A DNA stretch of 51,025 nt, from positions 1-51,025 of IMG/VR virus record IMGVR_UViG_3300042402_007312; one strand, 5' to 3'. Source of the stretch: a virus. A program made the position numbers and the translations under genes. Position 1 is the stretch's first letter. Each line of letters begins with the position of its first letter. Below, piece by piece: positions 1 to 51,025 of the stretch. Under the pieces are notes generated by a model. The model had not been told where the DNA came from. It saw only the letters and a list, made by a program, of their open reading frames with translations, and ran no database searches.

Positions 1-1036
1 GATTTGGATTTTCATAAGTTCCAGGGTTACCTCCTCCAACTAGATTAAACTCTTCAATGGCTTGAGAATTACCATCTCTCCAATAATATGTTGTGCTTGG
101 AAGTGTAGGTTGAGCAAGCGTAACAGTTCCTCCACTAAAATATTCAAGAAGAATAAGGTCAGTTGTTTCTAATCCATGCTCAAGATAAGCTGGGCGAACG
201 TAAAGTGAGTCGCCTGCTTCAACTTGATTTAATAGGAGCTGAGTATTTCCGCCGTTTCTACTAAAAAAGAAAGGTGACGTATTTGAATCGGTTAAAAGTC
301 GTCTAACTCCATTTACACTAATACATACAGTTGAATCAACGTGAATTGCCTTTTCGATTGGCGAATTAGCCGCAAGCGAATAGGACCCAGTGTTTGATGT
401 ATATGCAACTTGATTTGCATTACCTTGCTGAGCACTTGGTGTAATTGGGGCAGTTAGACTTGGAATAACTCTAATATGACCTTTCATCACATTAGAAGTT
501 GCAGTATCTACATAAAATAGGTCATCTGGCGCATCAAATGGAACTGTCCATAGGATATAACCTCCACTAGTTTGAGTGTTTGATCCGGTGCCGCTTGTTG
601 GCATGCCAACTGAATATGCGGTGCCATCTGCGCTTCTAATTTGAAGAGTGTGACCTATACTTGCAGAAACTTTAAATTTATAGATGTTTCCTCTAAAAAC
701 ATAAATAGTTGGATTTTGGTTATTACCACTATTAAAATCAGCAGCTTCATTAACTTGCCATGAAGTATTTTGAGGATGTGCAACAAAGTTTAATAGATTA
801 GCGTTAGTTGGTGAAAATTCAATAAGGTCAGCATCTAAAACGCCATCCTTAAACCAATACATTTTATTATCATCATTATCAACAATTCGGACCATCATGG
901 TTGGGAACCTAATGGCTTGAGGAATTGAAGAAAGAGCTTCAGTTGTGGTTGCATAAGGACCAGAGTAACCATCCACTGGAACTGGGTTAACTGGTGTAAT
1001 ACCATAAGGTAATTGAAGTCCTGGTGTAAAACTCAT
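1..1036 (-). CDS. Virion structural protein, fibre/cupredoxin-like domain (3' end cut by window)
   Basis: An open frame of 345 codons starts at an ATG (complement of 1034-1036) and runs off the window edge, so the C-terminus is missing. The protein begins MSFTPGLQLPYGITPVN. Residues about 42-75 (TMMVRIVDNDDNKMYWFKDG) resemble the N-terminal strand-rich segment of phage fibre or neck proteins. Residues about 109-192 (IYVFRGNIYKFKV ... VPFDAPDDLFYV ... MKGHIRVI) look like the beta-sandwich, cupredoxin-like domain found in virion proteins of marine phages, but without visible copper-ligand Cys/His. It lies 2 nt downstream of the preceding fibre-like gene in the late block, so it is probably co-transcribed and part of the virion surface or tail. 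The domain assignment is by eye and the exact role is unknown. Confidence 0.7.
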   Translation of the reverse strand, partial: MSFTPGLQLPYGITPVNPVPVDGYSGPYATTTEALSSIPQAIRFPTMMVRIVDNDDNKMYWFKDGVLDADLIEFSPTNANLLNFVAHPQNTSWQVNEAADFNSGNNQNPTIYVFRGNIYKFKVSASIGHTLQIRSADGTAYSVGMPTSGTGSNTQTSGGYILWTVPFDAPDDLFYVDTATSNVMKGHIRVIPSLTAPITPSAQQGNANQVAYTSNTGSYSLAANSPIEKAIHVDSTVCISVNGVRRLLTDSNTSPFFFSRNGGNTQLLLNQVEAGDSLYVRPAYLEHGLETTDLILLEYFSGGTVTLAQPTLPSTTYYWRDGNSQAIEEFNLVGGGNPGTYENPN

Positions 1037-1038
1037 GG

Positions 1039-3270
1039 TTATGCGATAGTTATTTGATGACGGTGATCTGAGCTATAAGGAATAGCATTGCTCAACGTGT
1101 ATATTTTATATGCAACTGGAGTTCCTCCTCCATCATTTACATTAAATGTTGAAAGAACATAGTTTGCTGTGATATTTGCATTTAGCGCATCTAAGTCTAA
1201 TACTTCTACTAAAGACATTGTTGCTGGAACAGCCACTGTAAAAATTTTATCAGTTGCACCAGTATTTAAGATAAAGGTATTTCCAGCATCAGTAAATCTC
1301 CTATTTGCAAGGGCTCTAACTCCAGCTGAATTAGTTGGTGCTGTCGCACTAGGTCCATAGAATACCACGTATTTGTAAGTTATGTTATATGAAGCAGTTG
1401 CAGTTGTATAAGAATCTGTAACTGAAACTCGATAAGTTGCACTAGTTGCAGAAGAGGTAATTGAAGTATCTGTAAAATTCGTAAAGCTTCCGCCAGCCGC
1501 GGCCAATGTACCCGCTGTCCCAATATTTGTGTATGCTCCACCATTAAATGAAACTGCATATTGGAATCCACTAATCGGAACGTTAACTCGGTTTCTAGAA
1601 GCAGATCCTTGCAAAACTGAACTTGTATTTCCTCGCTCCCTTACTTGATTAGATTCGATATTTAGAGCTAGTGTTGAAGCTGGCGCACTAAATGAGATAC
1701 TTGGTGATTGATATGATTGTGGTGTAATTGTCCAAGTCGCAGTAGCAGTCGCGCTAGCACTATCTGTTACAATATATTGATAATTGAAAGGTTGAGTATT
1801 AAAAGCAGTGTCAGTTAGAGAATGTGTATAGGTTGAAGCATTAACATCTGACATTAACGTTGTCCAAGCTCCTGAGCCATTGCGCCTCCACTGTAAAACT
1901 GCGGTTGCTGCATTTGCTCCAAGAGTATTAATAGTTTTTGAAAAATTTAAAACATTTACAATTGGGAGTTGATTAAACAAAATGCTCGTAGGGGAACTTA
2001 GAGACACGGTAGGAGCAATTGGTTCCTGTGCAATAAGGTTAAACACCTCTTCAGCAGTTTTACCCGCTGCGGGAATGGTTTCACCACTATTGTATCGACC
2101 TACGCTTTTACCAAATGGTAAACTTACAACAATATCTGCATCAAAAGTAGGTGGAGCAATCGGTCTTACAAAAACTGTTACTTTATCACTAGATGGATCA
2201 GCAACTGCAAGAATAGATGAACTTAAGTTAGAAGGACCTTCCTTGAAATCAAGCTGTTCCATTTTAGTTAAGCTTGTTGCAGGATCAGTTGATGCAATAT
2301 CTGTTCCGTTATTACTTACAGTAAATGCTGAAACTGAATTAAGTGCTTCCGCATCAATTGCAATTGAAACTTGCTTGGTGGTTGGATTAAAATTAACATT
2401 AACTCCACCTTCTCCAGCAATTCTGATTGTATCATTTATTGAAGCCGCTTCAAATTGAATTGCTCCGCTTGCGCTTGCAATTTTAGAAAATCCAGGAGTT
2501 TGAACAGGTGAGTTAATTGTGACTTTATTAGTTGCATTATTAAATGAAACTGTTGTATCACCAGTACCTTCAATTCTAAATGTACTTTGAGGGCCTGCTG
2601 CTGTTAATTGAACATTACCTAGAGCATTTGCAATTTGGCTAAATGAATTAGTAGTTGCATTTGCTGAACTAATTATGACTCTCTTATTTACTGAGTCTAA
2701 CGTTACTGTAGTACCGCCTTGTCCTTCAAATCCTAATGTATCAGTTGCATTACTTGCTCCAAATATTACAGTTCCCTGTGCATTGGCAATTCCAGTGAAA
2801 GCTGTTCCAACTGGACCCGATGCAGCTTGGCCGCTTGATAATTTAACCCAGCCATTGTCATCAGTATAACCATAGAAACCCTCTCCAGCTGGAGCGGTAT
2901 CGTTTGCATAGATAACATCTCCGACTATACCCGCAATTGCAAGTTTTCCAGTGTTATCTTGAAGTCTAAGTAATGGAGTTTGAAAAAGATTGGCAAGGGC
3001 AGATTGGGTCGTAAGAACTCCATCTGCATCGACTTGCATTTTAATTGAACCGTTTTGTACAACTTTAAATGATGTATTAACAGTAACTGTCGTTGCCGCA
3101 ATTTGATTAACCGAAATATTATTATTGGTTTCGTCAAATGAAATTGCAGTTAAGAACGCCTGGATGGCTGCCTGTAAGTTATCAAAATTCTGGTTAGACG
3201 TCGATATACTCGAGCTTAAACTTGAATCAGATAAATCCGTAATGTTTGTTAAATTAGAATAGACTCCCAT
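1039..3270 (-). CDS. Tail fibre-like virion protein with three tandem beta repeats
   Basis: This is a 743-aa protein with no catalytic motif. The N-terminus is Ser/Asn-rich. Residues about 158-306 hold three copies of a roughly 45-50 aa unit that begins F-x-x-I-A-x-A-x-G and ends in a V-T-I-N-S-like strand (FTGIANAQG, FSQIANALG, FSKIASASG). This kind of repeat is typical of T4-like phage fibre or whisker shafts. The C-terminal half (about 400-740) is Ser/Thr/Ala-rich and appears to be successive Ig-like beta domains. The gene follows a TAATAAATAA late-promoter-like box and lies in the virion block, 2 nt before the next structural gene. A role as a fibre or decoration protein is inferred; the receptor is unknown. 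Confidence 0.7.
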   Translation of the reverse strand: MGVYSNLTNITDLSDSSLSSSISTSNQNFDNLQAAIQAFLTAISFDETNNNISVNQIAATTVTVNTSFKVVQNGSIKMQVDADGVLTTQSALANLFQTPLLRLQDNTGKLAIAGIVGDVIYANDTAPAGEGFYGYTDDNGWVKLSSGQAASGPVGTAFTGIANAQGTVIFGASNATDTLGFEGQGGTTVTLDSVNKRVIISSANATTNSFSQIANALGNVQLTAAGPQSTFRIEGTGDTTVSFNNATNKVTINSPVQTPGFSKIASASGAIQFEAASINDTIRIAGEGGVNVNFNPTTKQVSIAIDAEALNSVSAFTVSNNGTDIASTDPATSLTKMEQLDFKEGPSNLSSSILAVADPSSDKVTVFVRPIAPPTFDADIVVSLPFGKSVGRYNSGETIPAAGKTAEEVFNLIAQEPIAPTVSLSSPTSILFNQLPIVNVLNFSKTINTLGANAATAVLQWRRNGSGAWTTLMSDVNASTYTHSLTDTAFNTQPFNYQYIVTDSASATATATWTITPQSYQSPSISFSAPASTLALNIESNQVRERGNTSSVLQGSASRNRVNVPISGFQYAVSFNGGAYTNIGTAGTLAAAGGSFTNFTDTSITSSATSATYRVSVTDSYTTATASYNITYKYVVFYGPSATAPTNSAGVRALANRRFTDAGNTFILNTGATDKIFTVAVPATMSLVEVLDLDALNANITANYVLSTFNVNDGGGTPVAYKIYTLSNAIPYSSDHRHQITIA
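2353..2799 (-). repeat. Three tandem fibre-shaft repeats inside the 743-aa protein
   Basis: Residues 158-201, 210-254 and 261-306 share F-(T/S)-x-I-A-(N/S)-A-x-G, a central (F/I)-x-(I/G)-x-G-x-G-x-(T/V)-x-V strand and a closing V-x-I-x strand. The repeats are diverged at the DNA level, so this is a protein-level repeat. Confidence 0.75.
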
Positions 3271-3290
3271 CTATGCCCAGTTTGTTTTTG

Positions 3291-3300
3291 TTATTTATTA
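3291..3300 (-). promoter_or_regulatory. Late-promoter-like box TAATAAATAA
   Basis: On the minus strand this reads TAATAAATAACAAAAAC, 21-30 nt before the ATG of the 743-aa gene. It resembles the T4 late promoter TATAAATA used by gp55, and a gp55 homologue is present at 29535-29954. Identical boxes precede the genes starting at 23289 and 29493. Confidence 0.6.
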
Positions 3301-3317
3301 ACCAGAACTGGCTTTGC

Positions 3318-4628
3318 TTAAAGAGCGATCTCAGTCTTAGAATCTTTGGTTGCGTGATACGCAAGTGGTGAACCAACAACTAGACACTCTGTTAGATTTG
3401 CAGAAACTTGCATATCTGATCGACCTTTAATTGTTGATTGCTGGATTGTATTTATGCCGGATTGGTTAAAATTACAGTTAGAAAGATTTGAGTATCTAAT
3501 GTCATTTTTATCAAAAATTGTACACTCTAATAACCTAGAACTTCTAACTTTACAGTTAAGTAAAGTACATTCAGAAATCTCAGCCTGGATAAATGAATCA
3601 ATAAAAACAATACCCGATAAGTTAAAGCCATTTTTGATACGACCCTCTAAAACTTCAAGTTGAGAGGTTTCTGAATTATAGTTAACCTTTCCTCTAACTA
3701 AACCGCCATATGTTACTAAATCAAATAGTTTTTCTCTAACTAGATTAAATTTAGCGGATAGAATTTCTGGCCTAGAGTCTAGATCCATTGACAATGTTAT
3801 CAGTGGATATTTAGTCTCAAACGTTGAATAAGTTTTTAACCCTGTTAAGTGTTCTTTTTGTTCAGTTAAAATCTGTTTAATTTTCTCACGATCTTTATCT
3901 GAATAAACTGAATTTGATTTTAGGGTTGAAAATAGGGATTCAATAACTAAATTTAAAAGTTCAACTGCTTGAGCTGACTTCTTTTCATAATCCTTACCGC
4001 CAATATACTTAACAGTTACAAAACCTTCACTAATTCTATCAAAATTGATACCGAACTGTTTTGATCTTGGAAAGCTAAATTCCATTTGCGAAGAATAACT
4101 TCCAGACGGAACAGTTGCCTCAGCAATAAATTTATTTTTTGGGTATATTAAATTTATAGAGTGCTTAAATATTTTACTAGATCTAATTTCTTGAGGCCAT
4201 AGTTCAAATGCTTTAGCTTCATTAAAATTAAGTAAAAATTTAAACTTATTTAGTTGAGGAATTCTTGCACCCTCATTCATTTTTGAAAATCCTAAATCAA
4301 TTTTAACTTTACATAATTCATTGGTATAGCCATTTTCTTCAATAAATTTAAATGACTTAAGTAGAGCATTAACGCCTTCGTAATAGTATACTGGGCCAAT
4401 TGTCATGCGCTTCATTTTAAAACCGTTATTGTAGAGATTAGTTAATCTTGCTCCATTTTCTTTTACTGGTTGCCAGGCATCTCTGGTTGCACCAACTTCT
4501 ACTTCTCTATGTAGAGTCAACTGGGCTTTTTCTGCAAGTTGTTGAATTGATTTGTTTGAAAAGAAATCAACCGTAAGCACAAACTGTGCAGATTCAACAT
4601 GTTCTCTATTTTTAATGTCTAAAATCAT
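3318..4628 (-). CDS. Uncharacterised virion-block protein with C-terminal beta-helix-like repeats
   Basis: I do not recognise this 436-aa family. Residues 1-330 are mixed alpha/beta with a conserved-looking core (NGFKMKRMTIGPVYYYEG and a short CKVKIDLGF segment). From about residue 335 to 415 there is a run of short quasi-repeats of five residues (SGIVFIDSFIQAEISECTLL and continuing, with N/D-L/I-x-x-C/S steps). This resembles the pentapeptide-repeat right-handed beta-helix. The gene sits between two structural genes on the same strand, so a minor virion or assembly role is likely by context. No catalytic motif is evident. I considered an amidoligase-like fold for the N-terminal part but could not support it. 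Confidence 0.65.
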   Translation of the reverse strand: MILDIKNREHVESAQFVLTVDFFSNKSIQQLAEKAQLTLHREVEVGATRDAWQPVKENGARLTNLYNNGFKMKRMTIGPVYYYEGVNALLKSFKFIEENGYTNELCKVKIDLGFSKMNEGARIPQLNKFKFLLNFNEAKAFELWPQEIRSSKIFKHSINLIYPKNKFIAEATVPSGSYSSQMEFSFPRSKQFGINFDRISEGFVTVKYIGGKDYEKKSAQAVELLNLVIESLFSTLKSNSVYSDKDREKIKQILTEQKEHLTGLKTYSTFETKYPLITLSMDLDSRPEILSAKFNLVREKLFDLVTYGGLVRGKVNYNSETSQLEVLEGRIKNGFNLSGIVFIDSFIQAEISECTLLNCKVRSSRLLECTIFDKNDIRYSNLSNCNFNQSGINTIQQSTIKGRSDMQVSANLTECLVVGSPLAYHATKDSKTEIAL

Positions 4629-4632
4629 AAAA

Positions 4633-4641
4633 TATTTATTA
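4633..4641 (-). promoter_or_regulatory. TAATAAATA box directly before a start codon
   Basis: The minus strand reads TAATAAATATTTTATG, with the box ending 4 nt before the ATG at 4628 and overlapping the end of the upstream gene. It matches the late-promoter-like box but would leave almost no leader. It may instead act as an A/T-rich translation-initiation region. Confidence 0.35.
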
Positions 4642-6702
4642 TCTGTTTATACCAATATATGGAATATTTAATCTTGGACGGCAGTTATCAATTATTCTTA
4701 GAATTGACTCATCCTTAATGAATAATTGGCTGATTACAAAGTCATGGTCTTCCTCTTGAACCATTGTATTAAAAATTCTAATATTTGCAATATCAATTGG
4801 CGAAGAAACTAATCTAAAGTTTTCACTAATTGAAAAATTAAATGAACTTGCTCCAGTTAAGGTCTTTGCAGAATTGTGAAGTTGAGTAATTGAATTAAAG
4901 TTATTTACGTTAGCAGGATCCTGTGTAAATCCATAAATAGTTAGGGCAGCTTGATTAAATTGACTTGAAATTGGAACAAAGACTGCATACCATTTATCGA
5001 TCTCCAATCTAACTTGATTAAATTGGGTTAACGTTGAATTTATTTCTAGTCGAATTGTTACATTTTTATCAGTTGAGTTATTAATTGTACTAATACTTCC
5101 ATCTAGTTTTAAACCCTTTGAAGTACCATTATCATAGGCATCAATAAAACTAATTGAATCAGTTAAGGCATTAATTTTAACTAGGGCAAAAAACGTCATA
5201 TTGGATTCAGTATCTCCAAGTTTTCCAATTTCATTATAGACAACTCCATAATCTCTAGTTAAGATATGAACATGACCATTTGTATCTTCTTCAAATGCCA
5301 ATTGACTTGGCGTAAAGAAATTTGAATCCGCATATCTATCAATTTTAATATAACGGCCTAGTAGTGGATCATTTGAATTATAGGGTCCTCTAATTTTAAT
5401 TGGCGCGCCGTTACTTAAATCATAAGTAGTTAGTTTATAACCAGCCCATAACGCAAATAACTCAGATTCTTCGTATGCGATTAATGTAAATTTAGTTGCA
5501 GGATCTTCGTATTTAACTGAAGTCTTTGTAAAGTTTGTAGTGGCTGGTGTAACTTTAATTGGTACACTTGGAACACTTTTACTTTCATAATAATACTGAA
5601 TTAGTGGAGAGTAGTTATAAGTTAGAGCCAATTGCTTGATTTTAAGATCTGGATGTAGAGCCTTACGAGTTTCATCAAATCTGGTCGAAATTGTTTTAAA
5701 TTGCTGAGGCATTGTTGCATCTTTAACTTCATCAATCATTTGATCTGCAAATAATTCATCGGTACTTGTAATAATATTATCTAAGAATGTACGGTCCTCC
5801 GCTTTCATCATCATATCAATATTAGGCTGGAATTTAACTAATTGAATTTTCCAATAAACTGGCTCCTGCATAATTCCACGATACAGATACGTACCCTGAA
5901 TTTCATACATACGGTTAGTTAGTGGAAAATAGAGGAAATCTTTTTTGCGAGGATGCGACGTTGCACCAAAGATAGTTTGGAAATATTCGTGATCGATATG
6001 GATCTCGAATGGCATTTCAAAATCAACACCAAATTCTGCGTATGTAGGCTTATTATCTGGAAATTTATTTCCGGGTACAAGGACCTTAGCGCACTTTCGG
6101 CTAACAGTTTTGAATAGAGTCCACTCTTTGAAAACATAGTCTGCAGAGTCTCTATCTGGTTCCGTTTTAAAATAAACAACTTCATGTCCAAATAATTTGT
6201 TAGTATTGAAACTTAACTGTTTAAAAATATTTACAGCCTGGTCTGCCGCATAAGGATTAAACGACATGGTACCAGTTGAAATAAGAGCCGGACAAACCTC
6301 ATCACTACAAGTAATACTTGGTGTAAATAGGCTTGGTACAGAATCTGCTGCAACAATTTTAAACTTTATTTCATTTACAACAATTGGATTTGCGAGTTGG
6401 TCCCTAGTAGTATTATTGTATTCATACTTTAATTCAACAAATAAATCCGAATTGTTAAAAGCGAGTGCTGTAATATCCGCAATATCATACCAAAGTGACC
6501 AGTTTCCACGGTCTACCGAATATCTAAACTTTTTGCTTAAATAGTTTTGGTTATTGCCGTTTAGATCAACATCATCAGTAAAACTAGTAATTGAATAGGC
6601 GCCTGGTAAAGGATCCTTTGTTGAAAATAATCGATAGTTACTGCTGAATGTCAGACTTGACTTGGAAGTCTCTGGAATAAGCTTTAGGGTAATTGTCTGC
6701 AT
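4639..6702 (-). CDS. Virion structural protein with C-terminal LamG/concanavalin-like domain
   Basis: This 687-aa protein starts at the ATG complementing 6700-6702. Residues about 1-120 look like an FN3/Ig-type beta domain. Residues about 165-300 form a denser block (FGHEVVYFKTEPDRDSADY, then KKDFLYFPLTNRMYEIQG and EPVYWKIQLVKFQPN) of the kind conserved in baseplate or neck proteins. Residues about 500-660 resemble a LamG/concanavalin jelly roll ending in the usual IANIRIFNTMVQEEDHDF segment. LamG folds often bind glycans, so it could be part of a baseplate or side fibre. Its promoter-like box is divergent from that of the neighbouring plus-strand gene. No exact T4 counterpart is recognised. 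Confidence 0.65.
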   Translation of the reverse strand: MQTITLKLIPETSKSSLTFSSNYRLFSTKDPLPGAYSITSFTDDVDLNGNNQNYLSKKFRYSVDRGNWSLWYDIADITALAFNNSDLFVELKYEYNNTTRDQLANPIVVNEIKFKIVAADSVPSLFTPSITCSDEVCPALISTGTMSFNPYAADQAVNIFKQLSFNTNKLFGHEVVYFKTEPDRDSADYVFKEWTLFKTVSRKCAKVLVPGNKFPDNKPTYAEFGVDFEMPFEIHIDHEYFQTIFGATSHPRKKDFLYFPLTNRMYEIQGTYLYRGIMQEPVYWKIQLVKFQPNIDMMMKAEDRTFLDNIITSTDELFADQMIDEVKDATMPQQFKTISTRFDETRKALHPDLKIKQLALTYNYSPLIQYYYESKSVPSVPIKVTPATTNFTKTSVKYEDPATKFTLIAYEESELFALWAGYKLTTYDLSNGAPIKIRGPYNSNDPLLGRYIKIDRYADSNFFTPSQLAFEEDTNGHVHILTRDYGVVYNEIGKLGDTESNMTFFALVKINALTDSISFIDAYDNGTSKGLKLDGSISTINNSTDKNVTIRLEINSTLTQFNQVRLEIDKWYAVFVPISSQFNQAALTIYGFTQDPANVNNFNSITQLHNSAKTLTGASSFNFSISENFRLVSSPIDIANIRIFNTMVQEEDHDFVISQLFIKDESILRIIDNCRPRLNIPYIGINR

Positions 6703-6721
6703 TACAGATGGCGCTTTCTTT

Positions 6722-6729
6722 TTATTTAT
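6722..6729 (-). promoter_or_regulatory. Late-promoter-like box ATAAATAA (minus strand)
   Basis: The minus strand reads GATAAATAAAAAGAAAG about 20 nt before the ATG of the 687-aa gene. It lies 24 bp from a similar box facing the other way (6754-6763). Confidence 0.5.
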
Positions 6730-6753
6730 CCAAGTTTGGCCCGGCCGCTAACT

Positions 6754-6763
6754 TAAATAAATA
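6754..6763 (+). promoter_or_regulatory. Late-promoter-like box TAAATAAATA (plus strand)
   Basis: TTAAATAAATATC ends 19 nt before the ATG at 6783. It has the same core as the boxes in the minus-strand late block, suggesting that the lone plus-strand gene is also expressed late. Confidence 0.5.
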
Positions 6764-6782
6764 TCAATAAAGATCCGGCACC

Positions 6783-7583
6783 ATGAAGTCTAACCTGAAT
6801 GTGCCAGTCCTGGATCCACTATGGCTGGCAAACTCTAAATATGTGGATCTCGAATACTATAATTATGTTTTGCTCGACGCTAAACAAAAGTATCTCGCAG
6901 ATCTTAAGTCGGGATCTTTTTCTAGATTCCATGAAATCCTATTTCATTATCTAAATTTAAACACAGTAATTGTCGATAAAGGCGTGTATGATTCTTCATA
7001 TAACTTTAAAAAGGACGATCGCCATGTTATGGAAATTATTGCCTCATTAACCAGAAGCAGAGAAGAATTTGGTGGAGAAATCCTAAGAATGGGGTCTACA
7101 ATTCTTGCAGAAACCCTTACAGAATATTTAGATATTATGCTGGACAAAATGGCATATACTAGACTCTATTTTAACTCAGCTAAACTCCATAAACTGGATT
7201 CAATTTATGTTGCCACTACACAAAATAGGGCTAAATTAAATCATATTTGGAAAGTCGCTAAAGATAAAGAGGTCCCATTTATGATTAGTCACGAACACCA
7301 ACTAGAAATTAATGAGTTTTCTTGTGAAGATGGCGAATTTGATGAACTTCTAAGTCAAGTTAAACCTGAAATTAAGGACTTTTCGGCTAAGAAAAATGTA
7401 ATGGTAATATCTTCGGTTAAGAAAATAAAGGATGATCGACTGTTTGAGCTAGCACTAGCCACGGTTGTTGCCAATAAGCTTCTGAATCACTCCAGTGGCT
7501 TTAATTCTAATATCTTATTGGATATTAAGTCTACATTAGAAAGAGGCCAGGTGATCCCCTATAAGCTTAGGTCCCTAACCTAA
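6783..7583 (+). CDS. Hypothetical protein, lone plus-strand gene in the virion block
   Basis: I do not recognise this 266-aa protein. It begins MKSNLNVPVLDPLWLANSKY and is rich in charged, mostly helical segments. The middle (about 75-130) has a helical stretch (FGGEILRMGSTILAETLTEY), and residues about 190-225 hold an alpha/beta piece (KKNVMVISSVKKIKDDRLFE). There is no signal peptide or membrane segment. It is the only plus-strand gene between 1 and 30.6 kb. It has its own AAATAAATA box, and its TAA stop abuts the stop codon of the convergent fibre gene (7584) with no gap. Tail or head completion, assembly or a late regulatory role are all possible; none is shown. Confidence 0.7.
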   Translation: MKSNLNVPVLDPLWLANSKYVDLEYYNYVLLDAKQKYLADLKSGSFSRFHEILFHYLNLNTVIVDKGVYDSSYNFKKDDRHVMEIIASLTRSREEFGGEILRMGSTILAETLTEYLDIMLDKMAYTRLYFNSAKLHKLDSIYVATTQNRAKLNHIWKVAKDKEVPFMISHEHQLEINEFSCEDGEFDELLSQVKPEIKDFSAKKNVMVISSVKKIKDDRLFELALATVVANKLLNHSSGFNSNILLDIKSTLERGQVIPYKLRSLT

Positions 7584-8630
7584 TTATTCAAAGTTTTGGA
7601 AGTAGTTTCCACCACTAGAAGACGGTCCGCTATAGAAACCAGAACCGCCTCCTGAATAAAACGATCCGCCGCCAGTATAGGTAAAGGTTGAACTTGTAAT
7701 TGGCGCAGTATAGCTAAATACTAAGTCAATTTCAGTAATTGTTTGATTGCTAGTAGCAGGTAAAGTTGGTGCAACATTGGAATCAGCTAGAGTTTGGGTA
7801 AATGGTAGAGTTGTGTCAGCAAACCCCATTTGTGGAGATTTTAATTGCCAATATGAAAATGAATATCCAGACGGAAGCGCTGAAGAAACTGATACGTTAA
7901 CATTTTGACTACTGCTAAATGACCTAATGATTTGATTAGAGTTTCCAGATTGAGGAATACCAGCGTTACCGTTTGCCGTAATTGTAATATATGAAGACAA
8001 TGTACTAGATGGAATTGTTACACCACTGGTTCTAATTAAATTTACTTTAAAAATACCACCATAGAAAGTTGCAGCAACTGCCGATGCACCAACCGCTGGC
8101 GCATAATTTGCAGAAATAATTCTCCAAGTATAAGTTTGTGGCGTTGCTAGAGCCCTAGATGTACGTTGACACTGAACGGTTACTGAGTTAATTGGTAAGT
8201 TTGCAACAGTTGTAATTGATGCACTAGTTAAAGGAAGAGCTGATAAGTTTATTACAGTAGTATCATTTCCACCTGATGTAAATTTAACTGGAATAGTTGA
8301 ACTTTTTTGATTAACTAGGACATATGTTCTATGTAAAACGTCTGCAGTTGGAGCAGGCAAAATCATTTCGGTTATTGCGCTAGTCGATCCAGCATATACA
8401 GTATAGTGTCCATTATTTAATTGAAGAGCACCCGTTTTTTCACTTCCAAAATATGCAACACTTGGTAAGCTTAACGACCCATTTAGCATAAAGTGCGAAG
8501 TTGGATTAGAAAGAACTGCATCCATTGTTGCATCTTCATAATAATTAAATTTTCCAGCCGCTACTCTTCCATCTCTGGTTACGGTGAATTTAATTGCTTT
8601 AAGTATATTTGATAAACTTACTGTTTTCAT
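7584..8630 (-). CDS. Tail fibre-like protein with Gly-rich C-terminus
   Basis: This 348-aa beta-rich protein starts with MKTVSLSNILKAIKFTVTRD. Residues about 200-300 look like an Ig/beta-sandwich domain. The last 35 residues alternate Gly/Ser with Tyr/Phe (GGGSFYSGGGSGFYSG), a flexible or aggregation-prone tip often seen in adhesive fibre ends. A 14-nt gap separates it from the collagen-like fibre gene upstream, whose end carries a GTATAAAATA stretch on this strand. It is probably a fibre tip or attachment protein by context. No chaperone or lyase motif is visible. Confidence 0.65.
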   Translation of the reverse strand: MKTVSLSNILKAIKFTVTRDGRVAAGKFNYYEDATMDAVLSNPTSHFMLNGSLSLPSVAYFGSEKTGALQLNNGHYTVYAGSTSAITEMILPAPTADVLHRTYVLVNQKSSTIPVKFTSGGNDTTVINLSALPLTSASITTVANLPINSVTVQCQRTSRALATPQTYTWRIISANYAPAVGASAVAATFYGGIFKVNLIRTSGVTIPSSTLSSYITITANGNAGIPQSGNSNQIIRSFSSSQNVNVSVSSALPSGYSFSYWQLKSPQMGFADTTLPFTQTLADSNVAPTLPATSNQTITEIDLVFSYTAPITSSTFTYTGGGSFYSGGGSGFYSGPSSSGGNYFQNFE

Positions 8631-8644
8631 TGCTTATGTGTATT

Positions 8645-10273
8645 TTATACTGATTCGTTTGTTTGTGATCCAGAGTTAGTATCAGTTAGAGCTGGATCAT
8701 TTGAGTAAGCAACAAAGTGCATACTACCATCGCGAGTTGTAATAAAGGCTGAACCCGTTCCAGTTGTTCCAGTTGGATTATCATCTCTGTATGTAAAGTT
8801 CATATTACCATTATCATCAAAATAAGAATTAAATCCAATATAGCTGGCAAGTTGTGAGGCAATTGCAACATTCGCTGGAATAAGTTCTCCTTGAGTGGTT
8901 AATGTAGTTCTACGTGGCTTAAATAATTCAGTAAGGCCAGAACCAGATGTCGGCAAGCTGCTTTTAGTCATTGAACCAATATTAACTTGGTCAGCTAAAT
9001 ATCTAGTATCAGAAACGCTATCGGTTGTACTTTTGGTTCCATATACAGTAACTGATGAATTTGGTGATCCACCGAAACCTACGGCAGTTGTTTTATCATT
9101 TAGACCAAATCTTTTTGCAACAACCTTTTTAGTGTCATTAAGAGTTGATCCAAATACTCCAATTGAAATATCTCCAGTCGCACAAATATCAAATGCGGCC
9201 TTTGTAATAATATATGATATATTTGAAGAATTTATACCAAATGCCAATCTAGTTTTCGAAGAAGCGGTAGCTCTTTCGACTAATAATCCATTTAAATCAA
9301 AGATTGCATCATTATCTGCAAAGCTTTTAATTGCTGAAGAACCTCCAGTGTAGAGAGTAACTCCATTGTGTGCAGAACCATCCATTTGGGAAGCTCTAAA
9401 CTTAAATGCTGAAGTTGCGCCATTTACCGAATTTGAATAAGATGAATCACCACCTGCATTAAATTCAGATAAGAAGTATGCAACAGATGGGCTTGCTGTT
9501 GTATTATTAATTAGTGCGTGTTTAATTCTAAGGTTATTCTCAGCAGCACTCATTTGGTGTTGGCCGTTTGGTAACTTATACAAAGAACCTAATTGAATAT
9601 GATATCTACTTGCAGATTCGTCTGAAGTTGTTACAAAATTAGAATAAATTGTGGTAATTGCCTTGCTAACATCTCCAATCAGAGCATCTACACTGCTATT
9701 TGCAACAAAATTGTTTTTATAAACATCTAAATCAAAGTTATTTAAAAATAAAGTTGAATTGTTGTAAGTAGAAGAAGAACCTCCATAATTAATTCCATCT
9801 GGATTAGTATCAGCCAAGTCTGCGCCGGCATTTTTAAGAAATCTAACTATTCCATAATTCTTTTTCTTGGTACTTGCTGTAAAATTGGAGTCATTATCAT
9901 TAATTGTAAATAATTGCTTATTTAAGAAGAATTCAGTCGATACTGCTAATAGGTCTTGTACATTAAATATTTGAGACCATGCATTAGTGGTTCTTGTATA
10001 AAATTTACCGCCAGTCGTAATAAAGATATCATCAATTACTGCAGTGGTATTTGTAGTTTGGTCTTGTCCACTAAATATTCTAGAACCCTTTACTCCTCTT
10101 GGTCCAATTGGACCAGCTGGGCCAACTCCGCCAGTTGCACCTGCAGGACCAGTTGGTCCAGCTGCGCCAATGCCTAGCTCGATTAACTTAGTAAAGTTAA
10201 AATTCAGTTTGTCTGCCAATACGGCTTGGTTATCTGTTGTAAAAACCTCTTTAAGATTTAGTTGTACTGGCAT
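8645..10273 (-). CDS. Collagen-like tail fibre protein
   Basis: This is a 542-aa protein. The N-terminal segment (about 1-35, MPVQLNLKEVFTTDNQAVLA onward) probably attaches to the baseplate or a neighbouring fibre. Residues 36-65 are ten uninterrupted Gly-X-Y triplets (GPTGPAGATGGVGPAG and on), a collagen-like triple helix that trimerises phage fibres. The rest (about 70-542) is Ser/Thr/Asn-rich beta structure that would form the shaft and head-binding tip. It lies 2 nt after the stop of the 2039-aa gene and 14 nt before the next fibre gene, so these are one transcription unit. A receptor-binding role is inferred from composition and position. Confidence 0.8.
   Translation of the reverse strand: MPVQLNLKEVFTTDNQAVLADKLNFNFTKLIELGIGAAGPTGPAGATGGVGPAGPIGPRGVKGSRIFSGQDQTTNTTAVIDDIFITTGGKFYTRTTNAWSQIFNVQDLLAVSTEFFLNKQLFTINDNDSNFTASTKKKNYGIVRFLKNAGADLADTNPDGINYGGSSSTYNNSTLFLNNFDLDVYKNNFVANSSVDALIGDVSKAITTIYSNFVTTSDESASRYHIQLGSLYKLPNGQHQMSAAENNLRIKHALINNTTASPSVAYFLSEFNAGGDSSYSNSVNGATSAFKFRASQMDGSAHNGVTLYTGGSSAIKSFADNDAIFDLNGLLVERATASSKTRLAFGINSSNISYIITKAAFDICATGDISIGVFGSTLNDTKKVVAKRFGLNDKTTAVGFGGSPNSSVTVYGTKSTTDSVSDTRYLADQVNIGSMTKSSLPTSGSGLTELFKPRRTTLTTQGELIPANVAIASQLASYIGFNSYFDDNGNMNFTYRDDNPTGTTGTGSAFITTRDGSMHFVAYSNDPALTDTNSGSQTNESV
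10079..10168 (-). repeat. Collagen-like Gly-X-Y triplets (10 repeats)
   Basis: Encodes GAA GPT GPA GAT GGV GPA GPI GPR GVK GSR at residues 36-65 of the 542-aa fibre protein. Confidence 0.9.
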
Positions 10274-10275
10274 TT

Positions 10276-13200
10276 TTAAATAAATTTCATTTTTGGTTCA
10301 ATAATTAAACTTAGCTTGCCGGTCGTTTTTAGAGGAACTCTTAACTGAACGGCTAGCCCGTTTTTAATATTTATTTGGACTCCTTCCAGCTTCTTATATC
10401 CTAACGCGTAGCGTTCGGCAGCAGTTTTAGTAATTATTTCTAAACCAGTAGGTTTTCCTTTATCTTCTAGGTACCAGATGTCTAATTGATCAATCGCGTA
10501 ATTTGGAAGAATATTTTCAATTGCATACTGTTTAACATATGTATTAAAATCGTAAGATCCTAGCATTTCTGGATTTCTTAGGGTTGGGTCAATATTAAAA
10601 CTCGCAAGAATTTGTGCATTTAGTCCAAGATCCAAAACCTTTTTTGCAAAAACATTAGTTAAATTTATATCAAGTTGAGCATCTGCTGTATTAACTTTAT
10701 ACAAAATATCAGATTCCCTATTAATATAGTCTGTTGAAATTGAAGGAAACTCTGTAATTTCACTAGCTGTAACTGAATCTATTTCGATTGAAGTCGGAAG
10801 AGATGCAAGTTTTGCCATAAAGTACGAGTCTTCTGCAATACGTCTAGTCCCAAACGCTGGAATAGATTCAGTTTTATTGGTATACTCTAAATGGAATCCA
10901 TAATCCCAGTTTGATGCTAATAAGTATAAATCTCCACTTGAGATTGGGGTTTCTCCAATTAACTCAAACATTGGCTTATATTTGTCATTACCCTCAAGTT
11001 CCAAAATCTTCTTTTCGGAAACTTTAATATGTTCAAACCCTTTAACCTCAAAGAAGCGGTTTGCAATTGGATTAAATTTACAATTCGCATCCTTAACTAC
11101 TTCTGCATTTAGCGTAGTATCTGGCATAAATGCAGTAACTTCTCTGAATATTGGAGAATAGGTTGAACCGTGTCTTCTTAAGTAAATCGGATTTTGTAAA
11201 TATGATTCAGCTGCAGTATATCCAACTAAATTTGATGCTTGTCTTTTACTTGTAGTTTCAGCTTGGGTTAATTGGATATTAATAGGAGAAACGGTTGGAA
11301 GTTTTAATTTTTCAACAATAGTTGCTTCCTCTAATTCAATATAAAATTGATTTGTACTAACTGTGCCATTTGAATAAGTTGTATATGTAATATTAGAGCG
11401 ACCTCTTTCGATTGATCTCTTAAATTCATTAAAACTTAGTCTCTTAAATAAACCTTTATAATATGATTCGCCGCCTAATAAGAATGCAAAATTAATATTT
11501 TCCCAATGGCTTGTATCTAATGAAGGAATTGAGGAATCTCTCTTAATAATTTTATCAAAATTAAATGTAGTAGTTCCACTTGAAGTTTGAGAAACTGGTA
11601 AACTTGTAAATAGAATTTCGCCTATGCCGGAATCAGAGTTCATTGCTATTCCATTTGGTAAAATTTCTGAAATACCAGATTGATTATCTAATCTATAGAT
11701 AACCTGATCAATTATCCTAAGTAATCTCTTATTAGTATCTCCAGTATAAGGTAAAATATTAAATGCTGAATTTGTTTCAGATGCTAACAATTGAGCGTTT
11801 GGATAAGTATATCCAGTTGCACCAGTCGAAGTATTTTTTAATTCTAAAACATCAATAACATTTATTAGAGAAGTGCTTACTGGTGCAACTCTATTTTGTA
11901 TAGCAATTGCATGTCTAATTTCAGATTGATAGAAATTAATTGGGGCCACCGTATTTTTTTGGAAAAATTTAATATTTACAGGAGAAGACGTTGCTGTAGC
12001 ATTTGCAGAAAGAGTTATCTTAGGTTTAGGCTGATTGTTTACATCAAGAACCGTATTATCTACTGCAACGATGAAAGCACCCGCTGGAATACCGGTACCT
12101 GTTACATACACCTTATTTGATGCACTATAATTTGCTCCACTTGGATCTCCATATGAAGTTACATCTAGATTTATTCCATCTAATAAGTAAATATCTGGGC
12201 TGCCTGAAGTTATCTCTGCAACCTGATTTTGTTTAACAATATTTGATAAAATAGATTTACTAATGGTTAAAGTGGTTCCACTAATTGCAGTAACGGTTGT
12301 TCCAAACTGTGACCAACCTGCAATATCAACCTCTGCTCCAATTAAGATTGGAGTTGCTGGAGTTGCGCTTAAAACAATGGTTGAAGAACCTGCTTCAACA
12401 CTTGCCGTAAGAGGAGTTGGAGTTATTGTACTTCCAATAATGGCTGTTTGATTAACAAATGACGATTTAATGCTATTTGAATTAACCAATCGATCTTTAA
12501 TAAATGGATATAGACTTAAGCCAGATGGTAAATATGAATTATTTTCAGTCGTTGTAATACCTTGGCTAGTTCCACCTGGAAGAGTGATTGTATTAAGAGA
12601 TTGACCTTGTCCATTTGAACCTAATCCATTTGCGTCAATTGGAAATTCTATGGTAAAGTTTTCAGGATAGGTTTGACCAAATACTTTTGTTGAAGTATTA
12701 TCCTTAAACGATAGCATACTATTTTTATTAACTTTACTAATTTCATCAATAATTTGGATATCCGTACCCCCGTCTAAAGAAAATATAAAAGGTAAACCAT
12801 TATAATTAACAAGTGTTGATAAATCAAAGCTATTTACTAAATTTATACTACTAAAACTTTCAGGTAACGTATTATACTTTTTATTTTTTGCATAATACAT
12901 AAATGCTAGTGTAATATCAGAAATTGGCTTATTTCCGGCTGGAGTTGAAACAGAGCTTATATTAATTTTATAATCTGAGAATGAATTGTCCATATTATTA
13001 AATACATGCTCTTCAGTTGGAGCAAGACCTCCAGTTTTAGTTACAACTAGGCTCTTAGGCGAAGTTACCATACTTGTAACTTTCTTACCTAATCTTAATT
13101 CAATTACTAGAGTGATAAATTTAAAATCTCTAGACTCAATGAATTTAAATTGTATTGGGTTTTCTCCTGAATATGGAGTATCTTCAATTACCTTTAAGAT

Positions 13201-16200
13201 TGAGGTAAATCTATAATCATTAAATCTATTTGATTCTCTAACATATTTAAGTGCTCCAGATAATTCTTTTTCTGTAGTATTAGGGACAACTTCTTTAAAA
13301 ACAAACTTAATTCCTTTAAAAATAGTTTTAGCAAGGCCAGTCAATTTATCCTTTTTAACTTTTGAGAAACGGTATTGCGTTCTAGCACATGGAGTTAAAA
13401 CTGAGTTGTTTAGATAACTAGGAGTAAAAATAAAATAGTCTTCGAAATAACCCTCTTGGGTTACAGCTAAGGTTGGATCAAACGGTGTATCAAAATATAA
13501 CTTATTTTGTGATGCCGCAGTTATATCATGAATATAGTCATATAGTGATTCAATATAAAACCACTCATGTGTCATCGAACTTGAATCGGGTTCAGCCTTA
13601 TTTGGTTCAGGCGAAAAGTTATTTACACCAAATACTGTGTCAGCATTAAGCCTATATGGATTTGATCTAGAATCAAGAGAACCGTCTGCTCCCCATTTAC
13701 AAATGTATTTAACTAGACGATTTTTTCCAGCATTTTCTAATAAAAATCTTTCATAGTTGGAATCGTACTCAGATGATATTTTTCCACTAGTAAATCTATC
13801 TCTATAGATATAGGAAGAAGTCTTGGTTGGACTAGATTCCGCATAATCTGAAGTAATTGTAAAAAATCCTTTAAAGTCTAAAATATCTGGATTGTTCTCG
13901 GCAAGTTCTACATCATACGTTGGAGTATTTACAGAAAGAGCCGGAATAACAAATGGATCACCAGTTATTTTTGAAAAACTAACAACGGTTGGAACACTAG
14001 TTTTTTCAATTAGGTCTCCATCTTGATATGTAGTTGATCCAATTTTAATATCTCCATTTAATACTCTATACGCAGATTTTCCTAAATTAATCATATTTAC
14101 ACCCTCTGGTATAAACGACGATTTCCAAACATCACTTAGTTGAATCGATGCATATTGGCTATCAATGTGATCAAAATCAAAGTCTTTAATTGGTATAATT
14201 GATAGAGCACTTACACTAGGTTTAAACTTCTTTTTAAATTGGACTAGGCCAAACTTTAATAGGGCTTCTGTTCCAGCTTCAGTTAGAATGTTTATATTAT
14301 TATCGTAATAATTAACCGCAAATATTTTATCAACTTCAGTAGTAAAGGTGTTTTCACTAATATAGTCAATGCTCTTTATAATGTTTTCAATTTCAACCCA
14401 TCCAGATGGAGATTGAACTAAAATATCTGCCTTATTTGCATGCAATTTATCAAAATACTGGCCATCTACTGAAATATGTGAGGCTAGGGCTGAACCTGGC
14501 TCAAAGTTTACAACTGGACAGCCTATAACAATAGTTTGATCAAGATTACCTATACCAAATGTTAGAGTTTTAATACCGGCGTCTGCAATTAGCGAACCCA
14601 ACATATAATTGGTTTGATTAATACTCGGAAGAGACTCTCCATAAACAATGTAATCGCTACTAGTTAAGTCAATAGTTGTACTACTAGCAGATCCCAATAA
14701 GTCTGCTGCAGTTTTTCTAAATTCTGGAGAATCTGATATTGAAACTTTGGGCTCATCTGTAGATGGAATATATTGAGCAGCATATTCTAATGAAACGTTA
14801 CCTTCGCTGTTTACAACAATAAAAATTCTATTATCCTGTGAGTATGCTTTAAATCCACTGTTTTGGATAGCATTAATTGCTAAAGTTAAAGATTCTGCAA
14901 TTTGATGCAAATTAGTCTCCAAGTCCTCTTGTGGAACTACGTCAACGCTATAGAAAAATTGATCTGGACCAAACTCGTTATAGACGGCAAGCGCATCTAA
15001 AACTGGAGAACCTCCATAGGAGAATCCTGCAACTGCGCTAATCGTTTCATATCGTTTAGAATTTTGGTTTGTTGCCTTTCCATTAGGATAATATATTCTA
15101 ATTTGATCTAGGTGGTTTGGTATATCATTAAGTGTAATTTCAATAAATGATCGGATTCCACCCTTAGTATAATTGGCAGAATCTTCCATAAAAGTTTCAG
15201 TTGGTCCGTGTAATAGAGATAAATCAATTGACTTGCTTGTAATCTTTAGTTTAGAGTTTGCAGCGTCTACTTGGGAAATCTTATGTAAATTTCCAGACTT
15301 ATCTTCAATTGAAAGAATACCTGCTCCTCCTAATTCAGTTAATGCAGTCGAAACAGATTGTGGAATTGCATGAAATTTTAAGTCTAATCCATTTGAATTA
15401 GTTTGGGTAAATGACGTTTGAGCATATTCATATGAATTGGGATTAGTTAGAGTTGGCGTATTTAAACCTAATGCAGCATGGTCGCTTAAATCAAAATCCA
15501 ATTCTGCTAAATCTACAGTATTACAGTAAATTCCAAAGTATCTATTAAATTCAAAATCATCTGATGAATCATCAAATAAAAATTCTAAGTTTAGAATATA
15601 AGGGTAAATAATAGAGTTTCGCTCATAGCCAAGAGTTACATATTCTTCAAAATCTGTAATAGTCTTTCCACCAATAATTAATTCCTGTAGATTTTCAAAC
15701 TTTTCGGTAAAACATCCCGCTTTATAAGCAATACCAGAATACGAAGAAAGTAGACCTCTATTAAAAGGAAAATTTAAAGTATTCTCTGGAAAAAGAGGAT
15801 TACTTTGCATTTTTTTAATGTACTTTCCTATATGTGAATCTACACCAAGATCAAAGGTTTTAATAATTTGAGCCTTATTTAATAGACTTGCAAGGTGAGT
15901 CGGTTTATCGTATGGGTAGTTGGATTTAGTTTCAGAAATCGTCAAATTACTTGCACCAGGTATTTTAAATATTACAAATTTCTCTGGAATTTCTTTATTT
16001 AAATAAATTGGAGCAAAGTACTTAAATTTTTCAGCATAACTTTTAGAAATACAATATCTTGCTCCAGAAAAATATTCAGAAAAATCATATTGGTCTGCAA
16101 AATTAGCAGAAGTTGAATTTAATGAAACATTAGTTTTTACATCAAACACAATAGACTCTGGTGTATTACCATTGCTAAAAAATCTATACAAGTTAGAATC

Positions 16201-16395
16201 ATGCTGCGAAGTTGGATCAATTGGATATGCTTTATACTTATCTTTAGCTAATTCTGTATTTGCATCGATTGATTCAAAAAATAAGTTTTGGCCAGAATCT
16301 ACTACAAGCTTAATATTTCCAGTAAGCTTAGGGTTTGTTCTGACCAATCCAAATGATGTGTCAAAGGGTGTAATCTTTTTATAAGATAATGCCAC
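10276..16395 (-). CDS. Giant virion/baseplate protein (2039 aa)
   Basis: The frame opens at a GTG (complement of 16393-16395; protein (M)ALSYKKITPFDTSFGLVRTN) and has no nearby ATG alternative. It is one of the largest structural genes in the window. No enzyme motif is seen. Residues about 1-160 and 900-1100 have long mixed alpha/beta segments. Residues about 1325-1385 and 1428-1478 contain short Ig-like transition modules (SGTTLTISKS; VTGTGIPAGAFIVAVDN followed by ITLSANATA). A similar module is found in the tail sheath insertion. It is followed directly by the collagen-like fibre and preceded by the 1232-aa and 709-aa structural genes. I infer a large baseplate or long-fibre base component, possibly filling the place of T4 gp7/gp10. 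The exact homology is not established. Confidence 0.7.
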   Translation of the reverse strand: MALSYKKITPFDTSFGLVRTNPKLTGNIKLVVDSGQNLFFESIDANTELAKDKYKAYPIDPTSQHDSNLYRFFSNGNTPESIVFDVKTNVSLNSTSANFADQYDFSEYFSGARYCISKSYAEKFKYFAPIYLNKEIPEKFVIFKIPGASNLTISETKSNYPYDKPTHLASLLNKAQIIKTFDLGVDSHIGKYIKKMQSNPLFPENTLNFPFNRGLLSSYSGIAYKAGCFTEKFENLQELIIGGKTITDFEEYVTLGYERNSIIYPYILNLEFLFDDSSDDFEFNRYFGIYCNTVDLAELDFDLSDHAALGLNTPTLTNPNSYEYAQTSFTQTNSNGLDLKFHAIPQSVSTALTELGGAGILSIEDKSGNLHKISQVDAANSKLKITSKSIDLSLLHGPTETFMEDSANYTKGGIRSFIEITLNDIPNHLDQIRIYYPNGKATNQNSKRYETISAVAGFSYGGSPVLDALAVYNEFGPDQFFYSVDVVPQEDLETNLHQIAESLTLAINAIQNSGFKAYSQDNRIFIVVNSEGNVSLEYAAQYIPSTDEPKVSISDSPEFRKTAADLLGSASSTTIDLTSSDYIVYGESLPSINQTNYMLGSLIADAGIKTLTFGIGNLDQTIVIGCPVVNFEPGSALASHISVDGQYFDKLHANKADILVQSPSGWVEIENIIKSIDYISENTFTTEVDKIFAVNYYDNNINILTEAGTEALLKFGLVQFKKKFKPSVSALSIIPIKDFDFDHIDSQYASIQLSDVWKSSFIPEGVNMINLGKSAYRVLNGDIKIGSTTYQDGDLIEKTSVPTVVSFSKITGDPFVIPALSVNTPTYDVELAENNPDILDFKGFFTITSDYAESSPTKTSSYIYRDRFTSGKISSEYDSNYERFLLENAGKNRLVKYICKWGADGSLDSRSNPYRLNADTVFGVNNFSPEPNKAEPDSSSMTHEWFYIESLYDYIHDITAASQNKLYFDTPFDPTLAVTQEGYFEDYFIFTPSYLNNSVLTPCARTQYRFSKVKKDKLTGLAKTIFKGIKFVFKEVVPNTTEKELSGALKYVRESNRFNDYRFTSILKVIEDTPYSGENPIQFKFIESRDFKFITLVIELRLGKKVTSMVTSPKSLVVTKTGGLAPTEEHVFNNMDNSFSDYKINISSVSTPAGNKPISDITLAFMYYAKNKKYNTLPESFSSINLVNSFDLSTLVNYNGLPFIFSLDGGTDIQIIDEISKVNKNSMLSFKDNTSTKVFGQTYPENFTIEFPIDANGLGSNGQGQSLNTITLPGGTSQGITTTENNSYLPSGLSLYPFIKDRLVNSNSIKSSFVNQTAIIGSTITPTPLTASVEAGSSTIVLSATPATPILIGAEVDIAGWSQFGTTVTAISGTTLTISKSILSNIVKQNQVAEITSGSPDIYLLDGINLDVTSYGDPSGANYSASNKVYVTGTGIPAGAFIVAVDNTVLDVNNQPKPKITLSANATATSSPVNIKFFQKNTVAPINFYQSEIRHAIAIQNRVAPVSTSLINVIDVLELKNTSTGATGYTYPNAQLLASETNSAFNILPYTGDTNKRLLRIIDQVIYRLDNQSGISEILPNGIAMNSDSGIGEILFTSLPVSQTSSGTTTFNFDKIIKRDSSIPSLDTSHWENINFAFLLGGESYYKGLFKRLSFNEFKRSIERGRSNITYTTYSNGTVSTNQFYIELEEATIVEKLKLPTVSPINIQLTQAETTSKRQASNLVGYTAAESYLQNPIYLRRHGSTYSPIFREVTAFMPDTTLNAEVVKDANCKFNPIANRFFEVKGFEHIKVSEKKILELEGNDKYKPMFELIGETPISSGDLYLLASNWDYGFHLEYTNKTESIPAFGTRRIAEDSYFMAKLASLPTSIEIDSVTASEITEFPSISTDYINRESDILYKVNTADAQLDINLTNVFAKKVLDLGLNAQILASFNIDPTLRNPEMLGSYDFNTYVKQYAIENILPNYAIDQLDIWYLEDKGKPTGLEIITKTAAERYALGYKKLEGVQINIKNGLAVQLRVPLKTTGKLSLIIEPKMKFI

Positions 16396-16417
16396 GTGAT
16401 TCTACTTAATTTTTATA

Positions 16418-19400
16418 TTACATAAAATTAGTGATCGAAGAATTCATGGATAAATTAAATGCTGAGTTTTTAAGAATATCAGTTAAGTCTGATATGTAAA
16501 CTCCGCCTCCACCGCCTCCGCCAGCTGAAACTGGTGTAAATATAGTTGGCGATGTAATAATTGTATCACGCTGATGCTTACCACTAACTTGAATATCAAA
16601 TTCAAACAATCCACTCTTTGTGTAAATGTCCAATCCGATAATTTTTGTATATGTAATGTTGGTTAATTTTTGACCGGTTGACCAGCCTCCAATTTCACCG
16701 ATTTTATCAGTTGTTCTAAATTGAAAAACTACAGGTACTGTTATTGACGCAGCAGATCCAGCCATAACTGTACGTTTAGAAGATCTAGCGTTTGAACCAT
16801 CTACTGAAATTGATGCATAAGATTGCGGCATCATAAATAAGTATGCGCCACATGTCTTTTTACCGATTAGGTAATCATCGCCTGTACCAAATCCCAATTT
16901 AATTGGAAAAGTATCTAGTGCAGTGTATAGTGCTCCGCCGTATGCCGATGGAGAAACTGGTGTAACTCTTTCTGCTTGAGCGTAATACGGTACGCCAAAT
17001 TCATTTGTTCCTGCTTCAGCACTTGTATTAAAGTGAATTGCTTGAGAAAAGGGCAAATATTTTTGAGCAGTACTTGTTATAGTATTATTAGAGAATTCAT
17101 AAACAGAATTTGTAGTTAATCCTAAGAAAATATTGTTAATTGTTGTAGTTGAAACAGGGGAAGAAACTGTACCTAGCACTGAAAAATATGGATGGTCTTT
17201 GTGAATACAAAACTCAGTAAGGGTTCCATTTCCTTGACCTACACCATTTGCAACAGTTCCATTCCAAACCTCGGCAGTACTTCCACCAAGCGGAATAGTT
17301 GGTAGATAATGTCCTCCCATATAATTAGGTTTTCCAGAAACTGCATTTGTTGATTGACTAAATGTATAGTTTTGGTTTGTAAAATATGAAGATGGATTAG
17401 TATTTGATCCAAATGCTGAGGAGTCGATTAAATCTCCATAATATAATTTCTTTCCATTATCTGCACTATAATATCTAGCGTATACATATTGGCTTTTTAC
17501 TTGAGAAGATTGATAACCGGTTCTTTGAGTAAATGCAGCAAAGCTTGCGCTAGAAACTCCATTTAGGTTTATTGGAGCTTTATCATATCTTAGGTATGCA
17601 TTATATTGAGTATCTGTGTTTGCACCTGGGAAAGAAGTTGGAGCAGCCACGCCAATTCCTCCACCTAATGTTGAAATTAATTCTAGTGGGGTTTGTGAAG
17701 CATTTCTGATCTTTACTTGGTATTCCTTTGATACAATCTTTCCTTTATCTAGAGCACCATCTGATAATTTAGCAGAGTCTACATAATAACCAGCAAATAA
17801 GTCAACAGTTTGTCCGTTTGTAACCTGTACTTCACTTCCATCTGGTGTAACAATGCTAACAATAAGTTCAGCACTTGCAGTTGAAAGTGATGCTTGAATT
17901 GCAGAAAGAGAATCTGCAATTTCCTTTAATTTATCATATAAAGAAATTGCTGTACCGTCCGCTAAGAAAAATCCAGATGAAATTGAATCTGTTGTGTGCG
18001 AATAGTATTTGTCTTTACTACTAAAAGAGGTAGATAAGTGAAGATCTAATCCTCTAGCATTAAGTTCTTCTTGTAAAGCAATTCGACTTTCGTCTGCCAT
18101 TGCTTGTTGCGCAATTAGCGTATTTTCCTCAGACGATTGAATATTTGATGGAAAATCTACAGTAATAGATTCTGACCATTCGGATTCAACTGGGTTATCT
18201 GGAAAACCTGCTTCAGATAGAGATTTAATTTTAATTTCTACTGATTCGCCTTTTCTAATTGCAATATCTAATTGATTAATATTAACTGAGTTTGGGTCAG
18301 CTACGTTTTCTTCTGTCCATTCATATAAACCGGTTGTTGAATTATAAATCTTTTGTTTAGATTTAGTTAAAACTTCAGTCCATGGAGAAAAATATCCAGT
18401 GCGCTGAGCTCCAGTTGAATCAGTAAATGTAATAGGGTCAGCAGCTGATGCGTCTTTATTTGAACTTAAATATCTATATGCAATTTTAAATTGAACAGTT
18501 TTTTGTAGTCCATATGGAGAATCAATATCTGCTGGAATTTCCCAAAAACCTCTAACTCTATATTTAGGTGATACGCTAAATTCCGGTGAAGTTTTTACAT
18601 TTAGTGAAAGCTCCTTAACTACAGTTGATAATTGAGAAAATGACTGAGCTCTTGCTGCAGTTTTATTATTTAAGTCCGACTGTGCTTTTAAACGAATTGC
18701 ATCGTTTTGGTTACCAGAAGAATTTATTGTTTGTTTAAGAGTAACAATAGATTTATCAATTTCTCTTAAGTTTGAAGTAATTGATTCCTTTTGGGAAACT
18801 AGGTTTTTTACAGTTGATGCAGAATCTGTATTTGTTACATGCGAATCAATTTGTAAAACCTTAAAGTTAGCTGCGTTTAGAGTTGGAGAATTTGGTTGAA
18901 ATCCTAATGAATTAGGAAGTTTCTTTTCTTTAGCAAAAGATAAGAATAATAGACCAAAGTCTGCAACGAAATTATTATAATATTCGTTTAGCGTTAAATT
19001 TTGACCGCTTTGTAAAGTAATTTGTAATTCATTTGTGTAAATTCCAAATCCATTTGATATAAAATCAACAGTTAAGTCCATTTTTGAACTAATTGGTTTA
19101 ATAAAGATAATTTCTCTTTCATTGTAACCAATATTTACAGCAAGGACAGGAGATCTATATAGTTCTGGTTTAATTCTTAAATTTTCAAAAAGAACAATAC
19201 CATCTGAACCAAATACTCGTTTTAGAATAACTGACTTATCTTTAGTATCAACTGATTCGACTAAATATTCTGAGTTTTCCTCAGTTATTAATCTTGCACC
19301 AACTGATAATTCGCGACGCTGAGCCGCTGGCGTAGATCCAGTAACATCAGTGTATTCTAATTTGTCTAAAACATATTTAATTTTACTGTAGCTTAAGATT

Positions 19401-20116
19401 TCGCCATTAATTGTTTCAGGCACAGTAATTTCAGAAATAGATTGAACTTTAAATGTTCCTCTATATCTATTAATTGCACCAGGCAAATCAACGATATTAG
19501 TATCTTCAAAATATGAAATTCCATTATTTACAAGATCTGTTAATAGAGTTGTGTAATTTACAGTATTTTTACCTTTATAATTATTATCAAAGTACGTAAT
19601 TAAATCTGCATCTTCGCCAACGTTTAGAATAACGCGTCTAACTTCAAATTTTGAAATATCATCAGATACATAATTTGTAACATCAATTGGTACGTACAAA
19701 AGAGGGCTAAGAAAACTTTCAAAAAACCAGTTATTTTTAGTTTTAAATCTAGTAGGTAACCCTAAACTTGCATCACCAATTTTTTCTAAATCAGTTATGG
19801 TTTTGGTGATATCGTTTAATTCAAATCTCTTAACGTTTCCTTGATCGTCTTTAACTCCAATTGTACTGTTATTCGCATTAAGAAGAGTCTTAAATTTAGT
19901 ATCAATCTCTTCAATTCTACCGTTCATATATCCAATAGACGGAATAGGAATAGTTGTGCTTGTAGTTGGATCGTCAGAATTAATTTGAGTAACTTCAACT
20001 TGACTAGAATTTGTAGTTAAAGCCTGGTTCATTTTTGAAATAAGCTCCTGCGCATTAGCAGTTTGCACGCCAAGCGAATTTAAGATCTCTGATAAAGAAT
20101 TAGTTCCTTCAGCCAT
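16418..20116 (-). CDS. Large baseplate/fibre-type virion protein (1232 aa)
   Basis: The ATG overlaps the TAA of the upstream 709-aa gene by one base (TAATG), indicating coupled translation. Residues about 1-130 are helical (SLSEILNSLGVQTANAQELI). Residues about 425-510 are a likely coiled coil (SASTVKNLVSQKESITSNLR onward). Residues about 520-670 resemble FN3-type domains, including KSLSEAGFPDNPVESEWSES, a segment of the type seen in phage tail-tip and baseplate proteins. The C-terminus is beta-rich and carries a run of seven glycines at about 1199-1205 before a short tail, similar to a fibre-connecting hinge. The role is inferred as baseplate/tail periphery. Confidence 0.7.
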   Translation of the reverse strand: MAEGTNSLSEILNSLGVQTANAQELISKMNQALTTNSSQVEVTQINSDDPTTSTTIPIPSIGYMNGRIEEIDTKFKTLLNANNSTIGVKDDQGNVKRFELNDITKTITDLEKIGDASLGLPTRFKTKNNWFFESFLSPLLYVPIDVTNYVSDDISKFEVRRVILNVGEDADLITYFDNNYKGKNTVNYTTLLTDLVNNGISYFEDTNIVDLPGAINRYRGTFKVQSISEITVPETINGEILSYSKIKYVLDKLEYTDVTGSTPAAQRRELSVGARLITEENSEYLVESVDTKDKSVILKRVFGSDGIVLFENLRIKPELYRSPVLAVNIGYNEREIIFIKPISSKMDLTVDFISNGFGIYTNELQITLQSGQNLTLNEYYNNFVADFGLLFLSFAKEKKLPNSLGFQPNSPTLNAANFKVLQIDSHVTNTDSASTVKNLVSQKESITSNLREIDKSIVTLKQTINSSGNQNDAIRLKAQSDLNNKTAARAQSFSQLSTVVKELSLNVKTSPEFSVSPKYRVRGFWEIPADIDSPYGLQKTVQFKIAYRYLSSNKDASAADPITFTDSTGAQRTGYFSPWTEVLTKSKQKIYNSTTGLYEWTEENVADPNSVNINQLDIAIRKGESVEIKIKSLSEAGFPDNPVESEWSESITVDFPSNIQSSEENTLIAQQAMADESRIALQEELNARGLDLHLSTSFSSKDKYYSHTTDSISSGFFLADGTAISLYDKLKEIADSLSAIQASLSTASAELIVSIVTPDGSEVQVTNGQTVDLFAGYYVDSAKLSDGALDKGKIVSKEYQVKIRNASQTPLELISTLGGGIGVAAPTSFPGANTDTQYNAYLRYDKAPINLNGVSSASFAAFTQRTGYQSSQVKSQYVYARYYSADNGKKLYYGDLIDSSAFGSNTNPSSYFTNQNYTFSQSTNAVSGKPNYMGGHYLPTIPLGGSTAEVWNGTVANGVGQGNGTLTEFCIHKDHPYFSVLGTVSSPVSTTTINNIFLGLTTNSVYEFSNNTITSTAQKYLPFSQAIHFNTSAEAGTNEFGVPYYAQAERVTPVSPSAYGGALYTALDTFPIKLGFGTGDDYLIGKKTCGAYLFMMPQSYASISVDGSNARSSKRTVMAGSAASITVPVVFQFRTTDKIGEIGGWSTGQKLTNITYTKIIGLDIYTKSGLFEFDIQVSGKHQRDTIITSPTIFTPVSAGGGGGGGVYISDLTDILKNSAFNLSMNSSITNFM

Positions 20117-22245
20117 TATCGTATTCTATCTATTTTAAAGTCCAAGTTCAATGAATCCGTACAAATTATTTCAAACATAGGACGATTATCGCTGGACCAG
20201 CCGTAATCAGTTAACATTCCTATTTTTGTATTGTATGCTTGAGTTACATTTGAAAAATCTAAATTTGTAGATCTAGCTAATGCATCTGTTGCAAGTGTAA
20301 TTGTATAGCCATTTAGGATAACTGGGTCAGCAAATACTAAACGTAAAACCTGACCCTTTTTCCATTGGGTTAGAGTATCATTGATTTTAAGTACAATGTT
20401 ACCAGTAAGAGTATGTGAATTTCCTGACTTTTCGTGTCTATAATAGTTGGTAAATGGTACCAATGGTATTGATGATGCTAAAGAAATATCAAATAGCGGA
20501 GTGATCTCAAAATTATAATCAGGAGTTTCGTTGTTAATAGTTATTTGGTTATTAACTGTTCTGCTAACGCCTATGCCTTTTCCGCTTTTTACAACATCAG
20601 TATTATATGCAACTTCTAGTGAAGTTTTACCATTTACAAAATTTGTAAGTTGACCCTCAACATTTGTTATTTTCTCAACAACGTTTTTAGTATTTAAGAA
20701 TAGGGCACTATTTGCAAGCAAAGCTTTTTCTAAACTTGAAAGTCTTGTTTCAATGTCTGATGTTTTGCTTGTAGTAAGTAGGCTGGCTTTAACCTTTTCC
20801 CAATCGTTTTGTAATTTAGTAAGTTCACTAATTTTTGCCTCTTGACTAATTGCAACTGTTTGAAATCTATTCATTAAGTCTACAAATAGGTCTAGACTAA
20901 ATCCAGCGTTTGCGTTAATATTTTTAACAGGCTGAACTGCAACATCTTCGATTGAAGTATCAAACTTAACATTTAATTTAAATGCATATGAGTTTCCATT
21001 AATTTTACTTAATGGATCTGGTTTGTATTTAGTTAGTCTTGGAATTTCAAATTCAAGACCATTTGATTGGATCTTATTTAGGAATAGGACACCATATAAA
21101 TTTTTGGCTTTTAGTACTTTTGTTACTGGATCAATTACATCATAATAAACTAAAACTGTGTTGAAGTCAAAGTTTTTATTTTGAACGTTAATATCATTAA
21201 GTCCGGAAAAAGACGTTTTTGCATTTTGTGTTGCAACTAGATATTGATTAATATTAAAATTAACACATACTCCATCTAGAGTCGATCTAGTATAGTTAAT
21301 TGTAGTAGTTGTACCACCGGCAGTTTTACTCTTTTTAATCTTTTTATTTACTGCTATATTATATTTCCAAGAAGTAGATGGTGCATCATAGGTTCCGTCT
21401 GTATAATATGAATTATTAAGAGTTCCTTGAAACCAATTTTGCGCAGTATATGTACTTCCAGCATACGCGGCTTGTTCTAATAAAACAGTTGAATCATCTA
21501 AATCATAAAATGCGTTTAAACTTAATCCTTGTGGGTGAACCTCACTATATCGACGGCCTACAATAGTTTCTCTATCTTCTGGCAATTCTGGACTATGCGT
21601 AATAGTCATATTTGGTTTATAGTTAGAGTCTGCTATTGAATCAAACATAATATATGGAGTAGATCCAACATTATTTGGGACATGTAGATATAATTCACTA
21701 TATGAGTTTTCCTTTCCTTTATATGAATTAACAATATCAATTTCTCCAATATATTGGACAACCTTAGTATACGATGAGCCCACGGCTTCGTCTTCTTCTA
21801 CAAATTTAGTAGAAGCAGATGTTTCAAGAGAATTTGCGGCTCTCCAACGAATTGCACCAGATTCCTTTAACCATTTCCAAAAAACTCTTTCTGATACGTT
21901 AAGTGGAAGCTCTCGGTTATATGAATCCTGAGAAATTAAAAGAGCTTCTAAGTTTAGTGCATAGTTTTGGAAACTTTGGGCTAAATTATAATTTTGGTTG
22001 CTTTGATTATAAAGACCCGGATCGGTCATAAGAGTTTCACCTTGAGCTTTAAAAAATAGCTTATTATCTGAAGGAGTTCCATCTGGAGTTCCGACATTAG
22101 GTAAATTTAAAAGCACAAAATTAGAAAACTTAAACTGGTTACCACTGTTATTAAATGATAAAGTTAAGTCCTCTAATGAACTTTGAAAGGTGTAAAATAT
22201 ACCCTTTCTAGTTGTAATAGGTTTTATAATAGGAGCAACTGCCAT
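20116..22245 (-). CDS. Baseplate-type structural protein (709 aa)
   Basis: It starts MAVAPIIKPITTRKGIFYTF. The first 400 residues are alpha/beta with a well-defined segment (NVSERVFWKWLKESGAIRWR, about residues 116-135) that looks like a conserved baseplate-wedge signature. Residues about 455-535 form a coiled coil with a trimeric look (ISQEAKISELTKLQNDWEKV, then IETRLSSLEKALLANS). The final 150 residues are a beta-rich domain. Position between other baseplate-scale genes and 1-nt coupling to the 1232-aa gene support a baseplate role. It may be the functional counterpart of T4 gp8 or another wedge protein, but I cannot show this from sequence alone. Confidence 0.65.
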   Translation of the reverse strand: MAVAPIIKPITTRKGIFYTFQSSLEDLTLSFNNSGNQFKFSNFVLLNLPNVGTPDGTPSDNKLFFKAQGETLMTDPGLYNQSNQNYNLAQSFQNYALNLEALLISQDSYNRELPLNVSERVFWKWLKESGAIRWRAANSLETSASTKFVEEDEAVGSSYTKVVQYIGEIDIVNSYKGKENSYSELYLHVPNNVGSTPYIMFDSIADSNYKPNMTITHSPELPEDRETIVGRRYSEVHPQGLSLNAFYDLDDSTVLLEQAAYAGSTYTAQNWFQGTLNNSYYTDGTYDAPSTSWKYNIAVNKKIKKSKTAGGTTTTINYTRSTLDGVCVNFNINQYLVATQNAKTSFSGLNDINVQNKNFDFNTVLVYYDVIDPVTKVLKAKNLYGVLFLNKIQSNGLEFEIPRLTKYKPDPLSKINGNSYAFKLNVKFDTSIEDVAVQPVKNINANAGFSLDLFVDLMNRFQTVAISQEAKISELTKLQNDWEKVKASLLTTSKTSDIETRLSSLEKALLANSALFLNTKNVVEKITNVEGQLTNFVNGKTSLEVAYNTDVVKSGKGIGVSRTVNNQITINNETPDYNFEITPLFDISLASSIPLVPFTNYYRHEKSGNSHTLTGNIVLKINDTLTQWKKGQVLRLVFADPVILNGYTITLATDALARSTNLDFSNVTQAYNTKIGMLTDYGWSSDNRPMFEIICTDSLNLDFKIDRIR

Positions 22246-22266
22246 TTTGCGCTCAGGATTTTATTT

Positions 22267-23289
22267 TTAAATGTTATAAATTGCGTTTGAATCGCGAGTT
22301 ACAACAAGTCTTTGTTGATTTGCACCCCAACTAGATGGAAGGTTTGCGCTGTTTTTAACAGTACCTACATTCATTAAGGTTACAGAAGAATTAAATAGGT
22401 TTGTTGTTAAACCAACTGCCCATTGCGATGCTAAGGTAGTATGAGTTGAATCTAAACCAACTGCATCTTGGTCCATAATCGCAAAGTTTTGTCCAATAAT
22501 TCTAATTTTATGAGTTGCTGAGTTTGCCGCAGCAAATGTTTCATAGGCTCCGCTGATATGGGTCGTTGTGCCCAACTCTGTATTGGTAATTGCACGTACC
22601 ATAATTGTAAATTCTTGACCAGGTCTTATTGGAGAGTTTGTATCATTTATTAGAACAATATCAATACCATCGGTAATCGTGCTTTGGAAAGCATTTCCAA
22701 TATAGAATGCGCTTGCGTCTAATGTTAATATAATTAAGGATTTACTTGTTGCAGTTAGAGTAACTTCGGCTTTTGCACGGTTTGCACCAGATACCGCGGT
22801 TAGAGTTTTTGTAACATCTTCACGGCTATTTGAAAAACTTCCTGTAATATTAACCGAACCTGCTAGGTTAGCCTGTCCATTTGCAGTAATTGCTCCAGTA
22901 AAAGTAGATAATCCAGAAATACTAAGGCCTGCTGACGTAATTGAAGAATTGACAACCAGTGTTCCAGTTGTAATCTTACCTACGGTAGCACTGTTAACAG
23001 TTTCTGTTTCAAATTTAATTAAATCTGCAGTACCGGTTGCATTTTTAAAGTACAATTGACCATTTTGGATAGTCAACACCTTTGTTTTTAACTCAGTTAA
23101 TGGAGTTAGAGTTGTGTCTGGGTCAACTCCGATCTTTTTATCAGAAAGATCAATTTTTAAATTGTTGATTAGATCTTCTAGTTTACTCTTAAGTAATCCG
23201 GTATTACCGTTAGTAATAATACGCATATCTGAAACATACGTAGTTTCTAGAATTTCTGTTGTTGATAGTGATAGTGCAACAAAAGCCAT
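22267..23289 (-). CDS. Small fibre-like virion protein (340 aa)
   Basis: The N-terminal part (about 1-75) is amphipathic and helical (NTGLLKSKLEDLINNLKIDL). Residues about 85-150 are short beta repeats of the kind found in phage fibre shafts (TAGLSISGLSTFTGAITANG, then QANLAGSVNITGSF). The C-terminal 170 residues form a beta-rich domain. It has its own TAATAAATAA box (23309-23318), giving a leader of about 20 nt. The length and architecture fit a fibre connector or short tail fibre; function is inferred. Confidence 0.65.
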   Translation of the reverse strand: MAFVALSLSTTEILETTYVSDMRIITNGNTGLLKSKLEDLINNLKIDLSDKKIGVDPDTTLTPLTELKTKVLTIQNGQLYFKNATGTADLIKFETETVNSATVGKITTGTLVVNSSITSAGLSISGLSTFTGAITANGQANLAGSVNITGSFSNSREDVTKTLTAVSGANRAKAEVTLTATSKSLIILTLDASAFYIGNAFQSTITDGIDIVLINDTNSPIRPGQEFTIMVRAITNTELGTTTHISGAYETFAAANSATHKIRIIGQNFAIMDQDAVGLDSTHTTLASQWAVGLTTNLFNSSVTLMNVGTVKNSANLPSSWGANQQRLVVTRDSNAIYNI

Positions 23290-23308
23290 TTGTTTTTTCT
23301 ATTTTTTG

Positions 23309-23318
23309 TTATTTATTA
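23309..23318 (-). promoter_or_regulatory. Late-promoter-like box TAATAAATAA
   Basis: The minus strand reads TAATAAATAACAAAAAATAG, 20-29 nt before the ATG at 23289. It is nearly identical, with the following CAAAAA, to the boxes at 3291-3300 and 29509-29518. The remaining bases of the gap 23319-23382 show no ORF or clear hairpin. Confidence 0.6.
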
Positions 23319-23382
23319 GTAGAGTGTTACCTCACAAATAAAGGACGACTAGCCTTCTTGTACTTAAAAAATAGAAACTGGC

Positions 23383-24207
23383 TTAAGGATTACTTAAATT
23401 TATTGCAGAGCCGTCGTTTCGATTAATTATCGTACCATCTGACAAGATTTCGTAGTCATCAAAGTTAATATCTATCATTTGAGAGTCGGCATTTAGCGTA
23501 TTTTTTGCTAAACTTGATGTGATTTCTCTTGAATTTAAACTTTGCTCAATATAATCTATGTATGAGTCCTTTGACATTACCTTTACAAATTGGCTTGACG
23601 GTAGCGGGTGTTCATTACCCCAAAGATCAATGACTGTTCCAGATATTTCATATTCACCAACTTTGTCAAATCTCCAAATAAAGGTCCAACCTGCTTCAAC
23701 CTCAATCAGGGTTTTCGGAGCAGACCCTGATGTAATATCAGTTAGCTTCCAAAACACTTTATCCTTTCCCATAACTTCTCTAGCTGAGATAAACACCGGT
23801 AGATGGGCTGGAACAGTTAAACGGTCAGTTGCTATCTTTAATTCTGATACATCTAGGGAATTTCTGGTAAAAAATGATGGAATAAATCCAACTTGTTTTC
23901 CATCTTTATATGAAATAAAACCTCGGTTTTTCCAATATTCTGGCTCAGAAACTTTTCTAGTTACTTCAACTCCATTTTCAATAAATTTTCTACCATATAT
24001 TTGATCATTCAGTGGTGCATATACCATAAGATTCTCAACATCAAACTCCGGAATAACTCCATATAATTTTAGTTGCTCAAGGTTTGCCATTTGCTCCTTT
24101 GAATAGGTTTCAATCGGTTCATAGTATGAATACTTATTCGCAGAGGTAAATGTTACGTTTGCGCTAGGTAATCCAATTGTAGATATGTTAACATAAGTTA
24201 TCGGCAT
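23383..24207 (-). CDS. Structural/baseplate-associated hypothetical protein (274 aa)
   Basis: The ATG overlaps the stop of the upstream 921-aa gene by one base (TAATG). The protein begins MPITYVNISTIGLPSANVTF. Residues about 120-210 are a compact beta domain with a PKD/Ig-like sequence (WTFIWRFDKVGEYEISGTVI then DLWGNEHPLPSS), of the type that displays or spaces virion surface domains. The C-terminus is acidic (INFDDYEILSDGTIINRNDG). I do not recognise an exact T4 counterpart. Tight coupling with the adhesin-like gene suggests the two products assemble together. Confidence 0.65.
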   Translation of the reverse strand: MPITYVNISTIGLPSANVTFTSANKYSYYEPIETYSKEQMANLEQLKLYGVIPEFDVENLMVYAPLNDQIYGRKFIENGVEVTRKVSEPEYWKNRGFISYKDGKQVGFIPSFFTRNSLDVSELKIATDRLTVPAHLPVFISAREVMGKDKVFWKLTDITSGSAPKTLIEVEAGWTFIWRFDKVGEYEISGTVIDLWGNEHPLPSSQFVKVMSKDSYIDYIEQSLNSREITSSLAKNTLNADSQMIDINFDDYEILSDGTIINRNDGSAINLSNP

Positions 24208-26972
24208 TAATTATGATCAATTTTTAATTTAGCGGATCTTACTCCAATACCAGCTGGCTGAACTCTAAGTTTAACACTATATGTATTTCCAGGAGTAATT
24301 GTAATATTATTAATAATTGAGACAACACTTTCATTTTGACCTGATCCAAGAACTAATTTAAATTCGTCTGCATCTTGATCTATTGATATTGAAGCAATTT
24401 CAAGGGTTGTACTAGTTGAGGTATTTGTAATTGGAACAGTTAAATCTCTATTTGCACCAACTTCTGTTGAATTAAATACAATTACCTCATTTGCTGTACC
24501 TACATTAAAGCTTGGTGCACTAACCAATACTGAGACATTAATCGTATTAGAAACAACGGAACTTGGGCCTTTTACCCTAATCGAGAAAAGATCGGTTCCT
24601 GTATAGTTTAAAGTTGGAATATATCGAATTCCATAATTTAAAATGGATAAGGTTCCCTGGCTAGGCTGAGTAATTACCTCAAACCCATTAAATGAAGATC
24701 CATTTAAGTTAACATAAGGTAATGTATTAATGTCAATATAGGTATTTCTTCCTGATATTTGCTGAGGAATTTGCGATAAGATTGGTGAAGCCGGCTGCAC
24801 AGTTAAAGTTGCGGTAACACTTGATGTTTGAGCAGTTGGCGCATTATCGTTAACTACAGTTGCCGTAATGGTATATGTACCATTTTGCACATTTGTATAT
24901 GTGACTGGGCTATTTGCGGCGCCTGTTCCTAATGGTGAACTAATTGTATAGCTTTTAGCATATTGAGTAGATACTCCAATCGTTACGTTGCTTCCACTAG
25001 TTATAGGAGCGGTAAATATTCCAGGATTACTGAAGGAAACCGTTGGAAATGGCGCAAGTACCTCTACTTGAAATTGTTTAGAAAAACTATTTGATAATGA
25101 AGTATTCTTAAATGGTGACGTATAATTAACAGTTAGGGTAGGGGTAATAAGTTCATATGCTGGATTTATTCCCCAAAGAGCAGTAAATGATCGAGTTGAA
25201 TTATTTACAGAAATTACTGGAATAATAGTTGATCCAGTTTGAGTTACCGTAATACCGTATAGGGCATCTTCAGAAAATTCTGGAATCCACTCTGGGTAGA
25301 CTGAATTGACTCCAACTTGAATTGTTCCTGAAATACCTTGTCTTAGTACTTGATTTGCAATATAAGTATCACTAATTGGTTCTCCTACTACAACTTCTCT
25401 ATATACTTGAAATCCAGTTGAATCGTTAAATGCGCCCTTAATACTAAATCTATAATAGCCAGGTACCCTTGGTCTAAATGATACTGAAGTTAATCCCTGG
25501 CCGTATTGATAATATGAAAATCCTGGAATTTCTGGTAAAGAATTTAAGTCAGTACTTGAGTTTACATCTGCAATATTTTGCCAATCAGTTTCACTTGGGC
25601 TGGTTTTTTGTTGAATTGACCAAATAAGAGAAGTTTGATTTACTTGTTGTAAAGTTGCAGAAATCTTATAAACTCCTGGAATAGGATCTTCTGGTGATTG
25701 GTCAATAATTGAAACATACGATCTATTTTGGTTTGCAGTTGGTGTCGTAATATACGAATATGACTGAGACGTTCCGGCGCTTCCAGGTATGGCCTCAGAT
25801 GCGATACTTAGAGAGGCTAAGTTTTGGCCTTGTGGAACATCACTAGTTGTAAAAGTTACAAAATTTGAATATAAGTATGAATTGTCTGATCCTTGTAAGT
25901 ATGATCTTAGATAGTATGGTCTGTTTGGAGTTAACCCTGGAATTTGAGTAACCAAATTAGATGGGCTAATGCTTGAATTAAATGCGCCCGATTCAAATCT
26001 AACTACTCCAGGCTGCCCTACTTCTAAGTTTGTGGAATTATCTAGTTTGTAGATAACTCCATACCTAACGTAAACATCGCCTCCACTATTAGTAAAGGTT
26101 GAGGTACTGGTTGCGCTGGTTTGTGTAATAGCGCTTATAGTTGGGGTAGTAATTGTACTTGCGCCAACCGTACTAAAACTTCCAGTAGGTGATGTCCCTA
26201 CTCCAGTTGAATTATTTGCGAATGCTGTTAAAGTATACGCTGAACCTGCAAGTAATCCATTAAATTGCACAGATATTCCAAGCGAAAAATCAGTAAGAGT
26301 TTGGACTCCAACTTCGGTACCGTTTTTAAATAATTTAAATTGAACACTAGTTACAGTACTGCCACCATTATTTGAAATTGTTGTTGTTGCAATTACTGAG
26401 GTTGCTGTAATTGAACTAAAGGTCGGCGTTGTTAGCGTTGCAACCGTACCAGTTTGCGGTGGAGTACATGCTCGATATCGAACCGTTTCTCCTATACACT
26501 CTCCGCCATTTGAGGCCGGTGTAACAACATATCGAGTTTGCTGCTCCTGATACGATCCATTAATTAGTCGACATGGGCCCCAATCTCCAACGACAAAGGA
26601 TTGTTGAGTTTCGCCATAACCCCAATCGCTTAATACGCAATTGACTGGGCTTCCTCCAACTATACAATCGCTATGGTCAAAACATGAACTAAATCCACCA
26701 GAAATAGTTATTCCATATGGTCCAGGATCAAAAACATAATCACCATATACCCTAATTAAAGGCTGCGAGGTTGAACATACGGCTAATGTTATAATTGACC
26801 CATTATAACTTTGGAACCAATTTGAAGCCTGCACAATGGTAGACTGCCCAGATGAAAAATCAGTATATTGAAAATCTACTGCATTAATTGGAGTTTGATT
26901 AGTATCAATATCAATTTGATAACAAAATGGACTTCCTTCTATATTTTCCGGTTGGTCTATAAATGCTGGCAT
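24207..26972 (-). CDS. Multidomain adhesin-like virion protein (TSP1-like, FN3, Ig-like, ASH-like)
   Basis: This is a 921-aa modular surface protein. Residues 1-105 are a Cys-containing beta domain. Residues about 111-169 resemble a thrombospondin type-1 repeat: WGYG and WGPC, then QEQQTRYVVTPASNGGEC and IGETVRYRAC. Two FN3-like domains follow (about 182-268 and 272-379), then Ig-like domains (about 400-700). At about 720-815 there is a cadherin/Ig-like module (GFEVITQPSQGTLSI ... YTGTDLFSIRVKG). The last 100 residues resemble an ASPM-SPD2-Hydin (ASH) domain (EVGANRDLTVPITNTSTSTT, ending VRSAKLKIDHN). Such modules bind host surface ligands or space other domains. Its place after the wedge-like 839-aa gene suggests a baseplate-anchored adhesin. 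The domain calls are by eye. Confidence 0.7.
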   Translation of the reverse strand: MPAFIDQPENIEGSPFCYQIDIDTNQTPINAVDFQYTDFSSGQSTIVQASNWFQSYNGSIITLAVCSTSQPLIRVYGDYVFDPGPYGITISGGFSSCFDHSDCIVGGSPVNCVLSDWGYGETQQSFVVGDWGPCRLINGSYQEQQTRYVVTPASNGGECIGETVRYRACTPPQTGTVATLTTPTFSSITATSVIATTTISNNGGSTVTSVQFKLFKNGTEVGVQTLTDFSLGISVQFNGLLAGSAYTLTAFANNSTGVGTSPTGSFSTVGASTITTPTISAITQTSATSTSTFTNSGGDVYVRYGVIYKLDNSTNLEVGQPGVVRFESGAFNSSISPSNLVTQIPGLTPNRPYYLRSYLQGSDNSYLYSNFVTFTTSDVPQGQNLASLSIASEAIPGSAGTSQSYSYITTPTANQNRSYVSIIDQSPEDPIPGVYKISATLQQVNQTSLIWSIQQKTSPSETDWQNIADVNSSTDLNSLPEIPGFSYYQYGQGLTSVSFRPRVPGYYRFSIKGAFNDSTGFQVYREVVVGEPISDTYIANQVLRQGISGTIQVGVNSVYPEWIPEFSEDALYGITVTQTGSTIIPVISVNNSTRSFTALWGINPAYELITPTLTVNYTSPFKNTSLSNSFSKQFQVEVLAPFPTVSFSNPGIFTAPITSGSNVTIGVSTQYAKSYTISSPLGTGAANSPVTYTNVQNGTYTITATVVNDNAPTAQTSSVTATLTVQPASPILSQIPQQISGRNTYIDINTLPYVNLNGSSFNGFEVITQPSQGTLSILNYGIRYIPTLNYTGTDLFSIRVKGPSSVVSNTINVSVLVSAPSFNVGTANEVIVFNSTEVGANRDLTVPITNTSTSTTLEIASISIDQDADEFKLVLGSGQNESVVSIINNITITPGNTYSVKLRVQPAGIGVRSAKLKIDHN
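26466..26642 (-). other. Thrombospondin type-1-like module
   Basis: Residues 111-169 of the 921-aa protein carry the TSP1 pattern of W-x-x-C, a Q/R-rich strand, G-x-x-C and a closing R-x-C (WGPC, QEQQTRYV, GGECIG, RYRAC). In TSP1 repeats the Trp and Arg side chains stack. The module here has fewer Cys than the six of animal TSP1. Confidence 0.6.
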
Positions 26973-26973
26973 A

Positions 26974-29493
26974 TTAGTTTGGAGTTACTTTTACGGTAAA
27001 GTTATTTGTATTTGAACTTTCCTTAGCAGTTGCATATACTTTATTATTTACAACTTTATATCTAAATTTAGAAATAGCACTATGTGTTGATGCATTTAAT
27101 TGAGTAATTAAATTATCGATTGTCGAATAAGTTGGAACTGTATATGGATCGTGTAATCCTAGTCGTATTTTATGACCGATTGTTGGTGCATCAATTGAAA
27201 ATCCTTGTAAAAAATCTGATTGATATGATAATTGATAGAATTTAGTATGGAAAAGGTCACCTATTCTTGCATTAGAAATATCGCTTACTCTAGGTTTAAC
27301 TGAATTTTCTCCAAGTCCCCAAGAATACGCATAGTCTGAAACTAGAGTTGGATCACTAACTAATTTAAATTCACCACTTAGCTTATCCTTTATTTTAGCT
27401 TGAGTTGGTGCAGTATTATTACTAAAATTATTTGAATAGTACGCCCAATCAAATAATTCTTTTTCTAAATCAATCGATCCTATTTTTTGAGTGAATGATG
27501 GAATAGTTACATTTGGATTAAACATATAACTGCCTCCCATATCTCCAACTGTAACATTAGTTAAGTCTTTAAACTGATATGAAAATTTGTCTGAAGTTCT
27601 AGTAAATCCAACTGTAGTTGCAACGGTTGGTTTAACTGTAAATTTAATAAAATCGACTGAAATTCCAGCAAATTGATCGTATACTCTTAATTCAATTAAA
27701 TAGTCTCCAACGTATGGTAAAAAGTGTACAATTCGGTTAAAGTCATAAATTGTTCCACGGAAACTCCATTTGTATTGGTTTGGTGCATTTTTAGTTATAG
27801 TCCATTCAGCATCAACTAGGTTTAAATATGTGCTAATGTCCCGAACCCTAGCGCCCTCTGTTTCTAGATCGCCAAAGGTAATACCGTCATACTCTGATAT
27901 TCTATATTTAGGAAGTTCTGCTTTAAGGATAATCGGGCAACCTAATTGTTCTTTAACATTAACTTCGCCGTTTGCCCAATAGTATGATGATCCATGGCGT
28001 TTCCATTCTTCGGCTTGGACTTGTTGATAAAATACTTCAGTTGCTTTAATTAAAGCTTTTTGCTGAGCTGCTGAATATCTTTGCCCATCGCTGTATGGAT
28101 TAGCTATTGCTGAAAATGTTCCAGCTGAATCCTTTCCAGTATTAAATGAATATTTTGGAAAGTTATTTAAAATTTTAGCTGGATTTGCTGAATCGGCTTC
28201 CGCTGAATAGTAAATAGGTCTAATATCTCTGATATATGGAACTGCAATTGTTGAGCTAGGTAATTCAATAGAAGCTTTTACTTTAGTATTTACGTCTATA
28301 CTTCTAGTTTGAACGTCATCTGTCCAATAACGAATATTGAATTTTTCAAAAAATATAAATTCTCCAATAATATCACGTACAATTACATGTATTGGTAAGA
28401 TTTCTCTTTTTATCTTTTTGGCTAATCCATCTAATTTATAGAAAATTTCAGCTGGTGTAAAATCAGTAGTTTCAATCACTTCAGGTAAGCCGTCATCATC
28501 GTAATTATTGCTAGCTTTGGTAAATTGATAACAAAGAGCAATAAATGAAGTCTTTTTAAATTGAGCAGACTCTAATACGGCGCCTCCGTTTGAAACATAA
28601 ACCATATTATCAATTTTGCCATCATCTAAAAAATCTGTAATGTTAACTAGCGCGAATTGATCAAGCGCAGCTGATGAATTGTTAACGTTTTGCCAAAACT
28701 CTTTAACGTCTAGTGTATCTTTATAACCAAATAAATTTATAAAATTACTTAAACCTTTATAGGTTCCAACATATGGGAAAACCTGATCGCGATTAACTAA
28801 AAGCTCTTTTCTGGCTTGGTCAATTTGTTGCCAATCGGGTAGAGCCTCTTTAATATCATAATCCTTTAATAGTTGTGCGTCGTCTCGATGGAAAGAAATT
28901 CCAAAATTATTTAGCCATAGTCTATATCTAGAATCCTCGTCTAGACCCTCTCCATAATAATCTATTTCTAAAATCTTAACAGATGATGAAACTGTATTAC
29001 CGGATAAAATTTCGTGATATGCCAATAACTTACGTTGATAAATCTTTTCCTCAGCTGGAGAAAAGGCAATATTTACCTGTAATGGAAGGTTGATATCTAA
29101 TGGAGAACTAGAACCATTTGAAAAATCAGAATGATTAAGGGTTACTTGGTTTACCCTTTCAATATAAGGTAACTCGGTAACGCTATTTCCGGTGATATCT
29201 TGTTTAACTACATATAAAAAGAAGGGCTGCACTCCGTCTAAATCAAGAGTTTCCCATTTAAACACAATTCTTTCGTTTTGAGCTAATATTGGAAACTTAT
29301 AATTAGTAGAGTCTTTTTCGACTGCAAAAATTTGTCGGCTATCATATAACCCAATTGAAATTGGACTAATATACTCTCGGCCATACCACCAGGTGATAGC
29401 ATCTGACTTTTGAGTCTCAGAATTAAACTTAGTGGTCTGAAAGTTATAGTTTTCACCAAACTTATCAAAAAATATGAGATTAGAAAGTTGCAT
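26974..29493 (-). CDS. Baseplate wedge-like structural protein (839 aa)
   Basis: The reading frame is open one codon further up, but that codon is TTG. The ATG at 29491-29493 follows the late-promoter-like box at a normal distance, so I start there. Residues about 190-260 (SRYRLWLNNFGISFHRDDAQ, then PYVGTYKGLSNFINLFGYKD) resemble the short conserved segment of P2 gpI-like/wedge proteins that carries G-T-x-x-G-L. The middle is alpha/beta, and residues about 570-650 look like a PKD/Ig domain (FLPYVGDYLIELRVYDQFAG). It is the first large virion gene after the sigma factor/resolvase pair. The baseplate role is inferred. Confidence 0.6.
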   Translation of the reverse strand: MQLSNLIFFDKFGENYNFQTTKFNSETQKSDAITWWYGREYISPISIGLYDSRQIFAVEKDSTNYKFPILAQNERIVFKWETLDLDGVQPFFLYVVKQDITGNSVTELPYIERVNQVTLNHSDFSNGSSSPLDINLPLQVNIAFSPAEEKIYQRKLLAYHEILSGNTVSSSVKILEIDYYGEGLDEDSRYRLWLNNFGISFHRDDAQLLKDYDIKEALPDWQQIDQARKELLVNRDQVFPYVGTYKGLSNFINLFGYKDTLDVKEFWQNVNNSSAALDQFALVNITDFLDDGKIDNMVYVSNGGAVLESAQFKKTSFIALCYQFTKASNNYDDDGLPEVIETTDFTPAEIFYKLDGLAKKIKREILPIHVIVRDIIGEFIFFEKFNIRYWTDDVQTRSIDVNTKVKASIELPSSTIAVPYIRDIRPIYYSAEADSANPAKILNNFPKYSFNTGKDSAGTFSAIANPYSDGQRYSAAQQKALIKATEVFYQQVQAEEWKRHGSSYYWANGEVNVKEQLGCPIILKAELPKYRISEYDGITFGDLETEGARVRDISTYLNLVDAEWTITKNAPNQYKWSFRGTIYDFNRIVHFLPYVGDYLIELRVYDQFAGISVDFIKFTVKPTVATTVGFTRTSDKFSYQFKDLTNVTVGDMGGSYMFNPNVTIPSFTQKIGSIDLEKELFDWAYYSNNFSNNTAPTQAKIKDKLSGEFKLVSDPTLVSDYAYSWGLGENSVKPRVSDISNARIGDLFHTKFYQLSYQSDFLQGFSIDAPTIGHKIRLGLHDPYTVPTYSTIDNLITQLNASTHSAISKFRYKVVNNKVYATAKESSNTNNFTVKVTPN

Positions 29494-29508
29494 CAACTTG
29501 GCTTTTTG

Positions 29509-29518
29509 TTATTTATTA
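29509..29518 (-). promoter_or_regulatory. Late-promoter-like box TAATAAATAA
   Basis: The minus strand reads TAATAAATAACAAAAAGCC, 16-25 nt before the ATG at 29493 and just after the gp55 gene. It would drive the start of the large virion block. Confidence 0.6.
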
Positions 29519-29534
29519 GCCAGGAATTGGCAAG

Positions 29535-29954
29535 TTAGATAGTGTAGATTTCGCTCTCTCCGGAATGGCTTAGGGAAATCGTTACAATCTTTTCGCCTTT
29601 TCCTATGTGCTTATAAATCTTCTTGTATTCTTTAGCGTAACCGTTCTTTGCAATTTGGGTAAAGTAGGCAAATGCATTATTGGATTTTTCTTCATTAAAG
29701 TTTCTCCAATATCTTAAAAGATCAAGTAGAGCAGATTGAATACAGTCTTCTCGATCTAGTGGATTTTGAAACTTTAATTTTTGAATAGCCCGATTAGCTA
29801 AAAGGATAAAATAATCAATTGCCTTTGGAGAAAGTTCTCCCTTTGTGTGCTGATAACCTGTTTCTTCATTTAAGAGACCGTGTTTGCAGCGGATAATTTC
29901 ATTTGTGAAGTCTTTATTATTAATATAGTACTTCGGGTCTTTAATTCTTGCCAT
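29535..29954 (-). CDS. 55: Late-transcription sigma factor, T4 gp55-like
   Basis: This 139-aa protein resembles T4 gp55, the sigma-70-family factor that directs host RNA polymerase to late promoters. The N-terminus (DPKYYINNKDFTNEII) parallels the start of T4 gp55. Residues about 43-118 form a sigma region 2 core: NPLDREDCIQSALLDLLRYW, then RNFNEEKSNNAFAYFTQIAK and a basic KKIYKHIGKG. It is shorter than T4 gp55 (185 aa), and no clamp-binding hydrophobic C-terminal tail is obvious (it ends SHSGESEIYTI). The start ATG overlaps the stop of the resolvase gene by 1 nt. TAATAAATA boxes elsewhere in the window fit its expected target. Confidence 0.85.
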   Translation of the reverse strand: MARIKDPKYYINNKDFTNEIIRCKHGLLNEETGYQHTKGELSPKAIDYFILLANRAIQKLKFQNPLDREDCIQSALLDLLRYWRNFNEEKSNNAFAYFTQIAKNGYAKEYKKIYKHIGKGEKIVTISLSHSGESEIYTI

Positions 29955-30616
29955 TAGTTTAGGGCCTGGTAAATTTTTAATACACTTAAATAAGAATCGA
30001 CTAGGTCAGGAAATGGTGATTTAATTTCAGAAGCAGTGACTAGTTCTGTACTATATTTATTTAAGCATTGAGCTAGGGCAGAGTCTTTAGCTGCCTCAAT
30101 TTTAGGGTCTTCTATAAATTGATTAAATACATCAAATTTATTAGCATTACCCTTTGCTCCTATTGCATTTTTTAATTCTGATGGAGAAAATATGAATAAT
30201 CCTGCTAAGTTATTATCAAGTAATCTATCAGTAATAGTCTTTTTAAGAATTCCTGTAGTTTGAACAATATCAACAAGCGAATTACCCTTTGCTCCGTAAG
30301 CAAATCCTTCAATTCCAACAATAATGGGCTTTTGTGGAACTTTAGTTAGGACAGTGTCAATTAAGGTATTAACTAAAAGTAATTGATTTTGCAGTTTCTT
30401 TCTTTCAGTATCTGAATAACTTAGTCCTTTATTGTTCTTTTCGCCTAAGTTAACAATATGAATATCTGGAAATTCTAAATTGATTCCTTCTAAGAAGTGA
30501 AGGTAAGATTTACTTAATTTAGTATTGGTGACTGCAACCCATTTAAACGTCTTGAAATCATGACTGATACAAGCCGCTGGGAAGTTAATAGAGAAGTCAA
30601 ATCCTATAATAGTCAC
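29954..30616 (-). CDS. RuvC-like Holliday junction resolvase
   Basis: This 220-aa protein begins (M)TIIGFDFS. The RuvC/RNase H-fold acidic residues appear in order: D7 in GFDFS, E103 in VGIEGFAYG, and D204 and D207 in FPDLVDSYL. These fit the D, E, D-x-x-D tetrad. Residues about 110-155 (LVDIVQTTGILKKTITDRLL, then NAIGAKGNANK) match the helical and basic parts that contact junction DNA. It would cut branched DNA before packaging, replacing T4 endonuclease VII. The start is a GTG (complement of 30614-30616); the nearby ATG at 30618-30620 is in another frame and hits a stop after seven codons. Its 1-nt overlap with gp55 links recombination and late transcription in one unit. Confidence 0.85.
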   Translation of the reverse strand: MTIIGFDFSINFPAACISHDFKTFKWVAVTNTKLSKSYLHFLEGINLEFPDIHIVNLGEKNNKGLSYSDTERKKLQNQLLLVNTLIDTVLTKVPQKPIIVGIEGFAYGAKGNSLVDIVQTTGILKKTITDRLLDNNLAGLFIFSPSELKNAIGAKGNANKFDVFNQFIEDPKIEAAKDSALAQCLNKYSTELVTASEIKSPFPDLVDSYLSVLKIYQALN

Positions 30617-30659
30617 GCATAGTTAAGTAATTTGTAATACTTTACTGAAAAATTTATAA

Positions 30660-30676
30660 AAGGTTTCTAAAACCTT
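30660..30676 (-). promoter_or_regulatory. 7-bp hairpin in the resolvase leader
   Basis: AAGGTTT (30660-30666) pairs perfectly with AAACCTT (30670-30676) around a 3-nt loop. In minus-strand RNA it would lie about 45 nt before the GTG start and be followed by an A/T stretch containing TTATAAATT. Confidence 0.5.
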
Positions 30677-30698
30677 CTTCAAAAGTGCTATAAAATAA

Positions 30699-30716
30699 GG
30701 GAAAGGTTTGGGAGGG
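30699..30716 (+). other. Four closely spaced G-tracts (possible two-tetrad G-quadruplex)
   Basis: GGG, GG, GGG and GGG occur at 30699-30701, 30705-30706, 30710-30712 and 30714-30716 in an otherwise AT-rich sequence. Four runs of at least two G could form a two-layer quadruplex. Confidence 0.5.
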
Positions 30717-30718
30717 TG

Positions 30719-30739
30719 TCAGACTGAAGATCAGACTGA
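30719..30739 (+). repeat. Two direct copies of TCAGACTGA, 12-bp period
   Basis: Perfect copies at 30719-30727 and 30731-30739 are separated by AGA. A third copy in inverted orientation (TCAATCTGA, complement TCAGATTGA, one mismatch) is at 30791-30799 on the other side of the A/T palindrome. This spacing, near one helical turn, suits a protein-binding site. Confidence 0.55.
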
Positions 30740-30758
30740 TAATTAATGACTCTATTCT

Positions 30759-30780
30759 CTTTATTTTTTTAAAAATAAAG
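30759..30780. promoter_or_regulatory. A/T palindrome CTTTATTTTT-tt-AAAAATAAAG
   Basis: Ten perfectly complementary bases on each side of a 2-bp centre, flanked by the inverted TCAGA(C/T)TGA copies. It has the composition of a DNA-unwinding element or a protein-binding dyad. As a hairpin terminator it makes little sense between divergent genes. Confidence 0.55.
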
Positions 30781-30816
30781 AATTAGAGACTCAATCTGAC
30801 CAAAACTTAAGACTCT

Positions 30817-30827
30817 TTAGTATATTG
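30817..30827 (+). promoter_or_regulatory. Promoter-like box TTAGTATATTG
   Basis: It ends 18 nt before the ATG of the exonuclease gene. It shares GTATAT(T) with boxes before three other plus-strand starts (38523-38532, 49422-49430, 49962-49977), so it may be an early/middle promoter -10 element. Confidence 0.4.
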
Positions 30828-30845
30828 TTTCTAAATTATTAGGCA

Positions 30846-31595
30846 ATGTTTACACCTCAACAAATTTCTAAGATGGTCTTTTTTGATATTGAGACCTCAA
30901 CGACTACCCAAGATGCCGGTTCCTTGAGCCCCGCACTACAAAATCAGTGGCATAAGCGAGCTGAATACCTTCGTGATACTCTTTCACAAAAATATCCAGA
31001 TAATAAAACCCTAAGTGATGAAGATCTTTTTACACAGAAAGCTGCTCTTCAAGCAGAGTTCGGTAGAATAGTCTGTATTAGTTTTGGTCGTATTACATAT
31101 AAGGATGGCGAGCCTACCTTTACCGTAGCAGCCATCTCAGGAGAAAATGAAGAAGAGCTTTTAATTAAGGCTCAAAAATCTATTTCTAAAATATTTTCAA
31201 CTGGAGGAACACTAGTTGGTCATAATATTAAAAGATTTGATGTTCCTTACCTATGTAAACGATTATTAATTAATGGGTTGGCTATTCCAGACGAACTTCA
31301 CTTTCATAACAAAAAACCTTGGGAAATTCCAATGCAAGATACAATGGACGTTTGGTCATTTGGAGCTTGGCAAGAAGGTTTCGCTTCACTTGATCTTATT
31401 TGTGGAGTCTTAGGGATCCCTTCACCAAAAGGCTCTATGAGAGGCGAAGAAGTTCCAGCTGCATTTTGGGAAGGTCGACTTCAAGAAATAGCTCAATATA
31501 ATATGGAAGATGTTATTGCACTCGGGCGTATTATATTAAAGGTCTCTGGACTAAACTTGTTTGAAGAAGAGAGTATAACAAGAAATACGCTATAA
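30846..31595 (+). CDS. DEDDy 3'-5' exonuclease (PolB exonuclease-like)
   Basis: This 249-aa protein has all three exonuclease motifs: Exo I FFDIET (D14, E16), Exo II GHNIKRFD (N127, D132) and Exo III YNMED (Y218, D222). It therefore belongs to the DEDDy superfamily, close to the stand-alone family related to the DNA polymerase B exonuclease domain. It would remove nucleotides from DNA 3' ends during replication, repair or host DNA breakdown, comparable in role to T4 DexA. It is separate from the polymerase at 49991, which has its own exonuclease domain. It is the first plus-strand gene after the divergent region. GroEL follows after 18 nt, probably in the same transcript. Confidence 0.9.
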   Translation: MFTPQQISKMVFFDIETSTTTQDAGSLSPALQNQWHKRAEYLRDTLSQKYPDNKTLSDEDLFTQKAALQAEFGRIVCISFGRITYKDGEPTFTVAAISGENEEELLIKAQKSISKIFSTGGTLVGHNIKRFDVPYLCKRLLINGLAIPDELHFHNKKPWEIPMQDTMDVWSFGAWQEGFASLDLICGVLGIPSPKGSMRGEEVPAAFWEGRLQEIAQYNMEDVIALGRIILKVSGLNLFEEESITRNTL

Positions 31596-31613
31596 AAATA
31601 TTTAAAAAGATAA

Positions 31614-33206
31614 ATGTCAAAGACTATAATTTTTGATGCTGATGCAAGAAACCGACTTAAAGTTGGAGTTGATACATTAGCAAATTCAGTAAAAGTAACA
31701 ATGGGTCCAGGTGGACGTAATGTTGTTATTGCAAGAGACGGCGGATTAGCTGTTACAAAAGACGGAGTTTCTGTTGCTAGAGAGGTTGAGCTATCTGACC
31801 ATATTGCTGACGTTGGTGCTCAAATGGTAAAACAAGTTGCGCATAAAGTTGCACAATTAGCAGGTGATGGAACTACCACTGCAACTGTATTAACTCAAGA
31901 AATTTTTAATCGTGGACTTAAAGCAGTTGCAACTGGAGCAAATCCAATTGAATTAAAAAGAGGAATGGACTCTGCTTTATCTGAAGTAGTTGAGGCCCTA
32001 TCTCAATCTGCGATTCCAGTTAAAGATCTTACCCATATCCATCAAGTAGCCACAATTTCAGCAAATAATGACGAATCAATGGGTTCGTTAATTACTAAAT
32101 GCATGGAAGCAGTTGGTTTTGATGGTATTATTACAGTTGAGCAAAGTAAATCAGCTGAAACTTATGTTGATATTGTAGAAGGAATGCAATTTAAATCCGG
32201 TTACTTATCACCATATTTTATTAATTCTAATGAGAAACCTCAAGTTGAGTTTGAAAATGCATTAGTATTATTAGTTGACGGTAAAGTTTCTGTCCTAAAT
32301 GATATTGTTCAATTTTTAGAATATTCAAATCAAAAAGGACGCCCGCTTTTAGTTATTTCAGAAAGCGTAGATGGTGATGCACTAAATACTATGGTTCTTA
32401 ATAAATTACGTGGAACAATTAAAGCAGCCGCAGTAAGAGCTCCTGGTTTTGGTGAATTACGTAAAGAAAATCTTGATGATATTGCAATCCTAACTGGTGC
32501 AAAAACAGTCTCTGAAAGAGAAGGTTATACGCTAAGCGAAACAATTGCTTCAGAAGTATTAGGTTCAGCAACTAAGGTTATTATTACAGCTGAATCTACT
32601 ACTATTATTGGTGGAGAAGGCGATTCTGAATCAATTAAAGAACGTATTTCAGATATTAATGCTCAAATTGAAAACAGCACAAACGAATCTGCTACTTTAA
32701 TTCTTAAAGAGCGTCTTGCTAGATTAGATGGTGGCGTTGCAATTATTAAAGTTGGAGCCCATTCTGAAATTGAAATGCGTGAAAAAATAGATCGTATTGA
32801 CGATGCAATTGGTGCAACCAGAGCAGCGGTTGAAGAGGGTATTGTTGTAGGTGGAGGGGTTGCTCTTTGTAAAATTGCTGAAACTCTTAGACCAACAATT
32901 GATGCTACTCCAAACTTTGAGCATAGACTAGGCCGTACAATACTATTGGAATCTTGCTTAGCGCCATTCCAAGTAATCTTAAATAATGCCGGAGAGTCTC
33001 CAGATGCAGTTCTTGCGCAAATGAAGAATCTTGGTAAAGAATATAACGTTAAAGCTAGAGAATATTGTAATTTTATTGAATCTGGTATTATCGATCCTGT
33101 AAAAGTTACCAGAGTTGCACTAGAGAATGCAGTTTCAATTGCCTCTATGATGTTAACTACTGAATGTTTAATGGTTCAGGATAAAACTACAGAAACTAAG
33201 GCTTAA
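31614..33206 (+). CDS. groEL: GroEL-type chaperonin
   Basis: This 530-aa protein matches bacterial group I chaperonins over its full length. It has the ATP-binding segments VTMGPGGRNVV, TKDGVSVAREVEL (D50) and AGDGTTTATVL (D85), the hydrolytic aspartate in IDDAIGATRAAVEEG (D397, equivalent to E. coli D398), and VVGGGVAL. The apical region and the C-terminal MMLTTECLM are also present. It lacks the Gly-Gly-Met tail of E. coli GroEL, which is common outside proteobacteria. A GroES is encoded at 45731, so the phage may carry a complete folding machine, perhaps for its very large virion proteins. The leader TATTTAAAAAGATAA has no Shine-Dalgarno sequence. It is intact, with no frameshift. Confidence 0.97.
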   Translation: MSKTIIFDADARNRLKVGVDTLANSVKVTMGPGGRNVVIARDGGLAVTKDGVSVAREVELSDHIADVGAQMVKQVAHKVAQLAGDGTTTATVLTQEIFNRGLKAVATGANPIELKRGMDSALSEVVEALSQSAIPVKDLTHIHQVATISANNDESMGSLITKCMEAVGFDGIITVEQSKSAETYVDIVEGMQFKSGYLSPYFINSNEKPQVEFENALVLLVDGKVSVLNDIVQFLEYSNQKGRPLLVISESVDGDALNTMVLNKLRGTIKAAAVRAPGFGELRKENLDDIAILTGAKTVSEREGYTLSETIASEVLGSATKVIITAESTTIIGGEGDSESIKERISDINAQIENSTNESATLILKERLARLDGGVAIIKVGAHSEIEMREKIDRIDDAIGATRAAVEEGIVVGGGVALCKIAETLRPTIDATPNFEHRLGRTILLESCLAPFQVILNNAGESPDAVLAQMKNLGKEYNVKAREYCNFIESGIIDPVKVTRVALENAVSIASMMLTTECLMVQDKTTETKA

Positions 33207-33219
33207 TTATATTTTGCCT

Positions 33220-33250
33220 AAGTCTTCGTTAAATAAAAAAAAGAAGACTT
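33220..33250 (+). promoter_or_regulatory. 8-bp hairpin just before a TTG start codon
   Basis: AAGTCTTC (33220-33227) pairs perfectly with GAAGACTT (33243-33250) around a 15-nt A-rich loop. It ends 3 nt before the TTG start of the 1344-aa gene. No U-tract follows, so it is not a typical terminator; it may control translation. Confidence 0.5.
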
Positions 33251-33253
33251 GCT

Positions 33254-36200
33254 TTGTCAGAAATCGACATTCTTATTGAACAAATTAGATGTGAGCTAAA
33301 AGAGAACCCCTTCTTTACGGAAGGGGATCTTGCTGCTTTAGATGAGTGTCTACCGACCTCAGATCAAATAGAAGCTGCTCAAAAGGAGCAAATTTCTGAT
33401 ATTGTTACCGAGGATCCTTGTGCAAAAAAGACAATTGATGCAGTAAATGCTGAATTGGAAAAAAATGATGCTAAACTTAAAGCTGCAGTCAAAGCAAAAT
33501 ATGTAATTTCCAGACTTCAAGAACTTAAGGATCTATTATTTCCAGCTGAATTTTTCTATAAAACTCGAGAAGAGTTCTTTAACTTATTGATTAAAGACTT
33601 AGATCAAAGATTTACCACCCCAAATACAAATCTTTCCACCAGCTTTACGCAAATTCTAAATAAGTATGAAATCAATTCATATAAATTTAATGCAGTAGCA
33701 ACCACTACTACAATTTCCGCAATAGACCAACTAAATAAAGATATTAAAAAGCAGGTCGAAGATTATTTTAGTAAAAAAACAATAGGTATTGGAAGTATTG
33801 GCAGCACTGATCCAATTACCTATGCATATAACGCAGCAAATCCAACATTTTCAATTAGTCTACCTGGAAAGGACGGTTTTACCATTAAATCTTCAGAAAA
33901 TCAAAAAACGGGTAAAGTTGATGCATTAGGAAATGCTGAAACCAAACAGGTTGAAGTTAATGTTAAGATTTTACCAGAAGATTCAGTATACGAAACTAAA
34001 AATACAGTTTTTCAGGCTAGACCTTTAAAACTGGTTAATATTACTTCTCAAAAATATTCTGACAAATCCTCAACTGATAATCTTTATCCATTTAAAGGTC
34101 TTCTTGCGGAATTTTACAAGAAAATTGAAGATCCTCTTGCACTATTTACACTCCAAGAAAAAGGCTTAACCACAAATTCTGCTAAAGTTGATAAAAATTT
34201 AACTAAGGAGAAACTAGACGGAATAGTTAAGGAAAAAAGAGCAGATGGCAGAGAAGAACAGTTTTATATTGAAAATACCGAAAGGTACCAACAGTTTTAT
34301 GAAAATCTTGAGCCTAAAATCGAAAAACGAATTGAAGAAGAGCGTACTAAATTTAGAACTAATTTAATTTCATCTGGAAAATTTTTAAAATTAGCCGCGC
34401 TTGCTAAAAAACAGGTTTTTGAACTTGTTAATAAAGGCGAAATAACAACCAAACCTACAGAAAAACTTATTGTAAATGGAGTAACAATTGAACCATCTAC
34501 ATATAGTGGTGAAATTAGAACTAAAATTAAAAATAGTTCAGCTGAGGTTCTTGGTTTAATAAAAGATATTGATACTAGAATTGCTAAAATTAAAAAGGAC
34601 AATACGCCAAATCCAGATGATTTAGCAAAGTCTTTAGCTGCAACCGGCTGTGTTCCACCCGATCAAGGTCCATGTAAAGCTTTACCTAAACCTGGAGCGG
34701 ATCCACTTGGTTATAAGTCAATGACAGTTCCGCCGACTGCAGCAAACCCAGATTATACTTGCGGCTGCTATTGGAAAGAAGTCACTAAACACTTAAATAA
34801 ATTAAATCTACTTCCAATCCCAGATATAATGCGGCTTCCTGCATTAAGGTATTGGCCAGTTGGATTAATTATCCCAACACCAGTTCCAATTAGAATTCCA
34901 CTTCCACAAATTTGGTTTCATATTGTAACTTTAAATCTTCCATTTGGAACACTCGTTATTTGGTATATCCAATGCGGAATCGTGCCATCTCCAATTGTAA
35001 TGTATATTGGACCAGATGGTAAAAAGATTATCTTATTAAGTTTTAGAGCTTTACAAGGTCAATTTGATCCAGTTGGTTATACAATAGATGAAGCTAGTGT
35101 TGCTCCACTTGGAATTAACCAAACTTCAATTGGAAAACCTAGCGGAACTGCCGCAAAGACTATTACTTTTGGTAATATTATGGTAAATGCTAAATTACAA
35201 AAAGCTGCAAAAATTGCAGCGCAGGCACAAGCACTATTAGAATTAGCTGACCCAGGTAAATTAATGCCAAATGGATTTAATATTCCATTTAAACTTGGAG
35301 AAAATCCAAGCTGGAAAACTGGAGACGAAGACTTTTTAGATACTGCTGCAACTGCTCTTACTGATTTTAAAGTATTTGTTCAAAATATTAGTCGAACAAT
35401 TTGCGTTAAAATTGATGAACTTGGAGATTTTGAATTACCTAATTTTTCAATTGCACTAAGGAGCGCACAAGAGGCCGCTGCTAATAGACAAGCTATTTTA
35501 AGTGGAGTTCCATATTCATTTGATGATGCTTGGTTAAACTGTGATCCAAACAACCTTTATTCAAATGTTCCAGCAGGGTTTTCAAACGTTAATACTGATG
35601 TTAACTCAGCTGCATGTAAAGAAATGGTATTATCACTTTCACTAGATCTGGATAAATTTTTAGATAAAATTAAACTAGGGACCTATACTATTCCAAAGGA
35701 AAAGGGCAAATCTATTAAACCTGAGGCTATGCTAGATGGACTAATAGATTCTGTTATGGAATATATGTCAAGAACAAATTTTGGAAAGGCTAAATCCATT
35801 AACTTTAACAAGAAATTCAGGAAAGCCATGCGAGATCTTGATTTAAATGCCGAAATTGATAAACTTTCCGTAACCGTTGACTTATCTAAACTTGAAAGTG
35901 TTACCGCATTTAAGAAAACAGCTAAAGGCTATGTTGATCAAATTTGTGATGTTTTTTCAGGTAAAAATGTTAAGGTTAATACCAAATCTCCAGAATTTAT
36001 ACGAAAAGTTGACGCTGAAATTGCAAAACGCAAACGATTTAATGATCGAAATGCTGAATATGATAAAAATAATGCAAAGCAGGCAAAACGCGTTCAAAAT
36101 TATGAAAAAAGTATAGGTAAGGAGACTCCACGGTCTCTACCTACAGATAGAGCAATTGTTGAAAAATATGTATATGATGCAGAGGTTAGAAAAAGAAAAC

Positions 36201-37288
36201 GCTTTGCTGAAATTCTAGGCCAATCGATTGCTGGCTTTACTAAACCAATTAAAGATGCATTAGGTAATTTCACACAAATTGTAAAACCTAAGTGCTGCCC
36301 AAGCGAATTAAATATTCCTCAATTTATAGATCCACTTGTACTTGCAATTATTATGTCGTTTAGACAACTAGCACATACTGCGATTGATGCCCTAACTACA
36401 GATTTGCTTAAATCAATATTTGGAGAAGTATTTAGCGTAACTAAAGAAGTTATACAATCTATCACAAATCTTATTGCTAAGAATATACCAGATATTGATA
36501 TTCCATTAAATGGGGCAGCCGCTCTGCAACTTCTATTAGGAATATTAAAGCCATTTTTACCGCTATTAAGAATTCCATTAGGACCTCTTCCTAGAACATT
36601 AGGAGTTCCTCAACTAAGTTTAAATTTAGATTCAATTATAAAACCTTTGTTAAAGGCCGGAATTCAAATCTTAATGGATAAAATATTAAGTTTTCTTCCA
36701 ATTAGAATTTGTGATTTACCAATTACTGCAATATCCTCCGCTTGGATTTCTGCTCTATATAGAGGAATAAAATCTGCTCTTAAAAAAGCAATCGTTGAAT
36801 TAATTGAAACTTTACTTGAGCCACTACAAACCCTATTTAAATTAATAAACCTGTTAAAAGGTGTTAAAGGCGCGTTTACTTCTCTATTCGATATGACAAA
36901 TCCTTTTCTCAAGATTTATAAAATGATTAAAGAGGCACTGGAAAGATCTCTACCTACCCCAATGTTTATTAAAACAGTTAACCAATTAATTCTTTTAGCT
37001 CAACTTGAAATATTAAAAGCCCTAGATAAAGCTGCTAAAAATTTACCAGAAATTGCAGTGTATTTACCAATTGCAGCAGGTCAGTCATTAGGTCTTGGTA
37101 ATATCTTAAGAGCAGGGGTCCATCCTATTCTAAACCAAGACGATCTTCCAACTTGGGATAGATTAACCATGAAGAATCCTCTTTATGTAATGTTTTTAGA
37201 TGACCTGGCCCATAAAGCAAAAGCTGCAACCGGCTCCATTTTGGGACAAGATTTTATTGGTACCCCAGTGTATGTTCCTACCCCATAA
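33254..37288 (+). CDS. Large protein of unknown function (1344 aa), hydrophobic C-terminal third
   Basis: The best start is TTG at 33254 (protein (M)SEIDILIEQIRCELKENPFF); no in-frame ATG exists nearby upstream. The N-terminal 470 residues are charged and helical with coiled-coil character. Residues about 520-610 are unusually rich in Pro and hydrophobics (MRLPALRYWPVGLIIPTPVP, then IRIPLPQIWFHIV). Residues about 760-1010 are charged and helical. From about 1085 to the end there are many hydrophobic and amphipathic helices (LQLLLGILKPFLPLLRIPLG). I do not recognise the family. Tape-measure, hub or membrane-interacting roles would fit the composition, but it lies between GroEL and an RNA-binding gene, away from the virion block. 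The length is intact. Confidence 0.75.
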   Translation: MSEIDILIEQIRCELKENPFFTEGDLAALDECLPTSDQIEAAQKEQISDIVTEDPCAKKTIDAVNAELEKNDAKLKAAVKAKYVISRLQELKDLLFPAEFFYKTREEFFNLLIKDLDQRFTTPNTNLSTSFTQILNKYEINSYKFNAVATTTTISAIDQLNKDIKKQVEDYFSKKTIGIGSIGSTDPITYAYNAANPTFSISLPGKDGFTIKSSENQKTGKVDALGNAETKQVEVNVKILPEDSVYETKNTVFQARPLKLVNITSQKYSDKSSTDNLYPFKGLLAEFYKKIEDPLALFTLQEKGLTTNSAKVDKNLTKEKLDGIVKEKRADGREEQFYIENTERYQQFYENLEPKIEKRIEEERTKFRTNLISSGKFLKLAALAKKQVFELVNKGEITTKPTEKLIVNGVTIEPSTYSGEIRTKIKNSSAEVLGLIKDIDTRIAKIKKDNTPNPDDLAKSLAATGCVPPDQGPCKALPKPGADPLGYKSMTVPPTAANPDYTCGCYWKEVTKHLNKLNLLPIPDIMRLPALRYWPVGLIIPTPVPIRIPLPQIWFHIVTLNLPFGTLVIWYIQCGIVPSPIVMYIGPDGKKIILLSFRALQGQFDPVGYTIDEASVAPLGINQTSIGKPSGTAAKTITFGNIMVNAKLQKAAKIAAQAQALLELADPGKLMPNGFNIPFKLGENPSWKTGDEDFLDTAATALTDFKVFVQNISRTICVKIDELGDFELPNFSIALRSAQEAAANRQAILSGVPYSFDDAWLNCDPNNLYSNVPAGFSNVNTDVNSAACKEMVLSLSLDLDKFLDKIKLGTYTIPKEKGKSIKPEAMLDGLIDSVMEYMSRTNFGKAKSINFNKKFRKAMRDLDLNAEIDKLSVTVDLSKLESVTAFKKTAKGYVDQICDVFSGKNVKVNTKSPEFIRKVDAEIAKRKRFNDRNAEYDKNNAKQAKRVQNYEKSIGKETPRSLPTDRAIVEKYVYDAEVRKRKRFAEILGQSIAGFTKPIKDALGNFTQIVKPKCCPSELNIPQFIDPLVLAIIMSFRQLAHTAIDALTTDLLKSIFGEVFSVTKEVIQSITNLIAKNIPDIDIPLNGAAALQLLLGILKPFLPLLRIPLGPLPRTLGVPQLSLNLDSIIKPLLKAGIQILMDKILSFLPIRICDLPITAISSAWISALYRGIKSALKKAIVELIETLLEPLQTLFKLINLLKGVKGAFTSLFDMTNPFLKIYKMIKEALERSLPTPMFIKTVNQLILLAQLEILKALDKAAKNLPEIAVYLPIAAGQSLGLGNILRAGVHPILNQDDLPTWDRLTMKNPLYVMFLDDLAHKAKAATGSILGQDFIGTPVYVPTP

Positions 37289-37312
37289 TTAAAACTACTG
37301 TAACTTTATCGG

Positions 37313-37318
37313 TATAAT
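37313..37318 (+). promoter_or_regulatory. Possible -10 box TATAAT
   Basis: GGTATAATAT lies 26 nt before the ATG of the S1-domain gene. No convincing -35 element is seen. Confidence 0.4.
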
Positions 37319-37344
37319 ATTTTAGATTATTCAAATTTAAAAAT

Positions 37345-38523
37345 ATGACTTATACCAACGAAGAACTTGAATTTATTTTTGCACAAGGAAATGCAAAGGT
37401 AAACAAAGCTGTTAAATTAACTGCTGCTGATAAAAAAGCCGGTGTTAAAATTTTCTGTAAAGAACCGTACGCTCAAGAGATGTACGATCGTTATTTTAGC
37501 TCTGAAGCAGGCCATCCAATGCCAGCTGGAAATAAAGATATTCCAGTAGGAGAAATTAGAACTGTTAGCATTAAGAAAATTGACTTTGCGATGTCAATGG
37601 TAGAAATGGAAGATGCGTCAACTATGACAAGTATCTTTGTTCCATTTAGAGAATTTTCACAAGAACCTTCGTTAAGTCTTTTAAATGAAGATAAAGATCG
37701 TAAATACAAAGTTATGATCTATAAATCAAATATGAGCGAGATTCTAGGTTCAGAAAAACGTTGTGCGGCTCTTACCCTTAGAGAAGACGTTGAATACTTT
37801 GCTAAAAATAATAAGTGGTTCTACGTTAAAGTGGTTGAACTTATTAAAGGTGGTTACCTTGCAATCTATAAAAACCAAATCAAATGTTTCCTTCCAGGAT
37901 CACATGCTGCAGCTAACGTAATTAGAGACTTCTCTGAATACTTGCACAAAGAAATTCCAGTTATGGTTGAAAACTTTGATTCAGTTAATAACTTATTCAT
38001 CGTTTCATACAAGAAATACATTAAGGAAACTCTTCCTCAAAAAGTATCTGATCTTTCATTTGGTCAGAAATATACAGGGACTCTTACCAATAATCCATAC
38101 GATTTTGGAGTCTTTGTTGAATTCCAAAACTACTATACAGGACTTATACACAAGTCAGATTTTGAAAATGACGCAGCCTTTAGAGAATTTAGTAAAGGTT
38201 TACGTTCAGGCGATCAAATTGACTTCTGGGTTAAAGACGTTGTACAGAAGAAAGGAGATTATCGAATTATACTTACAGTAAATCCGGAATCAATCGATCC
38301 AGTTAAGAAAAGCTGGCAAAGCCTTAAAGATGGCATCGAGGGTCAAACTCTAGAGTACTCTTATGAAAAGGGTTCTATGAAAATGACTCTACCTGATGAA
38401 CAAACCATCTCTGTTTCAGTTTCATCTCAAGTAATGCAAGGCCGTTCAGCCGAAGGCCAAGTATTAATTCAAAAAGTTGATGTTTTGAAGCAAAATTTAG
38501 GGTTCGAGATACTAGGTAATTAA
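37345..38523 (+). CDS. S1-domain RNA-binding protein, ribosomal protein S1-like
   Basis: This 392-aa protein has two S1 (OB-fold) domains. Domain one covers about 158-223 (YVKVVELIKGGYLAIYKNQI, CFLPGSHAA). Domain two covers about 236-312 (GQKYTGTLTNNPYDFGVFVE, then YYTGLIHKSDF and GDQIDFWVKDV). A degenerate third S1-like unit may lie at about 66-126. This is the tandem arrangement of ribosomal protein S1, shortened from the usual 6 domains. S1 binds mRNA and helps the 30S subunit start on leaders lacking a strong Shine-Dalgarno sequence. Here it may favour phage mRNAs; acting as an RNA-stability or transcription factor is an alternative. It is preceded by a TATAAT-like box. Confidence 0.85.
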   Translation: MTYTNEELEFIFAQGNAKVNKAVKLTAADKKAGVKIFCKEPYAQEMYDRYFSSEAGHPMPAGNKDIPVGEIRTVSIKKIDFAMSMVEMEDASTMTSIFVPFREFSQEPSLSLLNEDKDRKYKVMIYKSNMSEILGSEKRCAALTLREDVEYFAKNNKWFYVKVVELIKGGYLAIYKNQIKCFLPGSHAAANVIRDFSEYLHKEIPVMVENFDSVNNLFIVSYKKYIKETLPQKVSDLSFGQKYTGTLTNNPYDFGVFVEFQNYYTGLIHKSDFENDAAFREFSKGLRSGDQIDFWVKDVVQKKGDYRIILTVNPESIDPVKKSWQSLKDGIEGQTLEYSYEKGSMKMTLPDEQTISVSVSSQVMQGRSAEGQVLIQKVDVLKQNLGFEILGN

Positions 38524-38532
38524 GTATATTAA
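38523..38532 (+). promoter_or_regulatory. Promoter-like box AGTATATTAA
   Basis: TAAGTATATTAAG overlaps the stop codon of the S1-like gene and lies about 15 nt before the small ORF. It shares GTATATTAA with the box before the polymerase gene. Confidence 0.35.
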
Positions 38533-38547
38533 GATAAATATCTTTAT

Positions 38548-38688
38548 ATGACACACGGCAAAATTACACCAGATGTTACGTTGAAAGCACGTCAAATTAC
38601 AGAGAACAGCGCAGCTTATCACAAATCAACATCCATTTTTAAAGCCCAACAGAGTCAAACTTTATTCACCTTTAAAAAATTAAATTAA
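38548..38688 (+). CDS. Small ORF of unknown function (46 aa) before nrdB
   Basis: An ATG-to-TAA frame of 46 codons encodes a basic peptide starting [20 protein letters not shown] and ending LFTFKKLN. It fills the gap between the S1-like gene and nrdB, and its TAA lies 5 nt before the nrdB ATG. It has its own A/T-rich leader with an AGTATATTAA box. I do not recognise a family. Lys/Gln/Ser/Thr content suggests a soluble peptide. Its position makes an RNR-linked or regulatory role possible but unproven. Confidence 0.55.
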
Positions 38689-38693
38689 AAAAA

Positions 38694-39656
38694 ATGGAAC
38701 CGATTCTAACTGAGAATCCGAACAGGTTTGTCATCTTCCCTATCCAGCACCATGACCTTTGGGACTTCTACAAAAAGTCTGAAGCGTCTTTCTGGACAGC
38801 AGAAGAAATTGACTTAGCCGCGGATCTAACTGACTGGAGAACTAAACTTAACGACGAAGAGCGTTATTTTATTAAAAATGTTTTAGCTTTCTTTGCCGCA
38901 TCTGACGGTATTGTAAATGAGAACTTGGCTGAGAATTTTGTGAGAGAGGTACAATACCCCGAAGCTAAATTTTTCTATGGTTTTCAAATTATGATGGAGA
39001 ATATCCATTCTGAAACATATTCTCTTCTTATTGATACGTATATTAATGATGAAGAAGAAAAAGCAAAATTATTTAACGCAATTGATACAATCGATGCTGT
39101 TAAGAAAAAGGCTCAATGGGCGCTAAAATGGATTAAGAGCGATTCTTTTGCAGAACGCCTAATTGCATTTGCCGCAGTCGAAGGTATTTTCTTTTCTGGT
39201 TCGTTTTGTTCAATCTTTTGGTTAAAGAAACGTGGTCTGATGCCAGGTCTAAGCTTCTCAAACGAGCTTATTTCAAGAGACGAAGGTATGCATACAGACT
39301 TTGCCGTACACTTACATAATAATCATATTGTAAATAAAGTTTCTGAAGCAAAAATTAAAGAAATTATTCTTTCTGCTTTGGAAATCGAAAAAGAATTCAT
39401 TACTGAGTCTCTTCCAGTTAGACTCATCGGTATGAATGCTGATCTAATGAAGCAGTATCTAGAATTTGTTACTGATAGATTGCTTCTTGACTTAGGTTGC
39501 AGTAAAGAGTTTAATGTTCAAAATCCATTTGACTTTATGACTAATATTGCACTTAAAGGAAAAACTAACTTCTTTGAAAAAAGAGTTGGTGAATACCAAA
39601 AGGCCGGCGTAAAATCTGCAATTGTGCAAGATTTTTCTACCGATGAAGATTTTTAA
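38694..39656 (+). CDS. nrdB: Ribonucleotide reductase small subunit (R2), class I
   Basis: This 320-aa protein makes the diferric-tyrosyl radical used by NrdA to reduce ribonucleotides. Iron ligands are visible: D44 (DLAADLTDW), E102 and H105 (MENIHSE), E163 (AVEGIFFSG), E197 and H200 (SRDEGMH). The radical tyrosine is Y109 (HSETYSLL). The C-terminal tail DFSTDEDF matches the peptide that docks on R1. The overall sequence is close to eukaryotic R2 ([29 protein letters not shown]), a type shared with Bacteroidota; that taxonomic reading is inference. It lies 5 nt after the small ORF and 19 nt before nrdA, so it is one operon. It would supply dNTPs for phage DNA. Confidence 0.98.
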
Positions 39657-39675
39657 AAAATAGAGACACAAAAAA

Positions 39676-42084
39676 ATGAAGGTTACAAAAAGAGATGGCT
39701 CGTTAGAGACACTAAAACTAGATAAGATCACCAACCGTATTAAAAAACAAACATACGGTTTAAATTTAGATTTCGTAGATGCCCTAGAAGTTGCAACTAA
39801 AGTTGTAGCTGGTATCTATGATGGAATTACTACAGTTGAACTAGATAATTTAGCTGCTGAAACTTCAGCTTCTTTAAATCACGTACATCCAGATTATTCA
39901 TATCTTGCGGCTAGGGTTGCAATTACCCGATTGCACAAAACCGTTAGCAAGAAATTTTCAGAAGTAATTGAGGCTTTATATTCATATACTGATCCAAAAA
40001 CTGGTCTTCCAGCTGGATTAATTAATGACGATGTAATTAAAGCAGTTCGTAAACACGCCGATATTTTAAATGAATCTATCTTACACGATAGAGATTTTAA
40101 TTTTGATTACTTTGGATTTAAGACTCTAGAAAAGAGTTACCTACTTAAGATTAATGGTCAAACTGCCGAAGCTCCTCAACATATGTACATGAGAGTTGCA
40201 GTTGGTATTTGGGGAGATGATATTCAAAATGTTCTAAAGACATATGAGTTATTATCTACTCATAAAATGACCCATGCGACTCCTACCCTATTTAATGCTG
40301 GAACAAAAAGACCTCAATTATCTTCTTGTTTCTTGTTAACTATGCAGGAAGATTCTATTCAAGGAATTTATAAAACTCTTTCTGATGTTGCAGCAATTTC
40401 ACAAAATGCAGGCGGTATTGGATTAGCGATTCATAATGTTAGAGCAACCGGTTCTTATATTAAAGGAACAAACGGTACTTCCAATGGAATTGTTCCAATG
40501 CTTAAAGTATTTAACGAAACCGCCAGATATGTTGATCAAGGTGGTGGAAAGCGTAAAGGTTCATTTGCAATTTATCTTGAACCTTGGCATGCTGATGTTG
40601 AGGATTGGTTAGATCTTCGTAAAAACCATGGTAAAGAAGAGCGTCGTGCTAGAGATCTTTTCTTAGCACTATGGACTCCAGATTTATTTATGGAAAGAGT
40701 TGAAGCTGACGCAGATTGGACTCTATTTTGTCCAGCCGAAATTGGTGTTGAACTTTGGGAAATGCACGGTCAAGAATTTAAAGATAATTACGAAAGACTT
40801 GAAAGAGAAGGAAAGGGTCGCCGTACAATAAAAGCAAGAGCTCTTTGGCAAAAGGTATTAGAATCTCAAATTGAAACAGGCACACCTTATATTCTTTATA
40901 AAGATGCAGCAAATGAGAAATCTAACCAAAAAAATCTAGGTACAATTAAGTCTTCTAACTTATGTACAGAGATTATGGAATACACAAGTAAAGATGAACA
41001 AGCTGTTTGTAACTTAGCTTCAATTGCAGTTAATCAATTTATTAAGTTTCCAGAAAAAAGATCTTTAAAACAGCGTAGAGCCCATGCAGAGTACGATCAC
41101 CAAGCACTATACGATGTTACATATCAAACTACCCTAAATCTTAACAAAGTAATTGATATTAATTTCTATCCAACTCCAGAGACTAAAGCTTCTAATATGA
41201 AGCATCGTCCAATTGGAATAGGTATTCAGGGAATGGCAGATACGTTTGCAATTTTAGGTTTACCCTTTACATCAGATGAAGCTAAGAAATTAAATGAAGA
41301 TATTTTTGAAACAATTTATTTTGCGTCAATGAAAGCTTCAGCAGATCTTGCTAAAAAACTTGGAGCATATGAATCATTTGAAGGAAGCCCATTAAGTGAA
41401 GGTAAATTCCAATTTAATCTTTGGGGCTTCGAAGATTCTCAGCTTTCAGGCAGATGGGATTGGTCAGCACTTAGAAAACAAGTTATGAAAACTGGTGCTC
41501 GCAATTCTTTATTGTTAGCTCCAATGCCGACTGCATCCACTGCTCAAATCATGGGTAATAATGAAGCGTTTGAAGCATTTACCTCAAACTTGTATACTAG
41601 AAGAACCCTTTCTGGAGAATTTGTTATTGTTAACAAACATCTAGTACGAGACCTAGTTGAGTTAGACCTATGGTCAGATAATTTAAAAAATAAAATTATC
41701 ACTGAAAAGGGATCAATTCAAAATATTGCAGAAATTCCAGTTGAAATTAGAGAAATCTATAAAACTGTATGGGAATTAAAGCAAAGAGAAGTAATTGATA
41801 TGTCCGCCGACCGTGGTAAATTTATTTGTCAATCTCAATCACTTAACCTTTTTATTAAGGATGCAAATGCTGCAAAATTAACTTCTGCTCATTTTCACTC
41901 TTGGAGAAAAGGCCTTAAGACTGGTATGTATTATTTAAGAACAGAATCTGCGGTTGATGCTATTGCTGGTCTTGGAGTAGACTCTGCTGCACTAAAGCAG
42001 TCAACTCTATCTACTGAACAAATCCAAAGTGATCTAGTTTGTTCGCTTGATAATCCAGACGATTGCATTGCCTGCTCTTCTTAA
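39676..42084 (+). CDS. nrdA: Ribonucleotide reductase large subunit (R1), class I
   Basis: This 802-aa catalytic subunit has an N-terminal ATP-cone (about 1-90, MKVTKRDGSLETLKLDKITN), so dATP feedback is likely. Active-site residues are C218 (LSSCFLLTM) and C445 (AVCNLASI) as the disulphide pair, and N428, C430, E432 (NLCTEIME) with C430 as the thiyl. The radical-transfer tyrosine pair lies in TGMYYLRT. The C-terminal C797-x-x-C800 (DDCIACSS) passes electrons from thioredoxin or glutaredoxin. Residue numbering follows the human enzyme almost exactly. No reductant protein is seen in this window. The leader is A-rich (CACAAAAAA) without Shine-Dalgarno. It works with NrdB and dUTPase. Confidence 0.98.
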   Translation: MKVTKRDGSLETLKLDKITNRIKKQTYGLNLDFVDALEVATKVVAGIYDGITTVELDNLAAETSASLNHVHPDYSYLAARVAITRLHKTVSKKFSEVIEALYSYTDPKTGLPAGLINDDVIKAVRKHADILNESILHDRDFNFDYFGFKTLEKSYLLKINGQTAEAPQHMYMRVAVGIWGDDIQNVLKTYELLSTHKMTHATPTLFNAGTKRPQLSSCFLLTMQEDSIQGIYKTLSDVAAISQNAGGIGLAIHNVRATGSYIKGTNGTSNGIVPMLKVFNETARYVDQGGGKRKGSFAIYLEPWHADVEDWLDLRKNHGKEERRARDLFLALWTPDLFMERVEADADWTLFCPAEIGVELWEMHGQEFKDNYERLEREGKGRRTIKARALWQKVLESQIETGTPYILYKDAANEKSNQKNLGTIKSSNLCTEIMEYTSKDEQAVCNLASIAVNQFIKFPEKRSLKQRRAHAEYDHQALYDVTYQTTLNLNKVIDINFYPTPETKASNMKHRPIGIGIQGMADTFAILGLPFTSDEAKKLNEDIFETIYFASMKASADLAKKLGAYESFEGSPLSEGKFQFNLWGFEDSQLSGRWDWSALRKQVMKTGARNSLLLAPMPTASTAQIMGNNEAFEAFTSNLYTRRTLSGEFVIVNKHLVRDLVELDLWSDNLKNKIITEKGSIQNIAEIPVEIREIYKTVWELKQREVIDMSADRGKFICQSQSLNLFIKDANAAKLTSAHFHSWRKGLKTGMYYLRTESAVDAIAGLGVDSAALKQSTLSTEQIQSDLVCSLDNPDDCIACSS

Positions 42085-42090
42085 TAAATA
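42082..42090 (+). promoter_or_regulatory. Late-promoter-like box TAATAAATA (plus strand)
   Basis: It overlaps the nrdA stop codon and ends 19 nt before the ATG at 42110. The same core as the late boxes suggests that the two genes that follow are expressed late. Confidence 0.45.
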
Positions 42091-42109
42091 GAATAAAGAC
42101 CTAATTATT

Positions 42110-42541
42110 ATGCTTAAGAACTTTACTTCCTGGTTAAATGAACAAGATGATCCTCTTGCAGCAGATCCAATGGCAGCAGTCGGCGGTGAAGCCGCTGCAC
42201 CAGCAGCCCCAGGTGAAAAGTCTCAAATTAGAGCAATTTTAATATCCAATCCAATTGGCACAGCAGATCGACCTGGTGACATGGTAACTAAACAATATAA
42301 TGAATATGTTTTAGACATGGACCGAGTTAAAGAATGGATTGAAAAGAATGCAAAAGATTCTTCACAAGATATTTTGGATTACTTAAACGGTAAAGACGTT
42401 GAAATTAAAGATGCTCATAAGAAATTTACAGCAGCTGTTCAAGCCAATGAATTTGGAAGACCTCAAACTGTAATTGATGTAGATTTTACAAAAGACGGAG
42501 AACCAACAACAAAAGATATTAATTTGATATTTTTAGCATAA
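42110..42541 (+). CDS. Hypothetical protein (143 aa), Ala/Pro linker near N-terminus
   Basis: It begins MLKNFTSWLNEQDDPLAADP, with an Ala/Pro/Gly-rich linker (about residues 20-36). A small alpha/beta domain follows (IRAILISNPIGTADRPGD, then MDRVKEWIEKNAKDSSQDIL and QTVIDVDFTKDGEPTTKDIN). I do not recognise the family. It overlaps the next gene by 1 nt (TAATG), and both may be controlled by the TAATAAATA box at 42082. Coupling to a putative metallopeptidase could mean a substrate or partner role in head or tail maturation. This is inference from context only. Confidence 0.7.
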   Translation: MLKNFTSWLNEQDDPLAADPMAAVGGEAAAPAAPGEKSQIRAILISNPIGTADRPGDMVTKQYNEYVLDMDRVKEWIEKNAKDSSQDILDYLNGKDVEIKDAHKKFTAAVQANEFGRPQTVIDVDFTKDGEPTTKDINLIFLA

Positions 42542-43203
42542 TGGAACTTAGTGAAATTTCTCAAAATGTAACAAACGATATCATTCGACTAATTCAGCAA
42601 AGCGCCGGAAAAGTCGGAAGATATCGTTCTTTTGCATTAGAATACACTAAACCTCTCTATTTTGATTTAAAGGTTAATATCAAAATTACCGACACTCTGT
42701 TTGGAGCAAGGGATTTATATTTTAAGAATATTCCATCTGAAGTTTTAAAATTTGAAAGATTTGGCCATGCAATAGATGGAGACTCTTTTGGTGGAGATTC
42801 AGAAGATGGCGCAGAAATTGAAATTTCAGTTGCAGTTGATCCAACTCAAATAGATTCACAAAAACTAAAGTCTAGACTACTCGATGTAGTTAGACATGAA
42901 ATTGAACATATTGTTCAAAGAGGTCCGAATTTCTCAGCGGAACATAAAGTTAAAATACCTAGACCAATTACTAGAGAATCTGCAAAGTCAGATTATCGTT
43001 ATTTTATATTAAGCGATGAAATACCTGCGCAAGTTAGAGGACTCGCTGAAGAAGCTCAGCACTCTGGCCAAACCGTTAAAGAATGCGCAATTGAATACTT
43101 AACCCCATTCCTAGAACTAGGATTTATTACCCAGGACCAAATCAATATTGTTCTCAACACCTGGAAAAATTGGGCAATCCAACATAATATCAAATTTGAG
43201 TAA
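42541..43203 (+). CDS. Putative HExxH zinc metallopeptidase (220 aa)
   Basis: Residues 119-123 read HEIEH within LLDVVRHEIEHIVQRG, the helix of zinc peptidases, with E160 (LSDEIPAQVRGLAEEA) as a plausible third ligand or glutamate helix. The N-terminal 110 residues form a separate alpha/beta region. The C-terminal part is helical. It could process virion or host proteins, or be a structural relic; the cut site is unknown. It could also be an inactive fold in which the motif occurs in a helix by chance. It is preceded by the coupled 143-aa gene and followed by SSB after a promoter-containing gap. Confidence 0.65.
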   Translation: MELSEISQNVTNDIIRLIQQSAGKVGRYRSFALEYTKPLYFDLKVNIKITDTLFGARDLYFKNIPSEVLKFERFGHAIDGDSFGGDSEDGAEIEISVAVDPTQIDSQKLKSRLLDVVRHEIEHIVQRGPNFSAEHKVKIPRPITRESAKSDYRYFILSDEIPAQVRGLAEEAQHSGQTVKECAIEYLTPFLELGFITQDQINIVLNTWKNWAIQHNIKFE

Positions 43204-43232
43204 AACTTTGGCAGTTTATTGGGTAAAATATC

Positions 43233-43238
43233 TATAAT
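43233..43238 (+). promoter_or_regulatory. Possible -10 box TATAAT before the SSB gene
   Basis: ATCTATAATAAAC lies 23 nt before the ssb ATG. TTTGGCAG about 20 nt further up is a weak -35/-33 candidate. SSB is needed in high amounts, so a separate promoter is expected. Confidence 0.45.
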
Positions 43239-43261
43239 AAACTTAAAAAACCAAAGTAACA

Positions 43262-44287
43262 ATGGATTTATTCAATTTAAACACCGACGACTTTACCGCC
43301 CCTAAAGCAGGCACCGCACGCAAAGTAGACGAAAACCTCTACAATCCTGGACCAGATCAAGCTCAAAATGGAGTTTACCGTTCAGTAATCAGATTTATTC
43401 CTTGGATCGGGGATCCAGCTAAGAGTAAGTACAAAAAGTACTATGCTCGAATGACAAACCCTTTGACTGGTGAAAGATTTACAATCGATTGCCCTTCTTC
43501 ATTAGGAAAATCTTCAATCTTATGGACTCTTGATCTAGAGCTTCGTAAATTAGCAAATGAAGAACCAGAAATTGTAAAAGAGATTCAAAAGAATTTCATG
43601 AGAGCTTACAATTACTACTCTCTTGTTTACATTAAGAAAGACCCTCAGTTTCCACAGCTTGAAGGAAAAATTAAAGTGTATAGCTTTGGCTACAACATCG
43701 ATAATTTGATCCAGCAAGAATTGAGTCCAGAAGCAGAATTGATGAACATCAAGAAAATCAATCCTTACTCAATGTTAGAAGGAAAAGACATGGTACTTGT
43801 AGTAAAGCGTAAAACTAAGAGCTGGAGAGATTATTCTTCTTCTAAATTTATGTCAGAAACAAGCCCGCTAATCCTTAAATTAGATGACGGTCGCGAACTT
43901 CCAGTAAATGGAGAAGAAAAAGTTCAAACCTACGTAAAAGGATTCTTGGAGAAAAATTCTCCAGATCTAGGTCAATACTTCTACAAAGAATGGTCTGACT
44001 CAGATTATGAAAAAGTTGCTGAATTTATTAAGGCAATTATTCCTCACAAATCTATTCTTGATGCAGTTTTAGCAAACACAAGAGATGAGAAAATTAAACC
44101 TTATTTCTCAGCAATTAAATCTGCTCAACCTGTAAATCGAGTAGTTGCAGATGATCTAGACTTTGCTGCACCATCTAAACCAATTTCAAATAATGCATTT
44201 GACGAGTTTGATTCAGCTCCAGCACCAGTTGCTCCAGCGAAATCTGCTCCATCTAATGACTTTGATGACTTATTGGCAGATCTTTAA
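43262..44287 (+). CDS. 32: Single-stranded DNA-binding protein, T4 gp32-like
   Basis: This 341-aa protein coats single-stranded DNA at the replication fork and organises recombination. It has a basic N-terminal region, a core OB-type domain (about 36-240, NGVYRSVIRFIPWIGDPAKS onward) with many aromatic residues, and an acidic C-terminal tail ending FDDLLADL, which in gp32 recruits partner proteins. Unlike T4 gp32 I see only one cysteine (C77) where the zinc-binding Cys/His cluster would be, so zinc is probably absent. The gene order gp32, small gene, rnh resembles that of T4, where small genes also lie between 32 and rnh. Confidence 0.85.
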   Translation: MDLFNLNTDDFTAPKAGTARKVDENLYNPGPDQAQNGVYRSVIRFIPWIGDPAKSKYKKYYARMTNPLTGERFTIDCPSSLGKSSILWTLDLELRKLANEEPEIVKEIQKNFMRAYNYYSLVYIKKDPQFPQLEGKIKVYSFGYNIDNLIQQELSPEAELMNIKKINPYSMLEGKDMVLVVKRKTKSWRDYSSSKFMSETSPLILKLDDGRELPVNGEEKVQTYVKGFLEKNSPDLGQYFYKEWSDSDYEKVAEFIKAIIPHKSILDAVLANTRDEKIKPYFSAIKSAQPVNRVVADDLDFAAPSKPISNNAFDEFDSAPAPVAPAKSAPSNDFDDLLADL

Positions 44288-44307
44288 TCTTAAAATAATT
44301 TAAATAC

Positions 44308-44622
44308 ATGTCACAAGAACAAGTAAATACTGAGGAAACTCCTCAACCGGACTTACAAAAAACGTACTTATTGTCTACTATTTCTTACACAGATAAAGCA
44401 GATTATGATAAGTTTTTGGAAAATTTGTCTCCTGAGCATGCACTAATCGTGTTAATCTCAGCAGCAAATCATGGACAACTTAAGGGAGCATATAATTTGG
44501 ATGAGGCTGAACTTATTGCAAAAGCAATTCGTAAGATAACTCCATCTGCTTCTCAAAATGAACAACCTGCAGAAGAGGAAGCTCCTAAGAAAGCAAAAAC
44601 TACTGCTAAAAAAGCTAAATAA
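44308..44622 (+). CDS. Small protein with Lys-rich tail between gp32 and rnh (104 aa)
   Basis: It has an acidic N-terminus, a helical core (about 28-78, SYTDKADYDKFLENLSPEHA) and a C-terminal tail of Lys/Ala/Thr (PKKAKTTAKKAK) that could contact nucleic acid. Its place between gp32 and rnh is where T4 has genes 59, 33 and dsbA. I find no gp33-type clamp-binding tail and no clear gp59 similarity, so I give it no name. Its stop overlaps the ATG of rnh by 1 nt, so the two are translated together. A replication or transcription accessory role is likely. Confidence 0.7.
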   Translation: MSQEQVNTEETPQPDLQKTYLLSTISYTDKADYDKFLENLSPEHALIVLISAANHGQLKGAYNLDEAELIAKAIRKITPSASQNEQPAEEEAPKKAKTTAKKAK

Positions 44623-45734
44623 TGAATATAGTAATTGATGGAAATGCTTTTCTTAACGTATCCGCTTCTATTGTCAAAAACATGTTACAAAAAGACAAAA
44701 GAATCGGTGAAAAGTACTTTGTCAATGACTTATTGGATGACAGCAAGTTTATGCTAAAACAGCAAGCTGCTGTAACATTTAGAAATTTTGTTATCAACTA
44801 CTTCAGCTCCATTGTTTCTCCGTTCAAGGGAAGCGCTGGAGCTGTTTTTTTCGTTTTTGACTCAAAGAGCTGGAGAAAAGAATATATCAAACAATTCTTT
44901 ATTACAGAAGAGGACAGAAAAGACGATCAATTTGAATACAAGGGTAATCGAAAATACGACGATAAAATCTATCTTTTCTTTGAATTATTTCAAAATGAGA
45001 TACTATCGGATCTAAAGGAAATGGGAGCAGCGTCTTCTAGAATACTTGGAGCAGAAGGCGATGATTTAATTGCACATATCGTTGATAATTTTGAAGGTGA
45101 CATTTGTATTTGGTCAGTAGATAAGGATTTAATTCAATTGCTAGAAAGCGGTAAGCGCTCAGTTATATTAGTTACACCAAAAATGATGACTAAAAATAAA
45201 AGAGTGTTTGTTGCGCACAAGAAGCAAGAAGAAGCCACAATTGATATTTTTAATTTTGAGTCAGCTGTTGATAATTCTAATATTGACGAACTTCTTAGAG
45301 AATTTACTCAAAGAGATTTTGTTAAATATGAAGTAGATCCATCAGAGGAACTTATGTTAAAGGTATTAGGTGGCGATCCATCTGATGCAATTCCTAGAGT
45401 CCATCCAAAGATGACAAAGTCTAAGATTGAAGCTGTAATTTCTAAACTTAAAGAAAATGAAGGGGATTGGTCAATCCTTGTTCATAAACTAAGAACCAAT
45501 GATCCTTATGTAAAGGATATGATTGTTGAAGCTAGTACAAAGGAACTTAAATTAACTACCCAAGAGCTACAGGATCAATTCAGAAAGACCTTAGACTTTA
45601 ATATTAAGATCATATGTCTTTCAATAGATCATGTCCCTGCGAAGCTCTCTGGTTCAATCCGAGAGTCGTTTGACTTTAACTCTATAAAGAGATTTGACAT
45701 TAACTCATTTAAAAAATATCATTCTACAAAATGA
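44622..45734 (+). CDS. rnh: RNase H / 5'-3' FEN-type nuclease (T4 rnh-like)
   Basis: This 370-aa flap nuclease removes RNA primers and 5' flaps from Okazaki fragments. The acidic residues of the FEN/5' nuclease fold are present: D6 (VIDGNAF), D80 (FVFDSKSW), E145, D147 and D148 (GAEGDDLI), D167 and D169 (SVDKDLI), D252 and D255 (GGDPSDAIP). The basic arch residues K107 and R110 lie in YKGNRKYDD. It is longer than T4 RNase H (305 aa). The last 60 residues probably bind gp32 or the clamp by analogy. The ATG overlaps the upstream stop by 1 nt, and its own stop overlaps the groES start by 4 nt (ATGA). Confidence 0.9.
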   Translation: MNIVIDGNAFLNVSASIVKNMLQKDKRIGEKYFVNDLLDDSKFMLKQQAAVTFRNFVINYFSSIVSPFKGSAGAVFFVFDSKSWRKEYIKQFFITEEDRKDDQFEYKGNRKYDDKIYLFFELFQNEILSDLKEMGAASSRILGAEGDDLIAHIVDNFEGDICIWSVDKDLIQLLESGKRSVILVTPKMMTKNKRVFVAHKKQEEATIDIFNFESAVDNSNIDELLREFTQRDFVKYEVDPSEELMLKVLGGDPSDAIPRVHPKMTKSKIEAVISKLKENEGDWSILVHKLRTNDPYVKDMIVEASTKELKLTTQELQDQFRKTLDFNIKIICLSIDHVPAKLSGSIRESFDFNSIKRFDINSFKKYHSTK

Positions 45735-46045
45735 ATTCACCAATAATCCCAATTTATGATCGAGTTGTTATTCAACCCGATGAACAAAATAAAAAAACTG
45801 AAACTGGTATAATTCTTCCGCCTGATACCAGAAAGCGTTCCAATAGTGGAACTGTAATTTCAGTAGGCGGCGGAATGGAAAGACCTATTCCATTGGAACC
45901 AGGCGATAAAGTAATCTATCAACGCCATGCTGGAATTGATATGCAATGGAATGGCGAAAACTATTTAGTAGTTCTTGCGCATGAAGTTATTGCTAAAATT
46001 GTAACAGATTCGGTTCCAACTTTTCTTGAACCAGGGGAAAGATAA
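45731..46045 (+). CDS. groES: GroES-type co-chaperonin
   Basis: This 104-aa protein follows GroES in its strand order: PIYDRVVIQPDE, the mobile loop with the GroEL-binding tripeptide IIL (KKTETGIILPPDTRKRSNSG), GTVISVGGG, LEPGDKVIYQR and a closing VVLAHEVIAKI. It is closer to bacterial GroES than to the divergent T4 gp31. It would cap GroEL and, with the phage GroEL, form a complete system. The two genes are 12.5 kb apart rather than in a groESL operon. It is coupled to rnh through an ATGA overlap and is the last gene before a strong terminator. Confidence 0.92.
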   Translation: MNSPIIPIYDRVVIQPDEQNKKTETGIILPPDTRKRSNSGTVISVGGGMERPIPLEPGDKVIYQRHAGIDMQWNGENYLVVLAHEVIAKIVTDSVPTFLEPGER

Positions 46046-46066
46046 TATCTAATCTAATTTCATAAA

Positions 46067-46089
46067 AAAAGCCGCTTTACGCGGCTTTT
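46067..46089. terminator. Bidirectional hairpin terminator between groES and tail sheath
   Basis: AAAAGCCGC (46067-46075), loop TTTAC, then GCGGCTTTT (46081-46089). The G/C core with A and T runs on both sides works for plus-strand and minus-strand transcripts, fitting the convergent genes. Confidence 0.9.
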
Positions 46090-46112
46090 CTTGTTTATAA
46101 AGAGTCTTCTTA

Positions 46113-49100
46113 TTAGAATGAAGGAATAAATCCAGTTGCTTCTGAGGCAAGACCTCCACCAACTCTTGTAATTGTAATACGGTTGATGAATTTGTGAATA
46201 CCTCTTGGAAAATCTAAGAATACATCGATAATTGCTGAGTTTGCAGATAGTACCTCTGGACCGTTATTAGTCGAATCGAATACCACTGTGTAACTTGCAA
46301 TACCTTGTGCATTTTTAGCTCTTTCTAAGTAACCTTCTACTAGAGTTTTAATTCTTAAACGAGTGATTTCGTCATTAAAGTCAAACAAGAAGTTGAATAG
46401 GATTCTTTCGATATCTTTTTCAATTGTTGAAAGAGCTTCTCTAACGTGAGTATTGTTAAGAGCTGAATTAATTTTTTGATATGCAGTATTATTTGTAAAT
46501 ACCATGATACCAAAACCTCTACGACGAACGATTAAGTTATAACCAGCTGGCTCTAAGTAATCTCTATCTTCTTGAGATAATTCATATTCAACGTTAACAA
46601 TTTCTGGATCTCCTAAGATACCATTTTTACCAGCTACAATTGAGAATGGTCTTCCAGCTTCAAACTTATTCATAAATGCATTTGCAACATAAGCTGCAGG
46701 CGGAACTGATTTGTTTCTACCGTTATCATTTACAATTAAGTTAGGCATAAAGTATGCAGCATAAGATGCCATTGGAACTCCATTAACTTCTTCGTCTACA
46801 AATTTAAGAGTTGTAGTTGGATTAAGATCCAAATTACCACCATCTGCAATGTGCTTAGCTGAAACTAATTTTGTAGTCATATCAGAGAATGAAGGCTCAA
46901 CTGAAAGTTCTAATTGTCTGTAAGATGGTGCATTTAGGATTGCTAAACACTGACCGTTATCTGCAGCAATTTTTGCTAAATAATATTTAGATGAACCAGA
47001 GATTTCTCCTTCGTAAGTATCAATGATGTATCTGAAATCTACAGCTTGACCTTCTGCTAAAGTACTTGCAATATTTGTATTTTCATATAACCATCCTAAG
47101 ATATCTGCTTGACGTGATGCTGTTCCATTAGGAAGTTGAGCATCTCTCATTGTAAATCCGCTTAATTTAACACCTTTAGATGAACCGATATAATTTCTAA
47201 TTCCTTTGTGGAAAATTATATTTGTATCAATATCAATTCCAATAATTGTTGCATCGCTAGGTACTAAAGTTGTAACTACGAATTTCTTATATGTTTTTGC
47301 AGTAGTTGTAGTAAATGCTGGAACTAAAGCTTTTGTAAACGTGTAAGTTCCACCGCTAACTCCTGTAGTTGGTGTAGATAGAGTTAATACTAAACCTACT
47401 TTATTTGTTACAGTAGTATTTGGTGCAATACCAGTACCAGAAATTGCGCATCCAATAATAATGTTTGCGTTTGCTGCACTTAGAGTAATACTAGCGGCAG
47501 CTGCAATAAATGCATCTACTGCGATTCCACTTTCATTAACTGCCGGTACAGCTGGTGTAACGACTGCAGTTGTTGTAATTTCGTCTGTTCCAGCAACTGA
47601 AACAATCTTTAAGAATCTTGAACGACTTGCACCATTTGCTTTAGCTCTAACATAGTGATTAGGCTTTACAAATTCTGCAACATCAGCTAAGTAAGAAGCA
47701 TTGCTTGCAGTTACGACAGGGGAAGCATTTCCTACTGTTACTGAAGTTGAACTAAGAACCTTCATCTCAATTTTATTAAGAGCAGTTTTAGTTGTTGTAA
47801 TTTCAGAACCAGAGTTATTTGCAGTAAGTTCAGTTGCAAAATCAAATACTTTCGTAGTTGATGCTGTTCCATGTATATCAAGAGAGATTTTAACAAACGT
47901 ATCTACTACTGTAATTACTGGGATAGTTGCACTTTGGTTAGTTAAAGCAACGTTATCATAACATTTAATTTTGATATAGCTTTTAGTAACTAAGTTAACT
48001 ACTTCAGTATAACCTGGCTCAACTTTAATATACTTAGAGGCAGTTGTTCCATTTTGCGTAGTAATAAATCCATTACCAGTTACAATAAAACCATCATACC
48101 ATGCTTTATAAAGTTGACTACCTTCACGTGCAATAATAATTTGATTACCCGATTCAGTTACCACTCTACAAGAATCACTTGCTCCAGTTGTAACTTCAAA
48201 TACAGCTGTATTTTTAACAGGAGCTTTATAACCAAGTACATCTAATTTAGCATTAGCGTCTGTGTAATCTCCGGTAAAACCATTATCGATAAAGTAATCT
48301 TGGAAATCTGCTGCAATAAGATCCATGTAACCATGTCCAGCTAAATCAATTCTGTGAGAATCCATTGAAGCATTTGCAAATGCAGTTTCAAGATCGATTA
48401 ATTCAATTTTGTTTTCATCTAGCGCGCAAAATAATTCAGTTTGAGAGAATAATCTATTGAATACTCTATCAATTGAAATGTCTGCACCAGATGCATCTTT
48501 AAACTGAGGAATAATTGAACCATTTACTCTTGCGATATTCTTAACTTCTCTTAAGTTTAAGAATCCGTTAATTTTAGACATGATAATACCTCTTTCATTG
48601 AAGTAAGTTTTATAAACTGGGTCGTTTGCTAACCTTACGTTATCAGTCCAATCACCTTCTACTGCAATCAACTCGATTAAGTAGTCAGCAACAATATCAT
48701 CTGGGTGAAGATAACTAGGAATAGTTACTTTATCACCTCCGGTAATTTTATAATATTCTTTAACGGTTACGTCATATCCAGCAACATCAGCTAGCTTTGC
48801 CCAAACTGTAACTGGGCGCTTTCCTAAGTTAACAATAGAAAAAATCTTATTGTCATCTTCTGAACTCAACGCGTTATTTTTAGTTCTGTTGAACTGGTCT
48901 TCGTCAGCATACCATAATTTCTGTGTGTTAAAGAAGCTAGAAAGTGGTTGCTCGAATGCAGATGCAGTAAAATCTGAATTGAATGATGCAGATTCAGTGT
49001 TAAATGTTGCAAATGTTACTTTGTCTAATGTATCGTCAGTTGGCAATACGTTCAAAGCATAAACTGGGCCCTTTCTTAGCGCTACTTCAAGTGTTCTATG

Positions 49101-49325
49101 GAAATAACTGCCCTTGCTTTCAAGTTTAGTGTCTCTTTCACCATAAACTGCTAGCGCACTGTTTAAGTCGCTTAAAGCCACAACGGTATTAATTGGTCCT
49201 CTTTTGCTAGATCCGATAACTAATCGGCCAGTTCCTAGAGGTAATGCAACGTTTTGACTCTCATCGATTTCGACTGTGTAGACGCCACTTGATTTAAAGC
49301 GATTGAGATTTAATTTTTGTGCCAT
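46113..49325 (-). CDS. 18: Tail sheath protein, T4 gp18-like, with large insertion (1070 aa)
   Basis: The contractile sheath polymerises around the tail tube and drives DNA delivery. The N-terminus (SSGVYTVEIDESQNVALPLG, then GTGRLVIGSSKRGPINTV) and C-terminus (NAYQ-type helix: NTAYQKINSALNNTHVREAL; EKDIERILFNFLFDFNDE; final RVGGGLASEATGFIPSF) match sheath proteins. It is much longer than T4 gp18 (659 aa). Residues about 370-700 are an insertion rich in Ala/Thr/Val/Ser. It includes an Ig-like module (ITLSAANANIIIGCAISGTG) like that in the 2039-aa protein. It would decorate the sheath surface. The gene is convergent to groES and preceded by a late box. Confidence 0.93.
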   Translation of the reverse strand: MAQKLNLNRFKSSGVYTVEIDESQNVALPLGTGRLVIGSSKRGPINTVVALSDLNSALAVYGERDTKLESKGSYFHRTLEVALRKGPVYALNVLPTDDTLDKVTFATFNTESASFNSDFTASAFEQPLSSFFNTQKLWYADEDQFNRTKNNALSSEDDNKIFSIVNLGKRPVTVWAKLADVAGYDVTVKEYYKITGGDKVTIPSYLHPDDIVADYLIELIAVEGDWTDNVRLANDPVYKTYFNERGIIMSKINGFLNLREVKNIARVNGSIIPQFKDASGADISIDRVFNRLFSQTELFCALDENKIELIDLETAFANASMDSHRIDLAGHGYMDLIAADFQDYFIDNGFTGDYTDANAKLDVLGYKAPVKNTAVFEVTTGASDSCRVVTESGNQIIIAREGSQLYKAWYDGFIVTGNGFITTQNGTTASKYIKVEPGYTEVVNLVTKSYIKIKCYDNVALTNQSATIPVITVVDTFVKISLDIHGTASTTKVFDFATELTANNSGSEITTTKTALNKIEMKVLSSTSVTVGNASPVVTASNASYLADVAEFVKPNHYVRAKANGASRSRFLKIVSVAGTDEITTTAVVTPAVPAVNESGIAVDAFIAAAASITLSAANANIIIGCAISGTGIAPNTTVTNKVGLVLTLSTPTTGVSGGTYTFTKALVPAFTTTTAKTYKKFVVTTLVPSDATIIGIDIDTNIIFHKGIRNYIGSSKGVKLSGFTMRDAQLPNGTASRQADILGWLYENTNIASTLAEGQAVDFRYIIDTYEGEISGSSKYYLAKIAADNGQCLAILNAPSYRQLELSVEPSFSDMTTKLVSAKHIADGGNLDLNPTTTLKFVDEEVNGVPMASYAAYFMPNLIVNDNGRNKSVPPAAYVANAFMNKFEAGRPFSIVAGKNGILGDPEIVNVEYELSQEDRDYLEPAGYNLIVRRRGFGIMVFTNNTAYQKINSALNNTHVREALSTIEKDIERILFNFLFDFNDEITRLRIKTLVEGYLERAKNAQGIASYTVVFDSTNNGPEVLSANSAIIDVFLDFPRGIHKFINRITITRVGGGLASEATGFIPSF

Positions 49326-49346
49326 TTCGGTCCTACTATTTTTAAG

Positions 49347-49357
49347 TTATTTATTTA
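49347..49357 (-). promoter_or_regulatory. Late-promoter-like box TAAATAAATAA for the tail sheath
   Basis: The minus strand reads TAAATAAATAACTTAAAAAT, about 21-31 nt before the sheath ATG. The core AATAAATAAC matches the boxes at 3291, 23309 and 29509. Confidence 0.6.
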
Positions 49358-49419
49358 ACTTAGGACTCATGATTTTGGTCTAGATTGTCCTTTGCTATCA
49401 TTATTTATCATCGTAAAGA

Positions 49420-49436
49420 TCTTAGTATATCTAAGA
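49420..49436 (+). promoter_or_regulatory. Palindrome TCTTAG-tatat-CTAAGA with promoter-like centre
   Basis: Six-base perfect arms (49420-49425 and 49431-49436) surround TATAT. TTAGTATAT (49422-49430) matches the box before the exonuclease. It sits 36 nt before the dUTPase ATG and could be a promoter with an operator or a short 5' hairpin. Confidence 0.5.
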
Positions 49437-49472
49437 CAGTATAAGAAATTACTAAAAATCCAATTACTCACC

Positions 49473-49961
49473 ATGAATGCAATGAAAAGAACCCCAAAAC
49501 CTCTATCTAGAGGAGAATTAATTAGATTTATTAAGATTAGAGACGTTAAATCGCCCGAATATGGTACGCCAGGGTCAGCTGGAATAGACTTTTTTGTTCC
49601 AAATGACTTTGAGTCAGTAATCCTTGAACCAGGCGAACACATTTTAATTCCAAGTGGAGTTCGTGCTAGAATACCTTTACATACAGCTCTAATTGCATTC
49701 AATAAGAGCGGGGTTGCTACAAAAAAGAGACTCCAGGTTGGTGCCCAAGTAGTAGATTGCGATTACCAGGGAGAAATCCATTTGCACCACTATAATTGTG
49801 GAACAATGGATCAGGTAATTTCCCCAGGCGATAAAATTGTGCAGTTTATTTTGACCCCAATTATTAAAGCAAAATTAATTGAGTGTCAAGAAGAATCTGA
49901 AGTATTTCCAGCTCAATCTGAAAGAGGTTCTGGTGGATTTGGTTCCACTGGAACAAATTAA
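49473..49961 (+). CDS. dut: dUTPase (trimeric type)
   Basis: It hydrolyses dUTP to dUMP and PPi, keeping uracil out of DNA and feeding dTMP synthesis. I start at the ATG in MNAMKRTPKP (162 aa). An earlier TTG in the frame (49392) would add a hydrophobic leader within the promoter region and is unlikely. The five motifs are present: 1 PGSAGIDFFV (34-41), 2 NKSGVA (77-82; Lys in place of the usual Arg), 3 VVDCDYQGEI (93-102, D95/D97), 4 GDKIVQFIL (119-127), and 5 the C-terminal ERGSGGFGSTG (150-160). It pairs with NrdAB in nucleotide supply, and polymerase follows after 29 nt. Confidence 0.95.
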   Translation: MNAMKRTPKPLSRGELIRFIKIRDVKSPEYGTPGSAGIDFFVPNDFESVILEPGEHILIPSGVRARIPLHTALIAFNKSGVATKKRLQVGAQVVDCDYQGEIHLHHYNCGTMDQVISPGDKIVQFILTPIIKAKLIECQEESEVFPAQSERGSGGFGSTGTN

Positions 49962-49977
49962 TTGGTATATTAACCAA
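49962..49977 (+). promoter_or_regulatory. Promoter-like inverted repeat TTGGT-ATATTA-ACCAA
   Basis: Five-base arms around ATATTA, ending 13 nt before the polymerase ATG. Contains GGTATATTAA, as in other plus-strand boxes. The site could be a promoter or a translational operator for polymerase; T4 polymerase gp43 represses its own mRNA at a leader hairpin. Confidence 0.45.
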
Positions 49978-49990
49978 AAAGTAAGATACG

Positions 49991-51025
49991 ATGATAATAA
50001 GCTCTGAATTTAAACAAGACGATTCTAAACTAGTAGTTTCATATTATGATGAAGCAGGTAATGTTGCATACGCAGTAAAGCATATTCATGATGCTGATCA
50101 ATTCAATTGGAAGCTTACAGGTCGCCCTTCAGAGTATCGAAATTGGGATAATAAGTTTGTTGATAAAAGCAAAAGTAAATGGTTGAGTCGATTCCGAATT
50201 GAAGAATTAATTCAAACCCGTTTTTCTGAAGAAGAACTTGCTCAAATTTATTCTGATCATAATCCTAAGAAATATTTTCTCGATATTGAGATTCAGTTAA
50301 CTTCAAATGAGTTCCCTGATCCAGCTAAGGCAGCCATGCCAGTAAACCTTATTTCATTTTGTGGTCCAGATAATGTAACCTACATTTTATCTACTATGAA
50401 AAAGCTCGATGATGCAGCTATTTCTAAAATGGAATCTGAAATCAACGAGTATTTAAGTGCACAAGGTCAAGTATTTACTATTAAGTATATGTTCTTTGAA
50501 AAAGAAGAAGACTTAATGGCAACATTCTTTCATAGAATACTTCCTAAGCTTCCTTTTATTACTGGTTGGAATGTAATTGAATTCGACTGGAAATACTTGA
50601 TTAATCGTTGTAAACGACTTAATATCAAACCCATGGAATCTATGGTTTGCGATAAGTTAATTGGTAAAGGTCAATCACCAGTCCACTTAGGTTTGCTCGA
50701 TTACCTTGAAGTATTCACAAATCTTAAACCAATTAAAGTTGTTGAAAATTATAAGTTAGATTATATTTCTCAGCTTGTACTTGGAGTAAGTAAACTTCAT
50801 CATGAATATGGTTCAATGATGGAAGCCCAACAAGATGTTGAAAATTTCGTAAAGTATAACGCGATTGACGTTATGCTTGTTAAATTAATCGAAGATAAAT
50901 TAAGTCTTCTTGAAGTTGCATTTGCGATTTCTAAAACTGCACAAGTCGATGTATCAAAAGTCTTTAGTGCAGTGTTTATTACTGAATCTCTAATGTGTCG
51001 CCACTTTTTACGCGATGGCAAGAAA
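49991..51025 (+). CDS. 43: DNA polymerase family B, 5' part (cut by window)
   Basis: The ATG at 49991 opens a frame of 345 codons with no stop before the window ends. It begins MIISSEFKQDDSKLVVSYYD. The 3'-5' proofreading exonuclease motifs are clear: Exo I FLDIEI (D98, E100), Exo II TGWNVIEFDWKYL (N194, D199) and Exo III KYNAIDVML (Y289, D293). The polymerase domain (DxxSLYPS and DTDS motifs) should lie beyond the window. It resembles T4 gp43 in its N-terminal and exonuclease domains. It is the main replicase, working with gp32 and RNase H. Confidence 0.93.
   Translation, partial: MIISSEFKQDDSKLVVSYYDEAGNVAYAVKHIHDADQFNWKLTGRPSEYRNWDNKFVDKSKSKWLSRFRIEELIQTRFSEEELAQIYSDHNPKKYFLDIEIQLTSNEFPDPAKAAMPVNLISFCGPDNVTYILSTMKKLDDAAISKMESEINEYLSAQGQVFTIKYMFFEKEEDLMATFFHRILPKLPFITGWNVIEFDWKYLINRCKRLNIKPMESMVCDKLIGKGQSPVHLGLLDYLEVFTNLKPIKVVENYKLDYISQLVLGVSKLHHEYGSMMEAQQDVENFVKYNAIDVMLVKLIEDKLSLLEVAFAISKTAQVDVSKVFSAVFITESLMCRHFLRDGKK

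Follow-up and report, generated by a model that had tools for sequence, protein, structure and literature searches.

The window analysed here is the whole 51-kb record, and its plus strand carries at 37345..38523, starting with ATG, a gene for a 392-aa protein related to ribosomal protein bS1, as recognized by Pfam, phmmer, profile search, AlphaFold2 and Foldseek. It is preceded by an A/T-rich leader, TAATATTTTAGATTATTCAAATTTAAAAAT (37315..37344, +), which holds no Shine-Dalgarno (SD) sequence. Upstream lie the genes of a GroEL-like chaperonin (31614..33206, +) and, directly before S1, of a 1344-aa protein with no convincing family match (33254..37288, +), and directly downstream follow NrdB and NrdA of ribonucleotide reductase (38694..42084, +), all of them conserved neighbours. 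The order GroEL, 1344-aa protein, S1, NrdB, NrdA, ssb is kept across the window's clade and also in most relatives at 43-57% identity, with two loci having no Nrd genes beside S1; the GroEL-S1-NrdB-NrdA order was not found around the S1 genes of Lak or huge phages. Even where its identity falls to about 25%, the 1344-aa protein of relatives is still found beside S1. A GroES-like protein is encoded as well (45731-46045), 12.5 kb from the GroEL-like gene, and the two flank the DNA-metabolism cluster.

The ORF is a real gene under strong constraint, with a dN/dS of about 0.04-0.11 against orthologues that are 87-95% identical. Among these, OB2 (see below) is 99-100% identical and thus nearly frozen, while OB4 and the N-terminus are more variable.

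Concerning the phage itself, the label T4-like given in a previous, sequence-only reading is right only in a loose sense, since its sheath and ribonucleotide reductase genes are closest to those of huge and Bacteroidota phages and not to those of T4. The tail sheath finds its nearest relatives in huge phages, Lak, Flavobacterium MaF61 and Tenacibaculum phages; NrdA shares 57% identity with its counterpart in Tenacibaculum phage pT24. Taken together with the FDW motif of the S1 family and with close relatives whose bS21 is of Bacteroidia type (Tyr54), both described below, these affinities make a Bacteroidota host likely. A separate observation is that on the minus strand, at 3291-3300, 23309-23318 and 29509-29518, structural genes are preceded, at a distance of about 13-30 bases, by the T4-late-promoter-like TAATAAATAA(C); the window also encodes a sigma-70 region 2 protein (29535-29954), which could be a gp55-like late factor, and in a close relative (G001) TAAATAAC lies ahead of 14 out of 103 genes (0.8 expected). 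Counted window-wide with one mismatch, the late-promoter-like motif shows no enrichment.

Domain architecture and RNA-contact residues

The likeness to ribosomal protein S1 noticed in the sequence-only reading is borne out. The Pfam S1 family (PF00575) matches with E=2.6e-7 and 31.3 bits (cut-off 22), phmmer retrieves E. coli bS1 from the PDB with E=3.5e-14, and a family profile built on 36 relatives aligns colinearly with E. coli bS1 (E=3e-27, residues 20-260), domains 1-3 appearing in order. The AlphaFold2 model, obtained from a 36-row alignment of family loci, shows a helix and four OB folds joined by flexible linkers (mean pLDDT 81, pTM 0.51). When this fold is compared with the PDB by Foldseek, bS1 in 30S/70S complexes ranks first (9gut_B, E=7.9e-17), and among viral models (BFVD) the best match is A0A6J5NIG6 (37% identity over 385 columns, TM 0.76), a member of the same family from an uncultured Caudovirales phage, whose name "30S ribosomal protein S1" is an automatic annotation only. 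The PHROGs scan of the protein gave no match. Traits of PNPase, NusA or RNase E/R, i.e. a catalytic or KH domain beside a single S1, are absent, PF00575 being the sole Pfam family matched, and bS1 ranks above PNPase and NusA in both sequence and fold searches. The ORF encodes a bS1 homologue, which is more than a mere S1-domain protein.

All domains are given on the plus strand. An N-terminal helix (residues 43-52; 37471..37500), identified by AlphaFold2 and alignment, is the putative counterpart of the uS2-binding helix of bS1 (contacts from PMC10123108). It is followed by OB1 (residues about 71-136; 37555..37752), supported by profile and AlphaFold2; by OB2 (about 158-221; 37816..38007), the most conserved domain according to profile, AlphaFold2, alignment and dN/dS, which bears the KGGY...FLPGS signature of the mRNA pocket; by OB3 (about 242-311; 38068..38277), backed by Pfam, profile, AlphaFold2 and alignment; and by the fast-evolving OB4 (about 335-390; 38347..38514), seen in structure prediction only. 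The two tandem S1 domains formerly placed at residues 158-312 correspond to OB2 and OB3, so that the protein has four OB folds and not two. E. coli and Bacteroidota bS1 have six, OB5-OB6 being absent from the phage protein; since domain number ranges from one to six among bacteria (PMC6705787), four OB folds do not exclude bS1 membership. Moreover, Duval et al. (PMC3858243) showed for E. coli bS1 that OB1-OB3 are both required and enough, with a stimulating effect of OB4 and a limited one of OB5-OB6, and the viral protein retains exactly OB1-OB4, matching the part that is needed there.

D'Urso et al. (PMC10123108) describe an E. coli 70S structure in which mRNA is held by the OB2 residues K117, F120 and F130, and uS2 is contacted by F5, Q7, F9 and E10 of the bS1 helix and by K43. 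The mRNA-holding positions correspond to K168, Y171 and F182 in the phage protein, with Lys in 34/34 family members, an aromatic residue in 34/34 (Phe once in place of Y171) and Phe in 34/34, and the domain-2 signature KGG...FLPGS is present in the window protein as K168, Y171, F182, P184, G185 and S186. As this 34-member alignment was picked by tblastn, the conservation of K168, F182 and P184 is unconditioned in it. In OB3, F254, F257, H269 and R307, which we take to be the RNA-contact positions of S1 domains, are invariant in all 34 members. With both the OB2 pocket and the OB3 RNA-binding residues conserved, the likeliest role is in initiating translation.

On the uS2-facing side, the position of F9 is occupied by Tyr in 33 of 34 phage and 10 of 13 cellular proteins (Y50 in the window protein), and that of Phe5 by Leu or Met (here M46). 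E. coli K43, which enters the zinc pocket of uS2, aligns with M94, in a loop where the alignment is uncertain; Lys is found at this position in 7/34 phage rows; it is retained by 5 of 7 huge-phage proteins but gone from the window's clade. With K43 lost and Phe5 replaced, docking on uS2 may be weaker or different.

Finally, the comparison of 67 distinct phage with 101 distinct cellular sequences yields eight OB2-OB3 sites that are near-fixed in phages and different in nearly all cells: N191, V206, M207, T248 and T265 are fully fixed in phages, and A188, K224 and E259 nearly so. It should be noted that this set was chosen by the OB2 signature, which conditions the conservation of K168, F182 and P184 within it.

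Phylogeny of the phage S1 family

IMG/VR holds 222 loci that encode relatives, and further homologues come from Lak phages and from 462-735 kb huge phages, namely the uncultured LR756500, LR745206, LR756501, LR756502 and LR756504, which, judging by kind and size, are presumably among the genomes of the huge-phage survey of Al-Shayeb and coworkers. The maximum likelihood tree of OB1-OB3 places 35 phage rows on one side of a 100/100 branch, apart from 14 cellular bS1, and long branches leave the order within the phage clade unsure. Judged by this tree, the phage S1 proteins form one monophyletic family, separate from all cellular bS1 sampled. A scan of genome contigs retrieved distant cellular bS1 only, the closest at about 30% identity, hence no recent donor is seen. 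The matches H24-H27 and H30-H32 were left aside, H30 and H31 being annotated as rpsA and bacterial-looking; H20 turned out to be an IspH-S1 fusion of bacterial type.

An old origin is suggested by an F[DNE]W motif on the N-terminal side of OB1. It is present in 18 of 37 phage proteins and in 15 of 30 Bacteroidota bS1 sampled from GTDB, compared with 1 of 73 in a mixed bS1 set, that one being from Bacteroidota too. The window protein and its subclade have lost it. The motif's presence in Bacteroidota bS1 and in about half of the phage proteins points to an early derivation of the family from a Bacteroidia-type bS1. With cellular bS1 (rpsA) of this type the phage proteins share the colinear domains 1-3, FLPGS and the RNA-contact residues, and about half of them the motif too; they differ from it in domain number, in the low best identity, in their separate clade and in the eight phage-specific sites.

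Viral bS1 genes have been known since Al-Shayeb et al. 2020 (PMC7162821) described S1 proteins in huge phages, together with rare SD sequences and a proposed role in initiation, and hence the earlier supposition that such a factor was undescribed is wrong for phages in general. The huge-phage S1 proteins sampled are homologous to the one studied here and fall in the same 100/100 clade, but the window's member comes from smaller jumbo phages (217-271 kb contigs) with a gene order of their own, and is only 22-23% identical to its huge-phage homologues. Other phage-encoded ribosomal proteins for which replacement of the host copy has been proposed are the bS1 of cyanophage PhiMa05 (PMC13157829) and phage bS21 (Chen 2022, PMC9723584). 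The ribosomal proteins of PhiMa05 group with those of its Vampirovibrio host, making the acquisition visible, whereas the present family is old and divergent; bS21 is likewise found in near relatives of the window. What is new is the monophyly of the phage family, its eight specific OB2-OB3 residues, the Bacteroidia-type N-terminal motif in half of its members and the co-occurrence of bS21 and tmRNA in two relatives.

These two relatives (142 and 217 kb contigs) are close, the S1 protein of the 142-kb one differing from the window's by a single residue. Their bS21 genes (L027:1629-1823 and L037:12788-13012, both on the minus strand; 64-74 aa across both loci) adjoin a Nudix-like gene and retain Tyr54, by which Bacteroidia ribosomes keep the anti-SD hidden. 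Within the phage panel bS21 is confined to S1-positive phages, though not to all of them. The tmRNAs match Rfam RF00023 with 104.6 bits (L028:3997-4463, G005) and 97.4 bits (L038:16455-16924, G001). The tag printed by ARAGORN was rejected, as another frame ends in LAVAA; the plausible tag frame ends in EDAMSFVGADLAVAA and a stop.

Shine-Dalgarno sequences and the host phylum

The scarcity of SD sequences in the window, already noticed from its starts, is confirmed by counting, with the same gene caller throughout, how often AGGA, GGAG or GAGG occupies the SD region. Only 1 of the 28 ORFs of at least 100 aa carries a core (4%; shuffled expectation 2%), compared with 52% of genes in T4 (shuffled 12%) and 16% in crAss001 (shuffled 8%). 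Two near relatives show 7-8%, and Lak-A1, LR756500 and LR756502 0-4%, S1-positive genomes overall ranging from 0 to 8%. The same range is however found in pT24, PTm1, MaF61, PAU, MA9V-1 and phiST (0-6%); five of them have Bacteroidota hosts, and for PAU the host named is Sphingomonas. In the whole records of these six, neither the family profile nor Pfam finds an S1 gene. Bacteroidota hosts themselves do without SD (PMC6847099, PMC9976891), their ribosomes hide the anti-SD (PMC9976891) and their starts show a preference for A at -3, -6 and -12/-13 (PMC6847099), positions near which phage leaders, too, are rich in A. Hence, SD-lessness reflects the host phylum rather than the S1 gene, it is no evidence for the function of that gene, and the correlation between S1 and missing SD reported for huge phages by Al-Shayeb et al. 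is confounded by host phylum, which weakens the argument drawn from it in the literature.

For the window, G005 and G001 the leaders have their A-rich peak at -14 to -19, and for other Bacteroidota phages at -11 to -13. This upstream shift was rejected as an effect of S1, since the remaining S1-positive phages have the peak at about -12, just as S1-negative ones do.

Possible roles of the phage protein

The sequence-only reading proposed a factor of translation takeover. Its SD argument falls with the S1-negative phages that are equally SD-less, while the part that stands is a bS1 relative with conserved RNA residues in OB2 and OB3. The explanation we consider best, and rate as moderately probable, is a viral bS1 that would dock on the host 30S and help the initiation of phage mRNAs; docking, exchange with host bS1 and preference for phage mRNA are what we infer. 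The protein would represent the initiation-working part of bS1, an anchor-like helix followed by OB1-OB4, with OB5-OB6 left out. Docking on uS2, by the helix and OB1, would replace host bS1 or take place beside it. OB2-OB4 would form a lining of the mRNA exit channel that keeps unstructured A-rich leaders in place while the AUG settles, thereby allowing phage messages to load well where ribosomes make no use of SD pairing. The viral bS21 of close relatives would occupy the adjacent 30S site. In F. johnsoniae, bS1 raises initiation on one SD-less mRNA (PMC9976891). Counting against this mechanism, related Bacteroidota jumbo phages manage without an S1 gene.

S1 proteins have many non-ribosomal roles, and host S1 serves both T4 RegB and Q-beta replicase. 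The phage protein could accordingly be an RNA chaperone or cofactor away from the ribosome, e.g. in the stability of phage mRNA, RNA processing or replication, and the missing uS2 zinc-pocket lysine and the position of its gene within a DNA- and nucleotide-metabolism cluster fit such a role, as does the wording of Al-Shayeb et al., who allowed action "on or off the ribosome" (PMC7162821). Such an RNA binder, however, would need just OB3-like domains, while the ribosome-side half of bS1 (helix, OB1 and OB2) is kept in full, with OB2 under the strongest constraint, and close relatives carry bS21 as well, all of which renders this role rather unlikely.

We regard as quite improbable a dominant-negative competitor that fills the bS1 site and shuts off host messages while giving no help to phage translation. 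The absence of OB5-OB6 and the eight sites unlike nearly all sampled cellular bS1 would suit it, but the canonical RNA-contact residues are retained, OB1-OB4 suffice for initiation in E. coli (PMC3858243), and phage leaders are SD-less like those of the host phylum (PMC6847099), so that a pure block would hit the phage too. The notion that S1 lets the phage dispense with SD sequences, a version of the earlier reading that draws on S1-positive genomes without SD here and in Al-Shayeb 2020, is very hard to sustain, being largely refuted by the six S1-negative phages and by a host phylum that itself lacks SD.

Returning to the viral bS1 on the host 30S, a bolder version, possible but doubtful, is that an old, purely viral bS1 lineage, joined in some phages by bS21 and tmRNA, rebuilds the Bacteroidia mRNA exit channel so that phage messages beat those of the host although both are SD-less, the phage-only OB2-OB3 residues being the determinants of selectivity. 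Bacteroidota initiate without SD pairing, and the question is by what means a phage could give its messages precedence there. A viral bS1 that is compact and has few phage-specific residues, accompanied by bS21 in some relatives, makes this question testable in F. johnsoniae translation systems, where the point of interest is whether the phage-only OB2-OB3 residues confer message preference.
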